Below are positions 1 to 64,000 of a stretch of 64,000 nucleotides of DNA, piece after piece. Origin of the DNA: Flagellimonas meishanensis (GTDB lineage: Bacteria; Bacteroidota; Bacteroidia; Flavobacteriales; Flavobacteriaceae); the NCBI RefSeq assembly GCF_019880545.1, contig NZ_JAINVW010000001.1, positions 744,001 to 808,000 of the forward strand. Direction: 5' to 3'. A model generated the notes under the pieces. The model made no database searches, was not told the origin of the DNA, and saw only the letters and a program-made list of their open reading frames with translations. Numbering within the stretch: position 1 is the first letter of the stretch; every line of letters starts with the position of its first letter. The translations under genes and the position numbers were made by a program.

Positions 1-867
1 ACCTCCTATTTCATGCACCAAGACTACCCCGAGTATCTTAAACATTGCCCGGATGGCCCTATTTTGTTGTTCAAAAAAGGAAACATCGATTTAAGGAACA
101 GGAAAATCATCAGCATAGTGGGCACCCGCAATATTACCAGATACGGGGAGGCTTTCTGCGAGACTTTTATTGAGGAAATTGCACCCTTGGACCCGGTCAT
201 TGTAAGCGGGTTGGCCTACGGAGTGGATATAACCATCCAAAAAGCGGCTATGGAGAAGGGTTTGCAAACTATTGCATGCCTGGCCCATGGAGTCAACCAG
301 ATTTATCCTCGAGCACATCGGAAATATGCTGATCGGATTGCCAAAAATGGAGGGTTCTTGACAGATTTTTGGAGTACAAGTACACCTGAAAGGGAAAACT
401 TTTTAAAACGAAACCGGATAATTGCGGGCCTCAGTGAGGTCACAGTGGTCGTGGAATCTGCCGAAAAAGGGGGAAGTCTGGTCACCGCGGACCTTGCCAA
501 TGGATACAACAGGGAGGTTTTCGCAGTTCCGGGCCGCAGCACGGATAAGTACAGTAAAGGATGCAACGATTTGATCAAGCGCCAGAAAGCCCACCTACTT
601 TTGTCGGCCGCCGAACTGGTCTATCTGTTGGGATGGGAATTGGAAGATCAAAAGCAGGAGAATACCATCCAAAAGCAACTTTTTGTGGAATTGACAAGGG
701 AGGAAAATGAAATTTACGCGTACCTGCAATCAAATGGCAAACAACTCTTGGATGTGATCTCCTTGGAATGCAGACTGCCCGTGTACCAGGCTTCATCCAC
801 CTTGTTGAACATGGAGATGAAAGGAGTGATCAGGCCCTTGCCCGGCAAACTCTTTGAAGCGATCTGA
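1..867 (+). CDS. dprA: DNA-processing protein DprA (5' end outside window)
   Basis: DprA binds single-stranded DNA and loads RecA during natural transformation. The reading frame is open from base 1 (the first four codons are in frame before the first ATG at 13), so the gene starts upstream of the window. The visible 288 codons lack the N-terminal helical part of a usual ~360-residue protein. The Rossmann-like core is clear: IISIVGTRNITRYG, then VSGLAYGVDITIQKAA, NQIYPRAHRKYA, and GGSLVTADLANGYNREVFAVPG. The C-terminal ~70 residues form the winged-helix (DprA_WH) region ending MKGVIRPLPGKLFEAI. It faces trpS convergently. The assignment is secure. The true start cannot be given. Confidence 0.95.
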   Translation, partial: TSYFMHQDYPEYLKHCPDGPILLFKKGNIDLRNRKIISIVGTRNITRYGEAFCETFIEEIAPLDPVIVSGLAYGVDITIQKAAMEKGLQTIACLAHGVNQIYPRAHRKYADRIAKNGGFLTDFWSTSTPERENFLKRNRIIAGLSEVTVVVESAEKGGSLVTADLANGYNREVFAVPGRSTDKYSKGCNDLIKRQKAHLLLSAAELVYLLGWELEDQKQENTIQKQLFVELTREENEIYAYLQSNGKQLLDVISLECRLPVYQASSTLLNMEMKGVIRPLPGKLFEAI

Positions 868-990
868 AGTATTGATCGGAACCAAATCTAATTTTTAATG
901 CCGCTTGGAATCTAATGAATGGGCGTTATTTAAAGCTAGGAATTGTCCATCATTACATGGGCAGGGCTTAAAAAAAGTGGGTGCGTTTAA

Positions 991-1959
991 TCAATAACCA
1001 AGGTTCTTCCGTACCCTTTCCAAAACCCCATCGGCCACTTTTTTTGCTTTTTCGGCACCAATGGCCAAAACCTCATCCACTTCATCCAAATGGTGCATGA
1101 AGTATTCAAATTTTTCCCTGGGCCTCTCAAACTTGTTCAAAATCAATTCGTAAAGTGCCTGCTTGGCATGCCCATACCCATAATTTCCGGCAAGGTAGTT
1201 GGCGCTCATCTCCTCAATTTGCTCTGTGGAGGCCAACAATTTGTATAGGGCAAACACATTGTCCTTACCCGGGTCTTTGGGCTCCTCCATCGGGGTGCTG
1301 TCCGTAACAATGCCCATGATCTGTTTGCGCATTTTCTTGTCCGGCTGAAAAATATCGATGAGGTTGCCACGGCTCTTGCTCATTTTATGTCCATCGGTTC
1401 CAGGCACGTACATGGTCGATTCTTGGACCTGAGCCTCTGGCATTACAAAAGTTTCTCCCATTTGATTGTGGAAACGTGCGGCCACATCACGGGTCATTTC
1501 CAAATGCTGCAGTTGGTCCTTCCCTACGGGAACTATATCGGCATCGTACAGCAAAATGTCTGCAGCCATGAGCATGGGATAGGTAAAGACTCCTGCGTTT
1601 ACATCTTCCAACCGATCCGCTTTGTCCTTGAAGGAATGCGCCAAGGTAAGCCGCTGGTAGGGAAAAAAACAGCTTAGGTACCAAGCTAGCTCGGCTGTTT
1701 GGGGCACATCACTCTGCCGGTAGAAAACCGTTTTCTCTACATCAATCCCGCAAGCCAACCAGGCGGCAGCTGTGGCATAGGTGTTGGTCCGCAGCAATTC
1801 CCTGTTTTTTATTTGTGTGAGGGAATGCATATCAGCGATGAAGAGAAAGGAGTCATTTCTTGGATCCTGCGCCATTTGTATGGCGGGCAAAATAGCTCCC
1901 AAAATATTTCCCAAATGTGGGGTTCCTGTGCTTTGGATTCCGGTTAAAATTCGGGCCAT
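991..1959 (-). CDS. trpS: tryptophanyl-tRNA synthetase
   Basis: Class I aminoacyl-tRNA synthetase that charges tRNA-Trp with tryptophan in the cytoplasm. The protein is 322 residues, normal for bacterial TrpS (320-340). The HIGH-like signature TGTPHLGN lies at residues 11-18 and the KMSKS loop GHKMSKSRGN at about residue 195. An in-frame extension reaches 11 codons further upstream, but I chose the ATG at 1957-1959 because the family begins MARILTGIQ directly before the HIGH loop. It is monocistronic here, convergent with dprA and followed by the GlsB-like gene on the same strand. No T-box or leader is visible. Confidence 0.96.
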   Translation of the reverse strand: MARILTGIQSTGTPHLGNILGAILPAIQMAQDPRNDSFLFIADMHSLTQIKNRELLRTNTYATAAAWLACGIDVEKTVFYRQSDVPQTAELAWYLSCFFPYQRLTLAHSFKDKADRLEDVNAGVFTYPMLMAADILLYDADIVPVGKDQLQHLEMTRDVAARFHNQMGETFVMPEAQVQESTMYVPGTDGHKMSKSRGNLIDIFQPDKKMRKQIMGIVTDSTPMEEPKDPGKDNVFALYKLLASTEQIEEMSANYLAGNYGYGHAKQALYELILNKFERPREKFEYFMHHLDEVDEVLAIGAEKAKKVADGVLERVRKNLGY

Positions 1960-2000
1960 GCTAAATTTTTGTCCGTAAATGTAAGCAACCAAGGGGGATT

Positions 2001-2021
2001 AAAAAAGCGGCCGGAGCCGCT
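2001..2021 (-). terminator. rho-independent terminator
   Basis: Read on the minus strand, the stem AGCGGC / GCCGCT with a 4-nt loop is followed by a run of six T residues (A-run at 2001-2006 on the plus strand). It lies 27 bp downstream of the GlsB-like gene and upstream of trpS, so it separates the two minus-strand units. Confidence 0.8.
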
Positions 2022-2047
2022 ATTTCACATCAATATGGATAGGGTAT

Positions 2048-2290
2048 CTATTTCTTGAAGAGTCCTGCGATGAAAAGAATTACAACTGCACCTATGACAC
2101 CGGTTATAAGGTCGCCAACAACACCCGAACCAATATGCACGCCCAATGCACCAAAGAGCCAATTTCCAACCGCTCCACCGACAATTCCGATAATAATGTT
2201 CAAAAGCACGCCAAAACCACCGCCTTTCATGATTTTACCGGCCAGCCAACCGGCCAAGCCTCCTATTAATAAAGCATAAAGAATACCCAT
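2048..2290 (-). CDS. GlsB/YeaQ/YmgE family membrane protein
   Basis: An 80-residue, very hydrophobic, glycine-rich protein with three predicted membrane segments. The start MGILYALLIGGLAGWLAGKI, followed by GGAVGNWLFG and a C-terminal VILFIAGLFKK, is typical of the transglycosylase-associated (PF04226) GlsB/YeaQ/YmgE stress-response family. Its biochemical role is unknown. The frame is open 13 codons further upstream, but the ATG at 2288-2290 matches the family length and N-terminus. It is a single-gene unit closed by the terminator at 2001-2021 and diverges from plsC. In other bacteria members respond to general or membrane stress; nothing here shows regulation. Confidence 0.88.
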   Translation of the reverse strand: MGILYALLIGGLAGWLAGKIMKGGGFGVLLNIIIGIVGGAVGNWLFGALGVHIGSGVVGDLITGVIGAVVILFIAGLFKK

Positions 2291-2335
2291 GTTCCAAGAT
2301 TTTATGGTTAGTCCTCTAAAGATATACAAAAATTC

Positions 2336-2343
2336 TACTTTTG
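2336..2343 (+). promoter_or_regulatory. TAnnTTTG -10 element directly before plsC
   Basis: TACTTTTG matches the Bacteroidota -7/-10 consensus TAnnTTTG. It ends only 3 nt before the ATG at 2347, so the predicted transcript would be leaderless or nearly so. No good -33 TTTG box is seen. Confidence 0.45.
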
Positions 2344-2346
2344 CGC

Positions 2347-3099
2347 ATGCTGTTGTTTTTTAAAAATGTTGGTCACGCTGCGTATAGGATATGGTTCTAT
2401 ATTCTGGTTGTAGTCCCCATTTTTGTGTTTATGCCTTTTCTTGTGCTTGCCACCCTTTCTGAAAAAACCTATCCGCAATTTTTTTGGATGGCCCGTAATT
2501 TATGGGCTAGGACCATTGTATACGGCATGGGTTGCATCCCAAAAATAAAAAAGGAACAACAGCTTGAAAAAGGCAAAAGTTATATGCTCGTGGCCAACCA
2601 CACCAGCATGTTGGATATAATGCTGATGTTGCTCGTGAGCAAAAACCCTTTCGTGTTTGTGGGAAAAAAGGAATTGGTGAAGATTCCCGTTTTCGGTTTT
2701 TTTTATAAACGGGTTTGCATTATGGTGGACCGCGAGGATGTCAAAAGCCGAACAGGGGTCTATCGGCGTGCGCAAAGGAGGCTGGACCAAGGACTCAGCA
2801 TCTGTATTTTCCCCGAAGGTGGCGTGCCCGAGGAGCACATTCTGTTGGACGAGTTCAAGGATGGGGCATTCAAAATGGCCATTGAACACAAAATACCTGT
2901 AGTGCCCATTACTTTTTATGATAACAAGAAACGGTTTTCCTTTACCTTTTTAAGCGGTGGCCCAGGAAGGCTTAGGGTAAGGGTACATCGCTTTTTTGAA
3001 ACAGGTATCTTGGGGGTGGAAGATAAGTCAACACTTCGCGAAGAAGTCAGGGAATTGATACTCAATGAACTGGAAAGTGATCAAGGGGGGAGGTCATGA
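2347..3099 (+). CDS. plsC: 1-acyl-sn-glycerol-3-phosphate acyltransferase
   Basis: Transfers an acyl chain to lysophosphatidic acid to make phosphatidic acid at the cytoplasmic membrane. The 250-residue protein has an N-terminal hydrophobic anchor (about residues 12-37). The catalytic HX4D motif is HTSMLD at residues 85-90, and the substrate-binding FPEGG motif is at residues 155-159 inside ICIFPEGGVPEEH. A TTG two codons upstream is possible, but I chose the ATG at 2347. It sits between the divergent GlsB-like gene and the convergent sensor gene. The general function is sure. Whether it is the housekeeping PlsC or a lipid-specific paralogue is not known. Confidence 0.9.
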   Translation: MLLFFKNVGHAAYRIWFYILVVVPIFVFMPFLVLATLSEKTYPQFFWMARNLWARTIVYGMGCIPKIKKEQQLEKGKSYMLVANHTSMLDIMLMLLVSKNPFVFVGKKELVKIPVFGFFYKRVCIMVDREDVKSRTGVYRRAQRRLDQGLSICIFPEGGVPEEHILLDEFKDGAFKMAIEHKIPVVPITFYDNKKRFSFTFLSGGPGRLRVRVHRFFETGILGVEDKSTLREEVRELILNELESDQGGRS

Positions 3100-3139
3100 A
3101 TTGATGGCCTTATTGGGCCAAATTGCATCTCCTCTGTGT

Positions 3140-4309
3140 TCAAAGATCCCTTTGAAAGTTAGGTAGGGTTAGGACAATCATTTTTCCGAAGGCGGCATCA
3201 TTTTTCCCTGTAGACGTTTCATAGGCAATGCCAAAGCCCTTTACATTATTGAGCAGTTCAATTTGCTCCTGCCACCGGACCATTCCTTCCCTATATTCCG
3301 GAGGGGTAGAGTTCTTCAAATTGTTCTCTTGATATTGGAGCTTCAGCATAACGTGGCCCTCCCCAACATGGAATTGTATGTCAAAGTATTGTTCCTTCTG
3401 TTGACTGAACATGGACTGTTCTATAATGTTCTCAAAGAGCGTAAGGACAACAAACGATGGAATAACGACCTTGTTTAAGTCCTTCCCATTATCTTCCAAG
3501 GAAATGGTATAGTCAAAGGAGTCGTTGTATCTAAGGCTTTGTAGTTTTAGGTAACTCTTTAGCATGTCGATTTCATCAGCCAAATGGATTGTGTCTTTTT
3601 CCAGCGTTTTTAGGTAAAACCGAATCAAATGGCTGAACAGGGACAAATATTCCAGAGCCTTTCTTTTGTTCTCAGAAGTCACAAAATATTGAATCGCGTT
3701 CAAGGCGTTGAACACAAAATGGGGATTCAGCTGGGAATTCAGCGCTTTGAGTTTCAACGCCACTATTTCTTCCCTTATTTTTAGAAGGTTCTCCTGTTTT
3801 TCACTGAGTTCCCTGTTGGCCCTCACAGCCTTGATTTTGATAGCACAAATGGAGGCCACAGCCGAAAGCATTTTAAGGTGGTGTTCGGTGAAGAAGTTCT
3901 TTTTGGGATGCTCGCAGTCGATCACCCCGTAGATTATGTTTTCATGGGCAATTGGGACACAGATTTCCGAAAACCGCATGGCATCATCTTCAATGTAGCG
4001 GGGATCTTTGGAGGTATCGTGCACCAATTCGGGAATACCAGTTTTGGCAACGTGGCCGGTTATTCCTTCTCCCAGAACTATTTCCACGGGGTTGTACAGT
4101 GTATGATCCTTGGGACTTTTTGGTCCGTAAGCTGCCTTTTGAACAAGCAATTGGTTGTTATCATCCAATAGATAGATCACGCAATCCACAAAACCGAGCT
4201 TGGCAATGCAGTTTTTGGCGAGATCCCAAAGAATGTCATCCTCATTTTCCTTGCCCAGCAATGATTCGGAAAAATAGATCAAAATGTCTTCGAATAGGTT
4301 GTCTTTCAA
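3140..4309 (-). CDS. GAF-domain sensor with LytS-type histidine kinase region, degenerate ATPase
   Basis: A 389-residue soluble protein. A GAF domain (about residues 15-160) is followed by a coiled linker (160-190) and a PF06580-type phosphoacceptor region with NSQLNPHFVFNALNAIQYF (His197) and YLSLFSHLIRFYL. The C-terminal ATPase-like part keeps only a weak N-box, LFENIIEQSM at 291-300, and I see no DxGxG motif, so ATP binding is doubtful. No membrane segment is present, so the sensed ligand would be cytoplasmic. No in-frame ATG exists between the upstream stop and the conserved region. The start given is TTG at 4307-4309. No response regulator is adjacent. It may be a pseudokinase or a dimerisation partner. 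Confidence 0.8.
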   Translation of the reverse strand: MKDNLFEDILIYFSESLLGKENEDDILWDLAKNCIAKLGFVDCVIYLLDDNNQLLVQKAAYGPKSPKDHTLYNPVEIVLGEGITGHVAKTGIPELVHDTSKDPRYIEDDAMRFSEICVPIAHENIIYGVIDCEHPKKNFFTEHHLKMLSAVASICAIKIKAVRANRELSEKQENLLKIREEIVALKLKALNSQLNPHFVFNALNAIQYFVTSENKRKALEYLSLFSHLIRFYLKTLEKDTIHLADEIDMLKSYLKLQSLRYNDSFDYTISLEDNGKDLNKVVIPSFVVLTLFENIIEQSMFSQQKEQYFDIQFHVGEGHVMLKLQYQENNLKNSTPPEYREGMVRWQEQIELLNNVKGFGIAYETSTGKNDAAFGKMIVLTLPNFQRDL

Positions 4310-4406
4310 AACAATGCCATTTGCAGGGAAGGGTTAAATTAGTGATTTTTTTGTCTGATTGGATTACAGAGGGCAAATAACTGGTTCAACCACAGTGCAA
4401 TAAAAA

Positions 4407-4428
4407 CACCCCACAGGAATGTGGGGTG
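4407..4428 (-). terminator. rho-independent terminator of the sigma locus
   Basis: On the minus strand the perfect 9-bp stem CACCCCACA / TGTGGGGTG with a 4-nt loop is followed by TTTTTATT. It lies 50 bp past the stop of the barrel-protein gene and closes the lipoprotein-sigma-barrel operon. Confidence 0.85.
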
Positions 4429-4477
4429 CTCGATTGATTGCTTAAAGGAGCAATCTTCCTAACCAACTTCTTTATAT

Positions 4478-5986
4478 CTAAAACCTTAAACTTACACCAC
4501 TGTAAACGCCAACCGAATAGGGCCTGAAAGGGCCGGCAGTTTCTGAAAACGTGTTCAGCTGATATTTAAAGACTGGCTCCAAGTTGAACTGGAGTTTTGG
4601 TGAAATTTCATAATTAAGCCCTATTCCAATATTGGTACTGTAATTTACCGAGTTGGCGTTGTTGGCCTCTCCCATTTCGGTCACAAGGTCCTGTGATTCC
4701 AGTAGCACGGAATTCTCCACAAGGAAAAGGGAACTTACTCCACCAATGAGGGCCACGCCCAGTTTTTTGTCCACCAAAGTATAGTTGAGTTCCAAAGGAA
4801 CCTCTATGTAGCCCAACTGTTGGACCATTTTGCCCTCTAAGGCCGGAACTTCATTGGCGGCCAGCTCCACCGAAGCATCGTTCAGGGCCCTGCCCTGGAA
4901 ATCATTTTTACTTTGCACCACGAGGGTACGTGATGTTTCACTGTAGTTAATATTGTCTATGGTCTGGTTCGTGGAGGATTCCAAGGAAGAGGAGAAAATC
5001 ACATCGTTTGTATCATAACCGTAATTGACCCTGTGCACGCCGGACCGCACCTTGAGTCTTTTTCCAATGTTGTAGGCCACGGTCAATCCATAACTGAGGT
5101 TCACGTTACCGGATTTGGAATTTGAGGCAAAATTGGAATGTATGGGCGACCCCTCACCGGAACCGTTGAAATACACCGGGGCCAAGGACGGGCCGACAGA
5201 CCATTTGTTTTGGGATGCATCCGCCACTTCAATTTCCTCTTCTTGTTCCGCAATGGCATCAAAAATGGATTTCTTTTCAAGTTCTTTTTCCTCCGGATCA
5301 TTTTGTGCCACAACTTCCTCGACCTCCTTCTCATTGTCCAAGGACTTGTATTGAAAATTCTTTTTGGAATTTGGATTCTCGCTGGTCCGCTCGGCAATGG
5401 CCTCCTTACCTTCCACGTTTTCTAGAATTATGGACTCCTTCTCTTTGTTAGCATCACTGTCCGACACTAAAGAGGTCTCCTTATTTTCTTGGAAGTCGGA
5501 AACGTCCGAAGCTGCATTTTTTACATGGTTTTCTTCTTGGTCATGGGTCCGTGTTGCCAAGCCATCTTTGGAATCAAAATGGGGGCGGTTATTATTGCCG
5601 GAATGCCCCGTGTTCCTGTCATCGTTCTTTTGGGTTTCCTTGGAAGCATCCGTAACGGTCTCTTTTTGTGTTCCATCAAATGGATCCTTTGCGTTCAGGC
5701 TGTCTTTGGTCACAACTTCTATTTGAGGTGAAGCATCCTCATTTTCCACCTCGGTGATAATGGTTTCCACGCTTCCATCGGCTTTGTCCAATGGATTTAT
5801 CACATAAAAGAGAAGTGCCAAAAGTGCTGCCACTCCTCCAAGGCGCCACCAAATAGGAACAACGCGCTTTTTTTGTTTCTTTCTGTCCAAAGTGGCTTCA
5901 ATGGAATTCCAAACCTTTTCATCCGGTTTTTGATGAAAATCCTTAAAAGTGTCTTTGAACAATTGCTCTAAATTCTTTTTCCCCAT
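4478..5986 (-). CDS. putative trans-envelope anti-sigma-like protein with C-terminal outer membrane beta-barrel
   Basis: 502 residues in three parts. Residues 1-43 are a charged cytoplasmic head (LEQLFKDTFKDF, PDEKVWNSIEATLDRKK). Residues 44-64 are one membrane helix (WWRLGGVAALLALLFYVI). Residues 65 to about 260 are a hydrophilic linker rich in Asp, Glu, Lys and Asn. About 265 to the end is a beta-barrel domain (WSVGPSLAPVYF, LSYGLTVAYNIGKRLKVRSG, NIGIGLNYEISPKLQFNLEP) ending in aromatic GVYSGVSLRF, as outer membrane proteins do. There is no cleavable signal peptide. It starts 12 bp after the ECF sigma gene. I infer an anti-sigma or sigma-linked sensor role. No zinc-type anti-sigma motif (HxxxCxxC) is seen. 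A plain outer membrane protein is the alternative. Confidence 0.72.
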   Translation of the reverse strand: MGKKNLEQLFKDTFKDFHQKPDEKVWNSIEATLDRKKQKKRVVPIWWRLGGVAALLALLFYVINPLDKADGSVETIITEVENEDASPQIEVVTKDSLNAKDPFDGTQKETVTDASKETQKNDDRNTGHSGNNNRPHFDSKDGLATRTHDQEENHVKNAASDVSDFQENKETSLVSDSDANKEKESIILENVEGKEAIAERTSENPNSKKNFQYKSLDNEKEVEEVVAQNDPEEKELEKKSIFDAIAEQEEEIEVADASQNKWSVGPSLAPVYFNGSGEGSPIHSNFASNSKSGNVNLSYGLTVAYNIGKRLKVRSGVHRVNYGYDTNDVIFSSSLESSTNQTIDNINYSETSRTLVVQSKNDFQGRALNDASVELAANEVPALEGKMVQQLGYIEVPLELNYTLVDKKLGVALIGGVSSLFLVENSVLLESQDLVTEMGEANNANSVNYSTNIGIGLNYEISPKLQFNLEPVFKYQLNTFSETAGPFRPYSVGVYSGVSLRF

Positions 5987-5998
5987 CGTTATTGGTCT

Positions 5999-6529
5999 TT
6001 AAGCAATGTTTATGTTTTCTTTTTCAATTTTTTCCCTCAAGATCATTTTGGCCCTGGCCAAATTTGATTTTGAGGTCCCCGTGGATGTCCCCAACATCTC
6101 ACTTATTTCCTTGTGGCTATATCCATCCAGAACATAGAGGTTGAAGGTCAACCTATACTTGTTTGGCAATTCTTGGATATATCCCAGAAGAGTGGACAGG
6201 CTTATGTCCAACCTTTCCGTATCCACCTCAACCTCTTCCCCATGATTTTCGGAAACTATGTTGAGGTGTTGTTCCTTTCTGTATTTCTGCAATACCGTGT
6301 TCACGGTGATTCTTTTGATCCAACCCTCAAAAGAACCTTTAAAACGATATTGGTCGATTTTGTTGAAAATGGTCACAAAACTGTCGTGCAGATTGTCTTC
6401 CGCTTCAGCCTTGTTTTTAGAGTATTTAAGGCACATACCAAAGAGTACGCCGGAATACCTGCGGTATAGTTCGGCCTGTGCCTCCCTTCTTCCTTTTTTA
6501 CAATTATGTATGAGCTCTTCAAGATCCAA
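5999..6529 (-). CDS. ECF-type RNA polymerase sigma-70 factor
   Basis: 176 residues, the usual ECF size, with sigma region 2 (LYRRYSGVLFGMCLKYSKN, AEDNLHDSFVTIFNKIDQY, FEGWIKRITVNTVLQKYRK) and region 4 (LPNKYRLTFNLYVLDGYSHK, EISEMLGTSTGTSKSNLARA). It lacks region 1.1 and region 3. No ATG is available: the frame is open upstream to a stop near 6598, and TTG at 6527-6529 is the best start. It lies 28 bp after the lipoprotein gene and 12 bp before the barrel-protein gene, so all three are probably one operon. A candidate ECF-type promoter at 7013-7042 suggests autoregulation (inference). Confidence 0.9.
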   Translation of the reverse strand: MDLEELIHNCKKGRREAQAELYRRYSGVLFGMCLKYSKNKAEAEDNLHDSFVTIFNKIDQYRFKGSFEGWIKRITVNTVLQKYRKEQHLNIVSENHGEEVEVDTERLDISLSTLLGYIQELPNKYRLTFNLYVLDGYSHKEISEMLGTSTGTSKSNLARAKMILREKIEKENINIA

Positions 6530-6557
6530 ATGTTGGTCAATTTTGGATTGTTTTTGC

Positions 6558-6998
6558 CTAGTTTGTCGGTGCTTCCTCCACAGGAACCGTGTACTCTAAA
6601 TATATGGAATCATTGTTTTCATCCTGTCCGCCATAGAACCTAAAATGATATTCACCTGTAAAAATCACATTGAACTTAAAAATCGCCGTGACTTCCTCAA
6701 TGGCTTGGGTGCATGCGGTATTTTCATCGGTCAAAACGGTTCCAATGGCAACAACCTCCCTGTCTGTGTCACCCGTTTTGGTGACCTCGAAACCCTCAAA
6801 GAATGTACAGCCGTCGGGCCTTAAATAGGTCACTTCAATATCGTAGGTCCGGTTTACCTGGAACACCTCCGGAAAAGAGGCGGCCACAACGTTCAATGTC
6901 GTAAAATGAAAATTCGGAGAATCGTCATCAAGATCACAGGCATTGAACAGACTGGACAGCACAACTAGAAATATAGGCACTAAACCCTTTTTCATCAT
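6558..6998 (-). CDS. hypothetical lipoprotein of the ECF sigma operon
   Basis: A 146-residue secreted protein. The signal peptide MMKKGLVPIFLVVLSSLFNAC has a lipobox ending at Cys21, followed by an acidic DLDDD that is typical of surface-exported or outer-membrane lipoproteins in Bacteroidota. The rest is beta-rich (VNRTYDIEVTYLRPDGCTFF, FKFNVIFTGEYHFRFYGGQD) with one Cys pair candidate. I do not recognise a named family. It is the first gene of the putative operon with the sigma factor and the barrel protein, 86 bp after recA. Its position suggests an envelope signal or output protein for the sigma system. Start chosen at the second in-frame codon (ATG 6996-6998) rather than the preceding TTG. 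Confidence 0.72.
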   Translation of the reverse strand: MMKKGLVPIFLVVLSSLFNACDLDDDSPNFHFTTLNVVAASFPEVFQVNRTYDIEVTYLRPDGCTFFEGFEVTKTGDTDREVVAIGTVLTDENTACTQAIEEVTAIFKFNVIFTGEYHFRFYGGQDENNDSIYLEYTVPVEEAPTN

Positions 6999-7012
6999 CA
7001 AAATCTTTTTTC

Positions 7013-7042
7013 TTAGATGATTGCAGTGTTTAAGGGTTGCGT
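7013..7042 (-). promoter_or_regulatory. candidate ECF-type promoter of the sigma operon
   Basis: On the minus strand ACGCAACC (7042-7035), a 16-nt spacer and ATCTAA (7018-7013) stand just before the lipoprotein gene. An AAC-containing -35 and about 16-nt spacing are typical of ECF sigma promoters. The same bipartite sequence occurs at 8152-8180 on the plus strand. No TAnnTTTG element is seen here, which supports use of an alternative sigma factor. Confidence 0.5.
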
Positions 7043-7087
7043 GGGACTTTCACAACCTTTGCCTAAGCCAAATGGGAATTCTGAGGC

Positions 7088-8095
7088 CTATTGCCCAATG
7101 GCCGAAATGGCTTCCTTAATTTTGTCCTCCAGTTCTTCGGAAAGTTCGGGATTGTCCACCAAAAGGGCCTTTACCGCATCCCTTCCCTGGCCAAGCTTGG
7201 TGTCGCCGTAGCTGAACCAAGAGCCACTTTTCTTGATGATCTCGTAAGCAACGCCCAAATCCAACACTTCGCCTACCTTGGAAATGCCTTCTCCGTACAT
7301 GATGTCAAACTCCGCGGTCTTGAATGGGGGCGCCACTTTGTTCTTCACCACTTTGACGCGGGTTTTGTTTCCTTGAATATTTCCATCCGTATCCTTGATC
7401 TGGGTAGATCGTCGAATGTCCAATCGTACAGAAGCGTAAAATTTAAGGGCATTTCCCCCGGTGGTGGTTTCCGGATTTCCGAACATCACGCCGATTTTTT
7501 CACGCAATTGATTGATAAAGATTACCGTACAATTGGTCTTGCTTATGGTGGAAGTCAATTTTCGGAGGGCCTGGGACATGAGCCGTGCATGCAAGCCCAT
7601 TTTTGAATCGCCCATTTCCCCTTCAATTTCACTTTTGGGGGTAAGCGCGGCCACGGAATCCACAATTACAATATCAATGGCCCCTGACCTGATCAAGTTC
7701 TCTGTAATTTCCAAGGCCTGCTCTCCATGATCGGGTTGGGAGATGATCAAATTGTCGATGTCCACACCCAATTTTTTGGCATAAAAACGATCAAATGCAT
7801 GCTCGGCATCGATAAATGCGGCAATACCCCCGGCTTTTTGTGCCTCTGCAATGGCATGCAAGGTCAAAGTGGTCTTTCCCGAAGATTCGGGACCATATAT
7901 TTCAATGACACGGCCTCTGGGATAGCCTCCCACGCCCAAGGCAATGTCAAGACCTATTGATCCGGACGAAATCACCTCGACATCTTCAACCACACTGTCC
8001 CCCATTTTCATCACAGCGCCCTTTCCATAGGTTTTGTCCAGCTTGTCCAATGTAAGTTTCAATGCCTTTAGCTTTGCCTCTTTCTCGTTGCTCAT
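7088..8095 (-). CDS. recA: recombinase RecA
   Basis: DNA strand-exchange recombinase and SOS coprotease. 335 residues, with Walker A GPESSGKT at residues 68-75 and the family signatures [58 protein letters not shown] and [20 protein letters not shown]. The C-terminus is short and only mildly acidic. It is preceded by a good housekeeping promoter at 8117-8147 and followed after about 90 bp by the sigma operon. No LexA-type palindrome was recognised before it. The identification is certain. Confidence 0.99.
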
Positions 8096-8116
8096 GGTAT
8101 TCGATTGTTAGGAAGG

Positions 8117-8147
8117 CTAAATTACACTTCTTTCGGCATGCGACAAA
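8117..8147 (-). promoter_or_regulatory. housekeeping promoter of recA
   Basis: On the minus strand TTTG (8147-8144), a 19-nt spacer and TAATTTAG (8124-8117) fit the Bacteroidota TTTG-N19-TAnnTTTG consensus with one mismatch. It lies about 20 bp before the recA start codon. Confidence 0.65.
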
Positions 8148-8151
8148 AGAG

Positions 8152-8180
8152 ACGCAACCTTTTTCTAAGATTGAATCTAA
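8152..8180 (+). promoter_or_regulatory. second copy of the ECF-type promoter motif, before the candidate RNA
   Basis: ACGCAACC (8152-8159), a 15-nt spacer and ATCTAA (8175-8180). Both boxes are identical to those before the sigma operon at 7013-7042. The expected start of transcription (about 7 nt downstream) coincides with the 5' arm of the foldable segment at 8187. Confidence 0.5.
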
Positions 8181-8186
8181 AGTGTA

Positions 8187-8310
8187 CTAACTCAAAATCC
8201 ATATAGCGGATTTGAATTTAAAGTCCGCTCTGGTAGGCAATGGGAAAAATTGCGCTATGGAAAAGAGGATTTAAGTTAGAAAGGGCTCTATATGGAGCCC
8301 TTTTCTTTTT
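8187..8310 (+). ncRNA. candidate structured small RNA with intrinsic terminator
   Basis: No reading frame of note lies here, but the sequence folds well. CTAACTCAAAATCC (8187-8200) pairs with GGATTTAAGTTAG (8267-8279). Inside are a hairpin AGCGGA / TCCGCT (8205-8229), extended by TTT/AAA, and a hairpin GCAAT / ATTGC (8237-8253). An alternative rod pairs ATAGCG (8203-8208) with CGCTAT (8253-8258), leaving a central bubble as in 6S-type RNAs. A terminator hairpin with a T-run follows at 8283-8310. The 6S-Flavo family is one possibility, but I cannot confirm it. Otherwise it is an unnamed sRNA, perhaps driven by the ECF-type promoter at 8152-8180. Confidence 0.55.
8283..8310 (+). terminator. rho-independent terminator of the candidate RNA
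   Basis: GGGCTC / GAGCCC stem with loop TATATG, followed by TTTTCTTTTT. No protein gene on the plus strand ends nearby, so it must end a non-coding transcript. Confidence 0.8.
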
Positions 8311-8335
8311 GGGCATTCCAGAATTTTTATCTTTG
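8308..8335 (+). promoter_or_regulatory. promoter of trhO
   Basis: TATCTTTG at 8328-8335 is a perfect TAnnTTTG -10 element, with TTTG at 8308-8311 (16-nt spacer, a little short). The -33 box overlaps the T-run of the preceding terminator. The leader would be about 45 nt. Confidence 0.55.
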
Positions 8336-8383
8336 CAGAAACATACAGAATAAACCATTCTTTAACTTAAATATTGGTATAGC

Positions 8384-9415
8384 ATGCAACTGTACAATAC
8401 GTTAAGTGCCAAGGAAAGGGAGAAGCTCATTGAGGAGGCCGGTAAAGATCGGCTTACCATCTCTTTCTACAAATATGCGCACATCGGCAACCCTCAGATT
8501 TTAAGAAATCACTTGTTCATAGCCTGGAACGAAATGGACGTGCTGGGGCGGATTTATGTGGCCCGTGAAGGGGTGAACGCCCAGCTTTCCGTTCCCGCTG
8601 AGAACTTCAACATCTTCAAAGCACATTTGGACAGCATAACCTTTCTGGAAAATGTGCGATTGAACATAGCTATTGAACAAGACAACAAATCATTCCTGAA
8701 ATTGAAAGTGAAAGTCAGGGAAAAAATTGTGGCCGATGGGCTTAATGATGACGCCTTTGACGTAACCAATAAAGGGGTGCACGTTGATGCCGAAAAGTTC
8801 AATGAGCTCATAGAAGATCCGGAGACCGTTTTGGTGGACATGAGAAACCATTACGAAAGTGAAATAGGCCATTTCAAGAATGCCATAACTCCCAATGTGG
8901 ATACTTTTAGGGATTCGTTGGACATTATTGAAGAGGATCTGTCAGAGCACAAAGAGGACAAAAAATTGGTCATGTATTGCACAGGTGGTATTCGTTGTGA
9001 GAAGGCCAGTGCCTATTACAAGCATAAAGGATTCAAAAATGTGTACCAGTTGGAAGGGGGCATTATTGAATACGCAAGACAGGTTAGGGAAAAAAATCTC
9101 GAAAACAAGTTTTTGGGCAAGAACTTTGTCTTTGACCATCGAAGGGGAGAGCGCATTTCAGAGGATGTCATTTCCAACTGCCACCAATGCGGAAAACCAT
9201 GCGACACCCATGTCAACTGCGCCAATGAAGCGTGCCACTTGCTCTTTATCCAATGCGAGGAGTGCGCAAGGGCCATGAATGAATGCTGTTCCGATGCGTG
9301 CAAGGAAATACATGCCTTGCCCTATGAAGAACAAAAGAAGCTGCGCAAGGGCAAAACCGTAAGCAACAAAATATTCAAAAAAGGGCGTTCCCCGGTATTG
9401 AAATACAAAAAGTAG
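8384..9415 (+). CDS. trhO: tRNA uridine(34) hydroxylase, rhodanese family
   Basis: TrhO (YceA) uses O2 to make 5-hydroxyuridine at the wobble position of certain tRNAs. The 343-residue protein has the N-terminal acylphosphatase-like domain (FYKYAHIGNPQILRNHLF, GRIYVAREGVNAQLSVP) and a rhodanese domain (VLVDMRNHYESEIGHFKNA) with active-site Cys199 in MYCTGGIRCEKASAYYK. A cysteine-rich C-terminal segment (CHQCGKPCDTHVNC, CEECARAMNECCSDAC) probably binds metal, as in homologues. It is preceded by its own promoter. Length and motifs match the family throughout. Confidence 0.95.
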   Translation: MQLYNTLSAKEREKLIEEAGKDRLTISFYKYAHIGNPQILRNHLFIAWNEMDVLGRIYVAREGVNAQLSVPAENFNIFKAHLDSITFLENVRLNIAIEQDNKSFLKLKVKVREKIVADGLNDDAFDVTNKGVHVDAEKFNELIEDPETVLVDMRNHYESEIGHFKNAITPNVDTFRDSLDIIEEDLSEHKEDKKLVMYCTGGIRCEKASAYYKHKGFKNVYQLEGGIIEYARQVREKNLENKFLGKNFVFDHRRGERISEDVISNCHQCGKPCDTHVNCANEACHLLFIQCEECARAMNECCSDACKEIHALPYEEQKKLRKGKTVSNKIFKKGRSPVLKYKK

Positions 9416-9517
9416 CATTTCACCACTGCCACAATTTATGCTATATTTACATCTAGTAAATTTATGAACCCTATTTAAGGGAAAACTTTATCGATCCCTT
9501 AAACCAAGATACAAAAT

Positions 9518-10675
9518 ATGGGATGTAGCAGTTGTTCAACCGGAGGGGATGGACAGCCGCGTGGTTGCAAGAACAATGGTACTTGTGGCACAGATGGTTG
9601 TAACAAGCTAACAGTCTTTGACTGGCTTTCCAATATGGCGCTGCCCAATGGTCAAAAACCCTTTGACTGTGTTGAAGTGCGGTTTAAGAACAGCAGAAAG
9701 GAATTCTTCAAAAATGCGGACAATACCCCGTTGTCCATCGGGGATGTTGTGGCCACCCAATCCAAATCTGGACACGATGTCGGCATTGTGACCCTCACAG
9801 GAGAGTTGGTAAAGGTGCAGATGAAACGAAAGAAGGTTTCTGACGATAAAACGCTCCCAAAGATATACCGAAAAGCCACCCAGAGGGACATAGATGTTTG
9901 GCAAAAAAGCCGGAGCAAAGAAGAAGAAATTAAAAAAAGGGCCAGAGAGATTGCCATTTCCCTGAATCTTCAGATGAAATTGAGCGATGTGGAGTTCCAG
10001 GGGGACGGCTCCAAGGCTACCTTTTACTACACCGCAGAGGACCGTGTGGATTTTAGACAACTTATCAAGGACATGGCCCGCGCTTTTACGACAAGGATTG
10101 AGATGCGGCAAATAGGATATAGGCAGGAGGCCCAACGCCTTGGAGGCATTGGATCTTGCGGGCGCGAACTTTGCTGTTCAACTTGGTTGAGCGATTTCAG
10201 GTCGGTGAGCACGGCATCCGCACGATATCAACAATTGGCATTGAATCCCCAAAAGTTGGCCGGCCAGTGTGGCAAGCTCAAATGCTGCCTCAACTATGAG
10301 CTGGACACCTATTTGGAGGCCTTAAAGGATTTCCCTCCGCAGGACAGTAGATTGTTGACCAAAAAAGGACTGGCCTTTTGTCAAAAAACAGACATTTTTA
10401 AAGAGACACTGTGGTTTTCCTACAAGGACGACCCAGCCACTTGGCATGCACTCAAAAAAGACCAAGTATTGAAAATCCTGGAGATAAACAAGACCAATGA
10501 AAAAGTGGACAGCCTGGAGGAATATGCCCAGGAGAACATGGAGGATGAAAGCACGGTCTTCGAAAATGTTGTGGGACAGGATAGCCTGACCAGATTTGAT
10601 AGGCCCAAGAAGCGAAGAAACAAGAAAAGAAGAAACAAAGGCCCTAAAGCAAAAGCCTCTCCCAATGCGAAATAG
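9518..10675 (+). CDS. ricT: RicT-like PSP1-domain protein
   Basis: 385 residues. A cysteine-rich N-terminus (MGCSSCSTGGDGQPRGCKNN, CGTDGCNK) precedes the PSP1 core with VKFRQLI-like VDFRQLIKDMARAFTTRIEM and the hallmark GGIGSCGRELCCSTWL and CGKLKCCLNYELDTY. In Bacillus RicT (YaaT) joins RicA and RicF in an Fe-S complex that promotes RNase Y-dependent RNA maturation; the role in Bacteroidota is inferred. The C-terminal tail is basic (KKRRNKKRRNKGPKAK), suggesting RNA contact. gldH starts inside its last codons, so they are translationally linked. Confident as family, less so for function. Confidence 0.88.
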   Translation: MGCSSCSTGGDGQPRGCKNNGTCGTDGCNKLTVFDWLSNMALPNGQKPFDCVEVRFKNSRKEFFKNADNTPLSIGDVVATQSKSGHDVGIVTLTGELVKVQMKRKKVSDDKTLPKIYRKATQRDIDVWQKSRSKEEEIKKRAREIAISLNLQMKLSDVEFQGDGSKATFYYTAEDRVDFRQLIKDMARAFTTRIEMRQIGYRQEAQRLGGIGSCGRELCCSTWLSDFRSVSTASARYQQLALNPQKLAGQCGKLKCCLNYELDTYLEALKDFPPQDSRLLTKKGLAFCQKTDIFKETLWFSYKDDPATWHALKKDQVLKILEINKTNEKVDSLEEYAQENMEDESTVFENVVGQDSLTRFDRPKKRRNKKRRNKGPKAKASPNAK

Positions 10676-11147
10676 TCTGTTTATCCTCTTTTTTTTGGGA
10701 TTTTTATCCTGTAATTCAAACTTGGTTTTTTCCGAATACCTATCCATGAAAGATGGAAAATGGGGAATGGACCGACCCGCCGATTTCAAGATTTCTGGAT
10801 TGGACACGACCCAAACCTATAATCTGTACATAAACATTCGAAACGATGATGCCTATCAATTCAGCAACCTTTTTTTGATTGCCGAGTTGGAAGACCCCAA
10901 TGGAAAAACATGGAAGGACACTTTGGAATACCGTATGGCGGAACCAACGGGAAAGTGGCTTGGGAAAGGGTTGGGCAGCATCAAGGAAAACAAACTATGG
11001 TTCAAGGAAAAAACCGTTTTCCCTGATTCTGGCGTATATACCCTGAGCATTGCCCATGCCATGCGCAAAAATGGAAATGTTGAAGGCATACAGGTGCTGC
11101 ATGGGATTACCGATGTTGGTCTTGAAATAGAAAAAAGCAACCAATAA
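10665..11147 (+). CDS. gldH: gliding motility lipoprotein GldH
   Basis: 160 residues. Signal peptide MRNSLFILFFLGFLSC with lipobox Cys16, then a beta-rich domain (KISGLDTTQTYNLYINIRND, LFLIAELEDPNGKTWKDTLE, MAEPTGKWLGKGLG, PDSGVYTLSIAHAMR). GldH is required for gliding of Flavobacterium johnsoniae and is linked to stability of other Gld lipoproteins. I chose the ATG at 10665, overlapping ricT by 11 bp, because the signal peptide starts there; longer frames upstream are only the ricT shadow. PBP1A starts 2 bp downstream, an arrangement common in Flavobacteriaceae. Confidence 0.9.
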   Translation: MRNSLFILFFLGFLSCNSNLVFSEYLSMKDGKWGMDRPADFKISGLDTTQTYNLYINIRNDDAYQFSNLFLIAELEDPNGKTWKDTLEYRMAEPTGKWLGKGLGSIKENKLWFKEKTVFPDSGVYTLSIAHAMRKNGNVEGIQVLHGITDVGLEIEKSNQ

Positions 11148-11149
11148 AA

Positions 11150-13477
11150 ATGGCGAAATCTAAACAGCAAGAACAAAATGGCTACTTCAAATACATTAAG
11201 TGGTTCTGGATCTTATTTGGATCTGGTGTTCTTTTCATTACATTGATTTTTCTTTTGGCCTCATGGGGAGCTTTCGGCACCATGCCCACGTTTGAACGTT
11301 TGGAAAACCCAGAGACCAATTTGGCAACAGAGTTCATATCATCCGATGGGGAAACCTTGGGCAAACTGTACCTAAACGATAACAGGACACCTGTTGCCTA
11401 TGAAAATTTGCCACAAAATTTGGTGGATGCTCTTGTGGCCACAGAAGATGCTCGATACTACAAACATTCCGGGATCGATGCCCGGGGAACTCTAAGGGCC
11501 TTGATCTTTTTGGGAAGCAAAGGAGGAGCAAGCACCATCTCGCAGCAATTGTCAAGACAACTTTTTGTAGGCGTTAGGTCAAAGAACAAGTTTCAGGCAG
11601 TAACACAAAAAATCAAGGAATGGGTAATTGCAACCCGTCTGGAGCGCAATTATACCAAAGAGGAGATCATAGCAATGTACATGAACATCTATGATTTCAA
11701 TTACAATGCCGATGGAATCCGATCTGCGTCCAGAATATATTTTGGCAAGGAACCTTCAGAATTGAGGGTGGAGGAGTCAGCTGTATTGGTTGGCATGCTG
11801 AAGAATTCCTCACTTTACAACCCGATCCGTAGGCATGATCTGGTGTTGAACAGAAGAAACACTGTTTTGGCCCAAATGGCCAAATACGACTACCTAACTG
11901 AAAAAGAAAAGGATTCCCTCCAGCAGTTGAAAATGAACATTAATTTCAATCCGGAATCACATCGGGAAGGGTTGGCCACCTATTTCAGGATGTACATGCA
12001 ACGGTTCCTGAATGATTGGGTGGAGAAAAACCCCAAACCTGATGGCGAGAAATACAATATATATTTAGACGGACTGAAAGTGTATACCACAGTGGATTCC
12101 CGTATGCAAAAGAATGCAGAGGACGCCGTACAGGCCCATATGAAGAACCTACAGGCCGAGTTTTTCAATCAAAACAAACCTGACAGGAACCCTACGGCTC
12201 CTTTTTTGGACCTGACCTCAGGAGCTATCGACACCATCATGCGGAGCGCCATGAAACGTTCTGCCAGATGGAGACATTTAAAAAGGGATGGCATGTCCGA
12301 AGAAGAAATTACAAAGACCTTCCACAAAAAAACGGAGATGACCGTCTTTGACTGGAACAGTGATTCCTTTGAAAAGGATACGATAATGACACCCGTGGAT
12401 TCCATTAGGTACTACAAAACTTTTTTGAGAACTGCCATGATGTCAATGGAACCTCAAACGGGACACGTAAAAGCCTGGGTGGGCGGAGTGGATTACAAAC
12501 ATTTTCAGTATGACAACGTCATACAAGGGGCCAGACAGGCCGGGTCAACCTTTAAACCCTTTGTGTATGCTGCTGCCATCGATCAGCTCAGGTACTCCCC
12601 ATGCGATTCACTTCCTGACAATCAATATTGCATAGAGCCATTAAAACACGGTAACCCCGAAGCATGGTGCCCAAAAAATTCCAATGGAAAATATACGGGT
12701 GAAAATCTTACGCTAAAAAGCGCATTGGCCAATTCCGTGAATACGGTCACTGCCCAGTTGATAGATAAGGTGGGTCCAGGATCTGTAGTTTCCATTGTAA
12801 AGAACATGGGACTGACGCGGGAAATTTTGGAAGTTCCAGCAATTGCATTGGGAACACCGGAGTTCAATGTGTATGAAATGGTGGGTGCCTATGGTACATT
12901 TGCCAATCAGGGAGTTTACGTAAAACCCGTGATGGTGACCCGGATAGAGGATAAGAACGGAACAGTACTCTACGAGTACACCCCCGAGACCAAGGACGTA
13001 CTGAGCAAAGATGTGGCCTATGCCATGGTCAACCTAATGGAAGGCGTCACACAATACGGCTCTGGTGGCAGGTTAAGGCACTCGTTTGCCAAAAACCAGA
13101 CCGTGTACAAAGAAATCATCACCGGTTATCCCTACGAACTGACCAACCCCATTGCGGGCAAAACAGGCACAACGCAAAACCAGAGTGATGGTTGGTTCAT
13201 GGGAATGGTACCAAATCTTGTGACTGGGGTTTGGGTAGGAGGAGAGGATAGAGCAATACACTTTAAGAGCCTTACCTATGGGCAGGGGGCTTCCATGGCG
13301 CTTCCCATATGGGCCATGTATATGAAGAAGAATTATGAAAACGAGGAATTGGGCGTCTCAAAAGAAGCATTTGAAGAGCCAGAGGAACTGACCATAAATG
13401 TTGACTGTACCAAAGTGCTCGAAGATCGCAAGGAAGATCTGGACACCGAAGATGATTTGGAGGAAATTGACTTCTAA
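11150..13477 (+). CDS. penicillin-binding protein 1A (bifunctional class A PBP)
   Basis: Polymerises and cross-links peptidoglycan in the periplasm. 775 residues. There is a cytoplasmic basic head and a membrane helix at about 19-40. The glycosyltransferase domain has catalytic ATEDARYYKHSGID (Glu99), GGASTISQQLSRQL and RNYTKEEIIAMYMNIYDF. The transpeptidase domain has SxxK in GSTFKPF (Ser466-Lys469), SVN at 529-531 and KTG at 671-673 (AGKTGTTQNQSDGWFMG). The C-terminus is acidic. It starts 2 bp after gldH and is followed by a terminator at 13499. Family is certain. The symbol mrcA/ponA depends on naming. Confidence 0.96.
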   Translation: MAKSKQQEQNGYFKYIKWFWILFGSGVLFITLIFLLASWGAFGTMPTFERLENPETNLATEFISSDGETLGKLYLNDNRTPVAYENLPQNLVDALVATEDARYYKHSGIDARGTLRALIFLGSKGGASTISQQLSRQLFVGVRSKNKFQAVTQKIKEWVIATRLERNYTKEEIIAMYMNIYDFNYNADGIRSASRIYFGKEPSELRVEESAVLVGMLKNSSLYNPIRRHDLVLNRRNTVLAQMAKYDYLTEKEKDSLQQLKMNINFNPESHREGLATYFRMYMQRFLNDWVEKNPKPDGEKYNIYLDGLKVYTTVDSRMQKNAEDAVQAHMKNLQAEFFNQNKPDRNPTAPFLDLTSGAIDTIMRSAMKRSARWRHLKRDGMSEEEITKTFHKKTEMTVFDWNSDSFEKDTIMTPVDSIRYYKTFLRTAMMSMEPQTGHVKAWVGGVDYKHFQYDNVIQGARQAGSTFKPFVYAAAIDQLRYSPCDSLPDNQYCIEPLKHGNPEAWCPKNSNGKYTGENLTLKSALANSVNTVTAQLIDKVGPGSVVSIVKNMGLTREILEVPAIALGTPEFNVYEMVGAYGTFANQGVYVKPVMVTRIEDKNGTVLYEYTPETKDVLSKDVAYAMVNLMEGVTQYGSGGRLRHSFAKNQTVYKEIITGYPYELTNPIAGKTGTTQNQSDGWFMGMVPNLVTGVWVGGEDRAIHFKSLTYGQGASMALPIWAMYMKKNYENEELGVSKEAFEEPEELTINVDCTKVLEDRKEDLDTEDDLEEIDF

Positions 13478-13498
13478 CCTCCGAGACATAAAAAACAA

Positions 13499-13533
13499 TG
13501 GCCCCGGGCACAATAAGTCTTGGGGCTTTTTTA
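13499..13533 (+). terminator. rho-independent terminator after PBP1A
   Basis: GCCCC (13501-13505) pairs with GGGGC (13522-13526), with weaker pairs inside, followed by TTTTTTATTT. It ends the ricT-gldH-PBP unit. Confidence 0.7.
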
Positions 13534-13575
13534 TTTAAATCGTATTTTCAGACAATAGGAAAACACAAGAATCTT

Positions 13576-14277
13576 ATGATTAATAAAACAGTTTCGGACG
13601 TGCGAAAAGCCCTGGAAGGCGTTTCAGACGGAATGACCTTTATGTTGGGTGGTTTTGGCCTCTGTGGCATACCGGAAAATGCGATTGCCGAGTTGGTTCG
13701 CTTGGGGACAAAGGATATCACATGTATCTCCAACAATGCCGGAGTGGACGATTTTGGCCTGGGCCTGCTCCTTCAAAAACATCAAATAAAAAAAATGATA
13801 TCCTCCTACGTGGGAGAAAATGATGAGTTTGAGCGCCAAATGCTCAGTGGGGAACTGGAGGTGGAATTGACCCCCCAGGGAACACTTGCGGAAAAATGCC
13901 GGGCAGCCCAAGCAGGCTTTCCAGCTTTTTATACCCCTGCAGGTTATGGCACCGAAGTGGCAGAGGGAAAGGAAACCCGTGAATTTGATGGTAAAATGTA
14001 CGTTTTGGAACCCGCCTATAAAGCTGATTTTTCTTTTGTGAAAGCATGGAAAGGGGATGAGGCCGGGAATCTCATATTCAAGGGAACGGCGCGTAATTTT
14101 AATCCGTGCATGTGTGGGGCGGCAAAGATTACCGTCGCGGAGGTCGAGGAACTTTTTCCGGCCGGGAGTCTGGACCCCAATGAAATACACATCCCCGGAA
14201 TTTTCGTGCAACGCATTTTTCAGGGAGAACGCTACGAGAAAAGAATTGAACAAAGAACCGTGAGAACAAAAGCATAA
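13576..14277 (+). CDS. scoA: 3-oxoacid CoA-transferase subunit A
   Basis: Alpha subunit of succinyl-CoA:3-ketoacid CoA transferase, which activates acetoacetate with CoA from succinyl-CoA. 233 residues. The glycine-rich [19 protein letters not shown] is the family signature, followed by [50 protein letters not shown] and [21 protein letters not shown] chose the ATG at 13576 because the family begins about eight residues before the SDV(R)KAL helix; an in-frame extension reaches back over the terminator. scoB follows after 3 bp. The two subunits form the enzyme together. Confidence 0.94.
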
Positions 14278-14280
14278 CCT

Positions 14281-14934
14281 ATGTTGGATAAAAACGGAAT
14301 AGCAAAGCGAATAGCAAGGGAGGTAAGGGATGGTTACTACGTGAACTTGGGAATTGGCATCCCCACCCTGGTCGCCAATTTTGTTAGGGACGATATCAGC
14401 GTGGAATTTCAAAGCGAAAATGGGGTTTTGGGCATGGGACCCTTCCCATTTGAGGGAGAGGAAGATGCGGATATCATAAATGCGGGCAAACAAACCATTA
14501 CCACGCTGCCGGGAGCTTCTTTTTTTGACTCGGCCATGAGTTTTGGAATGATAAGGGGGCAACATGTCCACCTGACCATTTTGGGAGCTATGGAGGTTGC
14601 CGAGAATGGGGATATCGCCAATTGGAAAATCCCCGGAAAAATGGTAAAGGGTATGGGAGGAGCCATGGACCTTGTCGCTTCGGCAGAGAACATCATTGTT
14701 GCCATGATGCACACCAACAAGGCAGGAGAATCCAAATTGCTTAAGCGGTGCACACTTCCCCTTACGGGAGTGGGCTGCGTAAAGAAAATTGTCACCAATC
14801 TGGCTGTACTCGAGGTTACGCCAGAGGGCTTTAAATTGTTGGAAAGGGCCCCCGGAATCTCAGTTGATGAGATTAGGCAAGCCACCGAAGGCAGACTGGT
14901 CGTAGAGGGCGATATTCCGGAAATGAAAATTTAA
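14281..14934 (+). CDS. scoB: 3-oxoacid CoA-transferase subunit B
   Basis: Beta subunit, 217 residues, which carries the catalytic glutamate that forms the enzyme-CoA thioester. The motif is VEFQSENGVLGMGPFPFEGE with the Glu in SENG. Other family stretches are VNLGIGIPTLVANFV, TTLPGASFFDSAMSFGMIRG, GDIANWKIPGKMVKGMGGAM and CTLPLTGVGCVKKIVTNLAV. It is separated from scoA by 3 bp and ends just before a short hairpin at 14936. The pair is used for ketone-body or butyrate-type metabolism in aerobic bacteria. Confidence 0.94.
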   Translation: MLDKNGIAKRIAREVRDGYYVNLGIGIPTLVANFVRDDISVEFQSENGVLGMGPFPFEGEEDADIINAGKQTITTLPGASFFDSAMSFGMIRGQHVHLTILGAMEVAENGDIANWKIPGKMVKGMGGAMDLVASAENIIVAMMHTNKAGESKLLKRCTLPLTGVGCVKKIVTNLAVLEVTPEGFKLLERAPGISVDEIRQATEGRLVVEGDIPEMKI

Positions 14935-14935
14935 C

Positions 14936-14955
14936 ACCGACCGATGGGTCGGTTT
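14936..14955 (+). terminator. possible terminator after scoB
   Basis: A perfect 7-bp stem ACCGACC / GGTCGGT with loop GATG starts 1 nt after the scoB stop, but only three T residues follow. It is a weak terminator or a 3'-end stabilising hairpin. Confidence 0.35.
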
Positions 14956-15010
14956 GACAACAAAAATCCTGACTTTTGCAACATAAATTTTAGCAGCAAT
15001 ATAAGTTGGG

Positions 15011-15018
15011 TAAATTTG
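15011..15018 (+). promoter_or_regulatory. -10 element of the 35-codon gene
   Basis: TAAATTTG matches TAnnTTTG exactly. The predicted start near 15025 gives an A-rich leader of about 40 nt to the ATG at 15065. The -33 region holds only a weak match. Confidence 0.5.
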
Positions 15019-15064
15019 TAGGTATAGATTTTCACCCAAATTAACATCATAAAAAAACAACACC

Positions 15065-15172
15065 ATGGCACCCGAACTAAACCACACCGCAATGGATGAA
15101 AATGTACAGATCTACAGAAACGATTTCTTTGCAGGGTTTGTACTCTTGATCAAGAAGCTTTTCATGCTTTAA
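15065..15172 (+). CDS. candidate 35-residue small protein with its own transcription unit
   Basis: The codons give a peptide beginning MAPELNHTAMDENVQIYRND and ending FFAGFVLLIKKLFML. The N-terminal half is polar and acidic. The C-terminal 15 residues are hydrophobic with two lysines, as in a membrane-associated or amphipathic helix. The A-rich leader just before the ATG is typical for translated genes in Bacteroidota. A consensus -10 element stands at 15011 and a very strong terminator at 15198, so the transcript would be about 200 nt and dedicated to this frame. No family is known to me. It could instead be an sRNA with an accidental frame. Confidence 0.5.
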   Translation: MAPELNHTAMDENVQIYRNDFFAGFVLLIKKLFML

Positions 15173-15197
15173 AAACAAACAACAACGGAAAACACTT

Positions 15198-15228
15198 GAA
15201 GCCCACAATTTTGTGGGCTTCTTTTTTT
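15198..15228 (+). terminator. strong rho-independent terminator
   Basis: A perfect 11-bp stem GAAGCCCACAA / TTGTGGGCTTC (15198-15208 and 15211-15221) is followed by seven T residues. It ends the small transcription unit and lies directly before the acetyltransferase gene. Confidence 0.9.
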
Positions 15229-15254
15229 ATGATATTTTGGTAAAAAACCACACA

Positions 15255-15773
15255 ATGGCGCTTCGGTTTCAAAAATGTGATGTTTCCCATTTGGAAGCAT
15301 TGGTTCGGATTGCAAGGGAAACCTTTGTGGCCGCATTTGAAAAGGACAACGACCCGAAAGATTTTCAGGACTACGTGCAAAAAGCGTTCGATCCAGAAAG
15401 GATAAAACGGGAACTGAAGAACAAAGACTCCATCTTCTATTTCGTGTATGGGTACCAAGAGTTGGTGGGCTATTTCAAGTTGAACGTGGGTGACGCCCAA
15501 ACGGATGTGCATGATGCCAATTCATTGGAGATAGAGCGTATTTATGTTTTAGAAGCCCATCAGGGAAAAAACTTGGGAAGCTTGATGTTGGCTAAAATTC
15601 AGGAGTTGGTACGGGAACTGGACAAGGAATATGTGTGGCTCGGGGTGTGGGAACGCAACTTGGGGGCCATACGTTTTTACCAACGTCACGGGTTCCAGAA
15701 GTTCGGGGAACATCCTTATTATATTGGAAGGGACCGACAAACGGATTGGCTGTTGCGCCTAAACGTTCAATAA
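15255..15773 (+). CDS. GNAT family N-acetyltransferase
   Basis: 172 residues with the GNAT fold: LEIERIYVLEAHQGKNLGSL holds the acetyl-CoA loop (Q/RxxGxG-like QGKNLG), followed by VWLGVWERNLGAIRFYQRHG. The arrangement resembles PaiA-type polyamine acetyltransferases, but the substrate cannot be told from sequence. An upstream in-frame start lies inside the terminator hairpin, so I chose the ATG at 15255. The gene overlaps the convergent small HTH-like gene by 15 bp. Confidence 0.85.
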   Translation: MALRFQKCDVSHLEALVRIARETFVAAFEKDNDPKDFQDYVQKAFDPERIKRELKNKDSIFYFVYGYQELVGYFKLNVGDAQTDVHDANSLEIERIYVLEAHQGKNLGSLMLAKIQELVRELDKEYVWLGVWERNLGAIRFYQRHGFQKFGEHPYYIGRDRQTDWLLRLNVQ

Positions 15774-16079
15774 ATTGTTCAAAAAAATGATATCGGCTTC
15801 AGCTCGTAGTTTATAGGCCATGGAATTTTCAAACGCGGCATGCATCAGCAAACAAATGGCCGTGGCATTGGACTTTGTAAGACTGTTGGTGCGATAGACC
15901 ACATCCCGAATCGTGGAGAAGCTCACATTGCTCCTAATGGCGATGTTGGCATAGTCATTTTTTGAGACATTTCTTCTCAAGATTTGCGAAAGGCGTTCGC
16001 TAATGGGCTTACCATAATCTTCTTCTTGGAAAATGTCCTCCCCCCTGATTACCAGCCCCAGATTTTTTGTTGATCCCAT
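15759..16079 (-). CDS. hypothetical small HTH-like protein, divergent to the S24 repressor
   Basis: 106 residues, no family recognised. The stretch NDYANIAIRSNVSFSTIRDV followed by SLTKSNATAICLLMHAAFE has the spacing of an XRE-like helix-turn-helix, suggesting a small DNA-binding or partner protein; this is inference. No signal peptide or membrane segment. Its start lies 65 bp from the first of two TGTAAT-N3-ATTACA palindromes in the shared intergenic space with the repressor gene, and its 3' end overlaps the acetyltransferase gene by 15 bp. The arrangement recalls a repressor/antirepressor or cI/cro pair. Confidence 0.6.
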   Translation of the reverse strand: MGSTKNLGLVIRGEDIFQEEDYGKPISERLSQILRRNVSKNDYANIAIRSNVSFSTIRDVVYRTNSLTKSNATAICLLMHAAFENSMAYKLRAEADIIFLNNLLNV

Positions 16080-16132
16080 GGCAATGAATACGTGTTTTGT
16101 TGATTAAGTTCTCGGGGTCTGATCCGATTTTC

Positions 16133-16140
16133 TATATTTG
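16133..16140 (+). promoter_or_regulatory. -10 element of the S24 repressor gene
   Basis: TATATTTG is a perfect TAnnTTTG element. Operator 1 starts 3 bp downstream and covers the expected transcription start, so a bound repressor would block initiation. Confidence 0.6.
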
Positions 16141-16143
16141 GTT

Positions 16144-16158
16144 TGTAATCCAATTACA
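16144..16158. promoter_or_regulatory. operator 1 (TGTAAT-N3-ATTACA)
   Basis: A perfect 6-bp inverted repeat, TGTAATCCAATTACA, directly after the -10 element. It shares both half-sites and the 3-nt spacer with operator 2. Confidence 0.65.
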
Positions 16159-16191
16159 GAAATGTGGCGGATTGCTGCTAAAAACACATGA

Positions 16192-16210
16192 TGTGTAATA
16201 ATATTACACA
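16192..16210. promoter_or_regulatory. operator 2 (extended TGTAAT-N3-ATTACA)
   Basis: TGTGTAATAATATTACACA: arms of 8 bp around AAT. Its centre is exactly 50 bp from that of operator 1. It lies upstream of the chosen start codon (16224); if translation began at 16188 it would fall inside the coding sequence. Confidence 0.7.
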
Positions 16211-16223
16211 ATATAGTAATTTT

Positions 16224-16931
16224 ATGTACATAATAAAACAATTACGCCGAAAAAAAAATATAAGTCAAACTGATCTGGCACGGGAAATAGGTGTAAGCCT
16301 AAGGACCATACAGCTTTACGAAAAAAAGGATGCCAACATCCCCATTAAAAACTTGACCCGGATCGCGGATTATTTTGAATTGACCATTGCCGAGCTCTAT
16401 CTGCACGAGGTTAACGACATGGGTGAAAGCTACATCCGAAAGCAGCCATTCACAAAATATGGCAGCGTGTTCTATCCGTTGGACCATGGCAAGTACCTCA
16501 TCATGGCACCTCTTGTGCTAATGGAACAATATAGCGGTTACCTGGAAAAACTCAAGACGGACACTTCCAAGAAGACGCCTTTTCAAATCGGTTTTGTGAT
16601 CGACTTTTTGGAAGATCAGCGCTATACTGCATTTGAGATTGCAGGCGATTCCATGAACGACCTTGGTTTTGAGGCCATACCCAACAAAGCAATAGTTCTG
16701 GGCTTGGGTCTTGAAAAAGAAACGTTCACAAAGGACATGGACGACTTATGGTACAAATCGTACGTATTGGTATGCCAAGACCGCATTATTTGCAAGCAAG
16801 TCGTTGGATATAATAATAACAATGGGACCATCAAATGCCATAATTTGAACACGTCTCCCGAATACAAGGATTTTGAGCTTTCCCTTAACGATGTACTCCA
16901 GGTCTTTAAAGTTATCAAAAAGCAGCTTTGA
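16224..16931 (+). CDS. XRE-family repressor with S24 (LexA/CI-like) C-terminal domain
   Basis: 235 residues. The N-terminal HTH is MYIIKQLRRKKNISQTDLAR with EIGVSLRTIQLYEKKDANIP (residues 1-40). The C-terminal S24-like domain has the Ser in FEIAGDSMND (Ser143) and a Lys in RIICKQVVGY (Lys191) at the position of the catalytic dyad. No clear Ala-Gly or Cys-Gly cleavage site is seen in the hinge, so self-cleavage is uncertain. An upstream start at 16188 is possible, but I prefer 16224 because the HTH then begins normally and both operators stay in the leader. It is probably autoregulated and overlaps the convergent vsr gene by 17 bp. Confidence 0.82.
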   Translation: MYIIKQLRRKKNISQTDLAREIGVSLRTIQLYEKKDANIPIKNLTRIADYFELTIAELYLHEVNDMGESYIRKQPFTKYGSVFYPLDHGKYLIMAPLVLMEQYSGYLEKLKTDTSKKTPFQIGFVIDFLEDQRYTAFEIAGDSMNDLGFEAIPNKAIVLGLGLEKETFTKDMDDLWYKSYVLVCQDRIICKQVVGYNNNNGTIKCHNLNTSPEYKDFELSLNDVLQVFKVIKKQL

Positions 16932-17394
16932 CGGATTCCAGATGTTCCAAAACAGTTTTTAAGGATGCATCAAGATTTTTTTTCACCTCACTTTCCCAAA
17001 AACGGAACACTTTATAGCCCAATTGTTCCAACGCTTTATTCACTTCGGCATCACGCTGCATGTTGCGCTCAATTTTTGGGATCCAAAACTCACGGTTGCT
17101 CTTTATTTTATCCCTGCGCTCTTCCCAGTTATGGCCGTGCCAAAATTCACCATCAATAAAGACCACGGTCCGATATTTTTTTAGGGCAATGTCCGGTTTT
17201 CCGATCAGTTTTTTATAATCTATCCGATACCTATACCCTTCGTTCCATAAGGCTCTTCGGAATGTGAGTTCGGGTTTGGTGTTCTTGCCCCGGATCTGTC
17301 CCATGATCTTGGAGCGCTCGGGGGTGGTATAAAAACCATCCTCCTCACGAAAACGGGGGACTTTTATTGTTTTCTCTGCATAGTTCTTGCACAT
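16915..17394 (-). CDS. vsr: very-short-patch repair (Vsr) endonuclease, orphan
   Basis: 159 residues. Family motifs: RSKIMGQIRGKNTKPELTFR near the N-terminus, then IGKPDIALKKYRTVVFIDGE with the catalytic Asp in PDI, FWHGHNWEERRDKIKSNREF and FWESEV. Vsr nicks beside T:G mismatches that arise from 5-methylcytosine deamination, normally beside a cytosine methyltransferase gene. No methyltransferase is present in this window. The cysteines of the zinc site in E. coli Vsr are replaced here (EFWHGH in place of CFWHHH, WES in place of WEC). It sits in the accessory island between the repressor and sdh. Confidence 0.88.
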   Translation of the reverse strand: MCKNYAEKTIKVPRFREEDGFYTTPERSKIMGQIRGKNTKPELTFRRALWNEGYRYRIDYKKLIGKPDIALKKYRTVVFIDGEFWHGHNWEERRDKIKSNREFWIPKIERNMQRDAEVNKALEQLGYKVFRFWESEVKKNLDASLKTVLEHLESVKAAF

Positions 17395-17406
17395 AGACTG
17401 AAGATA

Positions 17407-17439
17407 ATAAAAAACCCAAATTCCAAACGGAGTTTGGGT
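17407..17439 (-). terminator. rho-independent terminator of sdhCAB
   Basis: On the minus strand ACCCAAACTCC / GGAATTTGGGT around GTTT, with one internal mismatch, followed by TTTTTTATT. It lies 28 bp past the sdhB stop. Confidence 0.8.
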
Positions 17440-17466
17440 GTCTTGTGTGCTATAATGATTAATGGT

Positions 17467-18213
17467 TTACCCCTTCAGCGTGGCGGATAAATACTCCCGG
17501 TTCATACGGGCAATGTTTTCCAAGGAAATGCCCTTCGGGCACTCCACTTCACAGGCCCCGGTATTGGTACAGTTGCCAAAACCTTCCAAGTCCATCTGAC
17601 GGACCATGTTCTGAACCCGTTCTGCAGCTTCCACCCTTCCCTGGGGCAAGAGTGCAAATTGGGAAACTTTGGCCGAAGTGAACAACATGGCACTTGCGTT
17701 TTTGCAGGCGGCCACACATGCCCCACAACCGATACACGTGGCTGCGTTGAAGGATTCATCGGCCTTGTCCTTTTCAATGGGGATGGCATTGGCATCCACG
17801 GGACGTCCTGAGGTATTTACCGAAATATAACCTCCGGCCTGTTGTATGCGATCAAACGCACTCCTGTCGGTAATAAGATCTTTGATGACCGGAAAAGCTG
17901 TGGCTCTCCATGGCTCAATCACAATTTCATCGCCATCGTTAAAGCTGCGCATGTGCAATTGGCACACGGTGATCATGGAGTCTGGACCATGGGGCCGGCC
18001 ATTGATCATGAGCGAACATGTTCCGCAGATACCCTCACGGCAGTCATGGTCGAACTCCACAGGTTCCTCTCCTTTTGAAATCAATTCCTCGTTGAGTACG
18101 TCCAACATTTCTAGGAAAGACATGTCGCTCTCAACCCCATTAAGGGTATAATCTACCATGGCTCCCTTGGAGTTCGCATCTTTTTGACGCCATATTTTTA
18201 AATACAATTTCAT
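17467..18213 (-). CDS. sdhB: succinate dehydrogenase iron-sulfur subunit
   Basis: Electron-transfer subunit of complex II, 248 residues, at the cytoplasmic face of the membrane. The [2Fe-2S] cluster cysteines lie in [20 protein letters not shown] with a later Cys in ITVCQLHM. The [4Fe-4S] ligands lie in [18 protein letters not shown] and the [3Fe-4S] ligands in [20 protein letters not shown]. Last gene of sdhCAB, 7 bp after sdhA, followed by a terminator. It belongs to the Bacteroidota-type succinate dehydrogenase/fumarate reductase. Its clusters would be supplied by the SUF system encoded in the same window. Confidence 0.97.
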
Positions 18214-18220
18214 AGCAATC

Positions 18221-20224
18221 TTATTTATATGAACGTGTCTTTACTTCTATATTCTCATACACCAAATCTTCCTTGTGCAGCTTGGAATCTTTTGGTTTGC
18301 CTACATATTCCCATGCGGCAACGTACTTAAAGTTCTTGTCATCGCGAAGCGCTTCGCCCTCCTCCGTCTGGTATTCCTCACGGAAATGCCCTCCGCAGGA
18401 TTCGTTTCGCTTAAGGGCATCTAGGGCAAAAAGTTCCCCAAGTTCCAAAAAGTCCGCCACACGTCCTGCTTTCTCCAATTCTTGGTTTTTGGAATCCGGA
18501 GATCCAGGCACCTTCACATTTTCCCAGAAATCTTTACGCAATTCGGCGATTTCCGTAATGGCCTCTTTGAGTTCTTTCTCGTTCCTGGACATGCCACATT
18601 TGTTCCACATGATTTTGCCCAGTTTTTTATGGTAGTAGTCCACGGAATGTATGCCTCGTCCGGACATAAGCTTTTCAATGCGCTCCCTAACCTCTTTTTC
18701 CGTTTTTTCAAACTCGGGGGAATCGGTGGGAATGGCCCCGGTCCTGATATCGTCCGATAAATAATCGCCTATGGTATAGGGTAGTACAAAATAACCATCG
18801 GCCAAACCTTGCATTAAGGCCGATGCACCCAATCTGTTGGCACCATGGTCGCTAAAATTGGCCTCACCGGCCGCATAGCATCCCGGGATGGTGGTTTGCA
18901 GATTATAATCCACCCAAAGGCCGCCCATGGTATAATGCACAGCGGGATAGATTTTCATTGGGGTTTTATAAGGGTTTTCGTCCACGATTTTTTCATACAT
19001 CTGGAAGAGGTTGCCGTATTTGTTCTCGACAACTTTTTCACCAAGCTCGCGGATTGTCTTTTCGTCTGGATCCTTCATTCCGGAGGTCAATGCTTTTTCC
19101 CTTCCATAGCGCATAATTGCCGAAGTGAAATCCAGATACACGGCTTCACCGGTTTTGTTGACACCATAGCCAGCATCACAGCGTTCCTTTGCAGCTCTCG
19201 ATGCCACATCCCTGGGCACCAAGTTTCCAAATGCGGGATAACGTCTTTCCAAATAGTAATCCCGTTCCTCTTCGCTTAACTGTGTGGGCTTTAGCCTTCC
19301 TTCCCGAATTGCTTGTGCATCTTCCAATCGTTTGGGCACCCATATTCTTCCATCGTTCCGAAGGGATTCCGACATCAGGGTCAGTTTGGATTGATGGTCC
19401 CCGGAAACGGGAATACAGGTGGGGTGTATCTGAGTGAAACAGGGGTTGGCAAAGTAGGCCCCTCTACGGTGGGTTCTCCATGCCGCCATTACGTTTGCTC
19501 CCATGCAATAGGTAGAAAGAAAGAACAGGTTGCCGTATCCTCCGGACGCGATCACTACGGCGTGGGCCGAATGCCTTTCAATTTCACCGGTAACCAAATC
19601 CCTGGCAATAATTCCACGTGCCTTGCCATCGACCAAGACCAGATCCAGCATTTCATGTCGGGTATAGGATTTTATTTTCCCCCGTTGAATCTGACGGTTC
19701 ATGGCGGCGTAAGCTCCTAGCAAGAGTTGCTGACCTGTTTGTCCCTTGGCATAAAAAGTTCTTGATACCAACACACCACCAAACGAACGGTTGTCCAAAA
19801 GACCGCCATATTCCCTGGCAAAGGGAACGCCCTGGGCAACACATTGATCGATAATATTGGTGGAGACTTCGGCCAGGCGATACACATTGGCCTCACGGGA
19901 TCGGTAATCCCCGCCTTTAATGGTATCGTAGAATAGTCGGTAGACACTGTCCCCGTCGCCCTGATAGTTTTTTGCGGCATTGATTCCGCCTTGGGCAGCG
20001 ATGGAGTGTGCCCGTCTAGGAGAATCCTGATAACAGAAAGTCTTCACATTGTAACCCAACTCGGCCAGGGTAGCGGCAGCGGAGCCACCGGCAAGACCTG
20101 TTCCAACCACGATGATATCTATATTTCGTTTGTTGGCGGGGTTAACAAGGTCAATTTCATTTTTATGTTTGGTCCATTTGTCGGCCAGTGGCCCCGATGG
20201 AACTTTTGAATCCAATTTGCCCAT
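18221..20224 (-). CDS. sdhA: succinate dehydrogenase flavoprotein subunit
   Basis: Catalytic subunit of complex II, 667 residues, oxidises succinate to fumarate. FAD-binding Rossmann motif [20 protein letters not shown], the flavin attachment region with [20 protein letters not shown], active-site [15 protein letters not shown], and [20 protein letters not shown] with [20 protein letters not shown]. It lies between sdhC (2 bp upstream) and sdhB. The long form (about 665 residues) is the one usual in Bacteroidota. Confidence 0.98.
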
Positions 20225-20226
20225 AT

Positions 20227-20895
20227 TTAGTGTGTTATTGGGTTAAGGTAGTGATAGATGGCTATGAATGCGAATGCCAGGGGTACGACCACCGAGAAAA
20301 GTTTTGTAAATATTGTGATGCCCTTGCTGTACTTATTGTTTACCCCCATGGTTTGAAAGGACGAGGCAAAACCATGCCATAGATGCAGTGCCAAAAGCAC
20401 GAACGATACCACATACAGGGCGGTTCTCCAGAAGGGAGCAAACTTTTCCACTGTTTCATGATAGTACCGTGTTGGGTCTTGGGGAAGTGCCTCCACATAT
20501 TTATAGGTCATTTCATGCACCCAAAAGTCGTAAAAGTGAAGTCCCAAAAAAGCAAGTATCACCAATCCGGAATAGATCATATTTCTGGAAACCCATGGCG
20601 CATTGGCGCTACCCTTGTATTTTACATAGGCGATGCCACGGGCTTTTTTGTTCTGTATCTCCAGAACAAAACCCATAACAAAATGCACGATTACCCCAGC
20701 AATGAGGATGGGCTGCATCAAGAACTGAACAATAGGGTTGTATCCCATAAAATGGGAAGCCTCATTGAAAAAATCAGGTGAAATCACCGAAGCAAGGTTA
20801 ATGGTCACATGGAGCACCAAAAAAATGACCAAAAAAAGACCCGAAAGTGCCATTACAAATTTTCGGGCCAGCGAAGACTTAATCAATCCACTCAT
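20227..20895 (-). CDS. sdhC: succinate dehydrogenase cytochrome b subunit
   Basis: Single membrane-anchor subunit of the cytochrome b558 type, 222 residues and five predicted membrane helices (for example [59 protein letters not shown]). Conserved histidines that can hold two hemes are in [23 protein letters not shown] and LALHLWHG. I chose the ATG at 20893-20895 ([19 protein letters not shown]) as in relatives; 16 more codons are open upstream. No sdhD is needed in this class. A promoter stands at 20913-20944. Confidence 0.94.
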
Positions 20896-20912
20896 TCGTC
20901 GTTGGTTTTTAA

Positions 20913-20944
20913 CAAATTTAAGGCACAAACCAGTTTCTAACAAG
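20913..20944 (-). promoter_or_regulatory. promoter of sdhCAB
   Basis: On the minus strand CTTG (20944-20941), 20-nt spacer, TAAATTTG (20920-20913), a perfect TAnnTTTG -10 element. The leader to the sdhC ATG would be about 12-15 nt. Confidence 0.6.
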
Positions 20945-21135
20945 TTTTAAACATTGGAATGGGCCATATTTAGATTAATTATAAGAATGCACAAATTCTT
21001 GTTTGATCCAGGGGTCATGATCATTCACATTAAAGACATTTGTGTTGAACATTTTTGGTGCTGATGGGAATCCCCTGAACACTTTTCTGGGATTTTTGCA
21101 CGATATTACAAATCATTTTGAACCAAAACAATCGC

Positions 21136-22023
21136 ATGGACATTGCCATTCTATCCGTTAGCCTCAATGTATATTCCACAAGAAGGATTGCCATGGAAGC
21201 ACAAAAGGCGGGGCATTACGTGGAGCTTATTGACCACACCAAATGTTCTGTACGATTGGGTCATGGAAAACCCCAAATTTATTTGGGAGAGGAAGATGTT
21301 ACCAACGAGTTCGATGCCATAATTCCCAGAATTGGAGCGAAGGTGACTCGACATGGAGCTGCCATTGTCAAACAGTTTGAGATGAACAATGTGTTCAGCA
21401 CGGCAAGGTCGCTGGGGATAACACGGGCTAGAAACAAGGTGCGCACCCTACAGATTATGTCACGAAAGGGAATTCCCATACCGGAGACCTTGTTTTCCAT
21501 CAACCCGGATAATATCGGGGAGCAGATTCGATTGCTCGGAGGACCACCGGTCATTATCAAACTGCAGGAGGGGACACATGGCCAAGGGGTGATTTTGGCA
21601 GAAAGCAAAAAATCGGCCAAATCCATTATAGATACGTTTTACAAAATGGACACAAGTATTCTTTTGCAACGATATATTGAGGAGGCGAATGGAGAGGACA
21701 TACGCATTATTGTGGTCGGGAACAAGGTGGTAGCCAGTATGAAGCGTACTAGTGATATTGATGATTTCAGGTCCAATGTGCACCGAGGAGCAGATACGGA
21801 GGCCATCAAGCCAACGCCCAAAGAACAGCAGATTGCCTTGAATGCCACCAAATATTTGGGGCTTGGAGTCGCGGGTGTCGATTTAATGCGTTCCAAAAAC
21901 GGACCTGTGCTCATTGAGGTGAATGCCTCCCCTGGACTCAAGGGAATTGAGGAAGCGACAAATATCAATGTTGCCAGTCACATCATTAAATATACAGAGC
22001 GAAATGCCTTGCGAAGAAAATAG
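21136..22023 (+). CDS. rimK: RimK-type ribosomal protein S6 glutamate ligase
   Basis: ATP-grasp ligase of 295 residues that in E. coli adds glutamates to the C-terminus of ribosomal protein S6. The N-terminal domain (MDIAILSVSLNVYSTRRIAM, IIPRIGAKVTRHGAAIVKQF) is followed by the ATP-grasp fold with GGPPVIIKLQEGTHGQGVIL, LLQRYIEEANGEDIRIIVVG and VAGVDLMRSKNGPVLIEVNA. I chose the ATG at 21136 over a TTG six codons upstream. It stands alone, downstream of the divergent sdh promoter. The RimK family also makes other peptide bonds, so the S6 substrate is by homology only. Confidence 0.9.
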   Translation: MDIAILSVSLNVYSTRRIAMEAQKAGHYVELIDHTKCSVRLGHGKPQIYLGEEDVTNEFDAIIPRIGAKVTRHGAAIVKQFEMNNVFSTARSLGITRARNKVRTLQIMSRKGIPIPETLFSINPDNIGEQIRLLGGPPVIIKLQEGTHGQGVILAESKKSAKSIIDTFYKMDTSILLQRYIEEANGEDIRIIVVGNKVVASMKRTSDIDDFRSNVHRGADTEAIKPTPKEQQIALNATKYLGLGVAGVDLMRSKNGPVLIEVNASPGLKGIEEATNINVASHIIKYTERNALRRK

Positions 22024-22097
22024 TGACCACAGCAGAACAACTAAATGCTATACCGCTAACTAAAAGGTTTTCAGATTAATATGAATAAAGAGGGGCT

Positions 22098-22538
22098 TTA
22101 TCCCACTGGGGAAGCAAGATTGCTTTTTTTGGATTTTATTTTCCCCAAGCTCCATTCAACCGCCTTGTCCAGTTCTGAAAACTGACGGATGGAGTTTCTA
22201 AAGAAGACCCGTTCAAGCACTAAGCTGGCAAAACTACCTTTGGTGTTCCCTACCACGCAATAAAAGTCCAACTGGTGCCTGTGGGAGTAGAACTTAACCC
22301 AATCAGCGGGCACAACATGGTAATTGTTCACCCTGTTGGAGATATAGGCAATGGGCATATCCTCACCAAAAATCTCATGCGCTGCATCAATCGCCTTTTT
22401 TGCCATTTCCCAACCAAAGGTTACCCCTTCGTTGATCTCGGAGATGACCAGACCATCAAAAAAGTAGAAGGTACCGAACTGGTATTCACGGATTTCCTTG
22501 ATCTTTTTGAAAAACGCAAGTTGCTTTACACGTTGCAT
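22098..22538 (-). CDS. hypothetical protein, STAS/SpoIIAA-like fold possible
   Basis: 146 residues, soluble, no signal peptide. The order of strands and helices (FGTFYFFDGLVISEINEGVT, FGWEMAKKAIDAAHEIFGED, MPIAYISNRVNNYHVVPADW, HQLDFYCVVGNTKGSFASLV) resembles the SpoIIAA/STAS-like small proteins common in Flavobacteriaceae. This is a shape argument, not a proven family match. It stands alone between rimK (convergent) and the DUF2721 gene. Function unknown. Confidence 0.7.
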   Translation of the reverse strand: MQRVKQLAFFKKIKEIREYQFGTFYFFDGLVISEINEGVTFGWEMAKKAIDAAHEIFGEDMPIAYISNRVNNYHVVPADWVKFYSHRHQLDFYCVVGNTKGSFASLVLERVFFRNSIRQFSELDKAVEWSLGKIKSKKSNLASPVG

Positions 22539-22638
22539 ACAAATGTGATATACCCCAGTTTAATGTAGGGATGTAAAAATAAGAATATATTATATTTTTT
22601 AGTGTAAGAAATTATGGCGCTTGCCAGGTCATTTTTCC

Positions 22639-23028
22639 TCAGTTTTCCATGTTTTTCAACTGAATGCCCAATGCCTTGGTGGACAATTGCACCTCGAGTA
22701 GGGAAAGGATAAGGGAAATGACCAAAAAAACCAGACTGATCCCAAAAACAGCATTGGCCCAAATGGCCATTTCCACATAAATCAAAAACATGGTCACCGT
22801 GGCCAACAAAAAACTTATGATGGCTGTGGCCTGCATGTTCTTGATGATGCCCAAGCGCTTGCGCAATTGGTTTATCTGTTGTTTCAATGGAGGGGCCGAG
22901 GTCTCCTCAAACTGTTTGTGCAACTGCCTGATCAGGGCGGCAATTGCCAGGTAACGGGCATTATAGGCCAGCATGGTCAAGGAGATGGCCGGAAACAATA
23001 AGGCTGGGATACTAAGAGATAGTTGCAT
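22639..23028 (-). CDS. DUF2721 family membrane protein
   Basis: 129 residues with three hydrophobic segments: SLSIPALLFPAISLTMLAYN, ATAIISFLLATVTMFLIYVE and FGISLVFLVISLILSLLEVQ, separated by a helical basic loop (QINQLRKRLGIIKNMQ). This matches DUF2721, small inner membrane proteins of unknown function. Its ATG follows the stop of the large BNR-repeat gene without a gap (TAG-ATG), so the two are probably translationally coupled. Confidence 0.82.
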   Translation of the reverse strand: MQLSLSIPALLFPAISLTMLAYNARYLAIAALIRQLHKQFEETSAPPLKQQINQLRKRLGIIKNMQATAIISFLLATVTMFLIYVEMAIWANAVFGISLVFLVISLILSLLEVQLSTKALGIQLKNMEN

Positions 23029-25872
23029 CTATTCTATTTTAAAATCTATTTTTTCCGTATGCCCGTTTCCGGAAATTTCAATGGTATATGCCCCCTTGGG
23101 CAGATAGGTCTTGCCATTTTTGGCTTCAGTCAACTTCATCTTGTTCTTCTTTAAAAAGCTGCTTTTGCCCTTTTTGGAAAAAGCTAAATCGTAGGACAAA
23201 AAATTCAAGCCTCTATCTACTTCCACTGATGAGGAACTGACTTCGGTACCGTCGGAGGATTTCACACTCGAGGTAAAAGTTCCGGGAGACCTGGAATAAA
23301 AGTGAACATCAAGCCCTGGGGTATCCGGTTTTTCCCAACTGCTCCAGGCGTTGCCCCAATTTTCGGAATGTGTAATATTTTCGGGTTCAAACATCACCAA
23401 ATCTTTGGACAAAACCTCAGCGGTCATTTGTTGCAATGCCGATATATCCGCCTTGTATATACTCCTGCCATGGGTGCCCACCAATAGATGTTTGGCCTTG
23501 GATTGGATTACCAGGTCGTGCACCGCAACATTTGGCATGCCATTTTGAAACAGTTCCCAAGTACTGCCCCTATCAAAACTGGCATAAAGCCCGTTGTCCG
23601 TTCCAGCGAACAAGAGGTTCTCACTTTCAGGATCTTCCAATAGGGCATTCACTGGAGAAGACGGAATGTTACCCGCAATGTTCTTCCAACTTTTACCATA
23701 ATCTTCGCTTACATATATATAAGGAGTAAAATCATCCCATCTATAACCGTTCAAAGCGACATACACGCGCTCTTTTTTATGCTTGGAAGCAGCCACCTCA
23801 CTTACCCATAAATCCTTTGGAAATGAATCTGAAATTCTCTCCCAGCTCCCCCCTGCGTTTTTGGAAATATGGACCAGGCCATCATCGGTGCCTACGTAGA
23901 GGAGTCCAAACCTAAAATGGGACTCTGAGATACTTGTTATGGTTCCGTAAGCCACGTTCCCCTTTTTTCCTCCTTGCGTGAGGTCATCGGAAATGGCCTC
24001 CCAACCGTCTCCTTGGTTTAGGGAACGATGCAGTTTGTTGCTTCCCAGGTACAGAATATCCTGATTGTGGCTTGAAAGGAGAATTGGGGTTTGCCAGTTG
24101 AATCGATACGGGACCTCCCCTAGCTCATGCTTGGGTTGGATGGGTTTGCTTTTTTCCTCGGCCAGATTCAATCGATAGTAGTTGCCAAATTGGAACCCTG
24201 TATAAACGATATTGGAATTACGACTGTCAATCTGAACCTGCATGCCATCCCCACCCATTATCATCTGCCAGGGATTTTTACCGCTCTGCTGCCATTCGCT
24301 GTTTTCCTCGTTGTTGTGGGCTCCTTTCCACACTCCATTGTCCTGTAGGCCCCCGTATACATTGTACGGTTCTTCATGGTCCACATTGATGGCGTAAAAC
24401 TGGCCTACTTTGGGTGAATTGTTCTTCATCCAATGTTCACCATCATCATACGTTATATTTACCCCGCCGTCGTTTCCGTTGATGAGGTGTCCCGGTCTGT
24501 TCGGGTTTATCCATATGGCATGATGGTCTGCGTGCACATTTTCTTTATCAATGTTGTTGAAGGTCTTTCCACCATCAGAGGAAGTGATCAAAGGCACCCC
24601 GGCAAGATATATTTTGTCCTTATTGGAAGGGTCTACACGAATTTGTGCAAAATAATATCCATAGCTATAGAAGAGATCATCAATATATTTCTCGTTCATT
24701 TTTTTCCAGCTTTTGCCACCGTCATCACTCCTATATACCTCCGCACCAATAACAGGAGTGTCGAACAAAAGGGAGTTGGCATCTTCCAGATATTTGGCCA
24801 GGTCTATGGGCCTTACCGCCCCATCACGCACCATGTTCTTAACGTTTTCTGCCCGATATTTTTCATGAAAGCCGTTGGTCTTCAGATAATCATTGAGCTT
24901 ATCGTTGTCCAAGGCCAAAAAAGTGGCTTGGTCCATGGACTTGAAAGCATCTTTGGTGAGTTTATCGCCATCCTCTTTTTCCACGTCCTGTCTTCTAAAC
25001 TGATTGTCGTGTACGACATAAACCTTATTATCATCAAAAACGGACAAACCGATTCGACCCACGCCATCTCCGGAGGGGAAACCACTTCCTGGGCCAGAGG
25101 TCAAAGTCCACGTGTTGCCACCGTCAACACTTTTATAGATACCGGAGGAAGGACCATTCCCAGTAAAATTCCAGGCCTTCCTATCCTTTTCCCATGCAGC
25201 GGCATATTGAATGTTGAAATTATTCGGGGCATGGGCCACATCAATAATTCCGGTGACGTCGTTTACAAAAAGGGTCTTTTGCCAGGTTGCCCCGCCATCT
25301 GAAGTTTTGTAGATGCCCCGTTCCTGGTTAGGTGAGTACAGATGCCCGGTGACCCCTACCACCACTTCGTTTGGATTGGCAGGGTTGATAATGATCCTGC
25401 CAATGTGATGCGAATCGTGCAAGCCCATATTTTGCCAAGATTGGCCACCGTCAGTAGATTTTAAAATCCCGATTCCTGCGTAGGAGGAACGGGAAGAATT
25501 GTTTTCTCCGGTACCTACCCAAATGACACCGTTGGTCCAATCCACAGCAATGTCGCCAATGTTCTGGGTACTTGAATTATCCAAAATCGGGGAAAAGGAA
25601 ATACCGTTGTTTTGGGTATGCCAAAGTCCGCCGGATGCGTAGGCCACATAAAATTCAGTAGGGTCGTTTGGGTTCACATCCAAGTCCACCACACGCCCGC
25701 TCATGATGGAAGGGCCTATGTTTTTCAAGGAAAGATTTTTTACAATGGAATTTTCCGCCATTTTATCCTTTTCCACCAAGGCTTGCAGAACCTGGTCCGC
25801 AGTGGTTGAGGACTGTTGACTTAGGATGACATTAAAAAAGAGGGCAAAAGTTAGAAGGATTGCTTGTTTCAT
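23029..25872 (-). CDS. secreted BNR-repeat (sortilin/VPS10-like) beta-propeller protein
   Basis: 947 residues with a signal peptide (MKQAILLTFALFFNVILSQ). Many Asp-box (SxDxGxxW) blade motifs are visible: STDGGQSW, TSDGGATW, SVDGGNTW, SDDGGKSW, SSDGGKTF, SEDYGKSW and DRGSTW, spread through residues 100-800, as in the VPS10/sortilin-like glycosyl-hydrolase-annotated proteins of Bacteroidota. No catalytic residues can be assigned, so enzyme activity should not be assumed. The C-terminal ~120 residues form a small beta domain (LPKGAYTIEISGNGHTEKID). I chose the ATG at 25870-25872 because the signal peptide begins there. It is coupled to the DUF2721 gene and divergent from pepP. Confidence 0.85.
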   Translation of the reverse strand: MKQAILLTFALFFNVILSQQSSTTADQVLQALVEKDKMAENSIVKNLSLKNIGPSIMSGRVVDLDVNPNDPTEFYVAYASGGLWHTQNNGISFSPILDNSSTQNIGDIAVDWTNGVIWVGTGENNSSRSSYAGIGILKSTDGGQSWQNMGLHDSHHIGRIIINPANPNEVVVGVTGHLYSPNQERGIYKTSDGGATWQKTLFVNDVTGIIDVAHAPNNFNIQYAAAWEKDRKAWNFTGNGPSSGIYKSVDGGNTWTLTSGPGSGFPSGDGVGRIGLSVFDDNKVYVVHDNQFRRQDVEKEDGDKLTKDAFKSMDQATFLALDNDKLNDYLKTNGFHEKYRAENVKNMVRDGAVRPIDLAKYLEDANSLLFDTPVIGAEVYRSDDGGKSWKKMNEKYIDDLFYSYGYYFAQIRVDPSNKDKIYLAGVPLITSSDGGKTFNNIDKENVHADHHAIWINPNRPGHLINGNDGGVNITYDDGEHWMKNNSPKVGQFYAINVDHEEPYNVYGGLQDNGVWKGAHNNEENSEWQQSGKNPWQMIMGGDGMQVQIDSRNSNIVYTGFQFGNYYRLNLAEEKSKPIQPKHELGEVPYRFNWQTPILLSSHNQDILYLGSNKLHRSLNQGDGWEAISDDLTQGGKKGNVAYGTITSISESHFRFGLLYVGTDDGLVHISKNAGGSWERISDSFPKDLWVSEVAASKHKKERVYVALNGYRWDDFTPYIYVSEDYGKSWKNIAGNIPSSPVNALLEDPESENLLFAGTDNGLYASFDRGSTWELFQNGMPNVAVHDLVIQSKAKHLLVGTHGRSIYKADISALQQMTAEVLSKDLVMFEPENITHSENWGNAWSSWEKPDTPGLDVHFYSRSPGTFTSSVKSSDGTEVSSSSVEVDRGLNFLSYDLAFSKKGKSSFLKKNKMKLTEAKNGKTYLPKGAYTIEISGNGHTEKIDFKIE

Positions 25873-25910
25873 TCTAGGTTGGAATTTTGTTTGCATGGGG
25901 AAGGTATGAA

Positions 25911-25942
25911 TTTGTCTTCAGCAGCGCAATTACCTACATTTG
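25911..25942 (+). promoter_or_regulatory. promoter of pepP
   Basis: TTTG (25911-25914), a 20-nt spacer and TACATTTG (25935-25942), close to the ideal TTTG-N19/20-TAnnTTTG. The leader to the ATG at 25961 would be about 13 nt. Confidence 0.7.
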
Positions 25943-25960
25943 AAGAAACCATTTTTCAGT

Positions 25961-27253
25961 ATGAAATATCATCCAATAGATAACCAACTCTTCATAAAGA
26001 ACAGGAAGAAGTTCATGGCACAGATGCGGCCCAAGAGCCTAGCAGTGTTCAACTCCAATGATATTTATCCCATCAGTGCGGACAGCACCATGCCTTTTGA
26101 GCAGCACCGGGATATTTTTTATTTGAGCGGAGCGGATCAGGAGGAAACCATTTTGCTTCTCTTTCCCGATGCTTTGGACAAAAAGCACAGAGAGATATTG
26201 TTTGTTCGGGAAACCAACGACCACATTGCCGTTTGGGAGGGCGCTAAGCTGACCAAGGATCAGGCGACCGCGGTTTCTGGGATCGTCACCATTTATTGGC
26301 TGACCGATTTTGACAAGATCTTTTTTGACTTGATGACGGAAGCGGATACCATCTATTTCAATACCAATGAACATTACCGGCAAGCCGTGGTCACCCAAAC
26401 TCGGGAGGATCGTTTTATAGAAAAGTGCAAGAAAGACTTTCCGGCGCACCAGTGGGCCAAGAGCAACACCATTCTTCAAAACATTCGTGGAGTAAAGGAA
26501 CCCGAAGAATTGGATTTGATGCAACAGGCCTGCGACATCACCGAAAAAGGATTTCGAAGAATCCTGGAATTCACCCGGCCCGGGGTTTGGGAATATGAAA
26601 TGGAGGCGGAGTTTCTGCACGAGTTCATAAGCAATCGGTCCAAGGGATTTGCCTATACACCAATTATTGCTTCGGGGAACAATGCCAATGTGCTCCACTA
26701 CGTGGAGAACAACCAACAGGTAAAAGATGGGGATTTAATTCTAATGGATGTGGGAGCGGAGTACGCCAACTACTCCAGTGATATGACGAGGACAATCCCT
26801 GCAAATGGAAAGTTCACAAAACGACAGAGAGAAGTATATGAAGCCGTACTTCGGGTAAAGAACCAAGCCACAAAAATGTTGGTTCCCGGGACCATTTGGG
26901 CCGAATACCACAAAGAAGTAGGTAAGATCATGACCTCCGAATTGTTGGGTTTGGGCCTGTTGGACAAAGCCGATGTGGCAAATGAGAACAAAGATTGGCC
27001 TGCCTATAAAAAATACTTTATGCACGGCACCAGTCACCATATAGGTCTGGACACCCATGATTATGGTGAGTTGAAGACGGCAATGAAGCCCAACATGGTC
27101 TTTACCGTGGAACCGGGAATCTATATTCCAGATGAAGGATTTGGTATTCGAATAGAAGATGATGTAGTCATTCAAGAAACCGGGGAACCCAATAATTTAA
27201 TGCGCAACATCCCCATTGAAGTGGAAGAAATAGAAGATTTGATGCGCTCCTGA
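25961..27253 (+). CDS. pepP: Xaa-Pro aminopeptidase (aminopeptidase P)
   Basis: Metallopeptidase that removes an N-terminal residue before proline; 430 residues, cytoplasmic. The N-terminal AMP_N domain (ISADSTMPFEQHRDIFYLSG, FVRETNDHIAVWEGAKLTKD) precedes the pita-bread M24 domain. Metal ligands lie in LMDVGAEYANYSSDMTRTIP (two Asp), GTSHHIGLDTHD (His), FTVEPGIYI (Glu) and GIRIEDDVVI (Glu). A TTG seven codons upstream lies inside the -10 element, so I chose the ATG at 25961. It stands alone. Confidence 0.95.
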   Translation: MKYHPIDNQLFIKNRKKFMAQMRPKSLAVFNSNDIYPISADSTMPFEQHRDIFYLSGADQEETILLLFPDALDKKHREILFVRETNDHIAVWEGAKLTKDQATAVSGIVTIYWLTDFDKIFFDLMTEADTIYFNTNEHYRQAVVTQTREDRFIEKCKKDFPAHQWAKSNTILQNIRGVKEPEELDLMQQACDITEKGFRRILEFTRPGVWEYEMEAEFLHEFISNRSKGFAYTPIIASGNNANVLHYVENNQQVKDGDLILMDVGAEYANYSSDMTRTIPANGKFTKRQREVYEAVLRVKNQATKMLVPGTIWAEYHKEVGKIMTSELLGLGLLDKADVANENKDWPAYKKYFMHGTSHHIGLDTHDYGELKTAMKPNMVFTVEPGIYIPDEGFGIRIEDDVVIQETGEPNNLMRNIPIEVEEIEDLMRS

Positions 27254-27423
27254 TTTTAAAGCAAGGATTTTTTTGTCATGTTAATTGGTGGATATATCCA
27301 TTGATATGACGCATCCATCAATTTGGCCATTGGCGAAGACTTCAAAGACATAAATTTGGTTTTATTCAGGCTCACTTGTGAGGGCTCCAACAAAATAGAT
27401 ATAAATCAAATATTGGTCGTAGT

Positions 27424-28104
27424 ATGGAATTTTTTATAAGGCTACTTGATTTTTTATCAAGCAATCGCTTTGTTTTTTTCACGTTCGCCATATTGTTTTT
27501 TTTGGTGCTTAAAGGAATGGCAATGTCAAAAACTCTTTCAAGTTCAATGAGGAAATTCATTAATTGGATAGCTGCTCTTTTGATGTTGTCATCAATTCTT
27601 ATTTTCATTTTCGGCTCGGATTTCACGAACCTGCTCGTTCATCAATATGGACAAATTGGAGAGGGATTGGTTATTGATAAAGCTGAAACTGGAGACATGT
27701 ATAACGAAGAGCCTATAGTGCAATACGATGTTCTGATTAAAACCAAGGATGGGGAAATGGTAAAGACGACTTTTAAAAACACCGATTTCAATTTGTACCC
27801 CACTCCAGACGGGGGGTATAGCTATCCACCCCAAGGGGTGGCTTTTACAGTGAAATACATGGAGAGTGGTCCAGAAACATTTATAATCATTACGGATGAC
27901 AATAGTGAATATGCTACCAAAAAAACCTGTGCAGAACAACTTAGGAAGCTAAATATAGCAAAGAGTCAATACGATTTTGCCCCTGATAATGCTTCATATA
28001 GAGAAGACTATCTCAGAGCAATAGAGTTATATCTTCAACTTAAGTGTGCCAACAATTCTTCTGTTATTGATTTTTATGAGCAAGAAAAATCCGATCTCAA
28101 ATAG
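27424..28104 (+). CDS. DUF3592-like membrane protein
   Basis: 226 residues. Two N-terminal membrane helices (FVFFTFAILFFLVLKGMAM and FINWIAALLMLSSILIFIFG) are followed by a beta-rich extracytoplasmic or cytoplasmic domain, GEGLVIDKAETGDMYNEEPI, YDVLIKTKDGEMVKTTF, GVAFTVKYMESGPETFIII, similar to DUF3592. The last ~60 residues are helical with two cysteines. Base composition is more AT-rich than its neighbours, which could mean recent acquisition. Function unknown. A 58-codon membrane-protein gene follows after 60 bp. Confidence 0.68.
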   Translation: MEFFIRLLDFLSSNRFVFFTFAILFFLVLKGMAMSKTLSSSMRKFINWIAALLMLSSILIFIFGSDFTNLLVHQYGQIGEGLVIDKAETGDMYNEEPIVQYDVLIKTKDGEMVKTTFKNTDFNLYPTPDGGYSYPPQGVAFTVKYMESGPETFIIITDDNSEYATKKTCAEQLRKLNIAKSQYDFAPDNASYREDYLRAIELYLQLKCANNSSVIDFYEQEKSDLK

Positions 28105-28164
28105 TTTTGCCCGGCTATTTTGGACAAAAAGAGTGTATATTCGGAAAGATGAATATTACATATA

Positions 28165-28341
28165 ATGGCGACCCTATTTTCCACTTTACAACAAACCGAT
28201 ATTGAAAAGAAGATGCAGGAAGCACCTGACAGCGCGTATGAAATAGGAGTTGTTATTGGAAGCTACCTGCCTTTTGTGGTATTGGTGGCTATAGCTTATG
28301 GGATATATTATTACAATAAAAAGAAAAAAGAATCAGAGTAG
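28165..28341 (+). CDS. small single-pass membrane protein, 58 residues
   Basis: The frame codes for MATLFSTLQQTDIEKKMQEA, a short acidic stretch, a hydrophobic helix (IGVVIGSYLPFVVLVAIAYG) and a basic tail NKKKKESE. The positive-inside rule puts the lysine tail in the cytoplasm. It lies 60 bp after the DUF3592-like gene on the same strand, with a TATATTCG sequence between them that is two bases from the -10 consensus. Size, membrane topology and A-rich upstream sequence support a true gene. No family recognised. Confidence 0.6.
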   Translation: MATLFSTLQQTDIEKKMQEAPDSAYEIGVVIGSYLPFVVLVAIAYGIYYYNKKKKESE

Positions 28342-28687
28342 GAACCGGTATAGTGAATGATATTATCCTATTTGAGTGACCGTCCCATAGCATCATCGTT
28401 AAAAAGCTCTAGTGGTAGGATTTCACTTTGTTTTTTTATTGTTCTAACCCTTTTCTGCACGCAAACAACCCATCAAAGCTTTTTCAATTGATTCCTTTCT
28501 ATCTTAGGAAGAGAGGTCAAAACATATCTTCCTAGAAAAGATTGTATCCGGTAGGACATCCGTCAACTAACATGGCCCATACATCAAATGGACAAGAATA
28601 TTTTTCCTTTAAAATATTTACTTGATCTGTAATGTGGCCCATAGTGATAATCCGAGGGCACCTATCAATTAATCTTAATCAAGTAAT
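28342..28687. other. 346-bp intergenic region without a supported gene
   Basis: AT-rich. It contains an 8-bp inverted repeat TAGGAAGA / TCTTCCTA (28505-28512 and 28527-28534) and the 9-mer TGGCCCATA twice (near 28573 and 28635). A 44-codon frame at 28357-28491 has a hydrophobic end but no promoter or terminator support. No T-run follows the inverted repeat. I see no clear function. Confidence 0.4.
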
Positions 28688-29626
28688 ATGGATCATAACA
28701 ATGACATTGAGCTGATAAATGAAGGTATTTCCAACATGAGAAAAGGGAATTACAGCATAGCGGAACAATTTTTTAATAAGGCAATTGAGATGAAGGGAGC
28801 AAACTTGCCCATGGCCCAATATAACAAAGGTGTTTTGTACCACAAGCATCTCAATGATATGCAATTGGCTTTGGAGTGCTATAAAGAAGCGACATCCTTG
28901 CAACCAAATTATGGATATGCATGGCACAATCTCGGGGAAGTGTTATGTCATTTTAATTATTATGCTAAGGGGAAAGAAATGTTTCAAAAAGCAATAGATC
29001 AAATTCCCGATGAGCTTCCGCCACGTTTAGGGTTGGCCTATGCCCAAAATAGATTGGGCGAGTTTGCCAATAGCATCAATATCTTGGAGCAACTTTTGGA
29101 AAGGGATAACCAAGACAAAGAACTGCTCGCCAAAATAAACAGCGAGTTGGGACTGGCTTTGTTACAAACACAACAAGCGCAAAGAGCCTACAAACACTTT
29201 AAAAAGGCTTTCGACCTAAATGAAAAAGACTATCAGGTTTGCTACAATATTGCCTTTATAGCAGATGCATTTCAAAGTTACGAAGAGGCAATTGAGTTTT
29301 ACGATAAGGCTATTGCTTTGAACGGCAAAGAGGCGAAGGGGCATCAGGGAAAAGCCTGCACCCTAATCCATACTAAGAGATATGGGGACGCTTTGGAATA
29401 TATACAAAAGGCCATTGAACTAAATCCAGAAAATTTTGAAGGATATTATAATTTGGCTTGCATCCATGCTGGTTTGGGAGAAGAAGATGAATTGCTGAGC
29501 GCAATCAATAAAACGATAGCGTTGGCGCCACGTCAAATAGGAATAGAACGGCATATCCTAAACGACCCTGACTTCTTGCCATTTACCAAGCAGCAAAATT
29601 TTATTGCGGTTCTAACAAGGAACTAG
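28688..29626 (+). CDS. tetratricopeptide-repeat protein
   Basis: 312 residues made of about eight 34-residue TPR units through the whole length, for example NYSIAEQFFNKAIEMKGANL, MQLALECYKEATSLQPNYGY, YEEAIEFYDKAIALNGKEAK and YGDALEYIQKAIELNPENFE, then EGYYNLACIHAGLGEEDELL. No signal peptide or membrane helix, so it is probably a cytoplasmic protein-interaction scaffold. Partners cannot be inferred. It is monocistronic and convergent with brnQ. Confidence 0.9.
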   Translation: MDHNNDIELINEGISNMRKGNYSIAEQFFNKAIEMKGANLPMAQYNKGVLYHKHLNDMQLALECYKEATSLQPNYGYAWHNLGEVLCHFNYYAKGKEMFQKAIDQIPDELPPRLGLAYAQNRLGEFANSINILEQLLERDNQDKELLAKINSELGLALLQTQQAQRAYKHFKKAFDLNEKDYQVCYNIAFIADAFQSYEEAIEFYDKAIALNGKEAKGHQGKACTLIHTKRYGDALEYIQKAIELNPENFEGYYNLACIHAGLGEEDELLSAINKTIALAPRQIGIERHILNDPDFLPFTKQQNFIAVLTRN

Positions 29627-29675
29627 CATGGCAGTGATTGATTAAAACAAAACTCGATTCAGAAAAGCCATAAGT

Positions 29676-30956
29676 TTAAGGATTTTTATCCCTAGACCGG
29701 CTTATTCCGTTTCCAATTATAAAAGTCAAAAAAGCAGGTAACAACCATCCCAAATGATATGCCCTTAACGGAATCCATCCCACGTATGGAGTTATTGAAC
29801 TCCCTAAACCTATGGCGCCCAAAAAATCGGGGACGCTAAAAAAGATTGTGGCAACAACCACCCAACGGAACACTTTGGGCGATGTCAGCTTCTCTGGAGC
29901 TACATTCAATAAAATCAAGACAATGGTTATGGGGTAGATGAACATCAATGCGGGCAGGGCCACGGTAATGATGTACCCCACATTGAATTGCCCTACCAGT
30001 ACGCCCAGTATGCAACCCACCAATGCGGTGATACGGTAGGCCATTTGCGATTCATTGAACCTACCTTTTACAAAATCTGCAGTTCCGGTAACGATTCCCA
30101 CAGCGGTAGTGAAACAAGCCAGGCTAACCAATACGCCCAAAAAGAATGTGGCGTTACTGCCAAGGGTCACATTGCTTATGCCACTCAACAGTGCCGTGCG
30201 TGTAATATCCTGGTCAAAAGTGCCATTGAACGCGGCGCCCGTAAAAATGAGTCCAGCATATACCAAAAACAGTCCTAAACCGGCAAAAATACCAGCTTGG
30301 GCTATCAGTTTTCTTTTTATTTCATAAGTAGCATCATGTTGCTTCAGGTTAATGGATATGATAATTACCCCACCTACCACCACAGCGCCAATGGCGTCAA
30401 AGGTTTGGTAGCCCTCCAGCAGACCATGGCTCAAGGGATTTTCAAATTGCGAGGTTCCAAATTGAAACTCCTGGCCAAAAACGGTCATCAGCACAAGCAG
30501 CAATAGAATAAGGAGAATGGCAGGAGTGAGCCATTTTCCCACAACATCCAAGATCTTTGATCGATTGATTACAAATACATAGACCAAAGCGAAGTAAATC
30601 AAACTTGTCAACAAAGAAGGTGAATCCCAAATCGGTTGTATGGCCATTTCATGGGTCACCGATGCCGTTCTTGGAGATGGCAGCGCAATGGATATGACAT
30701 AAACAATGTAACAGTAGACCAAACTGAATGTTGGGGAAACCTTTTTGGCAAAATCGAACATGGTCCCCTGTAGTTTTGCATGTGCCAAAATTCCCAGAAT
30801 GGGAACCAATACGGCCGAAATACAGAAACCCAAAGTGACCCAGCCCCAGAGACTACCGGAATTATACCCTAATAATGGTGGAAGAATGAGGTTGCCAGCA
30901 CCGAAAAAAAGAGAGAAAAGGGCAAAGGCCGTTACCGCAACGGCTTTTTTGTTCAT
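29676..30956 (-). CDS. brnQ: branched-chain amino acid transport system carrier protein
   Basis: LIVCS-family cation symporter for leucine, isoleucine and valine; 426 residues with about 12 membrane helices. The N-terminus MNKKAVAVTAFALFSLFFGA with GNLILPPLLGYNSG is the family signature. Later signatures are LLEGYQTFDAIGAVVVGGVI and GTADFVKGRF. I chose the ATG at 30954-30956 because 14 upstream codons are not conserved in the family. It stands alone. The symporter ion is not visible from sequence. Confidence 0.92.
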   Translation of the reverse strand: MNKKAVAVTAFALFSLFFGAGNLILPPLLGYNSGSLWGWVTLGFCISAVLVPILGILAHAKLQGTMFDFAKKVSPTFSLVYCYIVYVISIALPSPRTASVTHEMAIQPIWDSPSLLTSLIYFALVYVFVINRSKILDVVGKWLTPAILLILLLLVLMTVFGQEFQFGTSQFENPLSHGLLEGYQTFDAIGAVVVGGVIIISINLKQHDATYEIKRKLIAQAGIFAGLGLFLVYAGLIFTGAAFNGTFDQDITRTALLSGISNVTLGSNATFFLGVLVSLACFTTAVGIVTGTADFVKGRFNESQMAYRITALVGCILGVLVGQFNVGYIITVALPALMFIYPITIVLILLNVAPEKLTSPKVFRWVVVATIFFSVPDFLGAIGLGSSITPYVGWIPLRAYHLGWLLPAFLTFIIGNGISRSRDKNP

Positions 30957-31201
30957 AAACTGTTGATAATTATTTTTCAATGTCCTATATTTCAGCAAGG
31001 AAAGATAACCATTTGTTCACAGTGCATTTTATCGAAAAAAAGTTTTTAGTGTAACTGCGACAAAATAAAAAGTTATCAACAATCGTTCTGCTAGAAAGCC
31101 TTTAATTCAAAACTAAACGTATAAAGAAAAATTACAATAATCTAAGTTGCATTGCCGATCCCCAAATCGCATGAATGCTCCCCCAAAACAACACCAAACC
31201 T

Positions 31202-31456
31202 ATGAAGACTTCTACTATCCAACATGGCAACAAATTTTCCTCCTTCTTCTGCAATCTGTTCGGTCACCACTACGTGGTATCCAAAAAAGTGACACAGCAC
31301 ATCAAAGAATACAAATGTGTGCATTGCCAAAAACAGGTCACTACCGATGTTAGCGGCAAGCTTTCGGCGCTTACTCCACAAATGCAGGAAATAAACAATA
31401 CATTGGAAGATATGTATCAAAAAAGAAGGAGCAGGGTTGTGCAGAGTGTTGCATGA
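31202..31456 (+). CDS. small zinc-ribbon-like protein (DUF1660-like)
   Basis: 84 residues. A Cys and His rich core, FCNLFGHHYVVSKKVTQHIK then EYKCVHCQKQVTTDVSGKLS, fits a one-zinc ribbon (Cys, His, CxxC) like the prophage-associated DUF1660. The C-terminal part is helical and basic (INNTLEDMYQKRRSRVVQ). Start chosen at the ATG 31202 (MKTSTIQHGNK), preceded by an A-rich leader. It is followed by a foldable segment at 31500-31588. Function unknown. Confidence 0.75.
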   Translation: MKTSTIQHGNKFSSFFCNLFGHHYVVSKKVTQHIKEYKCVHCQKQVTTDVSGKLSALTPQMQEINNTLEDMYQKRRSRVVQSVA

Positions 31457-31499
31457 TCTTTTCCTAGCCTTAGTTTTTAGAAAAGAAGTTTCCGAGTCT

Positions 31500-31588
31500 A
31501 TCCCGAAAACTTGAGCAGTACCTTATGCTATGCGTCGCGTGCCCCAAGACCTACTAGTGAAGTTGCGCTCGATTTTCGGGATTTTTTG
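31500..31588 (+). ncRNA. foldable segment with long closing stem and T-run
   Basis: ATCCCGAAAA (31500-31509) pairs perfectly with TTTTCGGGAT (31573-31582), and after a 1-nt bulge TTGAGC (31511-31516) pairs with GCTCGA (31567-31572), giving about 16 bp that close a ~50-nt loop. TTTTTTG follows on the plus strand. It could be the terminator/3' UTR of the zinc-ribbon gene or a separate structured RNA. No family recognised. Confidence 0.4.
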
Positions 31589-31590
31589 TT

Positions 31591-32637
31591 TTACGACTTG
31601 AAGGAGTTCCAACCTTGGGCCGTAATGGGGATTTTGGTGTTGGCCCTGGTGATTATATGTGCACCCTCCGTCTCTCCGGTCATGTGACCAATAACAGTAA
31701 GGTTTGGATTTGCTTTTATTTTATCAAAATCCTTTTGGGCAATGGTGAACAATAACTCATAATCCTCACCGCCACTCAGGGCAACCATGGTGGAATCCAT
31801 TTGGAACTCTTCCGTGGTGGAAATAACCGAAGGGTCTAAGGGAATTTTGTCCTCAAAAAGATTGCATCCGACCCCACTTTGTTTGCACAGGTGCAAAACT
31901 TCAGAAGAAAGCCCATCGCTGATATCAATCATGGATGTGGGCTTTACCTTCAAGTTGTATAGCAGTTCCACAATATCTTTGCGCGCCTCGGGCTTCAATT
32001 GTCGCTCTACAAGATAAGCGTAAGGTTCAAGGTCGGGCTGACTGCTCGGATTCACCTTGAACACCTCTTTTTCCCGCTCCAAAACTTGTAGCCCCAAATA
32101 GGCTCCTCCCAAATCCCCGGTAACCACCAAAAGATCATTGGGGCCGGCCCCACTTCGATAAACCAAATCCTCTTGATTGGCCTCTCCTATGGAAGTAACG
32201 CTAATGATCATTCCTTTTGTAGATGAGGTTGTATCCCCACCCACCAAATCGATCTTATATAACTTGCAGGCCATAGCAACCCCTTCATAGAATTCTTCCA
32301 GGGCCTCAAGGGGAAATCGGTTGGAGACCGCAATGGAAACCGTAACCTGCGTGGCCATGGCATTCATGGCATAAATGTCAGAAAGGTTTACGATCACCGA
32401 TTTATATCCAAGATGCTTAAGGGGCATATAAGCAAGGTCAAAATGAACGCCTTCGACCAACATATCCGTGGAAACAACAGTCATTTTGCTGGCAAAATCC
32501 AATACTGCGGCATCATCCCCTATACCTTTTACGGAAGAAAGATGTTTCAGCTCAAAGTTTTGGGTCAAGTGCGCAATGAGTCCAAACTCGCCCAATTCTT
32601 CCAAAGATGTACGTTGCGGATTCTTGTCTTCTAGCAT
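31591..32637 (-). CDS. thiL: thiamine-monophosphate kinase
   Basis: Phosphorylates thiamine phosphate to thiamine diphosphate, the last step of the pathway. 348 residues of the AIR synthase fold: GIGDDAAVLDFASKMTVVST with DMLVEGVHFDLAYMPLKHLG binds Mg-ATP, then SVIVNLSDIYAMNAMATQVT, LVGGDTTSSTKGMIISVTSI and TSMIDISDGLSSEVLHLCKQ. It is monocistronic with a -10 element immediately upstream and no room for a TPP riboswitch. Homology is strong throughout. Confidence 0.95.
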   Translation of the reverse strand: MLEDKNPQRTSLEELGEFGLIAHLTQNFELKHLSSVKGIGDDAAVLDFASKMTVVSTDMLVEGVHFDLAYMPLKHLGYKSVIVNLSDIYAMNAMATQVTVSIAVSNRFPLEALEEFYEGVAMACKLYKIDLVGGDTTSSTKGMIISVTSIGEANQEDLVYRSGAGPNDLLVVTGDLGGAYLGLQVLEREKEVFKVNPSSQPDLEPYAYLVERQLKPEARKDIVELLYNLKVKPTSMIDISDGLSSEVLHLCKQSGVGCNLFEDKIPLDPSVISTTEEFQMDSTMVALSGGEDYELLFTIAQKDFDKIKANPNLTVIGHMTGETEGAHIITRANTKIPITAQGWNSFKS

Positions 32638-32641
32638 GGCG

Positions 32642-32649
32642 CAAAAGTA
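32642..32649 (-). promoter_or_regulatory. TAnnTTTG element directly before thiL
   Basis: On the minus strand TACTTTTG ends 4 nt before the thiL ATG. The sequence TACTTTTGCGCC-ATGCT is almost the same as that before plsC (TACTTTTGCGC-ATGCT), predicting a leaderless transcript. Confidence 0.5.
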
Positions 32650-32701
32650 AACAGGATAATTATAAATTGTATCTTTAATAGAAACTTAATGTTCCCTTGC
32701 T

Positions 32702-33991
32702 ATGTGGAAAACTGCACTGCTTACCTTGCTTGCTGTGATTTTTGTTTGGGGCTGTTCCAACGATAACGGTACGGATCCCATGGGCAATAATGATGGCAAT
32801 CCCAACTCGAATGGCAATGATGGCCCTACGGGGGATATGCCCAACATTGGAAATGGCAATGTAACCCTGGGCGCAACACCTTGCGAGGGAGGAATGGCCT
32901 CCGTGTATCCTTGTGACGGATACGATTTACTTTTTCAAATGAACTTGGCGGCGTTCAATGGAAATTCTGGGAATGACATTTGGGGGTGGACCGATACAAC
33001 AACAAACAGGGAATATGCCGTAGTTGGTTTGGATAATGGAACCGCCTTTGTTGATATCACGGATGCTGGTGCACCCGTTTACCTCGGAAAACTGATGACT
33101 GCAACCACGGCAATTCTCTGGAGGGATGTTAAGGTTTATGGGGATTATGCTTTAATTGTTTCCGAAGCCCCGAACCACGGGATGCAAGTGTTCGACTTGA
33201 AACGATTGAGAAACGTGGCCAATCCACCAGAGGTTTTCACGGCTGATGCGCGATATACTGGAATTGGCAATGCCCATAATTTGGTGATCAATGAAGAAAA
33301 TGCATTTGCCTATATCGTGGGCACGGCCCGCAATGATGCTTTCAATGGAGGCGTCCATTTTATCGACATACAAAACCCATCCAGTCCTAGTGCAGCCGGA
33401 GGATATGGTGCGAATGGATACACACACGATGCTCAGGTGGTAACCTATAACGGACCGGATGCTGATTATACGGGCCGCGAAATATTTATCGGTGCCAATG
33501 AAGACCAGATAGCCATAGTTGACGTTACGGATAAATCCAACCCTGTTGAGATAGAAACCTTGACCTATTCCGACTTGGGCTATACCCATCAAGGCTGGTT
33601 TACCGAGGACCAGCGTTATTTTTTGTTGGGAGACGAATTGGACGAGCTTCAGATTGGTGTCAATTCAAAAACCTTGGTGTTCGATTTTTTGGACTTGGAC
33701 AACCCGGTGCTGCATACTACCTATGAGGGCCCAACTGGTGCCATCGACCACAACGGGTATGTTTTGGGAGATGAGTTTTTCTTGGCCAATTATGCAGCGG
33801 GCATACGCGTTCTGGATATTTCCGATATAGCCAATCAAAACATTACGGAAAAAGCCTTTTTTGATACCTACCCCGCCAATAACACTGCGGGTTTTGATGG
33901 GGTTTGGAGTGTATATCCCTATTTCGAGAGCGGAAAAATATTGGTGAATGACACTGCCTCGGGATTGTTCGTGCTTCAAAAATCCAATTAA
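32702..33991 (+). CDS. choice-of-anchor B family lipoprotein with LVIVD-type repeats
   Basis: 429 residues, exported. Signal peptide MWKTALLTLLAVIFVWGC with lipobox Cys18, then an Asn/Gly-rich linker and a beta-propeller of LVIVD-like repeats: YAVVGLDNGTAFVDITDAGA, YALIVSEAPNHGMQVFDLKR, AFAYIVGTARNDAFNGGVHF, IFIGANEDQIAIVDVTDKSN and FFLANYAAGIRVLDISDIAN. Such proteins are surface lipoproteins with no known enzyme activity. The next lipoprotein gene starts 4 bp after its stop, so they form an operon. Confidence 0.85.
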   Translation: MWKTALLTLLAVIFVWGCSNDNGTDPMGNNDGNPNSNGNDGPTGDMPNIGNGNVTLGATPCEGGMASVYPCDGYDLLFQMNLAAFNGNSGNDIWGWTDTTTNREYAVVGLDNGTAFVDITDAGAPVYLGKLMTATTAILWRDVKVYGDYALIVSEAPNHGMQVFDLKRLRNVANPPEVFTADARYTGIGNAHNLVINEENAFAYIVGTARNDAFNGGVHFIDIQNPSSPSAAGGYGANGYTHDAQVVTYNGPDADYTGREIFIGANEDQIAIVDVTDKSNPVEIETLTYSDLGYTHQGWFTEDQRYFLLGDELDELQIGVNSKTLVFDFLDLDNPVLHTTYEGPTGAIDHNGYVLGDEFFLANYAAGIRVLDISDIANQNITEKAFFDTYPANNTAGFDGVWSVYPYFESGKILVNDTASGLFVLQKSN

Positions 33992-33995
33992 CGCT

Positions 33996-35336
33996 ATGCA
34001 AAGAGGCCTCCTTTTTATCCTGGGGATTGTTTTGGTCTCCTGCTCAAGTGATGACAATGCACCTAACCTGATCGAGGAACTTGTAATTTCCGGAGCCGTT
34101 GAATGGGTCAAAAACTTTGGAGGTTCCGGAGAAGAATCTGCACAATCCATAATACAGACTACGGATGGGGGATTCGCTGTTCTGGGTTACACCAATAGCA
34201 CCGATGGCGATTTGACCGGAAAAATGTTGGCCGTGAATGATTATTGGCTATTGAAGTTGGATGCCGACGGTAATCTGCAGTGGAACAAAACATATGGGGG
34301 CAGCAAGGACGATAGGGGGCAGTCCGTAATCCAGGCCGCAGACGGGGGCTATGCCATAGTTGGTTATGCCATGAGTGATGATGGCGATGGAAGCAACAAC
34401 GAAGGCTTTCACGACAATTGGATTTTACGTTTGGATGGCCTGGGAAATGTGCTTTGGGAACAAAGTTTTGGATTTTCTGGACACGATCATTCGTATGATG
34501 TTATCCAGACCGATGATGGCGGCTTCTTTTTTGCCGGTTTTTTGGATGTGACCCAATCCAATGGGGAAGGGAACTTTGGAAAAGGGGCATACCTCACCCG
34601 ACACGGGGTTGGAGAGTTTTGGGGGACCAAACTGCACGCCGATGGAAGTTTGCAATGGCGCAGGTACTTTGGAGGCACCAATAACGACAGGGCACATGGA
34701 GTCGTTCAGGCTGATGATGGGGGATTCGTTATGGCCGGATTTTCCGAGAGTGACGATTTCGATATTTCCAATACCAAAGGGAGCTATGACTTTTGGGTGG
34801 TCAAGGTCGATAAAAACGGAACCATGCTTTGGGAACGCTCGTATGGGGGCACCGGAATAGAGATAGCCTACGACATTGCCAAAACCCATGATGGAGGCTA
34901 TGCCATAGTGGGAAATACCTTCAGCACGGACACCGATGTTTCCAAAAACAATGGCGAATCCGACCTGTGGCTCATTAAGATTGATGACAGCGGAGCCTTG
35001 CTTTGGGAAAAGACTTTCGGAGGTTCCGGATTTGAAGCCGGCCATGGTGTTCGCACCACGGCAGCCGGGGGTTTTGCCATCGCCGGAAACTCAAAGAGCA
35101 GTGATGGCGATGCTACCCAAAATCTGGGAGAGAATGACCTTTGGCTCCTGAAAACAGACTCCGAAGGGAATCTCGTCCATCAACAATCTTTTGGGGGATC
35201 ACAATTGGATTTTGGATTTGACGTACTGGAAACCGAAGATGGCGGTCTGGTACTGGTCGGGGAGATGGGTAGCGAGGACTTCTTGGACCTGGATTTAAAA
35301 GGGATGACCGATCTGGTGGTGATCAAAATAAAGTAA
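33996..35336 (+). CDS. repeat-containing surface lipoprotein
   Basis: 446 residues. Signal peptide MQRGLLFILGIVLVSC with lipobox Cys16, then about seven repeats of roughly 55 residues of the type TTDGGFAVLGYTNSTDGD ... DYWLLKLDADGNLQWNKTYGG. The repeated core is DGGY/FxxxGxxxS, DxWLxKxDxxGxLxWxxxxGG, which should fold as a beta-propeller. It ends without a T9SS sorting domain. I chose the ATG at 33996, because upstream codons belong to the end of the preceding gene. Function unknown; probably binding or adhesion at the cell surface (inference). Confidence 0.82.
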   Translation: MQRGLLFILGIVLVSCSSDDNAPNLIEELVISGAVEWVKNFGGSGEESAQSIIQTTDGGFAVLGYTNSTDGDLTGKMLAVNDYWLLKLDADGNLQWNKTYGGSKDDRGQSVIQAADGGYAIVGYAMSDDGDGSNNEGFHDNWILRLDGLGNVLWEQSFGFSGHDHSYDVIQTDDGGFFFAGFLDVTQSNGEGNFGKGAYLTRHGVGEFWGTKLHADGSLQWRRYFGGTNNDRAHGVVQADDGGFVMAGFSESDDFDISNTKGSYDFWVVKVDKNGTMLWERSYGGTGIEIAYDIAKTHDGGYAIVGNTFSTDTDVSKNNGESDLWLIKIDDSGALLWEKTFGGSGFEAGHGVRTTAAGGFAIAGNSKSSDGDATQNLGENDLWLLKTDSEGNLVHQQSFGGSQLDFGFDVLETEDGGLVLVGEMGSEDFLDLDLKGMTDLVVIKIK

Positions 35337-35415
35337 GCCCTTCCCCATAGAAAACCCCTATGTAATTATTCGTTATTATAATGTTAGGAAACATGGTAAA
35401 ACCCTACATATATCC

Positions 35416-35423
35416 TATATTTG
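35416..35423 (+). promoter_or_regulatory. -10 element of the suf operon
   Basis: TATATTTG, a perfect TAnnTTTG, 29 bp before the first suf gene. No convincing -33 TTTG at the right distance, so an activator may be needed (inference). Confidence 0.55.
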
Positions 35424-35452
35424 TAGACTATTTAGAATAAATCCAAGTAAGA

Positions 35453-35782
35453 ATGATCAAAGTTTCGGAGACGGCCAAACAGAAAGTCATCACCCTGATG
35501 ACGGAAGAGGGGTTTGATGCTTCTACAGATTTCGTTCGCGTTGGTGTGAAGAGCGGGGGATGTAGCGGACTTTCCTATGAACTCAAGTTTGACAAATCAC
35601 CCTCAGAATCGGACAAGGTGTTTGAGGACAATGCAGTTCGAATCATTGTGGACAAAAGAAGCTTTTTGTACCTAGTGGGAACTGTCCTGGAATATTCCGG
35701 AGGACTGAACGGCAAAGGGTTTGTTTTCAACAACCCCAACGCCCAACGCACCTGTGGTTGCGGAGAAAGCTTTTCGCTATAG
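35453..35782 (+). CDS. HesB/IscA/SufA family Fe-S carrier
   Basis: A-type iron-sulfur carrier of 109 residues. The three conserved cysteines are present: VKSGGCSGLSYELKF and, near the C-terminus, RTCGCGESFSL. First gene of the SUF operon, 44 bp before sufB. It would receive clusters from the SufBCD scaffold and pass them to target proteins. Homology is unambiguous. The symbol could be sufA or iscA, so none is given. Confidence 0.93.
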   Translation: MIKVSETAKQKVITLMTEEGFDASTDFVRVGVKSGGCSGLSYELKFDKSPSESDKVFEDNAVRIIVDKRSFLYLVGTVLEYSGGLNGKGFVFNNPNAQRTCGCGESFSL

Positions 35783-35826
35783 TTGAATTGATAATTGGAT
35801 ATTGCCAATTGCATTATTGAAATAAT

Positions 35827-37272
35827 ATGGCATACACAGAAGAAGAACTAAAAAAAGAACTGGAGACCAAGGAATATGAATATGGTTTCTACACGGATAT
35901 CGAGTCGGACACCTTGCCCAAGGGACTGAACGAAGACATTGTCATTGCCATTTCCAAAAAGAAAGAAGAACCTTCATGGATGACAGAATGGCGTTTGGAA
36001 GCTTTTCGCTCCTGGAAGGAGATGAAAGAACCCGAATGGGCCAATGTCAACTACCAGAAACCCAATTTTCAAGACATTTCGTATTATTCCGCGCCCAACA
36101 AGAAGCCCAAGTACAATAGTTTGGACGAGGTGGACCCCGAGCTGTTGGATACGTTCAAAAAACTGGGCATTTCCTTGGATGAACAAAAGAAACTGGCTGG
36201 GGTAGCCGTTGATATTGTGATGGACTCCGTTTCGGTTGCCACAACCTTCAAAAAGACCCTGGCCGAAAAAGGTATTATTTTCTGTTCCATTTCGGAAGCC
36301 ATCCAGGAGCATCCAGAACTCATAAAAAAATACATAGGCTCCGTTGTTCCGCAAAAGGACAATTTTTATGCCGCTTTGAATTCAGCCGTCTTTTCCGATG
36401 GTTCTTTTTGTTACATTCCTAAAGGGGTCAGATGCCCGATGGAGCTTTCCACCTATTTCCGAATCAACCAGGCCGGAACAGGGCAATTTGAAAGAACATT
36501 GGTCATTGCAGATGAAGGAAGTTACGTAAGCTATCTTGAAGGATGCACGGCTCCCATGCGTGACGAAAACCAGCTGCATGCCGCCGTAGTGGAACTGATT
36601 GCCTTGGATGGAGCCGAGATAAAATATTCCACGGTACAGAACTGGTATCCCGGCGATAAAGAAGGTAAAGGAGGGGTATTTAATTTTGTTACGAAAAGAG
36701 GTCTTTGCGAGAAGAATGCCAAAATTTCCTGGACCCAGGTAGAAACAGGTTCTGCCGTAACCTGGAAATATCCATCCTGTGTTTTGAAAGGCGATAATTC
36801 CATTGGGGAATTCTATTCCATCGCGGTGACAAACAATTTTCAGCAAGCAGACACCGGGACCAAAATGATCCACCTTGGAAAAAACACCAAGAGCACGATC
36901 ATTTCCAAAGGAATTTCTGCAGGGCATTCGCAGAACAGTTACCGAGGGTTGGTACAGGTGAACAGCCGCGCGGAGAATGCCAGGAACTTTTCGCAATGTG
37001 ATTCGTTGTTGATGGGCAACCGCTGTGGCGCTCACACCTTCCCCTACATTGAGGTGAAGAACAAAACGGCACAGATCGAACATGAGGCCACGACCAGTAA
37101 AATTGGGGAAGATCAAATTTTCTACTGCAACCAACGCGGTATCGACACGGAAAAAGCCATCGCGCTGATTGTAAACGGTTTTAGCAAAGAAGTATTGAAC
37201 AAGCTGCCTATGGAATTTGCTGTGGAAGCACAGAAATTGTTGGAAATAAGCTTGGAAGGATCAGTAGGATAA
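35827..37272 (+). CDS. sufB: Fe-S cluster assembly scaffold protein SufB
   Basis: 481 residues, the usual length. Family stretches: [100 protein letters not shown] and [20 protein letters not shown]. With SufC and SufD it forms the scaffold on which clusters are made using sulfur from SufSE. The next SUF gene, sufC, is separated from it by an inserted lipoprotein gene. Confidence 0.98.
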
Positions 37273-37285
37273 TAAACACCACACC

Positions 37286-38161
37286 ATGAAAAGAACACTT
37301 GCACTATTTCTTATTATCGCCATGGTTTCCTGCAAGCAAACCAAGAGGGAGACCGCTTCAAATAAGGATGAAAACCTTGAGATGGCCAAAACTGAGGTAA
37401 AATTATACACTTTCAGCGGAGGCACGGTCAACGCCAACAAGTTGGAGCTTTTTTCACAGGACACCACCTACACCGGACAGTCCCGGGAGTTTGCGGATGC
37501 CTTTTATGTGATCAGTCATCCCAAAGGGAATTTGATGTGGGATGGCGGACTTCCCGAAGGCTTGGTGGGAATGCCTGAGCCCTTCACTTCGCCCGACGGG
37601 GCATTTACGGTTTCCAGAAAAGATTCCGTTGCCCATCAACTCGCCAGTATCGGCATGACCGTGGATGACATTGATTATTTTTCAGTTTCCCATACCCATT
37701 TTGACCATATCGGGCACGCGAACGTTTTCAAGGGATCCACATGGTTGGTTCAGGAAAAGGAATATGATTTCATCACAAGCGAGGAGACACAAAAGAACAA
37801 TCCGGACAACTATAACGCCATCAAGGAACTTACCAACATCAAGAAAATCAATGGGGATTATGATGTTTTTGGAGATGGCAGTGTTATTATGAAATTTATG
37901 CCGGGCCATACCCCGGGGCACCAGGTACTTTATCTGAACCTGGCGGAACACGGTCCACTTTTGCTTTCAGGGGACCTCTATCATTTTGATGAGAACCGCG
38001 AGTACCGCAGAGTGCCCATTTTTAATTATGATGTGGCCCAGACCAAGGAAAGCATGGCAGCTTTTGAAGCTTTTGCCGAGGAAAAGGGGGCCAAGGTGTA
38101 CCTACAGCACTCCAAGGCCGATTTTGAAAAATTTCCCAAAGCACCCAATTATTTAAAATAA
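37286..38161 (+). CDS. metallo-beta-lactamase-fold lipoprotein inside the suf operon
   Basis: 291 residues. Signal peptide MKRTLALFLIIAMVSC with lipobox Cys16, so it is lipid-anchored outside the cytoplasm. The MBL metal motif is SHTHFDHIGH (His136, His138, Asp140, His141), then MPGHTPGHQ, LLLSGDLYHF and YLQHS supply the other ligands. The pattern is that of the AiiA/AttM lactonase-like branch, but lactonase activity is only a guess. It sits 13 bp after sufB and 19 bp before sufC, fully within the operon, although an exported hydrolase has no known role in Fe-S assembly. Confidence 0.85.
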   Translation: MKRTLALFLIIAMVSCKQTKRETASNKDENLEMAKTEVKLYTFSGGTVNANKLELFSQDTTYTGQSREFADAFYVISHPKGNLMWDGGLPEGLVGMPEPFTSPDGAFTVSRKDSVAHQLASIGMTVDDIDYFSVSHTHFDHIGHANVFKGSTWLVQEKEYDFITSEETQKNNPDNYNAIKELTNIKKINGDYDVFGDGSVIMKFMPGHTPGHQVLYLNLAEHGPLLLSGDLYHFDENREYRRVPIFNYDVAQTKESMAAFEAFAEEKGAKVYLQHSKADFEKFPKAPNYLK

Positions 38162-38180
38162 AACTTGAAGAAGAGATAGC

Positions 38181-38933
38181 ATGTTAGAAATCAAAAATTT
38201 ACACGCCAGCGTAGAGGACAAGAAAATCTTGAAAGGAATCAACCTTCAGGTGAATGCCGGTGAAGTGCATGCCATAATGGGACCGAATGGTTCTGGAAAA
38301 AGCACCTTGGCCTCCGTGATAGCAGGAAAGGAAGAGTTCGAGATAAAAAAAGGAACAATCACACTTGAGGGTGAGGATTTGGAGGAATTGGCCCCAGAAG
38401 AAAGAGCGCACAAAGGAATATTCCTGTCCTTTCAATACCCTGTGGAAATACCCGGGGTTTCCGTGACCAACTTCATGAAAACGGCCATCAACGAATCAAG
38501 AAAAGCCCGAGGATTGGAAGACATGCCTGCCAATCAAATGTTGAAATTGATCCGCGAAAAATCGAGCATGTTGGAGATAGACCGCAAATTTTTATCACGG
38601 TCATTGAACGAAGGATTCTCCGGAGGAGAGAAAAAGCGCAATGAAATTTTCCAAATGGCCATGATGGAACCGAAGTTGGCCATTTTGGATGAAACGGATT
38701 CCGGTTTGGACATTGATGCACTCCGTATTGTCGCCAATGGTGTGAACAAGCTTCGGGGCAAGGACAATGCCATTATCGTGATTACGCATTATCAGCGCTT
38801 GTTGGAGTACATCGTTCCCGATTTTGTGCATGTGCTTCACGATGGGAAAATTGTGAAATCAGGATCCAAGGACCTCGCCCTAGAATTGGAGGAAAAAGGA
38901 TATGATTGGATCAAACAGGAAGCCACTGTATAG
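38181..38933 (+). CDS. sufC: Fe-S cluster assembly ATPase SufC
   Basis: ABC-type ATPase of 250 residues. Walker A GPNGSGKSTLASVIAG, the SufC-typical Q-loop stretch GIFLSFQYPVEIPGVSVTNF, signature NEGFSGGEKKRNEIFQMAM, Walker B LAILDETDSGLDIDAL and H-loop VITHYQRLLEYIVPD. Drives conformational change of SufBCD. It is followed by a 72-bp gap with short repeats and then sufD. Confidence 0.98.
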   Translation: MLEIKNLHASVEDKKILKGINLQVNAGEVHAIMGPNGSGKSTLASVIAGKEEFEIKKGTITLEGEDLEELAPEERAHKGIFLSFQYPVEIPGVSVTNFMKTAINESRKARGLEDMPANQMLKLIREKSSMLEIDRKFLSRSLNEGFSGGEKKRNEIFQMAMMEPKLAILDETDSGLDIDALRIVANGVNKLRGKDNAIIVITHYQRLLEYIVPDFVHVLHDGKIVKSGSKDLALELEEKGYDWIKQEATV

Positions 38934-38946
38934 AGCTAATAAGACT

Positions 38947-39003
38947 TCTGATATCAGATTTCAGAAAATTGTTAACTGAACACTGATAACTGACAACTGA
39001 TTA
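38947..39003. repeat. short CTGAT/ACTGA-rich repeat between sufC and sufD
   Basis: The sequence TTCTGATATCAGATTTCAGA, then AACTGAACACTGATAACTGA and CAACTGATT, is a run of degenerate CTGA/CAGT units. CTGATATC and GATTTC also occur at the 3' end of the four-helix-bundle gene (42899-42925). It may be the solo remnant of the same repeat family. Confidence 0.45.
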
Positions 39004-39005
39004 AT

Positions 39006-40322
39006 ATGGATTTGAAAGATAAATTATTGTCATCCTTTTTGGCTTTTGAAGATTCCGTGGATTTGGACCATCCAGTGCACGAAGTCCGCTCGGAAGCCAT
39101 AAAGACTTTTGAGGCCAAAGGCTTTCCTTCAAAAAAAGAGGAGGCCTGGAAATATACTTCGTTGAACAATCTCCAAAAGGTGGATTTCAGCATTTTTCCA
39201 AAGGCGGAGAATACGCTGGAGTATCGGGATATCAAAAAATATTTCCTGCATGAGATAGACACCTACAAAATCGTGTTCATTGACGGCGTGTACAGTTCCT
39301 ATCTATCGGAAACGACACATGATGGAGTGGATGTGTGCTTAATGAGTTCTGCGCTGACAAAACCACAATACAAGCCCGTCATTGATGTGTACTTTAACAA
39401 AGTCGCTTCCAAGGATGAGTCCCTTACCACATTGAATACCGCTTTCAGTCGGGAAGGTGCTTACATCTATATTCCAAAGAACAAAGTTCCCAAAAAACCC
39501 ATCCAAATTTTGCATTTGGCGACCGGCAACGAGGCAGCTTTGATGTTGCAGCCCCGAAACCTGATCATTGCTGAAGAAAATGCCGAGCTTCAGGTGATTG
39601 AACGCCATCAAAGTTTGACAGGCAATGAAGTGTTCACCAACTCGGTGACCGAGATCTTTGCGGCCAAGGATGCCATTGTGGACTACTACAAGGTACAGAA
39701 TGATGCCAATACCGCATCATTGGTGGACAACACCTATATCTCCCAAAAAGATAACAGTGTGGTTCGCGTCCATACCTTTTCTTTTGGAGGAAAGCTGACT
39801 CGAAACAACCTAAACTTCTATCAAAATGGGGAGCGTATTGACTCGACCTTGAAGGGCGTTACCATTTTGGGCGAGAAACAGCACGTGGACCATCATACCC
39901 TGGTGCACCATGCGAATCCCAATTGTGAGAGCCATCAAGATTATAAGGGAATATTTGGCGAAAGGTCCACCGGTGTTTTCAATGGAAAGATCATTGTGGA
40001 CAAGATTGCACAGAAAACAAACGCTTTTCAACAGAACAACAATATTCTTATCAGCGATAAGGCAACCATTAACACCAAACCGCAATTGGAGATTTTTGCC
40101 GACGACGTAAAATGTTCTCACGGATGCACCATTGGCCAGTTGGATGAGGAAGCCCTTTTTTATCTCAGGTCACGGGGAATTCCCAAGAAGGAAGCCTCGG
40201 CTTTGTTGATGTATGCATTCGCAAACAATGTACTGGAAAGCGTTCGAATTCCTGAACTAAAGGCCCGAATAAACAAGATCATTGCCAACAAGTTGGGAGT
40301 TCGCGTTGGTTTTGAACTTTAA
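39006..40322 (+). CDS. sufD: Fe-S cluster assembly protein SufD
   Basis: 438 residues, paralogue of SufB and partner in the SufBC2D complex. Typical parts: GFPSKKEEAWKYTSLNNLQK near the N-terminus, then LNFYQNGERIDSTLKGVTIL, HVDHHTLVHHANPNCESHQD, FNGKIIVDKIAQKTNAFQQN and CSHGCTIGQLDEEALFYLRS. It follows sufC after the repeat-containing gap and precedes sufS. Confidence 0.97.
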   Translation: MDLKDKLLSSFLAFEDSVDLDHPVHEVRSEAIKTFEAKGFPSKKEEAWKYTSLNNLQKVDFSIFPKAENTLEYRDIKKYFLHEIDTYKIVFIDGVYSSYLSETTHDGVDVCLMSSALTKPQYKPVIDVYFNKVASKDESLTTLNTAFSREGAYIYIPKNKVPKKPIQILHLATGNEAALMLQPRNLIIAEENAELQVIERHQSLTGNEVFTNSVTEIFAAKDAIVDYYKVQNDANTASLVDNTYISQKDNSVVRVHTFSFGGKLTRNNLNFYQNGERIDSTLKGVTILGEKQHVDHHTLVHHANPNCESHQDYKGIFGERSTGVFNGKIIVDKIAQKTNAFQQNNNILISDKATINTKPQLEIFADDVKCSHGCTIGQLDEEALFYLRSRGIPKKEASALLMYAFANNVLESVRIPELKARINKIIANKLGVRVGFEL

Positions 40323-40337
40323 CACCATAATTGAAGG

Positions 40338-40412
40338 TGTCCTTTCGAGCCGTTATCCTGCGGGTAGGCAAGAATCGTCCCAAAACTAGATTTTCACCTT
40401 GTTCAAAATGAC
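40338..40412. repeat. REP-like intergenic repeat overlapping the sufS start codon
   Basis: Read on the minus strand it begins GTCATTTTGAACAAGGTGAA and ends GGCTCGAAAGGACA, with an imperfect CCTACCCGCAGG palindrome in between. This is the form of the abundant GTCATTTCGA... intergenic repeats of Flavobacteriaceae. The plus-strand end, TTCAAAATGAC, contains the sufS ATG. Confidence 0.5.
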
Positions 40413-41649
40413 AAATAAGAACACCATAGCAGCCAAATTAGATGTCGATGTGATCCGAAAGGATTTCCCCATCCTTAAACGGAAGGTAAACGGGCAGTCT
40501 TTGGTGTATTTGGACAACGCAGCCACCTCACAGACCCCGCAACAGGTGATCGATGCCATAGTCGATTACTATCAAAACTATAACGCCAACATCCATCGAG
40601 GCGTGCACAGCTTGTCCCAAGAGGCAACGGACGCCTACGAAACTGCCAGGGAAAAAATTCGAGCACATTTTAATATTGGAAAAAGGCATGAGGTAATCTT
40701 CACTTCGGGGACAACGCACGCCATCAATTTGGTGGCCTCTGGATTCACTCATTTTTTGAAAGAAGGGGACGAAATATTGGTTTCCGCCTTGGAGCACCAT
40801 TCCAATATCGTACCCTGGCAAATGCTATGCGAGAGAACGGGGGCCAAACTGAGGGTAATTCCCATGACTATGAATGGGGAGCTGAAAATGGAAGAATACC
40901 ATCGACTGCTTTCCGAGAGAACCAAGCTGGTTTTCTGTAACCATGTTTCCAATGCGCTTGGGACCATCAACCCTATAGAGGGGATTATTGGGGCTGCGCA
41001 CAAAGTTGGTGCAGCTGTTCTGATTGATGGAGCCCAGGCCGCGGCACATATTAAATCCGATTTGCAAAAATTGGACGTTGACTTTTACACTGTTTCGGCC
41101 CATAAAATGTGTGGTCCTACCGGTGTGGGCATTCTATATGGAAAAGAGAAATGGTTAAACAAGTTGCCCCCGTATCAGGGCGGTGGTGAAATGATTGCCG
41201 AGGTTACTTTTGAAAAGACCACCTATGCCAATCTGCCGCACAAGTTTGAAGCGGGCACGCCCAATATCTGTGGAGGCATTGCCTTTGGTGCTGCCTTGGA
41301 CTATATGAACACCATCGGGTTTGAAGCCATTTCGGAGTACGAAGATGCACTCGTTGACTATGCCACGGAGCAATTACTGGCCATTGATGGGCTCAAGATT
41401 TACGGAACTGCCAAGCATAAGACTTCGGTTGTTTCCTTTAATATAGAAGACATTCACCCCTATGATATTGGAACCATTCTTGATAAAATGGGCATAGCGG
41501 TCCGAACTGGGCACCACTGTGCACAGCCCATTATGGATTTTTATCAAATTCCGGGAACGGTCAGGGCCAGTTTCAGCTTTTATAACACCATGGAAGAAGT
41601 GGACAAATTGGTGGAAGCAGTCAAAAAGGCGAAAAGCATGTTGTTGTAA
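40408..41649 (+). CDS. sufS: cysteine desulfurase SufS
   Basis: PLP enzyme of 413 residues that takes sulfur from cysteine to give a persulfide. PLP-binding lysine in SAHKMCGPTGVG (Lys233) and catalytic cysteine in RTGHHCAQPIM (Cys371). N-terminus DFPILKRKVNGQSLVYLDNA with NIHRGVHSLSQEATDAYE. A TTG three codons upstream is possible, but I chose the ATG at 40408. That ATG lies within a REP-like repeat. SufE, which accepts the persulfide, follows after 27 bp. Confidence 0.97.
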   Translation: MTNKNTIAAKLDVDVIRKDFPILKRKVNGQSLVYLDNAATSQTPQQVIDAIVDYYQNYNANIHRGVHSLSQEATDAYETAREKIRAHFNIGKRHEVIFTSGTTHAINLVASGFTHFLKEGDEILVSALEHHSNIVPWQMLCERTGAKLRVIPMTMNGELKMEEYHRLLSERTKLVFCNHVSNALGTINPIEGIIGAAHKVGAAVLIDGAQAAAHIKSDLQKLDVDFYTVSAHKMCGPTGVGILYGKEKWLNKLPPYQGGGEMIAEVTFEKTTYANLPHKFEAGTPNICGGIAFGAALDYMNTIGFEAISEYEDALVDYATEQLLAIDGLKIYGTAKHKTSVVSFNIEDIHPYDIGTILDKMGIAVRTGHHCAQPIMDFYQIPGTVRASFSFYNTMEEVDKLVEAVKKAKSMLL

Positions 41650-41676
41650 TGCAGGCTAGTATAAAAAGGAAATAAG

Positions 41677-42099
41677 ATGACGATTCAAGAAATACAGGAG
41701 GAGATAGTGGACGAATTTTCCATGTTCGAAGATTGGATGCAGCGGTATGAGTATATGATTGAACTTGGAAAATCGCTTCCGTTGATCGATGGGCAATACA
41801 AGACCGAGGACCATATCATAAAAGGATGCCAGAGCAAGGTTTGGGTGCATGCCGAAATGAAGGATGACAAAGTTGTTTTTACGGCAGATAGTGATGCCAT
41901 CATCACCAAAGGCATCATTGCTATTTTGATACGGGTGTTCAGTAACCAAAAACCGCAAGACGTCATCAATGCAAGTACTGATTTTATTGACGAAATTGGA
42001 CTGAAGGAACATTTGTCGCCAACACGGGCCAATGGGTTGGTGAGCATGATCAAACAATTGAAACTCTATGCGGTGGCCTATCAGGCGCAGCTAAATTAA
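41677..42099 (+). CDS. sufE: sulfur acceptor protein SufE
   Basis: 140 residues. Accepts persulfide sulfur from SufS through Cys51 in IIKGCQSKVWVHAE and stimulates the desulfurase. The order EEIVDEFSMFEDWMQRYEYM and NGLVSMIKQLKLYAVAYQ is normal for the family. sufT follows after 6 bp. Confidence 0.97.
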   Translation: MTIQEIQEEIVDEFSMFEDWMQRYEYMIELGKSLPLIDGQYKTEDHIIKGCQSKVWVHAEMKDDKVVFTADSDAIITKGIIAILIRVFSNQKPQDVINASTDFIDEIGLKEHLSPTRANGLVSMIKQLKLYAVAYQAQLN

Positions 42100-42105
42100 A
42101 AAGGA

Positions 42106-42435
42106 ATGAGCGAAGAAATCACGATAGACACGCAAGAACTGGGCGAAAAGATCGTAAGGGTACTGAAAACCATTTATGATCCAGAAATCCCTGTAGACAT
42201 TTACGAGCTTGGATTGATTTATGATGTATTTGTAAATGAGGCCAATGATGTAAAAATCCTGATGACCCTTACCTCGCCCAATTGCCCTGTGGCGGAAACA
42301 TTGCCCGTGGAGGTTGAGGAAAAAGTAAAATCTTTGGACGAATTGAACGATGTGGAAGTGGAAATCACCTTTGATCCCCCGTGGACCCAGGATTTAATGA
42401 GCGAGGAGGCAAAGCTGGAGTTGGGGTTGTTGTAG
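42106..42435 (+). CDS. SufT-like DUF59 / MIP18-family Fe-S protein
   Basis: 109 residues. The DUF59 signature is YDPEIPVDIYELGLIYDVFV followed by LTSPNCPVAETLPVEVEEKV with the conserved Cys, then DPPWTQDLMSEEAKLELGLL. Family members help Fe-S cluster transfer to target proteins. It lies 6 bp after sufE, in the place usual for Bacteroidota. The role is by homology. Confidence 0.92.
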   Translation: MSEEITIDTQELGEKIVRVLKTIYDPEIPVDIYELGLIYDVFVNEANDVKILMTLTSPNCPVAETLPVEVEEKVKSLDELNDVEVEITFDPPWTQDLMSEEAKLELGLL

Positions 42436-42440
42436 TTTTT

Positions 42441-42468
42441 CAGACATCAGACATCAGACATCAGACAT
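42441..42468. repeat. tandem heptamer CAGACAT x4
   Basis: Four perfect copies of CAGACAT start 5 bp after the sufT-like stop. Seven-base units are prone to slippage. Similar sequence (GATGTCAGA) reappears after the four-helix-bundle gene at 42916. Confidence 0.85.
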
Positions 42469-42534
42469 CATAGAATTGACTAAATAATACAAACAAAGCA
42501 TATATCGAACCCCAGATATTGGCAAAACAGATAC

Positions 42535-42909
42535 ATGGAAAAGGGGTTTGAACAACTAGTTTCGTGGCAAAAAGCTCGAAAACTAAACATAGAGATTTAT
42601 AGAATTTCAGGCTTAGCAGAATTTTCAAGAGATTTCGGATTAAGAGATCAGATTAGAAGGGCTTCCATTTCAATTTCATCAAATATTGCCGAGGGATTTG
42701 GAAGAAAGTCAAACAAACAGTTTATATATTTTTTGAATGTTGCTTTGGCCTCCTGCTATGAAGTGAAATCTCAGCTATATCTTGCTATGGATATTGAATA
42801 TGTGGAAAAGGACGAATTTGAAAAAACCTATAGATTGTGTGATGAGATTTCAAAAACCATATACGGGTTGATTAAGCATTTGGAACTAAAAGTAAAAACT
42901 GATATCTGA
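42535..42909 (+). CDS. four-helix-bundle protein (S23 / intervening-sequence protein family)
   Basis: 124 residues, of the family first found in 23S rRNA intervening sequences and related to the Avd accessory protein of diversity-generating retroelements. Family stretches: FEQLVSWQKARKLNIEIYRI, GLRDQIRRASISISSNIAEG, FGRKSNKQFIYFLNVALASC and YEVKSQLYLAMDIEYVE. It is a basic, all-helical protein that probably forms a pentameric barrel and may bind nucleic acid. It interrupts the SUF operon between the sufT-like gene and DUF2480, flanked by related short repeats, and uses more AT-rich codons than its neighbours, as a recently moved cassette would. Confidence 0.88.
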   Translation: MEKGFEQLVSWQKARKLNIEIYRISGLAEFSRDFGLRDQIRRASISISSNIAEGFGRKSNKQFIYFLNVALASCYEVKSQLYLAMDIEYVEKDEFEKTYRLCDEISKTIYGLIKHLELKVKTDI

Positions 42910-42925
42910 TTTCGGATGTCAGAAC
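42899..42925. repeat. repeat at the 3' end of the four-helix-bundle gene
   Basis: ACTGATATCTGATTTCGGAT then GTCAGAAC. It contains the stop codon of the four-helix-bundle gene and matches parts of the 38947-39003 repeat (CTGATATC, GATTTC), and in inverted sense resembles the CAGACATC units at 42441. Confidence 0.4.
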
Positions 42926-42937
42926 GCTATTAAAAAA

Positions 42938-43444
42938 ATGGAAAAAGAAATCATAAATAGGGTAGCCCAAAGCAAACTCATCACCTTCGATCTTGAAGAT
43001 TACTATCCGGAGGGGAGAAGAGTAACTCTGGACATAAAGGACTGGTTGCACGAGGGGATCATCTTGCGCGAAAAAGAGTTCAGGGCTCACTTGGACGAGG
43101 AAGATTGGACATCCTATAAAGACACCTATGTTGCGATAACCTGCTCTTCAGAGGCCATTGTCCCAGGGTGGGCCTTCATGTTAGTGGCTTCAAGGTTGCA
43201 GCCATATGCCAAAAAAGTGGTGGTTGGGAGTTTGGAAGATTTGGAAACTTCCTTATATCAAGCTGTGTTGGGTGATTTGGATGTTTCCCAATTTGAAGAT
43301 AAGCCCGTGATCATTAAAGGATGTTCCAACAAACCGGTTCCCCAAAACGCCTACATCATGGCAACCCTGAAAATACAAGAAGTGGCCAAAAGTGTAATGT
43401 ACGGTGAGGCCTGCTCATCGGTACCACTTTATAAAAGTAAATAA
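42938..43444 (+). CDS. DUF2480 family protein
   Basis: 168 residues, soluble. Family stretches: LITFDLEDYYPEGRRVTLDI, KDWLHEGIILREKEFRAHLD, AITCSSEAIVPGWAFMLVAS and VIIKGCSNKPVPQNAYIMAT with two conserved-looking Cys. DUF2480 genes commonly end SUF operons in Bacteroidota, which suggests a role in Fe-S metabolism, but none is proven. It is the last gene of the operon, separated from the bidirectional terminator at 43617 by a repeat-rich gap. Confidence 0.9.
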   Translation: MEKEIINRVAQSKLITFDLEDYYPEGRRVTLDIKDWLHEGIILREKEFRAHLDEEDWTSYKDTYVAITCSSEAIVPGWAFMLVASRLQPYAKKVVVGSLEDLETSLYQAVLGDLDVSQFEDKPVIIKGCSNKPVPQNAYIMATLKIQEVAKSVMYGEACSSVPLYKSK

Positions 43445-43482
43445 TTCGGAATTTAGCAATCGGAGGTCAGATATTGGATGTG

Positions 43483-43504
43483 AGTTCGAGCGCAGTGGAG
43501 AACT
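43483..43504. repeat. REP-like palindrome
   Basis: AGTTCGAGCGCAGTGGAGAA then CT: an AGTTC / GAACT inverted repeat around GAGCGCAGTGGA, of the kind seen in many copies between flavobacterial genes (TTCGAGCGCAGTCGAGAAC type). Confidence 0.5.
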
Positions 43505-43526
43505 AATTAAAAGAAGACCAATCTTT

Positions 43527-43562
43527 GTTATTTCGAAATGAGTAAAGCGATTGGGAAATCTT
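43527..43562. repeat. degenerate REP-like repeat
   Basis: GTTATTTCGAAATGAGTAAA then GCGATTGGGAAATCTT resembles the GTCATTTCGAGCGAAGCGAG...AAATCT intergenic repeat with several changes. Confidence 0.4.
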
Positions 43563-43616
43563 GGAGCCAGATTACAGAACCATATAAATGAAGAGGGGCT
43601 ACCTAAAAGAATAAAG

Positions 43617-43639
43617 AAGCCCGGCTAAAAGCCGGGCTT
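43617..43639. terminator. bidirectional terminator between suf operon and surface lipoprotein gene
   Basis: AAGCCCGGC / GCCGGGCTT, perfect 9-bp stem with loop TAAAA, T-rich on the plus side and A-rich (TTCTTTATTC on the minus strand) on the other. It serves the DUF2480 end on the plus strand and the gene at 43660 on the minus strand. Confidence 0.8.
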
Positions 43640-43659
43640 TTAAAATTTTATATAAAAGA

Positions 43660-45414
43660 TTAATCAACAAAAACCGCACTGCTACCAAAAATCCCCGCAT
43701 CATGGTTTGGGTTGTGTGCTAGATTGATGGAAGTCCCATTTTTCCACAATCTAGGCTCTATAATCCCGTTATTACGTGATTGTCCAGCTACATAAACATC
43801 CGATCCGTGCACAAACACTGAATGGCCCCAAGAGGTAATATCCCCCCCTTGCAGGTGGAGGGGCACTCCATTGGTCCATAAGGTAGCCCTCATATAGCCA
43901 TTAATGAATTCATAACCAACCACATAAAGATTATTGTTGGCCATAACCACAGCTTCGCAACTACCACTTTGCTGGCTCAAAGTAGCTGGCATGCCATTAG
44001 TCCACAATCGGGCAGTTATCGTATTATTAACTATTTCATTTCCAGCGATATATATATTGTTGTTCTCCGAATAAATAGACCTGCCATTGGCATTGGTAAG
44101 ACCCATTGTAAGATCAGTTTGAACCCCGTTGATCCAGAAACAAGCAAGATCATTGCCGTTCGATACCCTGGAGCCTGCGGCATATACATTTTGAGCACTT
44201 ACAAAAACATCCCATATATGGGCATGATTAATTCCGTTGGAATAGACATTTTCAACCCCGTTGACCCATAACTTGGCCACACTGATGCCGTTTTCGAATT
44301 CACCACCTCCAGTATAAATATTATTTCCTTCTTTAACCACAGCGTAAAAATCTGAAGATAGCTGTCCATTTATTGGATTTGTCGGGTTGCCATTTACCCA
44401 TAACTGGGCCTTGACTATCCCATTTATAGATTCTTGCCCTGCAACATATACATCGCCTTGATCTACCCACACAGAGAATGCCTGGGAATCTTCCATAGCA
44501 TTGCCTAAAGGATATGCCACTCCATTTTTCCAAAGGGTGGCCACTTCCACGTTACCGTCATACTGAAATCCTACCACATATACATCGGGCTGTACGGTCA
44601 CCTTACAACTCGCGCTGGCATTGTCTACGGTGACAAAAATGTTTGCCGTTCCTTTGGTAATAGCAGTCACATTCCCTTGTTGGTCCACGGTGGCTACTTC
44701 ATCATTGTCGGTGCTCCATACCGGGTCACCGGGATCGGAGACATTGGCCTTTAGGGTGGCTATGGACAGGGTGGCACTTTCTCCAGTATACAGGTCAAGT
44801 TCGGTTTGGTCCAACGTCAATTTGGTCACAGGGCCATCGGCCACGGTCACTTCACAATTTCCAAAGGAGGTGCCCGCGCTAGCTGTTATTATCGCTGTAC
44901 CAATGGTAAGAGGGGTCACCAGTCCATTCTGGTCCACGGTGGCGACGTTTTCGTTGCTGCTGCTCCAAACCACGGGACCGTTCACCTCGGTAACGACCCC
45001 CAATTGCTTTGCGTAGCGAGGGAAGGGATACAGTAATAACTCAGATTTACTTAGGACCAGCCCACCTTTAGGTGGTTTTCCAGTCATTGTGAAACTTCCA
45101 CCTGTCACGGTATTCCCGTCAATGGTAATGCTCACCGATCCGTTGGTTGCACCTTTGGGCACAATGGCGCTGATCTCGGTATCTGAGATACTGGTGATGT
45201 TAGCCAGGACATTCCCAATCCTTACTGTGGTGGCCTCGGCCACGTTGGAAAAGTTCTGTCCGGTAATGGTGATTTGGGTACCTGAAGGCCCGGAAGCAGG
45301 GCTGATACCTGTGATCGAGGGTGAACCCTGCGGCACTTGATCTTCCTGGGAGCAGGAAATTACAAAAATCCCCAGCAAAAGGGCAAGGGATGTAAAAAAG
45401 ATGATTTTTTTCAT
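43660..45414 (-). CDS. surface lipoprotein with TIG, two Ig-like and seven propeller repeats (copy A)
   Basis: 584 residues. Signal peptide MKKIIFFTSLALLLGIFVISC with lipobox Cys, then an IPT/TIG domain (ITGISPASGPSGTQITITGQ), two Big_2 domains (SNENVATVDQNGLVTPLTIG and NDEVATVDQQGNVTAITKG), and seven units of about 46 residues built on VYVAGxExxNG, AxLWxNG and SVFV. Seven repeats suggest a seven-bladed propeller. It ends SSAVFVD without a T9SS sorting domain. It is a tandem paralogue of the gene at 45645-47414. Ligand unknown; adhesion or glycan binding is possible. Confidence 0.83.
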   Translation of the reverse strand: MKKIIFFTSLALLLGIFVISCSQEDQVPQGSPSITGISPASGPSGTQITITGQNFSNVAEATTVRIGNVLANITSISDTEISAIVPKGATNGSVSITIDGNTVTGGSFTMTGKPPKGGLVLSKSELLLYPFPRYAKQLGVVTEVNGPVVWSSSNENVATVDQNGLVTPLTIGTAIITASAGTSFGNCEVTVADGPVTKLTLDQTELDLYTGESATLSIATLKANVSDPGDPVWSTDNDEVATVDQQGNVTAITKGTANIFVTVDNASASCKVTVQPDVYVVGFQYDGNVEVATLWKNGVAYPLGNAMEDSQAFSVWVDQGDVYVAGQESINGIVKAQLWVNGNPTNPINGQLSSDFYAVVKEGNNIYTGGGEFENGISVAKLWVNGVENVYSNGINHAHIWDVFVSAQNVYAAGSRVSNGNDLACFWINGVQTDLTMGLTNANGRSIYSENNNIYIAGNEIVNNTITARLWTNGMPATLSQQSGSCEAVVMANNNLYVVGYEFINGYMRATLWTNGVPLHLQGGDITSWGHSVFVHGSDVYVAGQSRNNGIIEPRLWKNGTSINLAHNPNHDAGIFGSSAVFVD

Positions 45415-45594
45415 TTTCTCTTAAGTTTTATTAGCGGCCGCAATTAATATCATTTATGGCCTGTTGCAGTCTGCCAATTGATGTATAGGGGATTGGAATT
45501 GATGAATGCCTGTAACCGAGGGTTGGATTCTTACGATGAAAACAGATTTTGTAAGGGGAAAAGTACAGCTCAGGAGGACCCATAAAGAAAAAAA

Positions 45595-45614
45595 CCCGGC
45601 CAAGCTTGGCCGGG
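45595..45614. terminator. palindromic bidirectional terminator
   Basis: The 20-nt perfect palindrome CCCGGCCAAGCTTGGCCGGG, with an A-run on its left (T-run for the minus strand) and TCTTTT on its right. It closes the gene at 45645 on the minus strand. Related CCGGC terminators follow copy A and the remnant. Confidence 0.8.
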
Positions 45615-45644
45615 GTCTTTTAAAGCAAACTGAATTTGGTCATG

Positions 45645-47414
45645 CTATTTCACAAATACTGAAAGGCCATATCCAGCGCCCAGGTTAGTTGGAACTCCGT
45701 TAATCCACAATTTGGCCACTAGCAACCCATTTTCAAAATCTTGACCAGCCACATAAACATCGGTGCCATGAACAAACACAGAGTTTCCACTTCCGGCAAC
45801 GCCTGAGCTAGGCAGGTCTTCCACAATTCCATTTTTCCAAAGTTTGGCTGTATAAATCCCGTTCACATTTTCAAATCCCGTGACATAAACGTTGGAACCA
45901 TCAATGAAAACTGAAATTGCATTGGCCGCGTTGCTCCCATCACTGAGGTCGGTTGCTACTGAGTTTTCCCAAAGTTTGGCCACATTATTGGATGCATTTG
46001 GATCATAGTAGAATCCGGCTACATAAACATTGCCACTCCTTACAAATACGGAATTGGCATTGCCGTTACTTCCTACCATGGTGAGATTTGTTGGCGTACC
46101 ATCTTCCCAAATCCTGGCAATGGTATTATTATTTATGATCTCATATCCAGCAATATGAACCGTCCCGTTTTCTTCGACAAAGACGGAATTGGCCCTGGCA
46201 TCTCCGAGTCCTGAGGAAGGTAACTGATTGGCGACCTGGTTGCGCCATAATACAGCTGACTCTGTTCCACCGTTGGTCAAATAGCCGACTACATAGGATA
46301 TACCATTATCATCCACAACGACCGAATTGGCGTGTGCGTTGTTCACTCCATTGGAAAGTTGAATTGGAGTGCCATTTTTCCATATAATGGCCACATCTAT
46401 TCCATTCACATTCTCATATCCGGCTACATAAATATCCTCATTGTGGATATATACGGAATGTGCTCGAGCATTGTTAAAGCCATCGGTAAGGTCCGTGGCA
46501 TTACCATTTTTCCAAATCCGGGCCACATCTGTTCCATTTAAGGTTTTGTAACCCGCCACATACACATTTGGGTTTACCGTTACTATGCAGTTGGCAGAAG
46601 CATTATCCACTGTAACGGTGATGGTAGCGGTGCCAGCCGCTACAGCAGTAACGTTTCCATCTTGATCTACAGTTGCCACGGTCTCGTTATCAGAATTCCA
46701 AATAGGGTCACTAACTTGGGCCACGTCGGCCTCTAGTGTCGCAATGGAAATGCTTTCAGATTCACCGCTATATAGTTCTAGTTGAGTTGGGTCCAGTTCT
46801 AATTTGGTCACAGGACCATCAATGACCATAACTATACTTTGGGCCGAACCGTTGGCTACCTCCGCGGTTATTATAGCGTTGCCAATGGTCAATGGCGTAA
46901 CCAAACCATTCTGGTCCACAGTGGCCACGGTCTCGTCGCTACTGCTCCAGACTACACTGCTCCCTTCCAAATCTGAAGTGACCATAAGTGTTTCGGCGTA
47001 TAGGGGGTAGGGATATAGGGTAAGCTGTATTTTATCAAGTGTTACAGCTGTAGGTTCAGTAATGGTAAAGATATTCCCTGTCGCGGTATTTCCATTTACG
47101 GTGACACTAAGTTCCCCAGTAGAGGCCCCTTCGGGGACTATACATCTAAGCACCGTAGAGCTTGCACTGGTAACAGGTATTTCGGTATCACCAATTTTTA
47201 CAATGTTATCTTCGATGGTACTGGAAAAGTTTTGCCCAGTTATGATGACTTTTGTTCCCACCGGACCTGCTTGAGGCGTTGAAGTAAAACGATTCAGTGA
47301 TAAAGTGCCTTTTGTTACCGGTTTACTGGGAGTAACGGGGTCTTCGTTGGAACAGGATATGGAAAAAAGCCCAAAGAAGAGTAAAACTGCTAAGAGACAT
47401 AAAGGTTTTTTCAT
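45645..47414 (-). CDS. surface lipoprotein with TIG, two Ig-like and seven propeller repeats (copy B)
   Basis: 589 residues, same architecture as copy A: signal peptide MKKPLCLLAVLLFFGLFSISC with lipobox Cys, IPT/TIG (TPQAGPVGTKVIITGQNFSS), two Big_2 domains (SDETVATVDQNGLVTPLTIG, NETVATVDQDGNVTAVAAG) and seven VYVAGYE...LWKNG...SVFV units (starting NVYVAGYKTLNGTDVARIWK). It ends GLSVFVK. Sixty-two further codons are open upstream, but the ATG at 47412-47414 opens a proper lipoprotein signal. The Ig-like domains are more alike between copies than the repeats, which fits duplication followed by divergence of the propeller. Confidence 0.83.
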   Translation of the reverse strand: MKKPLCLLAVLLFFGLFSISCSNEDPVTPSKPVTKGTLSLNRFTSTPQAGPVGTKVIITGQNFSSTIEDNIVKIGDTEIPVTSASSTVLRCIVPEGASTGELSVTVNGNTATGNIFTITEPTAVTLDKIQLTLYPYPLYAETLMVTSDLEGSSVVWSSSDETVATVDQNGLVTPLTIGNAIITAEVANGSAQSIVMVIDGPVTKLELDPTQLELYSGESESISIATLEADVAQVSDPIWNSDNETVATVDQDGNVTAVAAGTATITVTVDNASANCIVTVNPNVYVAGYKTLNGTDVARIWKNGNATDLTDGFNNARAHSVYIHNEDIYVAGYENVNGIDVAIIWKNGTPIQLSNGVNNAHANSVVVDDNGISYVVGYLTNGGTESAVLWRNQVANQLPSSGLGDARANSVFVEENGTVHIAGYEIINNNTIARIWEDGTPTNLTMVGSNGNANSVFVRSGNVYVAGFYYDPNASNNVAKLWENSVATDLSDGSNAANAISVFIDGSNVYVTGFENVNGIYTAKLWKNGIVEDLPSSGVAGSGNSVFVHGTDVYVAGQDFENGLLVAKLWINGVPTNLGAGYGLSVFVK

Positions 47415-47592
47415 GATTTTTTCGATTTTTAAGTGAAAGAAAGGATAATTGCCGAGAATCTGATCGGAGGAATTGATGAACACCTTTTTTGAATTGACGC
47501 ATTGCCCTAAAATGGGTACAATACCCAAAATATTATCCATTTGCATGGGATTGGATTTACAACGAACAGTATGGAATAATTGAAATAAAAAT

Positions 47593-47617
47593 CCGGCCAA
47601 GACAGCCGGGCTTTTTT
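47593..47617. terminator. terminator hairpin upstream of copy B
   Basis: CCGGC / GCCGG with loop CAAGACA, CTTTTTT on the plus side, and ATTTTTATTT on the minus side. It resembles the terminators that follow copies A and B and lies just past the possible remnant on the minus strand. Confidence 0.6.
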
Positions 47618-47642
47618 GAAAGTTCTGAACTTTTTTATAGCA

Positions 47643-47759
47643 TTATTTTGCAAAAACAGCATTGATTCCGTCTCCAAATACTGATTTTTCGGATCTAATG
47701 GTAGTGGCATCTATTGGGGGGTCCGGGCTGAAGCCTATTTTTATAGTTGCGGTGAGGGG
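47643..47759 (-). pseudogene. possible C-terminal remnant of a third lipoprotein copy
   Basis: The minus-strand frame reads ...ATTIRSEKSVFGDGINAVFA K-stop. The last dozen residues match the ends of copies A (AGIFGSSAVFVD) and B (GAGYGLSVFVK), and the stop is followed by the same kind of CCGGC terminator. The frame is closed by a stop at 47760-47762 and has no start. The match is short, so chance is not excluded. Confidence 0.4.
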
Positions 47760-47942
47760 CTATCACTTTTAAAACAGCATATTGCAATAAGCTAAAGCGA
47801 GAACACTAATAAAAAGAGAGATAAAAAAGAATCTTTCCAAAGTTTGGGCTGGAATTGGGTATAATGGTTTTCAATAGATGAAAACAAGAAATAAGATGGC
47901 ATTTCTTACATTTACAACGCTATATTAAAAACCCTTGACACT

Positions 47943-48875
47943 ATGAAAAAACACTTGCTATTAACTATGACTTTTTTTGGCTTTCTGTATGCACAGGCAC
48001 AGACCGCCGAGGAGCTCAAAGCACAGATTGCCCCAAAAAAAGATTCCATCGCTGCCATTCAGGGTAGGGTGAACGCCCTTCAATCACAATTGGATGCCCT
48101 GCCAGGATGGAAAATCGGTGCCTTTGGCACCATCGGGGGAAGCATATCCGAATTTAACAATTGGTTCGCGCAGGGTATTCCCAATAACTCCTCGGGGAAT
48201 ATTGGCTTTACGGTGAATGCTTTTGCCAATCTACAACAGGAAAAATTCTTCTGGCGCAATGCGGCCAATGTGAATCTGGCCTGGGTGAAACTGGACGATA
48301 AAGATGACCCGACCGACAATGATGGTTTTCGTGAGGCGACGGATGTATTTAACCTATCCTCATTGTATGGAAGAAAATTGAGCGAAAAGTTTGCCATTTC
48401 CGGTTTGGTGGAATATCGTACCACCCTGTTGAGCAATGTGAACAATCCCGGATATCTGGATGTGGGTGTAGGAGCTACGTGGACCCCCATTACCAATTTG
48501 ATAGTGGTAATCCATCCGCTGAACTACAATTTTGTGTTCAGTGATGAGGATACCATTTTTGAATCGTCCGCAGGGGCGAAGATTTTGGCGGACTATACCA
48601 GAAAAATAGGTGCGGTGAATTTTAAGAGCAACCTTTCGCTCTTCCAAAGTTATGAAGACGGTGATCTGAGCAACTGGACCTGGACCAATTCCTTTGCCTA
48701 CACCTTATGGAAGGTCATAGGTGTTGGTTTTGATTTTGGGTTGCGGAACAATAGGCAGGAAACACTCAATTATATTGTGAACAATGCCCCGACCCCAGAT
48801 CCGACCGCTACATTTGACACCATTGACAATGAACTGCAAACATATTGGGTGCTGGGCCTGAGCTATTCCTTTTAA
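47943..48875 (+). CDS. DUF3078 outer membrane protein
   Basis: 310 residues. Signal peptide MKKHLLLTMTFFGFLYAQAQ, then a helical stretch (AAIQGRVNALQSQLDALPG) and a beta-barrel-like domain with GWKIGAFGTIGGSISEFNNW, FFWRNAANVNLAWVKLDDKD, LYGRKLSEKFAISGLVEYRT and a C-terminal aromatic VLGLSYSF. DUF3078 proteins are outer membrane proteins of Bacteroidota with unknown substrate. Monocistronic, closed by the terminator at 48905. Confidence 0.9.
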   Translation: MKKHLLLTMTFFGFLYAQAQTAEELKAQIAPKKDSIAAIQGRVNALQSQLDALPGWKIGAFGTIGGSISEFNNWFAQGIPNNSSGNIGFTVNAFANLQQEKFFWRNAANVNLAWVKLDDKDDPTDNDGFREATDVFNLSSLYGRKLSEKFAISGLVEYRTTLLSNVNNPGYLDVGVGATWTPITNLIVVIHPLNYNFVFSDEDTIFESSAGAKILADYTRKIGAVNFKSNLSLFQSYEDGDLSNWTWTNSFAYTLWKVIGVGFDFGLRNNRQETLNYIVNNAPTPDPTATFDTIDNELQTYWVLGLSYSF

Positions 48876-48904
48876 CGTGGGCCGCTGGATTGATATAAAT
48901 AAAA

Positions 48905-48929
48905 AAGCCCTCAATGTTGAGGGCTTTTC
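48905..48929 (+). terminator. terminator after the DUF3078 gene
   Basis: AAGCCCTCAA / TTGAGGGCTT, a perfect 10-bp stem with a very small loop, followed by TTCT. A-rich on the left, so it could also act on the minus strand. Confidence 0.75.
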
Positions 48930-49145
48930 TATGGGGTTAATGATTTGAGGTTGTTTATAAAGCCATGGTCTAAGTAGGTTAAGCTCGTTGAGATTTGGTT
49001 TGGACACTAAGACTTAAAAACAATATGAAAATAGACATTGGATGGATGTGCTTTGAATTTTTGTTGTGAACACCGCAAAAGTTGTGGTGGAAACATCCAA
49101 GGGGAGTCGTTTATCGATGAATATGGCAATTTGGCCCAATCATCC

Positions 49146-50357
49146 TCAGTATTCATCCAGGTGTTCCGGATATAGGAAGTTGTTGTACGGAAATCGGGTC
49201 ACATGTATGTCCCTTACCTCATCATATACCCGTTTTCTGAATTCCTCCAGATTTTGTTTGTTCAGTGCAGAGATGAAGATGGCCCTGTCCCCTATTTTGT
49301 TGAACCAGGTATTTTTCCAGTCCTCAATGGTGAAGTGGACCGTGGTGCGTTCGGTTACCAGGTCATCCTCATCAATGGTTTCGGGTTTGTACTGATCTAT
49401 TTTGTTGAAAACCATGATGGTTTTTTTGTCTGAGCTTTCTATTTCATCCAGAATTTGGTTCACCGAATCGATGTGTTCCTCAAAATTAGGATGCGAAATA
49501 TCAACTACATGAAGCAATAGGTCTGCCTCCCGTACTTCATCCAGGGTACTCTTGAAACTTTCCACGAGTTGGGTGGGAAGCTTGCGTATGAAACCGACCG
49601 TGTCGCTCAACAAAAAGGGAAGGTTGCCGATGACCACCTTCCTTACCGTAGTGTCCAATGTGGCGAAGAGTTTGTTCTCCGCAAAGACATCGCTCTTGCT
49701 GATAACGTTCATTAGTGTGGATTTTCCCACATTGGTATAACCCACCAAGGCCACTCTCACCAGGGCTCCCCGATTGCCCCGCTGGGTTTCCATCTGTCGG
49801 TCTATTTTGGAGAGCTTCTTTTTTAGTAAGGCAATCCTGTCCCGAACGATTCTTCGGTCCGTTTCTATTTCGGTTTCACCGGGGCCACGCATTCCGATAC
49901 CGCCCCGTTGTCGTTCCAAGTGCGTCCAAAGCCCTGTTAATCGAGGCAGAAGATACTCGTATTGGGCAAGTTCCACCTGGGTACGGGCATAACTGGTCTT
50001 GGCCCGCTGCGCAAAAATGTCCAGGATCAGCCCCGTGCGATCCAAGATCTTGCAGCGCAACAATTTCTCAATATTGTTTTGCTGCGCGGGCGAAAGTTCA
50101 TCATCAAAAATAACGGAGCCAATCTCGTGTTCTTTCACGTACTGCTCTACCTCCTCCATTTTTCCGCTGCCTATGTAGGTCTTGGGATTGGGCACCTCTA
50201 TGCGCTGGGTGAACCTCTTTTTTACTTCCCCACCAGCGGTAAAGGTCAAAAATTCCAGTTCGTCCAGATATTCATTCACCTTGGTCTCATCTTGTTCGGA
50301 GTTGATCACACCAATGAGTACCGTTTTTTCATATTCTATGGACTTTTTCTCTAGCAT
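49146..50357 (-). CDS. hflX: ribosome-associated GTPase HflX
   Basis: 403 residues. N-terminal HflX domain (LEFLTFTAGGEVKKRFTQR, TYIGSGKMEEVEQYV, FDDELSPAQQNNIEKLLRCK, GPGETEIETDRRIVRDRI) and GTPase domain with G1 ALVGYTNVGKSTLMNV, G3 DTVGFI and G4 FNKID. HflX splits stalled or hibernating ribosomes. Its start diverges from the endonuclease/phosphatase gene with only 33 bp between. Identification is certain. Confidence 0.97.
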   Translation of the reverse strand: MLEKKSIEYEKTVLIGVINSEQDETKVNEYLDELEFLTFTAGGEVKKRFTQRIEVPNPKTYIGSGKMEEVEQYVKEHEIGSVIFDDELSPAQQNNIEKLLRCKILDRTGLILDIFAQRAKTSYARTQVELAQYEYLLPRLTGLWTHLERQRGGIGMRGPGETEIETDRRIVRDRIALLKKKLSKIDRQMETQRGNRGALVRVALVGYTNVGKSTLMNVISKSDVFAENKLFATLDTTVRKVVIGNLPFLLSDTVGFIRKLPTQLVESFKSTLDEVREADLLLHVVDISHPNFEEHIDSVNQILDEIESSDKKTIMVFNKIDQYKPETIDEDDLVTERTTVHFTIEDWKNTWFNKIGDRAIFISALNKQNLEEFRKRVYDEVRDIHVTRFPYNNFLYPEHLDEY

Positions 50358-50390
50358 TGTTTCGATTAAAGTGCAAATCTAATCAATGTT

Positions 50391-51395
50391 TTGGAAGCGC
50401 TTTTTCGTACATTGGATTTAAATTGGAACAACGTTCCAAACACGGGTATTGTGGAAATCAAAGAGCATAAATATACCATAGCGTTCTATAACCTAGAGAA
50501 TTTTTTTGACACGAAGAATGACCCAAATGCGCTTGATGATGATTTCACCCCCGACGGCTTTAAGAAATGGAACCTATCCAAGTTTAGGAAGAAGGTAAAG
50601 AAGATGGCCAAGGCCATATCGCAGATTGGGCTTGAGGAAACGGGAATTCCTCCGGTGCTGTTGGGCATGGCGGAGGTGGAAAACAAGGAAGTGATCAGGG
50701 AATTGCTTCTGGCCAAAGCGCTTCGGGATGAACCATATCATTTTGTGCATTTTGACTCGCCGGATGAACGGGGTATAGATACTGCCCTCATTTATCATAA
50801 AGACCATTTTGAGGTGCTGCATGCGGAAACTTTGCCGTTGCTAATCTCCGACAATAATGGAATAAGGGACTTTACCCGTGATATATTATATGTACATGGG
50901 CGGCTGCACCAGGAAGAGGTGCATGTGTTCGTTAACCACTGGCCGTCCCGAAGGGAAGGAGAGGAGGAAACGCGCTACAAAAGAGTTATGGCCGCAGAAA
51001 CGGTTCTTCGGAAACTCAATAGCCTTGAGGAGGAGCACCACAGCATTATTATGGGAGATTTTAACGATGACCCCAATGCCGAAAGCATCCAGAAACTTAT
51101 GGAAACAGGTGGCTTCATCAACCCGATGCAAAAGCTCTTGTCACCCGTTGCAGGAAGTGCGAACTATAAGGGAGCGTGGAGCCTTTTTGACCAGATATTG
51201 ATTTCCTATACCTTTTTGAACCCTATGAAAGACACCCATAGTTTTGATAGCGCCAAAGTTTTTGCCCCAAATTTTTTAAAGGAATGGAAGGGAAAGTATA
51301 AAGGAAATCCCTTTAGAACTTTTGTGGGAAGAAAGTATTTGGGAGGATATAGCGATCATTTCCCGGTATATGTAGTCCTAAAACAGCACATTTGA
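50391..51395 (+). CDS. endonuclease/exonuclease/phosphatase family protein
   Basis: 334 residues of the EEP fold. AFYNLENFFDTKNDPNALDD, MAEVENKEVIRELLLA (metal-binding Glu), HFDSPDERGIDTALIYH, VNHWPSRREG, IIMGDFNDDPNAES and a final GGYSDHFPVYV carry the catalytic residues. No ATG exists in frame before the conserved domain: the frame opens at a stop at 50367, and TTG at 50391 or 50412 are the candidate starts. No signal peptide. Substrate (DNA, phosphoinositide-like or other) cannot be told. Confidence 0.88.
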   Translation: MEALFRTLDLNWNNVPNTGIVEIKEHKYTIAFYNLENFFDTKNDPNALDDDFTPDGFKKWNLSKFRKKVKKMAKAISQIGLEETGIPPVLLGMAEVENKEVIRELLLAKALRDEPYHFVHFDSPDERGIDTALIYHKDHFEVLHAETLPLLISDNNGIRDFTRDILYVHGRLHQEEVHVFVNHWPSRREGEEETRYKRVMAAETVLRKLNSLEEEHHSIIMGDFNDDPNAESIQKLMETGGFINPMQKLLSPVAGSANYKGAWSLFDQILISYTFLNPMKDTHSFDSAKVFAPNFLKEWKGKYKGNPFRTFVGRKYLGGYSDHFPVYVVLKQHI

Positions 51396-51501
51396 AAAGA
51401 AAGAAAAGGATTACAAACCACATGAATCTGCATTTTCACAACAGGTTTGTGGTACAGGATGTGTAGTTCATCGAAATAAGCGGGGTTTTTATCGATAGTA
51501 T

Positions 51502-51530
51502 TTTGTAGTCCATTTATATTTGTAGTCCAA
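51502..51530 (+). promoter_or_regulatory. upstream region of the subtilase gene: -10 element and direct repeat
   Basis: TATATTTG at 51515-51522 is a perfect TAnnTTTG. The 11-mer TTTGTAGTCCA occurs twice, at 51502-51512 and 51520-51530, 18 bp apart and flanking the -10 element. The repeat may be a regulator site or a chance duplication. Confidence 0.45.
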
Positions 51531-51550
51531 ATCTTACTTAAACTTATCCT

Positions 51551-53746
51551 ATGGATTACAAATCAGTTTTCGACGCTATCGGAATTTATTCCTTGGTGTT
51601 GTTCCTTTTTCTAGGCGTTACCGACGTAGCTGGACAATCCAAAGTTACAAAGGAAAGTATCAGTTCCTCCTACAATCAAGACAAAATAAAACAATTGATT
51701 TCCACTTGGGAAGATGAGCAAGTTTCCAAAGCGGGAAAAATTGGTTTGGCACTTAAATCCAAAGGGTGGAAAAAATCAGAAAAAATGATGGATGGGTCCA
51801 TTGTTTCCGTTCAGGAAATGGGAACTGATGGCACGCCCATTTTTTATACTACCCTGAGCACTTCAACAGGACAGTCGTCCCGAGCCAATGCCTTGCATAC
51901 CAATGGACTGTTAAATCTGGGATTGGACGGTAGTGGCATGGAAGTAGGTGTTTGGGATGCAGGAGCTGCCCTAAGCACACACCAAGAGTTCGGTGGCCGT
52001 GCATTCAACTCGGACCATTCGGATGAAATAAGCCTGCATGGCACCCTGGTTACAGGCACTTTGATTTCCGCCGGCGTTAAGCCAGATGCCAAGGGAACTG
52101 CCTATGGTGCAACTGCCTTGACCCACGACTGGACGCGTGACAAAATTGAGGTGGCCCAGGCCGCTGCCCAAGGCCTTTTATTGAGCAACCATTCCTATGG
52201 AATAAAGACGGATCGTGTACCTGATTGGTATTTTGGTTCGTACATCAAAGTTTCCCAAGATTGGGACAAGATCATGTACAATGCACCTTATTATTTGATG
52301 GTCACCGCCGCTGGAAATGCACAAAATTCCTTTGACAATGCTGCACCCAATTTTGGCAAGACGGCGGATGGGTTTGATTTGCTTTTGGGATTTGCCGTTT
52401 CAAAAAATGGGCTAACCATTGCCGGTGCAAACACCCAAGTGGACAACAAGGGAGAACTGAAGGAGGCAACAGTTGCTGGTTACAGCAGTTTTGGCCCTGT
52501 GGATGATGGAAGGATAAAACCAGATTTGGCAGGTGAGGGATCTGCCATCCTTTCAACAGGTTCGGCGCACAATGCAAGTTATGAGGCATCCGCTGGAACC
52601 TCAATGGCGGCTCCCACAGTCACCGGATCATTGTTGTTGCTCCAGCAATATCACGAAGAACTTTTTGGAGGTTTTATGAAAGCGGCTACGCTGAAGGGCC
52701 TTGCCCTGCACACTGCTGATGATGTTGAAGGCAAGGGACCTGACTACAAAATGGGGTGGGGGGTGATGAATGCCAAGACCGCTGCAGAGGTTTTGCAGAA
52801 TAGGGAATATACTACACTCATCAACGAAGAAAGTATTGCTGATGGGCAAACATTTTCAATTACCGTAACCGCCAACGGGCATGAACCTTTGATGGCTTCC
52901 ATTTCGTGGACCGATCCAGAAGGGGAACATATCAATAGGGGCGAGTTGAACGCGACGACCCCATCCCTAATGAATGATTTGGATATCCGAATCACCAAAG
53001 AAGGAGAAGCCCATTTGCCATGGAAACTGAATCCCGCAAAGGCCAATGATGCAGCAACCCGTGGGGACAACAAAGTTGATCCTTATGAGCGCATTGATGT
53101 CCCACAGGCCCATGGTGTGTATACGATTACCGTTTCGCACAAGGGAGCGCTTAAAAATGGGATTCAAGATTTTTCCCTTATCGTAACAGGTGCACAAGTT
53201 TCACTTTGCGATGTGGAAATCCCCTCTGGGTTGGATTTGGCCTCATCAAACAGTGAAAGCACTACAATAACATGGTCCGAAGCAGAGGAGACTCTATTTG
53301 AAGTACAATACAGGATGTACGATACCGATTCATGGAACAGTGAATTGCTATGGGAGAACAGTGCGGTCCTTTCCAACTTGGAACCAGGAAAGATCTATGA
53401 GGCACGGGTTCGGTCCATTTGTTCTGAAAATGCCGTATCCGATTTTTCCGAAACCATCGAATTTGAATTTAACGGTGAGGAGACCCAATTGTACAACTAC
53501 GAGACCTTGTCATTTACTAATGGACTTGAAGTTTCCGTATACCCCAATCCAGCTGTTGAGCAATTGACCGTGCATGCCGAACTCTCGAAAGATGCTGAAT
53601 ATTGCATAGTGACCACTTCAGGAAACATTATCAAAAAAGGAGGACTCAATGGCTCCATCAATGTTTCTTCCCTGTCTTCTGGACTATATGTGCTGGTTGT
53701 TCAGGACTATGCGGGCATCAAAAGCACCAAGTTTTATAAAAACTAG
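51551..53746 (+). CDS. secreted subtilisin-like (S8) peptidase with T9SS sorting domain
   Basis: 731 residues. N-terminal signal (GIYSLVLFLFLGVTDVAGQ), then a catalytic S8 domain with Asp136 in VGVWDAGAALSTHQEF, His163 in SLHGTLVTGTL, oxyanion Asn256 in VTAAGN and Ser351 in AGTSMAAPTVTGS. A beta domain, a fibronectin-III-like domain (about 555-645) and a type IX secretion C-terminal domain (SVYPNPAVEQLTVHAEL, SLSSGLYVLVVQDYAGIKST) follow. The protein would leave the cell through the gliding-linked T9SS. Single gene with its own promoter. Confidence 0.93.
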   Translation: MDYKSVFDAIGIYSLVLFLFLGVTDVAGQSKVTKESISSSYNQDKIKQLISTWEDEQVSKAGKIGLALKSKGWKKSEKMMDGSIVSVQEMGTDGTPIFYTTLSTSTGQSSRANALHTNGLLNLGLDGSGMEVGVWDAGAALSTHQEFGGRAFNSDHSDEISLHGTLVTGTLISAGVKPDAKGTAYGATALTHDWTRDKIEVAQAAAQGLLLSNHSYGIKTDRVPDWYFGSYIKVSQDWDKIMYNAPYYLMVTAAGNAQNSFDNAAPNFGKTADGFDLLLGFAVSKNGLTIAGANTQVDNKGELKEATVAGYSSFGPVDDGRIKPDLAGEGSAILSTGSAHNASYEASAGTSMAAPTVTGSLLLLQQYHEELFGGFMKAATLKGLALHTADDVEGKGPDYKMGWGVMNAKTAAEVLQNREYTTLINEESIADGQTFSITVTANGHEPLMASISWTDPEGEHINRGELNATTPSLMNDLDIRITKEGEAHLPWKLNPAKANDAATRGDNKVDPYERIDVPQAHGVYTITVSHKGALKNGIQDFSLIVTGAQVSLCDVEIPSGLDLASSNSESTTITWSEAEETLFEVQYRMYDTDSWNSELLWENSAVLSNLEPGKIYEARVRSICSENAVSDFSETIEFEFNGEETQLYNYETLSFTNGLEVSVYPNPAVEQLTVHAELSKDAEYCIVTTSGNIIKKGGLNGSINVSSLSSGLYVLVVQDYAGIKSTKFYKN

Positions 53747-53827
53747 ATGATGTTGGCTTCAATACAACAAAAGATATTTTCTGAAAGCGGGAATGCAAAA
53801 CTATATGTGGCTGGTTTCCCTTCACCA

Positions 53828-54541
53828 TCATACTTTTTTGATTTCTCTATCGCCCAATAACTCCTCATTGCGCAACCGCAGAAAAACCTGTGCTGTGGTG
53901 ACCACGTCCAGTTCGCAGTAGTTGACAATGCGATCCAAATCCTTCTCAATATAAAATACATCCTTGACCATGCTGCCATCCATATCTTCCTTCGGGGATG
54001 GGATGCCGAGCACATGGGCCAACAGTTTCAGGGAGGTATAATGCTTATAATCGCCAAATTTCCATAGTTCCATAGTGTCCAAATGGGGCACTTCCCAGGG
54101 CTTTTTGCCAAATAGATCTAATTTATAGGGAAGCTCCATGCCATTGATGACCATTCTTCGGGCAATATAAGGGAAGTCAAATTCCTTTCCGTTATGGGCA
54201 CAAAGCAGGTGCTTTGCTTGGCTGAAATGGCTTAGTAGAAGGTCCTTGAATTGCTTTAGGATCTGTAGCTCCTCACCATGAAATGAAGTGACCCTGAAGG
54301 TCCGTTGCGACCCTTTCAATGCGAAAAAACCGACCGAAATGCAAATGATTTTTCCAAACTCTGCCCAAATCCCAGCCCTTTCATAAAAATCCTCTGCCGA
54401 TATCTCGTCTTTTCGCTGGTACGACGATTTTTGTTCCCAAAGCAGTTGGGTGGTCTCATCCAAGTCGGGGAACCCTGGTTTTTGTGGAACAGTCTCTATG
54501 TCCAAAAAAAGGACATGCTCCAAAGGTATTTTTTTGATCAT
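53828..54541 (-). CDS. 3'-5' exonuclease (DNA polymerase B-type exonuclease family)
   Basis: 237 residues with a DEDD-type nuclease fold (PF10108-like): Exo I LFLDIETVP, Exo II CAHNGKEFDFPYIARRM, and Exo III YCELDVVTTAQVFLRLR. These give the acidic metal ligands. The frame is open 37 codons further upstream, but I chose the ATG at 54539-54541 (MIKKIPLEHVLFLDIE) as in the family. It is divergent from a lipoprotein gene. Role in DNA repair is likely but not proven. Confidence 0.88.
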   Translation of the reverse strand: MIKKIPLEHVLFLDIETVPQKPGFPDLDETTQLLWEQKSSYQRKDEISAEDFYERAGIWAEFGKIICISVGFFALKGSQRTFRVTSFHGEELQILKQFKDLLLSHFSQAKHLLCAHNGKEFDFPYIARRMVINGMELPYKLDLFGKKPWEVPHLDTMELWKFGDYKHYTSLKLLAHVLGIPSPKEDMDGSMVKDVFYIEKDLDRIVNYCELDVVTTAQVFLRLRNEELLGDREIKKV

Positions 54542-54603
54542 GCGGTAAAATACTAATTTGGAAGGTACGAGGAGGGGGTGAATCAATAAATCGTATATTG
54601 TAA

Positions 54604-55728
54604 TTGATAAAAAGTGCTTTGAAATTGAAAAATTGGATATGGCCGGCAGCACTGCTGTTACTTGGAGGATGTTCCAATGATGAAAATCCTGCTCCCAATG
54701 CCACTAATGCCGAAGCAATGGCATTTACGGTAATCGGGGAAGATTTGAACAGGGTATTCCAATTTTCATATGATTCCGAAACAAAGTCCGAGATCACTAT
54801 TGACCTTTCCCAAGACCTGGGTGTCGGGCCCAATTATTTGACTTTAAGGCAAACCGATGACCTTTTGTCCTTCTACAGCTTTTCAGGGGGAAGGTTTTCA
54901 ATTTCCCTTAAAGAGATTACTACCGGAAACACCAGGGTGTTCGATGATTTCTATACCAATACACCAGAGCGTTCCATTACATGGGGCATAAACAATGCCA
55001 ACAAGGTATTTTTTGGATATTTCGGTCCTTTTGGCAATTCCAATTTGGGCCTACAGGATGTGGAACTTGAAGGACCGAACAGTTCGGACGTGGTGGTGGA
55101 GTTCAACGTGGGTGCCACCTTTGACCCATTGCTCTATGACAACAAGGTGTATATGGCGTTTAGGGACAATTTGGGCAACCATAAGCTGACCTATTACAAT
55201 GTGGAAACCAAGTCCATGGGCCCTTCCTTAAGTTTTGGAACCACCCCTTTCGGTTTTTTTATCACAGGAGAAGGGGAGTTGGCCATAGTGAAAAACGAAG
55301 CCAATCCATCCTTGGAGCGCTATGATGCCCTGGACCTGTCGTTTCTGGAAAGTAGAACGTTAAATGTTGCCTTGGGTTTTTCCATAGGGGCGGTCAATGA
55401 TGCCGTGCTTATCGAAAACCAACTTTATTTTAATTTTATATATCCACAGCCTTCCAGGTTTATTAAGGGACCTGCCATCTATGATTTGGACACCCAAGAA
55501 ATCACATTGTTGGATATCGGGGGATTGGTGAATCAGGCGGAGGCGGAGGTTGGAAAGGCTATTCAGATCATTTCGCTGATATACGACCCTACGCAAAGCA
55601 TTTTTTTGATTGGATATGGCACACTGGAAGATGAGGTAGAAGGTGGCGTGCTCGTGGTTTCAGAAACCGGTGACCTATTGAAGCAATTTTCCTTGCCCTT
55701 TTTCCCAACGTATTTTGTCAGAAACTAA
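54604..55728 (+). CDS. hypothetical lipoprotein, TTG start
   Basis: 374 residues. Signal peptide MIKSALKLKNWIWPAALLLL with lipobox LLGGC and then SNDENPAP, so it is lipid-anchored. The rest is beta-rich and propeller-like (YLTLRQTDDLLSFYSFSGGR, KVFFGYFGPFGNSNLGLQDV, VYMAFRDNLGNHKLTYYNVE, LALGFSIGAVND-like segments). No family recognised. There is no in-frame ATG: a stop lies directly before, and TTG at 54604 (or 54619, 54625) must be the start. Its end overlaps the convergent ogt gene by 4 bp. Confidence 0.75.
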   Translation: MIKSALKLKNWIWPAALLLLGGCSNDENPAPNATNAEAMAFTVIGEDLNRVFQFSYDSETKSEITIDLSQDLGVGPNYLTLRQTDDLLSFYSFSGGRFSISLKEITTGNTRVFDDFYTNTPERSITWGINNANKVFFGYFGPFGNSNLGLQDVELEGPNSSDVVVEFNVGATFDPLLYDNKVYMAFRDNLGNHKLTYYNVETKSMGPSLSFGTTPFGFFITGEGELAIVKNEANPSLERYDALDLSFLESRTLNVALGFSIGAVNDAVLIENQLYFNFIYPQPSRFIKGPAIYDLDTQEITLLDIGGLVNQAEAEVGKAIQIISLIYDPTQSIFLIGYGTLEDEVEGGVLVVSETGDLLKQFSLPFFPTYFVRN

Positions 55729-56195
55729 AAAAGTGATTGCTGCTTGGCCGGATTTTCATGTTCCAGCAACCATTTTTTTCGATGGAGCCCCCCGGCATAT
55801 CCTGTCAAGTCTCCGTTACTGCCAATTACCCGATGACAAGGAACCACAATCCAAAGCGGATTTTTACCATTGGCGGCAGCCACGGCCCGAATGGCTTTAA
55901 CATCTCCCAACTGTTTGGAAAGTTCCAGATAGGAAATGGTTTTGCCGTACGGAATTTTCATAAGGGCGTTCCAGACCTTTTTCTGAAAATCGGTGCCCTC
56001 TGGATTCAAGGTTAGGTCAAAATGCTTTCGAGTTCCTTCAAAATACTCTCGAAACTGGTATACGGCATCTTCCAAAACCTCAGGGACTATACCAAAAGGT
56101 CTATTTTCGTCAATAACAGTGATGGAAGTCAATCCCTCTTCATGTCCCTTAAATTCGGCAATACCTATAGGTGTCTGTAAGTAAGCAACTTCCAT
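55725..56195 (-). CDS. ogt: methylated-DNA-[protein]-cysteine S-methyltransferase
   Basis: Suicide repair enzyme that removes alkyl groups from O6-alkylguanine. 156 residues. The active-site motif is IVVPCHRVIGSNG with Cys120, preceded by IPYGKTISYLELSKQLGDVK and AVAAANGKNPLWIV. It lacks an Ada-type N-terminal domain. It converges with the lipoprotein gene (4-bp overlap) and is followed upstream by the CNNM gene at 20 bp, perhaps in one unit. Confidence 0.95.
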   Translation of the reverse strand: MEVAYLQTPIGIAEFKGHEEGLTSITVIDENRPFGIVPEVLEDAVYQFREYFEGTRKHFDLTLNPEGTDFQKKVWNALMKIPYGKTISYLELSKQLGDVKAIRAVAAANGKNPLWIVVPCHRVIGSNGDLTGYAGGLHRKKWLLEHENPAKQQSLF

Positions 56196-56215
56196 TACCT
56201 TATCTTATGTAAATT

Positions 56216-57316
56216 TTAAATTATTCCCAAACGCTTCGCGCGGCTTTCCCAGTTCTTTCTTGCCAGCATTTGAAGGTCCTCCACGTTATCGCTCTCATCC
56301 ATGATTTCCAATCCCAATAGGGTTTCAATAACATCTTCCATGGTTACCAGGCCACTTACTGAACCGTATTCATCAACGACCAATGAAACATGTTCGCGCT
56401 TCTTTACAAATTCCTCGAAAAGGTCGGGAATGGGCTTGTTTCTATTGGTAACAAGTATTTCCCTCTTCAAGGTTGCCAGTAGTTTGCTTCCATTTTTATT
56501 GATGATGGCCTCCATCAATTCATCTTTTAGAAAAAAGCCGGTGATATTGTCCATTCTGCCCTGATATAAGGGAATCCTTGAAAATCGCAATGGCCTGTTG
56601 GCCTCAAAAAATTCTTTGATGGTCATGTCCTCCGAGGCAATTTTCATTACGGTTCTGGGTGTCATTATGTCCTTGGCCAGGATCTCATCAAACTTGAGTA
56701 AGTTTTTAATCACCGTGGATTCCGATTCCTCGAAAACCCCTTCTTTATGGGCAATCTCGGTCATTGCTGTAAAATCTTCCCTGCTCAGCACACTTCCATG
56801 ATGTCCTTTTTTCCCGATAAGGCGAGTGAAAAGTTGAAGCAACCACAAAAGACCTGTCCATTTTAACACAAAGACCATCAATGTCAATGCTTTTGAGGTA
56901 AAATTGGCAAGCTGTTTCCAATAGGTGGCACCAATGGTTTTGGGGATGATTTCGGAGGCAACCAGTATCAGTATGGTCATCACAGTGGAAACCAAGCCGA
57001 CCATAAGGTCTTCCGTGAGCTTGAGTCCTAGGACAGTGCGTGTTGTTGTTCCGTACATATCCACATAGGCCACCTTGGCCTGCACACCCACCAAAATGGC
57101 GCCGACGGTGTGGGCTATGGTATTTAGTGTGAGAATGGCGATGAGCGGTTTGTCCACATCCTTTTTCAGCGATTCAAGAATGGTGGCATACTCTTTTCCC
57201 GCCTGTTTTTTCACATTGATGAATGTTGGCGTAACGCTCAACAGGACTGCCTCCAAAATGGAGCATAAAAAGGAAAAAAAGATGGAAATAAGGGCATAAA
57301 AGAATAAAAGTCCCAT
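56216..57316 (-). CDS. CNNM/CorC-type membrane protein with CBS pair
   Basis: 366 residues. DUF21 membrane domain with about four helices (FFYALISIFFSFLCSILEAV, LIAILTLNTIAHTVGAILVG, TVMTILILVASEIIPKTIGA) and a CBS-domain pair (AKDIMTPRTVMKIASEDMTI ... VVDEYGSVSGLVTMEDVIET). It ends without the CorC_HlyC domain found in longer members. The family is linked to Mg2+ or Co2+ transport; the earlier name hemolysin is misleading. Likely last gene before ogt. Confidence 0.9.
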   Translation of the reverse strand: MGLLFFYALISIFFSFLCSILEAVLLSVTPTFINVKKQAGKEYATILESLKKDVDKPLIAILTLNTIAHTVGAILVGVQAKVAYVDMYGTTTRTVLGLKLTEDLMVGLVSTVMTILILVASEIIPKTIGATYWKQLANFTSKALTLMVFVLKWTGLLWLLQLFTRLIGKKGHHGSVLSREDFTAMTEIAHKEGVFEESESTVIKNLLKFDEILAKDIMTPRTVMKIASEDMTIKEFFEANRPLRFSRIPLYQGRMDNITGFFLKDELMEAIINKNGSKLLATLKREILVTNRNKPIPDLFEEFVKKREHVSLVVDEYGSVSGLVTMEDVIETLLGLEIMDESDNVEDLQMLARKNWESRAKRLGII

Positions 57317-57392
57317 GCGTATTTATCTTAGGGACCAAGATAGCGAATAGCTATCAATTTTGTTGATGGAAAGTTTATTCTTATCGAAGACC

Positions 57393-58382
57393 TTAACCAC
57401 AGACTCGAATGAAATCCTTTGCAAAATAACTGGCTATGATGTTGGCACCAGCCCTTTTTATGGCGGTCAACTGTTCCAACATTACGGCATCGTGGTTCAG
57501 CCACCCTTTTTCCGCCGCGGCCTTTAGCATGGCATATTCTCCGGAAACTTGGTATACGGCCAAGGGAACATCCACTTGGTTCCTGAGTTCACGGACGATG
57601 TCCAAATAACAGAGCCCTGGCTTTACCATCACAATATCGGCCCCCTCATCAATGTCCATTTGGGTTTCCCGAATGGCCTCATAACGGTTCGCAAAATCCA
57701 TTTGATAGGTTTTTTTGTCCTTTGGTACGTTGACTTTATCAACGGGAGCGGAATCCAAGGCATCCCTAAAGGGACCGTAAAACGCACTTGCATATTTTGC
57801 AGAATAGCTCATGATGCCGGTATTGGTAAAGCCTTCGTCTTCCAAAGCTTCGCGTATGGTAAGTATGCGGCCATCCATCATATCGCTGGGCGCAACAAAA
57901 TCAGCTCCTGCATTGGCATGGGATATGCTCATCTCTGCCAGTACCTCGGCGGTTTCATCGTTTAAAATCTGTCCGTTTGCAACGATACCATCATGTCCAT
58001 AGGATGAGTAGGGGTCAAGAGCAACGTCCGTCATCACCAGCATTTCGGGGCATGCATTTTTTATGGTTTTTATGGCAAGTTGCATCAATCCATTCGGGTT
58101 GATGGCCTCGGTTCCCTTATTGTCCTTTAGTCTTTCATCCACTTTTACAAATAGGAGCACGGCACAGAGCCCCATTTGCCACAATTCCTTGACCTCTTTT
58201 TCCAAAAGGTCCAAGCTTAGGCGGAAGTAATTGGGCATCGAAGGGATTTCTTCCTTTATGCCCTTGCCTTCGACCACAAAAAGCGGCACTAAAAAATCGT
58301 CGGGTGTCACTATGGTTTCCCGGACCAATCTACGAATGGATTCGGACGTGCGGAGTCTTCGGTTTCTTATGAATGGATACAT
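57393..58382 (-). CDS. hemB: delta-aminolevulinic acid dehydratase
   Basis: Joins two 5-aminolevulinate molecules to porphobilinogen. 329 residues. The Schiff-base lysines lie in MSYSAKYASAFYGPFRDA and VMVKPGLCYLDIVRELR. The metal loop reads DVALDPYSSYGHDG without the three cysteines of zinc enzymes, so it should be the Mg-type. End of the heme gene run on the minus strand, 54 bp after hemF. Confidence 0.97.
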   Translation of the reverse strand: MYPFIRNRRLRTSESIRRLVRETIVTPDDFLVPLFVVEGKGIKEEIPSMPNYFRLSLDLLEKEVKELWQMGLCAVLLFVKVDERLKDNKGTEAINPNGLMQLAIKTIKNACPEMLVMTDVALDPYSSYGHDGIVANGQILNDETAEVLAEMSISHANAGADFVAPSDMMDGRILTIREALEDEGFTNTGIMSYSAKYASAFYGPFRDALDSAPVDKVNVPKDKKTYQMDFANRYEAIRETQMDIDEGADIVMVKPGLCYLDIVRELRNQVDVPLAVYQVSGEYAMLKAAAEKGWLNHDAVMLEQLTAIKRAGANIIASYFAKDFIRVCG

Positions 58383-58436
58383 GGTATCTTAAATAGTTAG
58401 TATTGTATAATGGACGGTCTTCAACAAAGCTACATA

Positions 58437-59339
58437 TTATACCCAACTTTTTGGAGCACAAAGGACATCGAGCAGTTTCTCTTCTTCACTACCAGCCTCT
58501 GGATGATGGTCATATTTCCATTGTACGTGCGGAGGCAAACTCATCAAAATACTTTCAATTCGACCATTGGTCCGCAGGCCAAAAAGAGTGCCCTTGTCGT
58601 GTACCAGATTGAACTCCACATAGCGTCCACGCCTAATTTCTTGCCAACTCCGTTGTTTTTGTGTGTAAGGCAAGTCCTTTCTTTGAAGAACAATAGGGAC
58701 GTAGGCTTCTAAAAAACTATCGCCGACTTCAGTCACAAATTGGTACCAATCTTCCATTTGCATGGTATCGGTTGCTTTGCAATAGTCAAAGAAAAGTCCG
58801 CCAATTCCCCGGGCCTCGTTGCGATGGGCGTTCCAGAAATACGCATCGCATTTCTTTTTGTAGTTGGGATAAAATTCTAGGTTATGGGCATCGCAAGCCT
58901 TTTTACAAACGCTGTGAAAATGCTTTGCATCTTCCTCGAACAAATAATAGGGAGTAAGGTCCTGTCCCCCACCAAACCACTGGTCCACAATCTTGCCATC
59001 TTTATTGTACATTTCAAAATAGCGCCAATTTGCGTGTACGGTGGGCACCATGGGGCTTTTTGGATGGATGACCAAGCTAAGCCCGCAAGCAAAAAAGTCG
59101 GCATCTTTAACGCCAAAATACTCCCGCATGCTTTTTGGAAGTGCTCCGTGAACCTTGGAGATGTTTACGCCACCTTTTTCGAAAACAGCACCATTTTCTA
59201 TCACCCGGGTCCTTCCACCACCACCTTCAGGTCGTTCCCAAAGGTCCTGTTTAAAGCTTGCCTTTCCATCCACTTCTTCCAGTTTGGAGGTGATGGTATC
59301 CTGCAAATGTTCTATATAGCTATAAAATTTATCCTTCAT
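58437..59339 (-). CDS. hemF: oxygen-dependent coproporphyrinogen III oxidase
   Basis: 300 residues, makes protoporphyrinogen IX with O2, which implies aerobic life. Family stretches: HPKSPMVPTVHANWRYF, WFGGGQDLTPYYLFEEDAKH, ARGIGGLFFDYCKA, RGRYVEFNLVHDKGTLFGLR with TNGRIESILMSLPPHVQWKY. Its start overlaps the stop of the GNAT gene by 11 bp, so the two are translated together. Confidence 0.97.
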   Translation of the reverse strand: MKDKFYSYIEHLQDTITSKLEEVDGKASFKQDLWERPEGGGGRTRVIENGAVFEKGGVNISKVHGALPKSMREYFGVKDADFFACGLSLVIHPKSPMVPTVHANWRYFEMYNKDGKIVDQWFGGGQDLTPYYLFEEDAKHFHSVCKKACDAHNLEFYPNYKKKCDAYFWNAHRNEARGIGGLFFDYCKATDTMQMEDWYQFVTEVGDSFLEAYVPIVLQRKDLPYTQKQRSWQEIRRGRYVEFNLVHDKGTLFGLRTNGRIESILMSLPPHVQWKYDHHPEAGSEEEKLLDVLCAPKSWV

Positions 59340-59859
59340 ACGTTAGTTCATAAAGCTCCATGTTCAGGGGTTCTTCGTTGGGGGGTTGAAAGGATTTTGA
59401 CAACGTTTTTTTCCATTTAAATCGACATTTTTCTGCCACTCGAATACTGGCAATGTTGGACTTGTGAGCGATAATTTTCAAAACCTTCAGTCCAAGTTCT
59501 TCAATTGCAAAACTAGATACTTGCTTTACGCTGGAGGTCGCCCAGCCCTTTCCATGTGACCTTTGGTCCAAACAATAGGCCAATTCGCCTTCAAGTGCTT
59601 TCCAATCTATATTCTTAAGAATAACCAACCCGGCCAGTGAGTTGTCATTGTTGCTCCTAATGGCAAATGTGTATTCGGATTTGGATTCGATTTCTTTTAT
59701 TTTGTTCAGAATGAACGATTGAGAATCGGCAATACTTTGGTTTTGTTCCAAAGTTTTTGGGAAAAAGCGTTGGAAAGCTTCCGAGTTTGATGTCATCAAC
59801 AAGCACAAACTTTTTGCATCGTTGGCACTCAGATAATTAAGTTTCAGTTCCTCTTTCAT
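59329..59859 (-). CDS. GNAT acetyltransferase (RimJ/RimL-like) in the heme operon
   Basis: 176 residues. LAYCLDQRSHGKGWATSSVK gives the acetyl-CoA loop with HGKGW, followed by ELGLKVLKIIAHKSNIASIR, as in the RimJ/RimL branch. Substrate unknown. It begins directly after the stop of the next upstream gene and overlaps hemF by 11 bp, so it is a fixed member of the operon. No known heme function. Confidence 0.88.
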   Translation of the reverse strand: MKEELKLNYLSANDAKSLCLLMTSNSEAFQRFFPKTLEQNQSIADSQSFILNKIKEIESKSEYTFAIRSNNDNSLAGLVILKNIDWKALEGELAYCLDQRSHGKGWATSSVKQVSSFAIEELGLKVLKIIAHKSNIASIRVAEKCRFKWKKTLSKSFQPPNEEPLNMELYELTYEG

Positions 59860-60354
59860 CTATTCTTCCGAAGTTATGTGCACTAAACACCTTTGAAGAC
59901 CGGTCAAATCGGTATTGGCATCCACTTTTATGGACTTGTGTGCCATTTTTTTAAACAGCTCTACAATTTCCGTTTCAACGGTGTCTATATTTTCTTCAAA
60001 AATAAACCGTCCTACAGCATTGTTGTGCAAATCCATTTTTTTGGCCAATCCACGGTTTGGAAAAGCATTTTCATGCCAATCCGTAATTTTTTTGGTCCAT
60101 GCCACAACTTTATGCTTGTTTGCTTTCCAATGATAGCATCTTTTGGCAATCAAAAAGTTCCACAACGCATGCCTAAATGCATTTGAAGGGCCATTTTTAT
60201 GATGTAACCGCCCATAAAGGTCAGTGGAAATTTTCATGCACTGCTTGGTGGCCTGTAGGGTTGGCACTATATAGAGGGGATGACCCAAACCAATAAATAT
60301 AACTTTCAGTATATTTTTAAGATCTACCCTTTTTAATACCGTGATAGGGTTCAC
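59860..60354 (-). CDS. hypothetical protein (DUF6973-like) in the heme operon, GTG start
   Basis: 164 residues, no signal peptide. Conserved-looking stretch [20 protein letters not shown], then [15 protein letters not shown] and [17 protein letters not shown] with several His, Asp and Asn that could hold a metal or act in catalysis. DUF6973 is my best guess and is not certain. The start GTG overlaps the hemE stop (GTGA), which couples translation. Function unknown. Confidence 0.72.
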
Positions 60355-61376
60355 TCTTTATATTCTTTTACCGCATCAATAAAGGCCTTGGCATTTTCCA
60401 CGGGAATATTGGGCAATATACCATGACCTAAATTAACGATATATCTGTCCTTTCCGAATTCGCTGATCATCTGTGTGACCATTTTCCTGATTTCAGCAGG
60501 AGGTGACAGGAGTCTGGCAGGGTCAAAATTCCCTTGAAGGGTAATATTCCCACCGGTTAGATAACGGGCATTTTGAGCAGAGCATGTCCAATCAACTCCA
60601 ACAGCTGAGGCCCCGGATTGTGCCATTTCCTTAAGGGCAAACCAACATCCTTTTCCAAAAACTATAACAGGGGCAATATCTTTGAGCGCATCCACAATTT
60701 GCTGAATGTAAGGCCAAGAAAATTCCAAGTAGTCCTTTGGGGAAAGCATACCCCCCCAAGAATCGAATATTTGCACTGCATTTACGCCAGCCCTTACCTT
60801 GGCTTTTAGATAAGCAACTGTGGTGTCCGTAATTTTCTGGAGCAATTCGTGCGCTGCTTCAGGCTGCGTAAAACAAAAACCACGGGCCTTGTCAAAACTT
60901 TTACTGCCCTGTCCTTCCACACAATAACACAGAATGGTCCAGGGGGAGCCTGCGAAGCCAATCAAAGGGACCTCATTGTTCAATTTCTCTTTGGTCACAT
61001 GGATGGCTTCCATCACATAGCCCAAAGCATCCTCAACATCTGGCACAATTACCTTTTCCACATCTTTTTGCGAACGGACGGGTTTGGGCAAATAGGGTCC
61101 AAAATTGGGTTTCATCTCCACTTCAATATCCATAGCCTGCGGAATCACCAGGATATCGCTGAAAAGAATAGCGGCGTCCATGCCATATCTGCGAATGGGC
61201 TGTACTGTTATTTCCGATGCCAATTCTGGGGTCTGGCAACGAGTAAAGAAATCATATTTCTTCTTGAGTTCCATAAATTCGGGAAGATATCGTCCTGCCT
61301 GACGCATCATCCAGACCGGTGGGCGATCAACGGTTTCACCTTGCAATGCCCTTAGGAACAAATCGTTTTTAATCAT
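60351..61376 (-). CDS. hemE: uroporphyrinogen decarboxylase
   Basis: Decarboxylates uroporphyrinogen III to coproporphyrinogen III. 341 residues. N-terminal signature [20 protein letters not shown], the catalytic Asp in [15 protein letters not shown], and [36 protein letters not shown]. Between hemD (8-bp overlap) and the DUF6973-like gene. Confidence 0.97.
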
Positions 61377-62034
61377 ACTTTTTAAAATGTTTTATCGCTT
61401 GGACCAAGACATTCTCCACGGTTGGTTTTGTGGCAACAATGATTTGGTCCGAATATTTTTTGGCCTCGGAAGCAGTGGTGCTACCGATGCAAAACAGCAT
61501 TTCATTTTCTATGCAATTTTCCAAAAGATAACTCCTGATTCCACTTGGACTGAAAAAGAGCACACCATCAAACGCACGGGCAAATCTTTTTGGGACCAAT
61601 TGAGTCTCATATAAGACCACTTCTTTGTACCGAACGTTATTTTTGCCCAGGGCTTTTGGCAATTCTTCCCTCCTTTGATTTCCAGACAGGAACAAGAATT
61701 GCTCGTTTTTATAATTTTTTACAATAAAATGGGCCAATTCAGACGCATTTTTAGCAGTTTTGACCACATTCAGTCCATTGTCCGCTAAAATATGAGCGGT
61801 TTTATCACCAACACAAAAAACCTTGTAATCGAAATAATTCAAGTCTCCGGTTAAATTAAAAAAGCCTTTAACGGCATTTTTGCTGGTAAAAATAAGGTTT
61901 TGATATCCCATTGGAATTTGGGCTTCCACAAAATCAATTCGCAGGGCATCATATTCCACCAAACCCAAACCCGAGTTTAGGAGCAACTCCTTTTGGGGAG
62001 AGGTCAATATTTTAGTGGATAGCACTGTTCTCAT
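61369..62034 (-). CDS. hemD: uroporphyrinogen-III synthase
   Basis: Closes and rearranges hydroxymethylbilane to uroporphyrinogen III. 221 residues. The family is poorly conserved, but the expected pieces are there: [64 protein letters not shown] and [20 protein letters not shown] with [14 protein letters not shown]. It overlaps hemC by 23 bp and hemE by 8 bp, which supports the assignment. Confidence 0.93.
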
Positions 62035-62938
62035 TTCTGATTTTCTGCATCAATCTGTCACCGCCTTTTTGCAAAACCTCGTGTGCGCATTTGGCTCCAA
62101 AACCGTCGATGGCAGATAGGGCGATGTCCTTTTTCACATCAAATTTTTGCTTTCCGTCCAGCGAAAACAGCACGCCTTCAAAATAAACCGATTGGTCTTT
62201 TATTTGTGCCAAGGCTCCTATAGGTGCCGTACAGCCACCTTCAAGGGTGCGCAGGAACTCCCGTTCCACGGTAGTAGCCATCTCAGATTCTTTGTGGTTG
62301 AGTTTTTTCAAGGCTTCCCTTGAATGGGAATCTTCCTTTTTCGCAACCACAACCATGGCACCTTGCGCGGGAGCTGGAATCATCCAATCCAGCAAAAGGG
62401 CATCCTTGGGCATCAGTTTTATGCGTTCCAGCCCCGCCTGCGCGAAAATGGCACCGTTCCAATCACTTTCAATGAGTTTGATTAGCCTTGTATTTACATT
62501 TCCTCTCAGGTCAACAACTTTGTGGTTTGGATATTTATGCAGCCATTGTGCTTTTCTTCGCAGACTTCCTGTGGCGATAGTGGCCGGGCGGGCGGATTTT
62601 AAAAAATCCACGCCCTTGTGCACCAGAATATCGTATGCTATTGCACGCTCAAGTACTGCGGCCTGAACAATTCCTTTGGGTAATTGTGTGGGGACGTCTT
62701 TCATGGAGTGCACGGCGATGTCTATTTGGCCCTTCAGCAGGGCAATATCCAAGGTTTTTGTGAAAATCCCAGTAATCCCAAGTTCATAAAGTGGCTTGTC
62801 CAGCACCTGGTCTCCGGTAGATTTTATGGGAACCAAGGAAGTATCGTATCCCAAACCTTCGAGTTTTTCCTGTACCGTGTTTGCTTGCCATAGTGCCAAC
62901 TCACTATCCCGGGTACCGATTCGTATGATCTTGCTCAT
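62012..62938 (-). CDS. hemC: hydroxymethylbilane synthase
   Basis: Polymerises four porphobilinogens. 308 residues. IRIGTRDSELALWQANTVQE at the N-terminus, substrate-binding AVHSMKDVPTQLPKG, GSLRRKAQWLHKYPNHKVVD with LRGNVNTRLIKL, and the dipyrromethane cofactor Cys in LEGGCTAPIGALAQI. Its start overlaps the hemA stop by 4 bp (ATGA). Confidence 0.97.
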   Translation of the reverse strand: MSKIIRIGTRDSELALWQANTVQEKLEGLGYDTSLVPIKSTGDQVLDKPLYELGITGIFTKTLDIALLKGQIDIAVHSMKDVPTQLPKGIVQAAVLERAIAYDILVHKGVDFLKSARPATIATGSLRRKAQWLHKYPNHKVVDLRGNVNTRLIKLIESDWNGAIFAQAGLERIKLMPKDALLLDWMIPAPAQGAMVVVAKKEDSHSREALKKLNHKESEMATTVEREFLRTLEGGCTAPIGALAQIKDQSVYFEGVLFSLDGKQKFDVKKDIALSAIDGFGAKCAHEVLQKGGDRLMQKIRNENSAIH

Positions 62939-64000
62939 TTTGAATCGATTTCTAGCTGAAAGACTTTTTGGATGAGTTCCAAACTGTCCTCGGTATCAAC
63001 TTCGGAACTTTTCAGGTGGTTGGCAAACTGTTTGGTAATTTTTTGGATGATGCGCTCGGATATGATCTCTGCCTGATCTTGGTTGAAATCGGATATTTTT
63101 TTGGAGTGAAAGTCAATTTCCTCCTCCTTCATGGTCTTTAGTTTTTCTTTTAAGGCATTGATCACTGGAGCAAATTTTCTGGTTTCCAGCCATTTTAAAA
63201 AATCTTTTTTGACCTTTTCTATAATGGCCTCGGCCTTGGGGACATATTCTTTTCGTTTGGATAAGGTATCGTCCGTTATCTGCGAAAGCTGATCTAGATG
63301 CACCAATGAAATGTTCTCTAGATCCAGAACGTCATCCGATACATTTTTGGGCACGGAAAGATCAAGGATAAGTAGAGGCTTTTTGGTGTAGATCAGTGCC
63401 TTGGAAACTGTGGGCAACTGTGCACCAGTGGCCACTACAAGAATGTCGGTTTTCCTGATTTCGGTCTGAAGGTCACCATAATCCTTTACAGTCAAATGAA
63501 ATTTACCGGCAATATCTTCCGCCTTTTCCCTGGTTCTGTTTATTAGGGTGATATGTGAATTGTTGGAATGTTTGATAAGGTTTTCACACGTGTTTCTTCC
63601 TATTTTACCCGTTCCGAAAAGCAAGATGTTTTTTTCAGAAATGTTGGGGACATTGTCCAGGATATATTTGACCGACGCAAAAGCCACGGAGGTTGCCCCC
63701 GAGGATAATTCAGTTTCAGTTTTAATGCGCTTGCTTGCTTGGATCACCGCATTGCACAGACGTTCCATGAACGGGTTGGCCATATCGTGCTTCTTGGCAC
63801 GAAAGAACCCCTGTTTTATCTGGCTGATGATTTCAAAATCTCCCAATATTTGGCTGTCCAGACCGGTCCCTACCCTGAACAAGTGCGAAATGGCATCATG
63901 GTTTTTGTACACATAGGCCACATCCTGGAATTCTTCCACAGTTCCCAGAGTTTGGTCGCAGAGTAGCTTTATAAGTTGGTAGGGGTGTTGCGCAAAACCG
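62935..64000 (-). CDS. hemA: glutamyl-tRNA reductase (5' end outside window)
   Basis: First committed enzyme of the C5 heme pathway. The frame is open to the right edge: the codons before the internal GTG at 63939 continue as GFAQHPYQLIKLLCDQTLGT, so the gene starts beyond 64000 and its catalytic-Cys domain is missing here. Visible parts: AYVYKNHDAISHLFRVGTGL, DSQILGDFEIISQIKQGFFR, NADP-binding ILLFGTGKIGRNTCENLIKH and the dimerisation helix at the C-terminus. It leads the heme operon. Confidence 0.96.
   Translation of the reverse strand, partial: GFAQHPYQLIKLLCDQTLGTVEEFQDVAYVYKNHDAISHLFRVGTGLDSQILGDFEIISQIKQGFFRAKKHDMANPFMERLCNAVIQASKRIKTETELSSGATSVAFASVKYILDNVPNISEKNILLFGTGKIGRNTCENLIKHSNNSHITLINRTREKAEDIAGKFHLTVKDYGDLQTEIRKTDILVVATGAQLPTVSKALIYTKKPLLILDLSVPKNVSDDVLDLENISLVHLDQLSQITDDTLSKRKEYVPKAEAIIEKVKKDFLKWLETRKFAPVINALKEKLKTMKEEEIDFHSKKISDFNQDQAEIISERIIQKITKQFANHLKSSEVDTEDSLELIQKVFQLEIDSK

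Follow-up and report, generated by a model that had tools for sequence, protein, structure and literature searches.

A Dma-type ECF sigma factor operon of Flavobacteriaceae with a probable trans-envelope anti-sigma factor and a predicted lipoprotein regulon

The window analysed here, a stretch of 64,000 nucleotides from the genome of the marine bacterium Flagellimonas meishanensis, contains an operon that encodes an ECF sigma factor together with a lipoprotein and a protein of 502 residues. The operon and its flanking signals are the following.

6998-4478, (-) strand: operon of three genes, in the order lipoprotein, ECF sigma factor, 502-residue protein
7015..7042, (-) strand: predicted ECF promoter, ACGCAACC-N15-CATCT, a zero-mismatch match that ends 16 nt before the lipoprotein ATG
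6558..6998, (-) strand: first gene, lipoprotein of 146 aa (lipobox Cys21, beta-sandwich model)
5999..6529, (-) strand: second gene, ECF sigma factor of 176 aa with a TTG start (Pfam Sigma70_r2 and Sigma70_r4_2)
4478..5986, (-) strand: third gene, probable Dma-type anti-sigma factor of 502 aa (sequence, Pfam, conservation, AlphaFold2, profile comparison)
4401..4428, (-) strand: terminator-like hairpin with a T run, 3' of the operon, read from the sequence (a shorter register is listed at 4422-4406)

The sigma factor gene (6529-5999, TTG) comes after the lipoprotein gene (6998-6558), and the gene for the 502-residue protein (5986-4478, ATG) starts 12 bp past its end; the coordinates, strand and spacing given in an earlier, sequence-only reading of this DNA all hold. 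In Flavobacteriaceae the operon is located beside recA, and the gene order lipoprotein-sigma-Dma is kept in all 71 relatives found, with no loss of the synteny between ECF sigma genes and genes for TM-linker-barrel proteins to which that reading had drawn attention. As a constant arrangement, this three-gene order is a new prediction of the present work. Two loci, L043 (at a contig end) and L064 (head out of frame with the rest in translation), were excluded from the alignment references and kept in the counts of relatives; the alignments comprise 39 sequences each (A1 and A2), 20 (A3) and 30 (A5) of those available.

The 502-residue protein can be divided into four regions.

5858..5986, (-) strand: head, residues 1-43, proposed sigma-binding part (profile of residues 1-66 against Dma heads)
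5792..5857, (-) strand: transmembrane helix region, residues 44-65 (hydrophobic segment; helix 45-62 in the model)
5213..5791, (-) strand: predicted disordered, acidic periplasmic linker, residues 66-258 (low pLDDT, low conservation)
4481..5212, (-) strand: predicted outer-membrane beta-barrel, residues 259-502 (PF13568, fold matches, barrel profile)

The charged 43-residue head (12 K/R, 7 D/E) and single membrane helix described previously were recovered at residues 1-43 and 44-65, and the hydrophilic linker, then put at about 195 residues, corresponds to a disordered segment of about 193 (51 D/E, 23 K/R). The AlphaFold2 model of the protein alone is weak overall (pLDDT 55, pTM 0.40), with pLDDT below 50 almost throughout residues 71-237. 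In the same model residues 259-502 form a barrel that matches NspA (Z 14.7, rmsd 3.4, 153 aligned), OprF (Z 14.5, rmsd 2.5, 130 aligned) and OmpA (Z 14.2, rmsd 3.0, 163 aligned), in agreement with the proposed C-terminal outer membrane barrel with an aromatic end: the model is OmpA-like, the last residue is Phe, and a non-barrel outcome was not found. The Pfam family PF13568 (OMP_b-brl_2) is matched at residues 285-475 with E 3.8e-6 and 27.5 bits, a score that barely exceeds the cut-off of 27. Across 72 aligned relatives (own sequence included), the commonest residue has a mean frequency of 0.72 both in the head (1-42) and in the TM region (43-65), of 0.73 in the barrel (261-502) and of 0.30 along the linker (66-260), and the C-terminal residue is Phe in 72/72. 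Because head, TM region and barrel are conserved, the linker is poorly conserved and the terminal Phe is invariant, the architecture is more than a chance assembly. The two-membrane topology suggested earlier, in which one chain would sit in both membranes, is supported as a prediction and matches the published Dma/Reo design.

The HxxxCxxC zinc anti-sigma motif, already reported missing, is absent, there is no cysteine anywhere in the protein, and assignment to the zinc anti-sigma class was accordingly rejected. The sequence-only reading had taken this to indicate a different anti-sigma type; the part concerning the zinc motif stands, but the type is an already known one. The trans-envelope anti-sigma idea itself is not new, the class being known from gut Bacteroidales (Dma1-3, Reo), for which the same design has been published (PMC13088901, PMC9308784; papers given by PMC number are cited from excerpts throughout). 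Within this class, Dma1 controls Das1 directly and Dma2 loss acts through Das2 (PMC13088901), and in P. vulgatus losing the barrel anti-sigma factor turns on its regulon (PMC9308784). In hhalign comparisons, a profile of the head (residues 1-66) matched 12 Bacteroidales-type Dma heads with 97.0% and E 1e-10, and the barrel profile matched Bacteroidales-type Dma proteins with 97.5% and E 5.6e-12, compared with 0.3% and 0.1% in the crossed controls, the label "Bacteroidales" of the comparator genomes resting on their NigD and DUF4943 content. Judged from these profiles, the 502-residue protein is by homology a flavobacterial Dma-type protein.

The relatives of the sigma factor also occur with Dma-like sequences. 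Among its 16 best relatives in seven genomes (chosen from those with NigD_C matches, so that NigD adjacency there does not constitute a rate), 15 adjoin, or are fused to, such a sequence, and two of the top ones come with DUF4943, as published for dma2; DUF4943 adjoins the comparator loci L210 and L211. The exception, L183, pairs the sigma factor with a short single-pass protein that lacks a barrel, and the barrel is therefore not required by this sigma type. A close sigma relative lies within the available flanks, some of which end at contig ends, in 6 of 34 NigD_C loci. The start codon of the sigma gene, as chosen by the analyst, is TTG at 65 of the 72 loci, GTG at 6 and ATG at 1.

The lipoprotein is the constant partner of the system, with a homolog in 71/71 relatives, and carries, in addition to the lipobox Cys21, two more invariant cysteines, 64 and 96 (alignment of 39). 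The family (39 members) has no credible match in Pfam and the protein none in PDB by sequence; the structure model, a beta-sandwich with pLDDT 88, gave zero Foldseek matches at E 0.001. In the fold comparison the best match is 5bmt (Z 7.4), and the five best include 3qwn (Z 6.1, rmsd 3.4, 95 aligned), 3k0y (Z 6.0, rmsd 3.3, 94 aligned) and 3nqi (Z 5.9, rmsd 3.3, 100 aligned), values below 8 that may reflect a common arrangement; the modelled fold is weakly like that of NigD, a lipoprotein under EcfO-Reo control in Bacteroidales (PMC13114119, PMC9308784). Membership in the NigD family by sequence was rejected: NigD_N and NigD_C match none of the 39 members, the 90.9% profile match to NigD is confined to the signal peptide and lipobox (25 columns), and the mature parts score 0.3% and 0.2% in hhalign. 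The lipoprotein had been proposed as a possible envelope signal; we infer for it a role as partner or output of the system, and not that of a signal alone.

The sequence GCAACC-N15-CATCT is present upstream of the operon at 70 of the 72 loci, every time (70/70) with a spacer of 15 (12-19 were permitted in the search); it was not found before Bacteroidales-type operons, at sigma or NigD starts. Another copy lies between recA and trhO.

8152..8178, (+) strand: second copy of the promoter-like sequence, in this genome a weaker match (spacer 14, AATCT)
8184..8310, (+) strand: predicted structured RNA of ~125 nt ending in a terminator (terminator stem 8279-8304)

The spacer of this copy is 15 in 45/61 loci and 14-15 in 52/61, and a terminator follows here and in 43/52 loci. 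The copy is predicted from sequence to start a structured RNA of ~125 nt with a fold z of -4.87 (-2.2 to -5.4 in eight others). Against Rfam, the interval 7000-8500 gave eight hits at E values of up to 10; none approached its cut-off, and no family was returned for the RNA. In the consensus fold of 30 aligned RNAs only five terminator pairs are supported, two of them changed on both sides, and the larger single-sequence folds consequently lack covariation backing. A peptide at the conserved CTATGAAAAAG was rejected, its reading frame varying in length and content. A serious rival, to which we give a little under an even chance, takes the transcript starting at 8184 for a trhO 5' leader or attenuator and not for an independent regulatory RNA. 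The trhO gene (TrhO by NCBIfam) is directly downstream on the same strand, and in F. psychrophilum an ECF-type promoter drives a gene whose annotation reads "YceA, rhodanese-related sulfurtransferase" (PMC9723704); against a leader stand the frequent terminator, a distinct TAnnTTTG box (the primary-sigma box of Bacteroidetes) between it and trhO, and the difference of the published F. psychrophilum ECF box (CGT) from CATCT (PMC9723704).

In 18 genomes, with one mismatch allowed, 26 of 86 non-operon copies of the motif precede lipoprotein-type genes, compared with 0/45 decoy sites (P 4.6e-6), where the P value counts related genomes as independent, orthologous genes do not provide independent sites, and lipoproteins were called by the analyst's own pattern rather than a trained predictor. 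One call, L292 (GTG, 55 aa within a longer frame), looks false, and the count without it is 25/86 (P 9e-6). Seven one-mismatch sites (L225, L231, L250, L268, L286, L307, L314), all inside a reading frame of ~550-575 residues, look like conserved coding sequence and were rejected as regulon members; they are retained in the 86. A start codon at the right distance is missing at 43/104 motif sites, and the own genome has 4 strict motif sites and 4 sites of the reversed control, with no excess. The promoter motif and its predicted target genes are the new lead of this work. An alternative, which we regard as unlikely but well worth weighing, is that the protein is a true anti-sigma factor and the non-operon sites serve a different sigma factor or form no common regulon, in which case the lipoprotein regulon would not be that of the operon's sigma factor. 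The own genome has 26 Sigma70_r4_2 matches, of which 18 besides the operon's sigma factor were examined, and it contains at least 16 further genes for ECF-type sigma factors; the motif is assigned to the operon's sigma factor only by its position before the operon, and the F. psychrophilum ECF motif SM6 (CGT box) is perhaps common to several sigma factors (PMC9723704). However, near-invariance with a fixed spacer before the sigma factor's own operon is as expected of autoregulation, and the excess over decoys before lipoprotein-type genes also speaks for use of these promoters by the operon's sigma factor.

One further reading takes the protein for an ordinary outer-membrane barrel whose N-terminus is unusual (e.g., an uncleaved signal anchor) and whose sigma neighbour is incidental. 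It accords with the generic barrel family as best Pfam match and with a head lacking any Pfam match above the cut-off, and is very improbable given that the head is as conserved as the barrel and matches Dma-type heads, that the sigma gene precedes in every relative, that a sigma match was found in 29/29 loci of a phylum-wide draw (which may share species with the 71), and that natural sigma-TM-barrel fusions exist (L209, L214). We favor, with high confidence, a flavobacterial Dma system with a trans-envelope anti-sigma factor, a proposed release upon damage and a predicted motif-driven regulon of lipoproteins and RNA. With its barrel in the outer membrane, the chain would span the periplasm with its disordered linker and the inner membrane with one helix, and the head of ~43 residues would hold the sigma factor. 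If the outer membrane or the assembly of barrels were damaged, the sigma factor would be freed, most likely via anti-sigma loss or proteolysis, and the free factor would read GCAACC-N15-CATCT promoters: that of its own operon, as feedback that supplies new anti-sigma factor for reset, and those of a species-variable lipoprotein set and of the RNA between recA and trhO.

The closest known systems include Dma1/Das1, Dma2/Das2 and Dma3 of Bacteroides thetaiotaomicron, reportedly described by Pardue in PNAS in 2024 and treated again by Pardue in 2026 (PMC13088901), and EcfO-Reo, for which Ndamukong (2013) is cited. The former share with the present protein the head, the TM helix, the disordered tether and the C-terminal barrel, a neighbouring ECF sigma gene and a small extra operon gene, DUF4943 in dma2 and the lipoprotein here (PMC13088901); the present system differs in belonging to the order Flavobacteriales, in its fixed place at recA, in the different lipoprotein family of its first gene and in its predicted sigma promoter and targets, which the excerpts on the Bacteroides systems do not describe. 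Single-pass anti-sigma factors that resemble the protein in the head are a further comparison; a 179-aa example in L104, in the own genome, has by eye the head motif W..I...L before one TM helix and, unlike the 502-residue protein, lacks linker and barrel, with no Pfam match. EcfO-Reo of Phocaeicola vulgatus and Bacteroides fragilis likewise has a trans-envelope anti-sigma factor thought to sense outer-membrane stress, and its regulon includes surface lipoproteins, among them three nigD genes (PMC13114119, PMC9308784), resembling the predicted targets here, whereas in the present case the lipoprotein lies inside the sigma operon and resembles NigD only at its signal peptide and lipobox. Because lipoprotein targets are predicted here and were shown by experiment in the published P. 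vulgatus work, surface lipoprotein remodelling is suggested as a common output. The Dma/Reo class is hereby extended from gut Bacteroidales to Flavobacteriaceae and opened to study in environmental bacteria, with the fixed promoter as a handle on the regulon from sequence alone; the RNA, if real, would add a layer not reported in the excerpts on Dma/Reo systems. In Escherichia coli sigma-E/RseA, an ECF sigma factor reads out outer-membrane stress and has small RNAs, and RseA ends in the periplasm and depends on separate sensors; here, outer-membrane stress would again act through an ECF sigma factor, possibly with a small-RNA arm, but sensor and anti-sigma factor would be a single chain. Tentatively, and with somewhat less than even confidence, we propose an outer-membrane stress response of Flavobacteriaceae in which an ECF factor, under the control of one trans-envelope anti-sigma factor, drives lineage-variable surface lipoproteins and a ~125-nt regulatory RNA encoded between recA and trhO, an independently built Bacteroidota counterpart of E. 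coli sigma-E with its small-RNA arm.

The operon and its surroundings in the window comprise the following features; the 502-residue product of the third gene is assigned below to the Dma type of trans-envelope anti-sigma factors.

8384-9415, divergent from recA, trhO (named by Pfam and NCBIfam)
8184-8310, plus strand, predicted RNA of ~125 nt
8152-8178, weaker copy of the predicted promoter motif, with spacer 14 and AATCT
8095-7088, minus strand, recA, upstream of the operon (named by Pfam and NCBIfam)
6998-6558, minus strand, lipoprotein gene, first of the operon
6529-5999, minus strand, ECF sigma factor gene with a TTG start, second of the operon
5986-4478, minus strand, gene of the 502-residue protein, third of the operon
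4428-4401, hairpin and T run, 3' of the third gene
3140-4309, gene of a GAF and histidine-kinase protein, downstream of the operon (Pfam)

The sequence-only reading had proposed that the 502-residue protein could sit in both membranes, with its head able to hold the sigma factor. The charged head, the single transmembrane (TM) helix, the long acidic linker and the C-terminal barrel with its final Phe were all confirmed by the sequence and an AlphaFold2 model; the observation was right, and its interpretation right in kind. The protein has no cysteine. Pfam places an outer-membrane barrel at residues 285-475 (E 3.8e-6, barely above cut-off), and the AlphaFold2 model (39 sequences), weak overall (pLDDT 55, pTM 0.40), leaves residues 71-237 disordered almost throughout and folds residues 259-502 into a barrel resembling OmpA, OprF and NspA (structure comparison, Z 14-15). 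Conservation over 72 sequences is 0.72 for the head, 0.72 for the TM helix, 0.73 for the barrel and 0.30 for the linker.

A scan of genome contigs yielded 71 relatives, in Allomuricauda/Flagellimonas, Maribacter, Muriicola, Croceivirga, Cellulophaga, Sinomicrobium and other genera of Flavobacteriaceae, and in records named to family or class only. Homologs of both the sigma factor and the lipoprotein accompany all 71. With the window's locus included, the median gaps are 28 nt (lipoprotein-sigma) and 11 nt (sigma-Dma), the latter lying between -10 and 30 in 62/72 loci; recA was detected at 71/72 loci and a homolog of the GAF/histidine-kinase protein at 35/72. Of these 72 loci, 65 have TTG as start codon of the sigma gene, 6 have GTG and 1 has ATG (the choice of start being ours), and the anti-sigma gene begins with ATG in 71; this difference in starts is possibly a conserved means of holding sigma below its inhibitor. 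In a draw of 296 genomes across the phylum, 52 had matches, including 27 of the 30 same-family genomes among those listed. All 29 loci retrieved for other genomes in this draw have a sigma match, and 16 of them the lipoprotein family (one match weak). In one of these loci (L133:1501-2154), the sigma profile matches a short 218-aa frame that the Dma profile also matches with its end; a deletion may have fused the two genes.

Within the F. meishanensis genome the Dma profile matches this locus only. Among 18 of the 26 Sigma70_r4_2 matches in this genome, inspected besides the operon's own sigma, none was listed with a TM-plus-barrel protein after the sigma gene; one (L108) gave no neighbours and another (L115) showed no evident sigma gene. 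At L104 (G000:C3:487500-496000), another sigma gene of this genome precedes the gene of a 179-aa single-pass protein that has neither a barrel nor a Pfam match; by eye its head, with KLWANISAEL ahead of the TM helix, is similar to that of Dma proteins.

The predicted promoter, GCAACC and CATCT, lies upstream of the lipoprotein gene in 70/72 loci, with a spacing of 15 nt in 70/70; it ends 16-26 nt from the start codon, with one exception at 114 nt, and most of the remaining sequence around it is divergent. Of the two loci that lack it, one is at a contig end and one reads CATCC. In the F. meishanensis genome, the pattern with N14-16 gives 4 matches, a count that is uninformative because the reversed control also gives 4. 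Across 18 genomes, ACGCAACC-N15-CATCT with at most one mismatch occurs at 104 sites, compared with 45 for the reversed decoy. By our own rule, a lipoprotein gene begins 8-47 nt downstream of 43 of the 104. The operon accounts for 17 of these 43, its eighteenth site (L261) being the one 114 nt from the start. Among the other sites, 3 lie ahead of an exported protein of another kind, 15 ahead of some other frame and 43 ahead of none. With the operon sites set aside, 26/86 sites precede lipoproteins versus 0/45 for the decoy (P 4.6e-6). The single such non-operon site of F. meishanensis (C1:257050, L230) precedes a 124-residue exported protein, which our rule does not score as a lipoprotein. Recurrent candidate targets recognized by eye are a ~155-residue lipoprotein (L240, L279, L289, L290, L291, L309), a ~415-residue lipoprotein (L239, L299, L303; LVIVD repeats by Pfam in L239 and L299) and a fasciclin lipoprotein (L293, L322). 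A promoter-like string, ACGCAACC...CCTCT, within a ~550-575-aa frame of seven genomes (L225, L231, L250, L268, L286, L307, L314) is apparently conserved coding sequence.

The motif is also directed at trhO in 45/61 recA-trhO loci, or 52/61 with spacers 14-15 allowed. A terminator follows in the window and in 43/52 loci, with a TAnnTTTG box between it and trhO. The fold of the window's predicted RNA beats 200/200 shuffles (z -4.87), and eight other RNAs have z of -2.2 to -5.4, partly owed to the terminator, the only element backed by covariation. Letters resembling CTATGAAAAAG are retained immediately 5' of the terminator in most loci; the pattern was found in 50/53, the base preceding TG being A, T or G, never C. 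These letters of the predicted RNA could act as a seed against mRNA or mimic a start codon. That the RNA is instead the leader of trhO is a serious rival reading, since in F. psychrophilum an ECF-type promoter with a CGT box serves a rhodanese gene that is annotated YceA (PMC9723704). The literature searched, from which most subscription papers are absent, yielded no report of a recA-trhO RNA. The predicted output, namely a fixed promoter, lipoprotein targets and the RNA, merits a second look.

The operon's lipoprotein has, in the alignment, the lipobox Cys and two more invariant Cys, and its model is confident (7 strands, pLDDT 88). The best structural matches are 5bmt (Z 7.4) and, at about 6, 3qwn, 8ayh, 3k0y and 3nqi; 3qwn and 3k0y are NigD by profile match, 3nqi is BF3042, with an N-terminal NigD_N-like domain per Pfam, and 8ayh is the unrelated complement C5. 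Foldseek with the model found nothing at E 0.001, and in profile comparison the sequence similarity to NigD is confined to the signal peptide and lipobox. Position speaks for the lipoprotein as a counterpart of NigD: NigD, sigma and Dma follow in that order on one strand in two loci (L182, L184), and NigD is divergent from sigma-Dma in three (L179-L181). Other Dma loci have different small genes of lipoprotein type beside them, namely NigD_N-like (L205), DUF4943 (L210, L211) or DUF4840 (L213); a small lipoprotein, homologous or not, therefore often accompanies the sigma-Dma pair.

Compared with profiles of Bacteroidales-type Dma proteins, the head matches the head (97.0%, E 1e-10) and the barrel matches the barrel (97.5%, E 5.6e-12), versus 0.3% and 0.1% in the crossed controls. 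Judged by these profiles, the 502-residue protein is a Dma-type protein, and the kind to which it belongs is already known. The Dma family was reportedly named in a 2024 PNAS paper. In the literature searched, which lacks most subscription papers, no Dma protein from Flavobacteriaceae was found described. The published design consists of an anti-sigma domain, TM helix, disordered tether and barrel, with an adjoining ECF21 sigma, and is stated to occur in Bacteroidota only (PMC13088901). Evans 2022 describes a protein of such design in P. vulgatus (PMC9308784), a 2026 paper has Reo spanning all five compartments and EcfO driving three nigD genes (PMC13114119), and PMC12045153 merely cites the 2024 Dma work.

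In seven genomes picked for NigD content, the sigma profile gives 16 matches of at least 83 bits, the next falling to 69.9. Twelve of the 16 adjoin a separate protein of 351-439 residues that has Dma-like ends and a TM helix near residue 45-62; Pfam was run on three of these and on both fusions described below. One match is at L183, where NigD (5932-5219) and the close sigma relative (5136-4552) are followed by a short single-pass protein that lacks a barrel, and by a 380-aa exported protein. In two matches, sigma, TM helix and barrel form one natural chain that has no head (L209:3263-4906 and L214:4071-5774, 547 and 567 aa), and one is such a chain split over two overlapping frames (L212:3922-5414); all three are Dma3-like. 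Two of the 16 loci (L210, L211) include a DUF4943 gene, in agreement with the published dma2 operon (PMC13088901).
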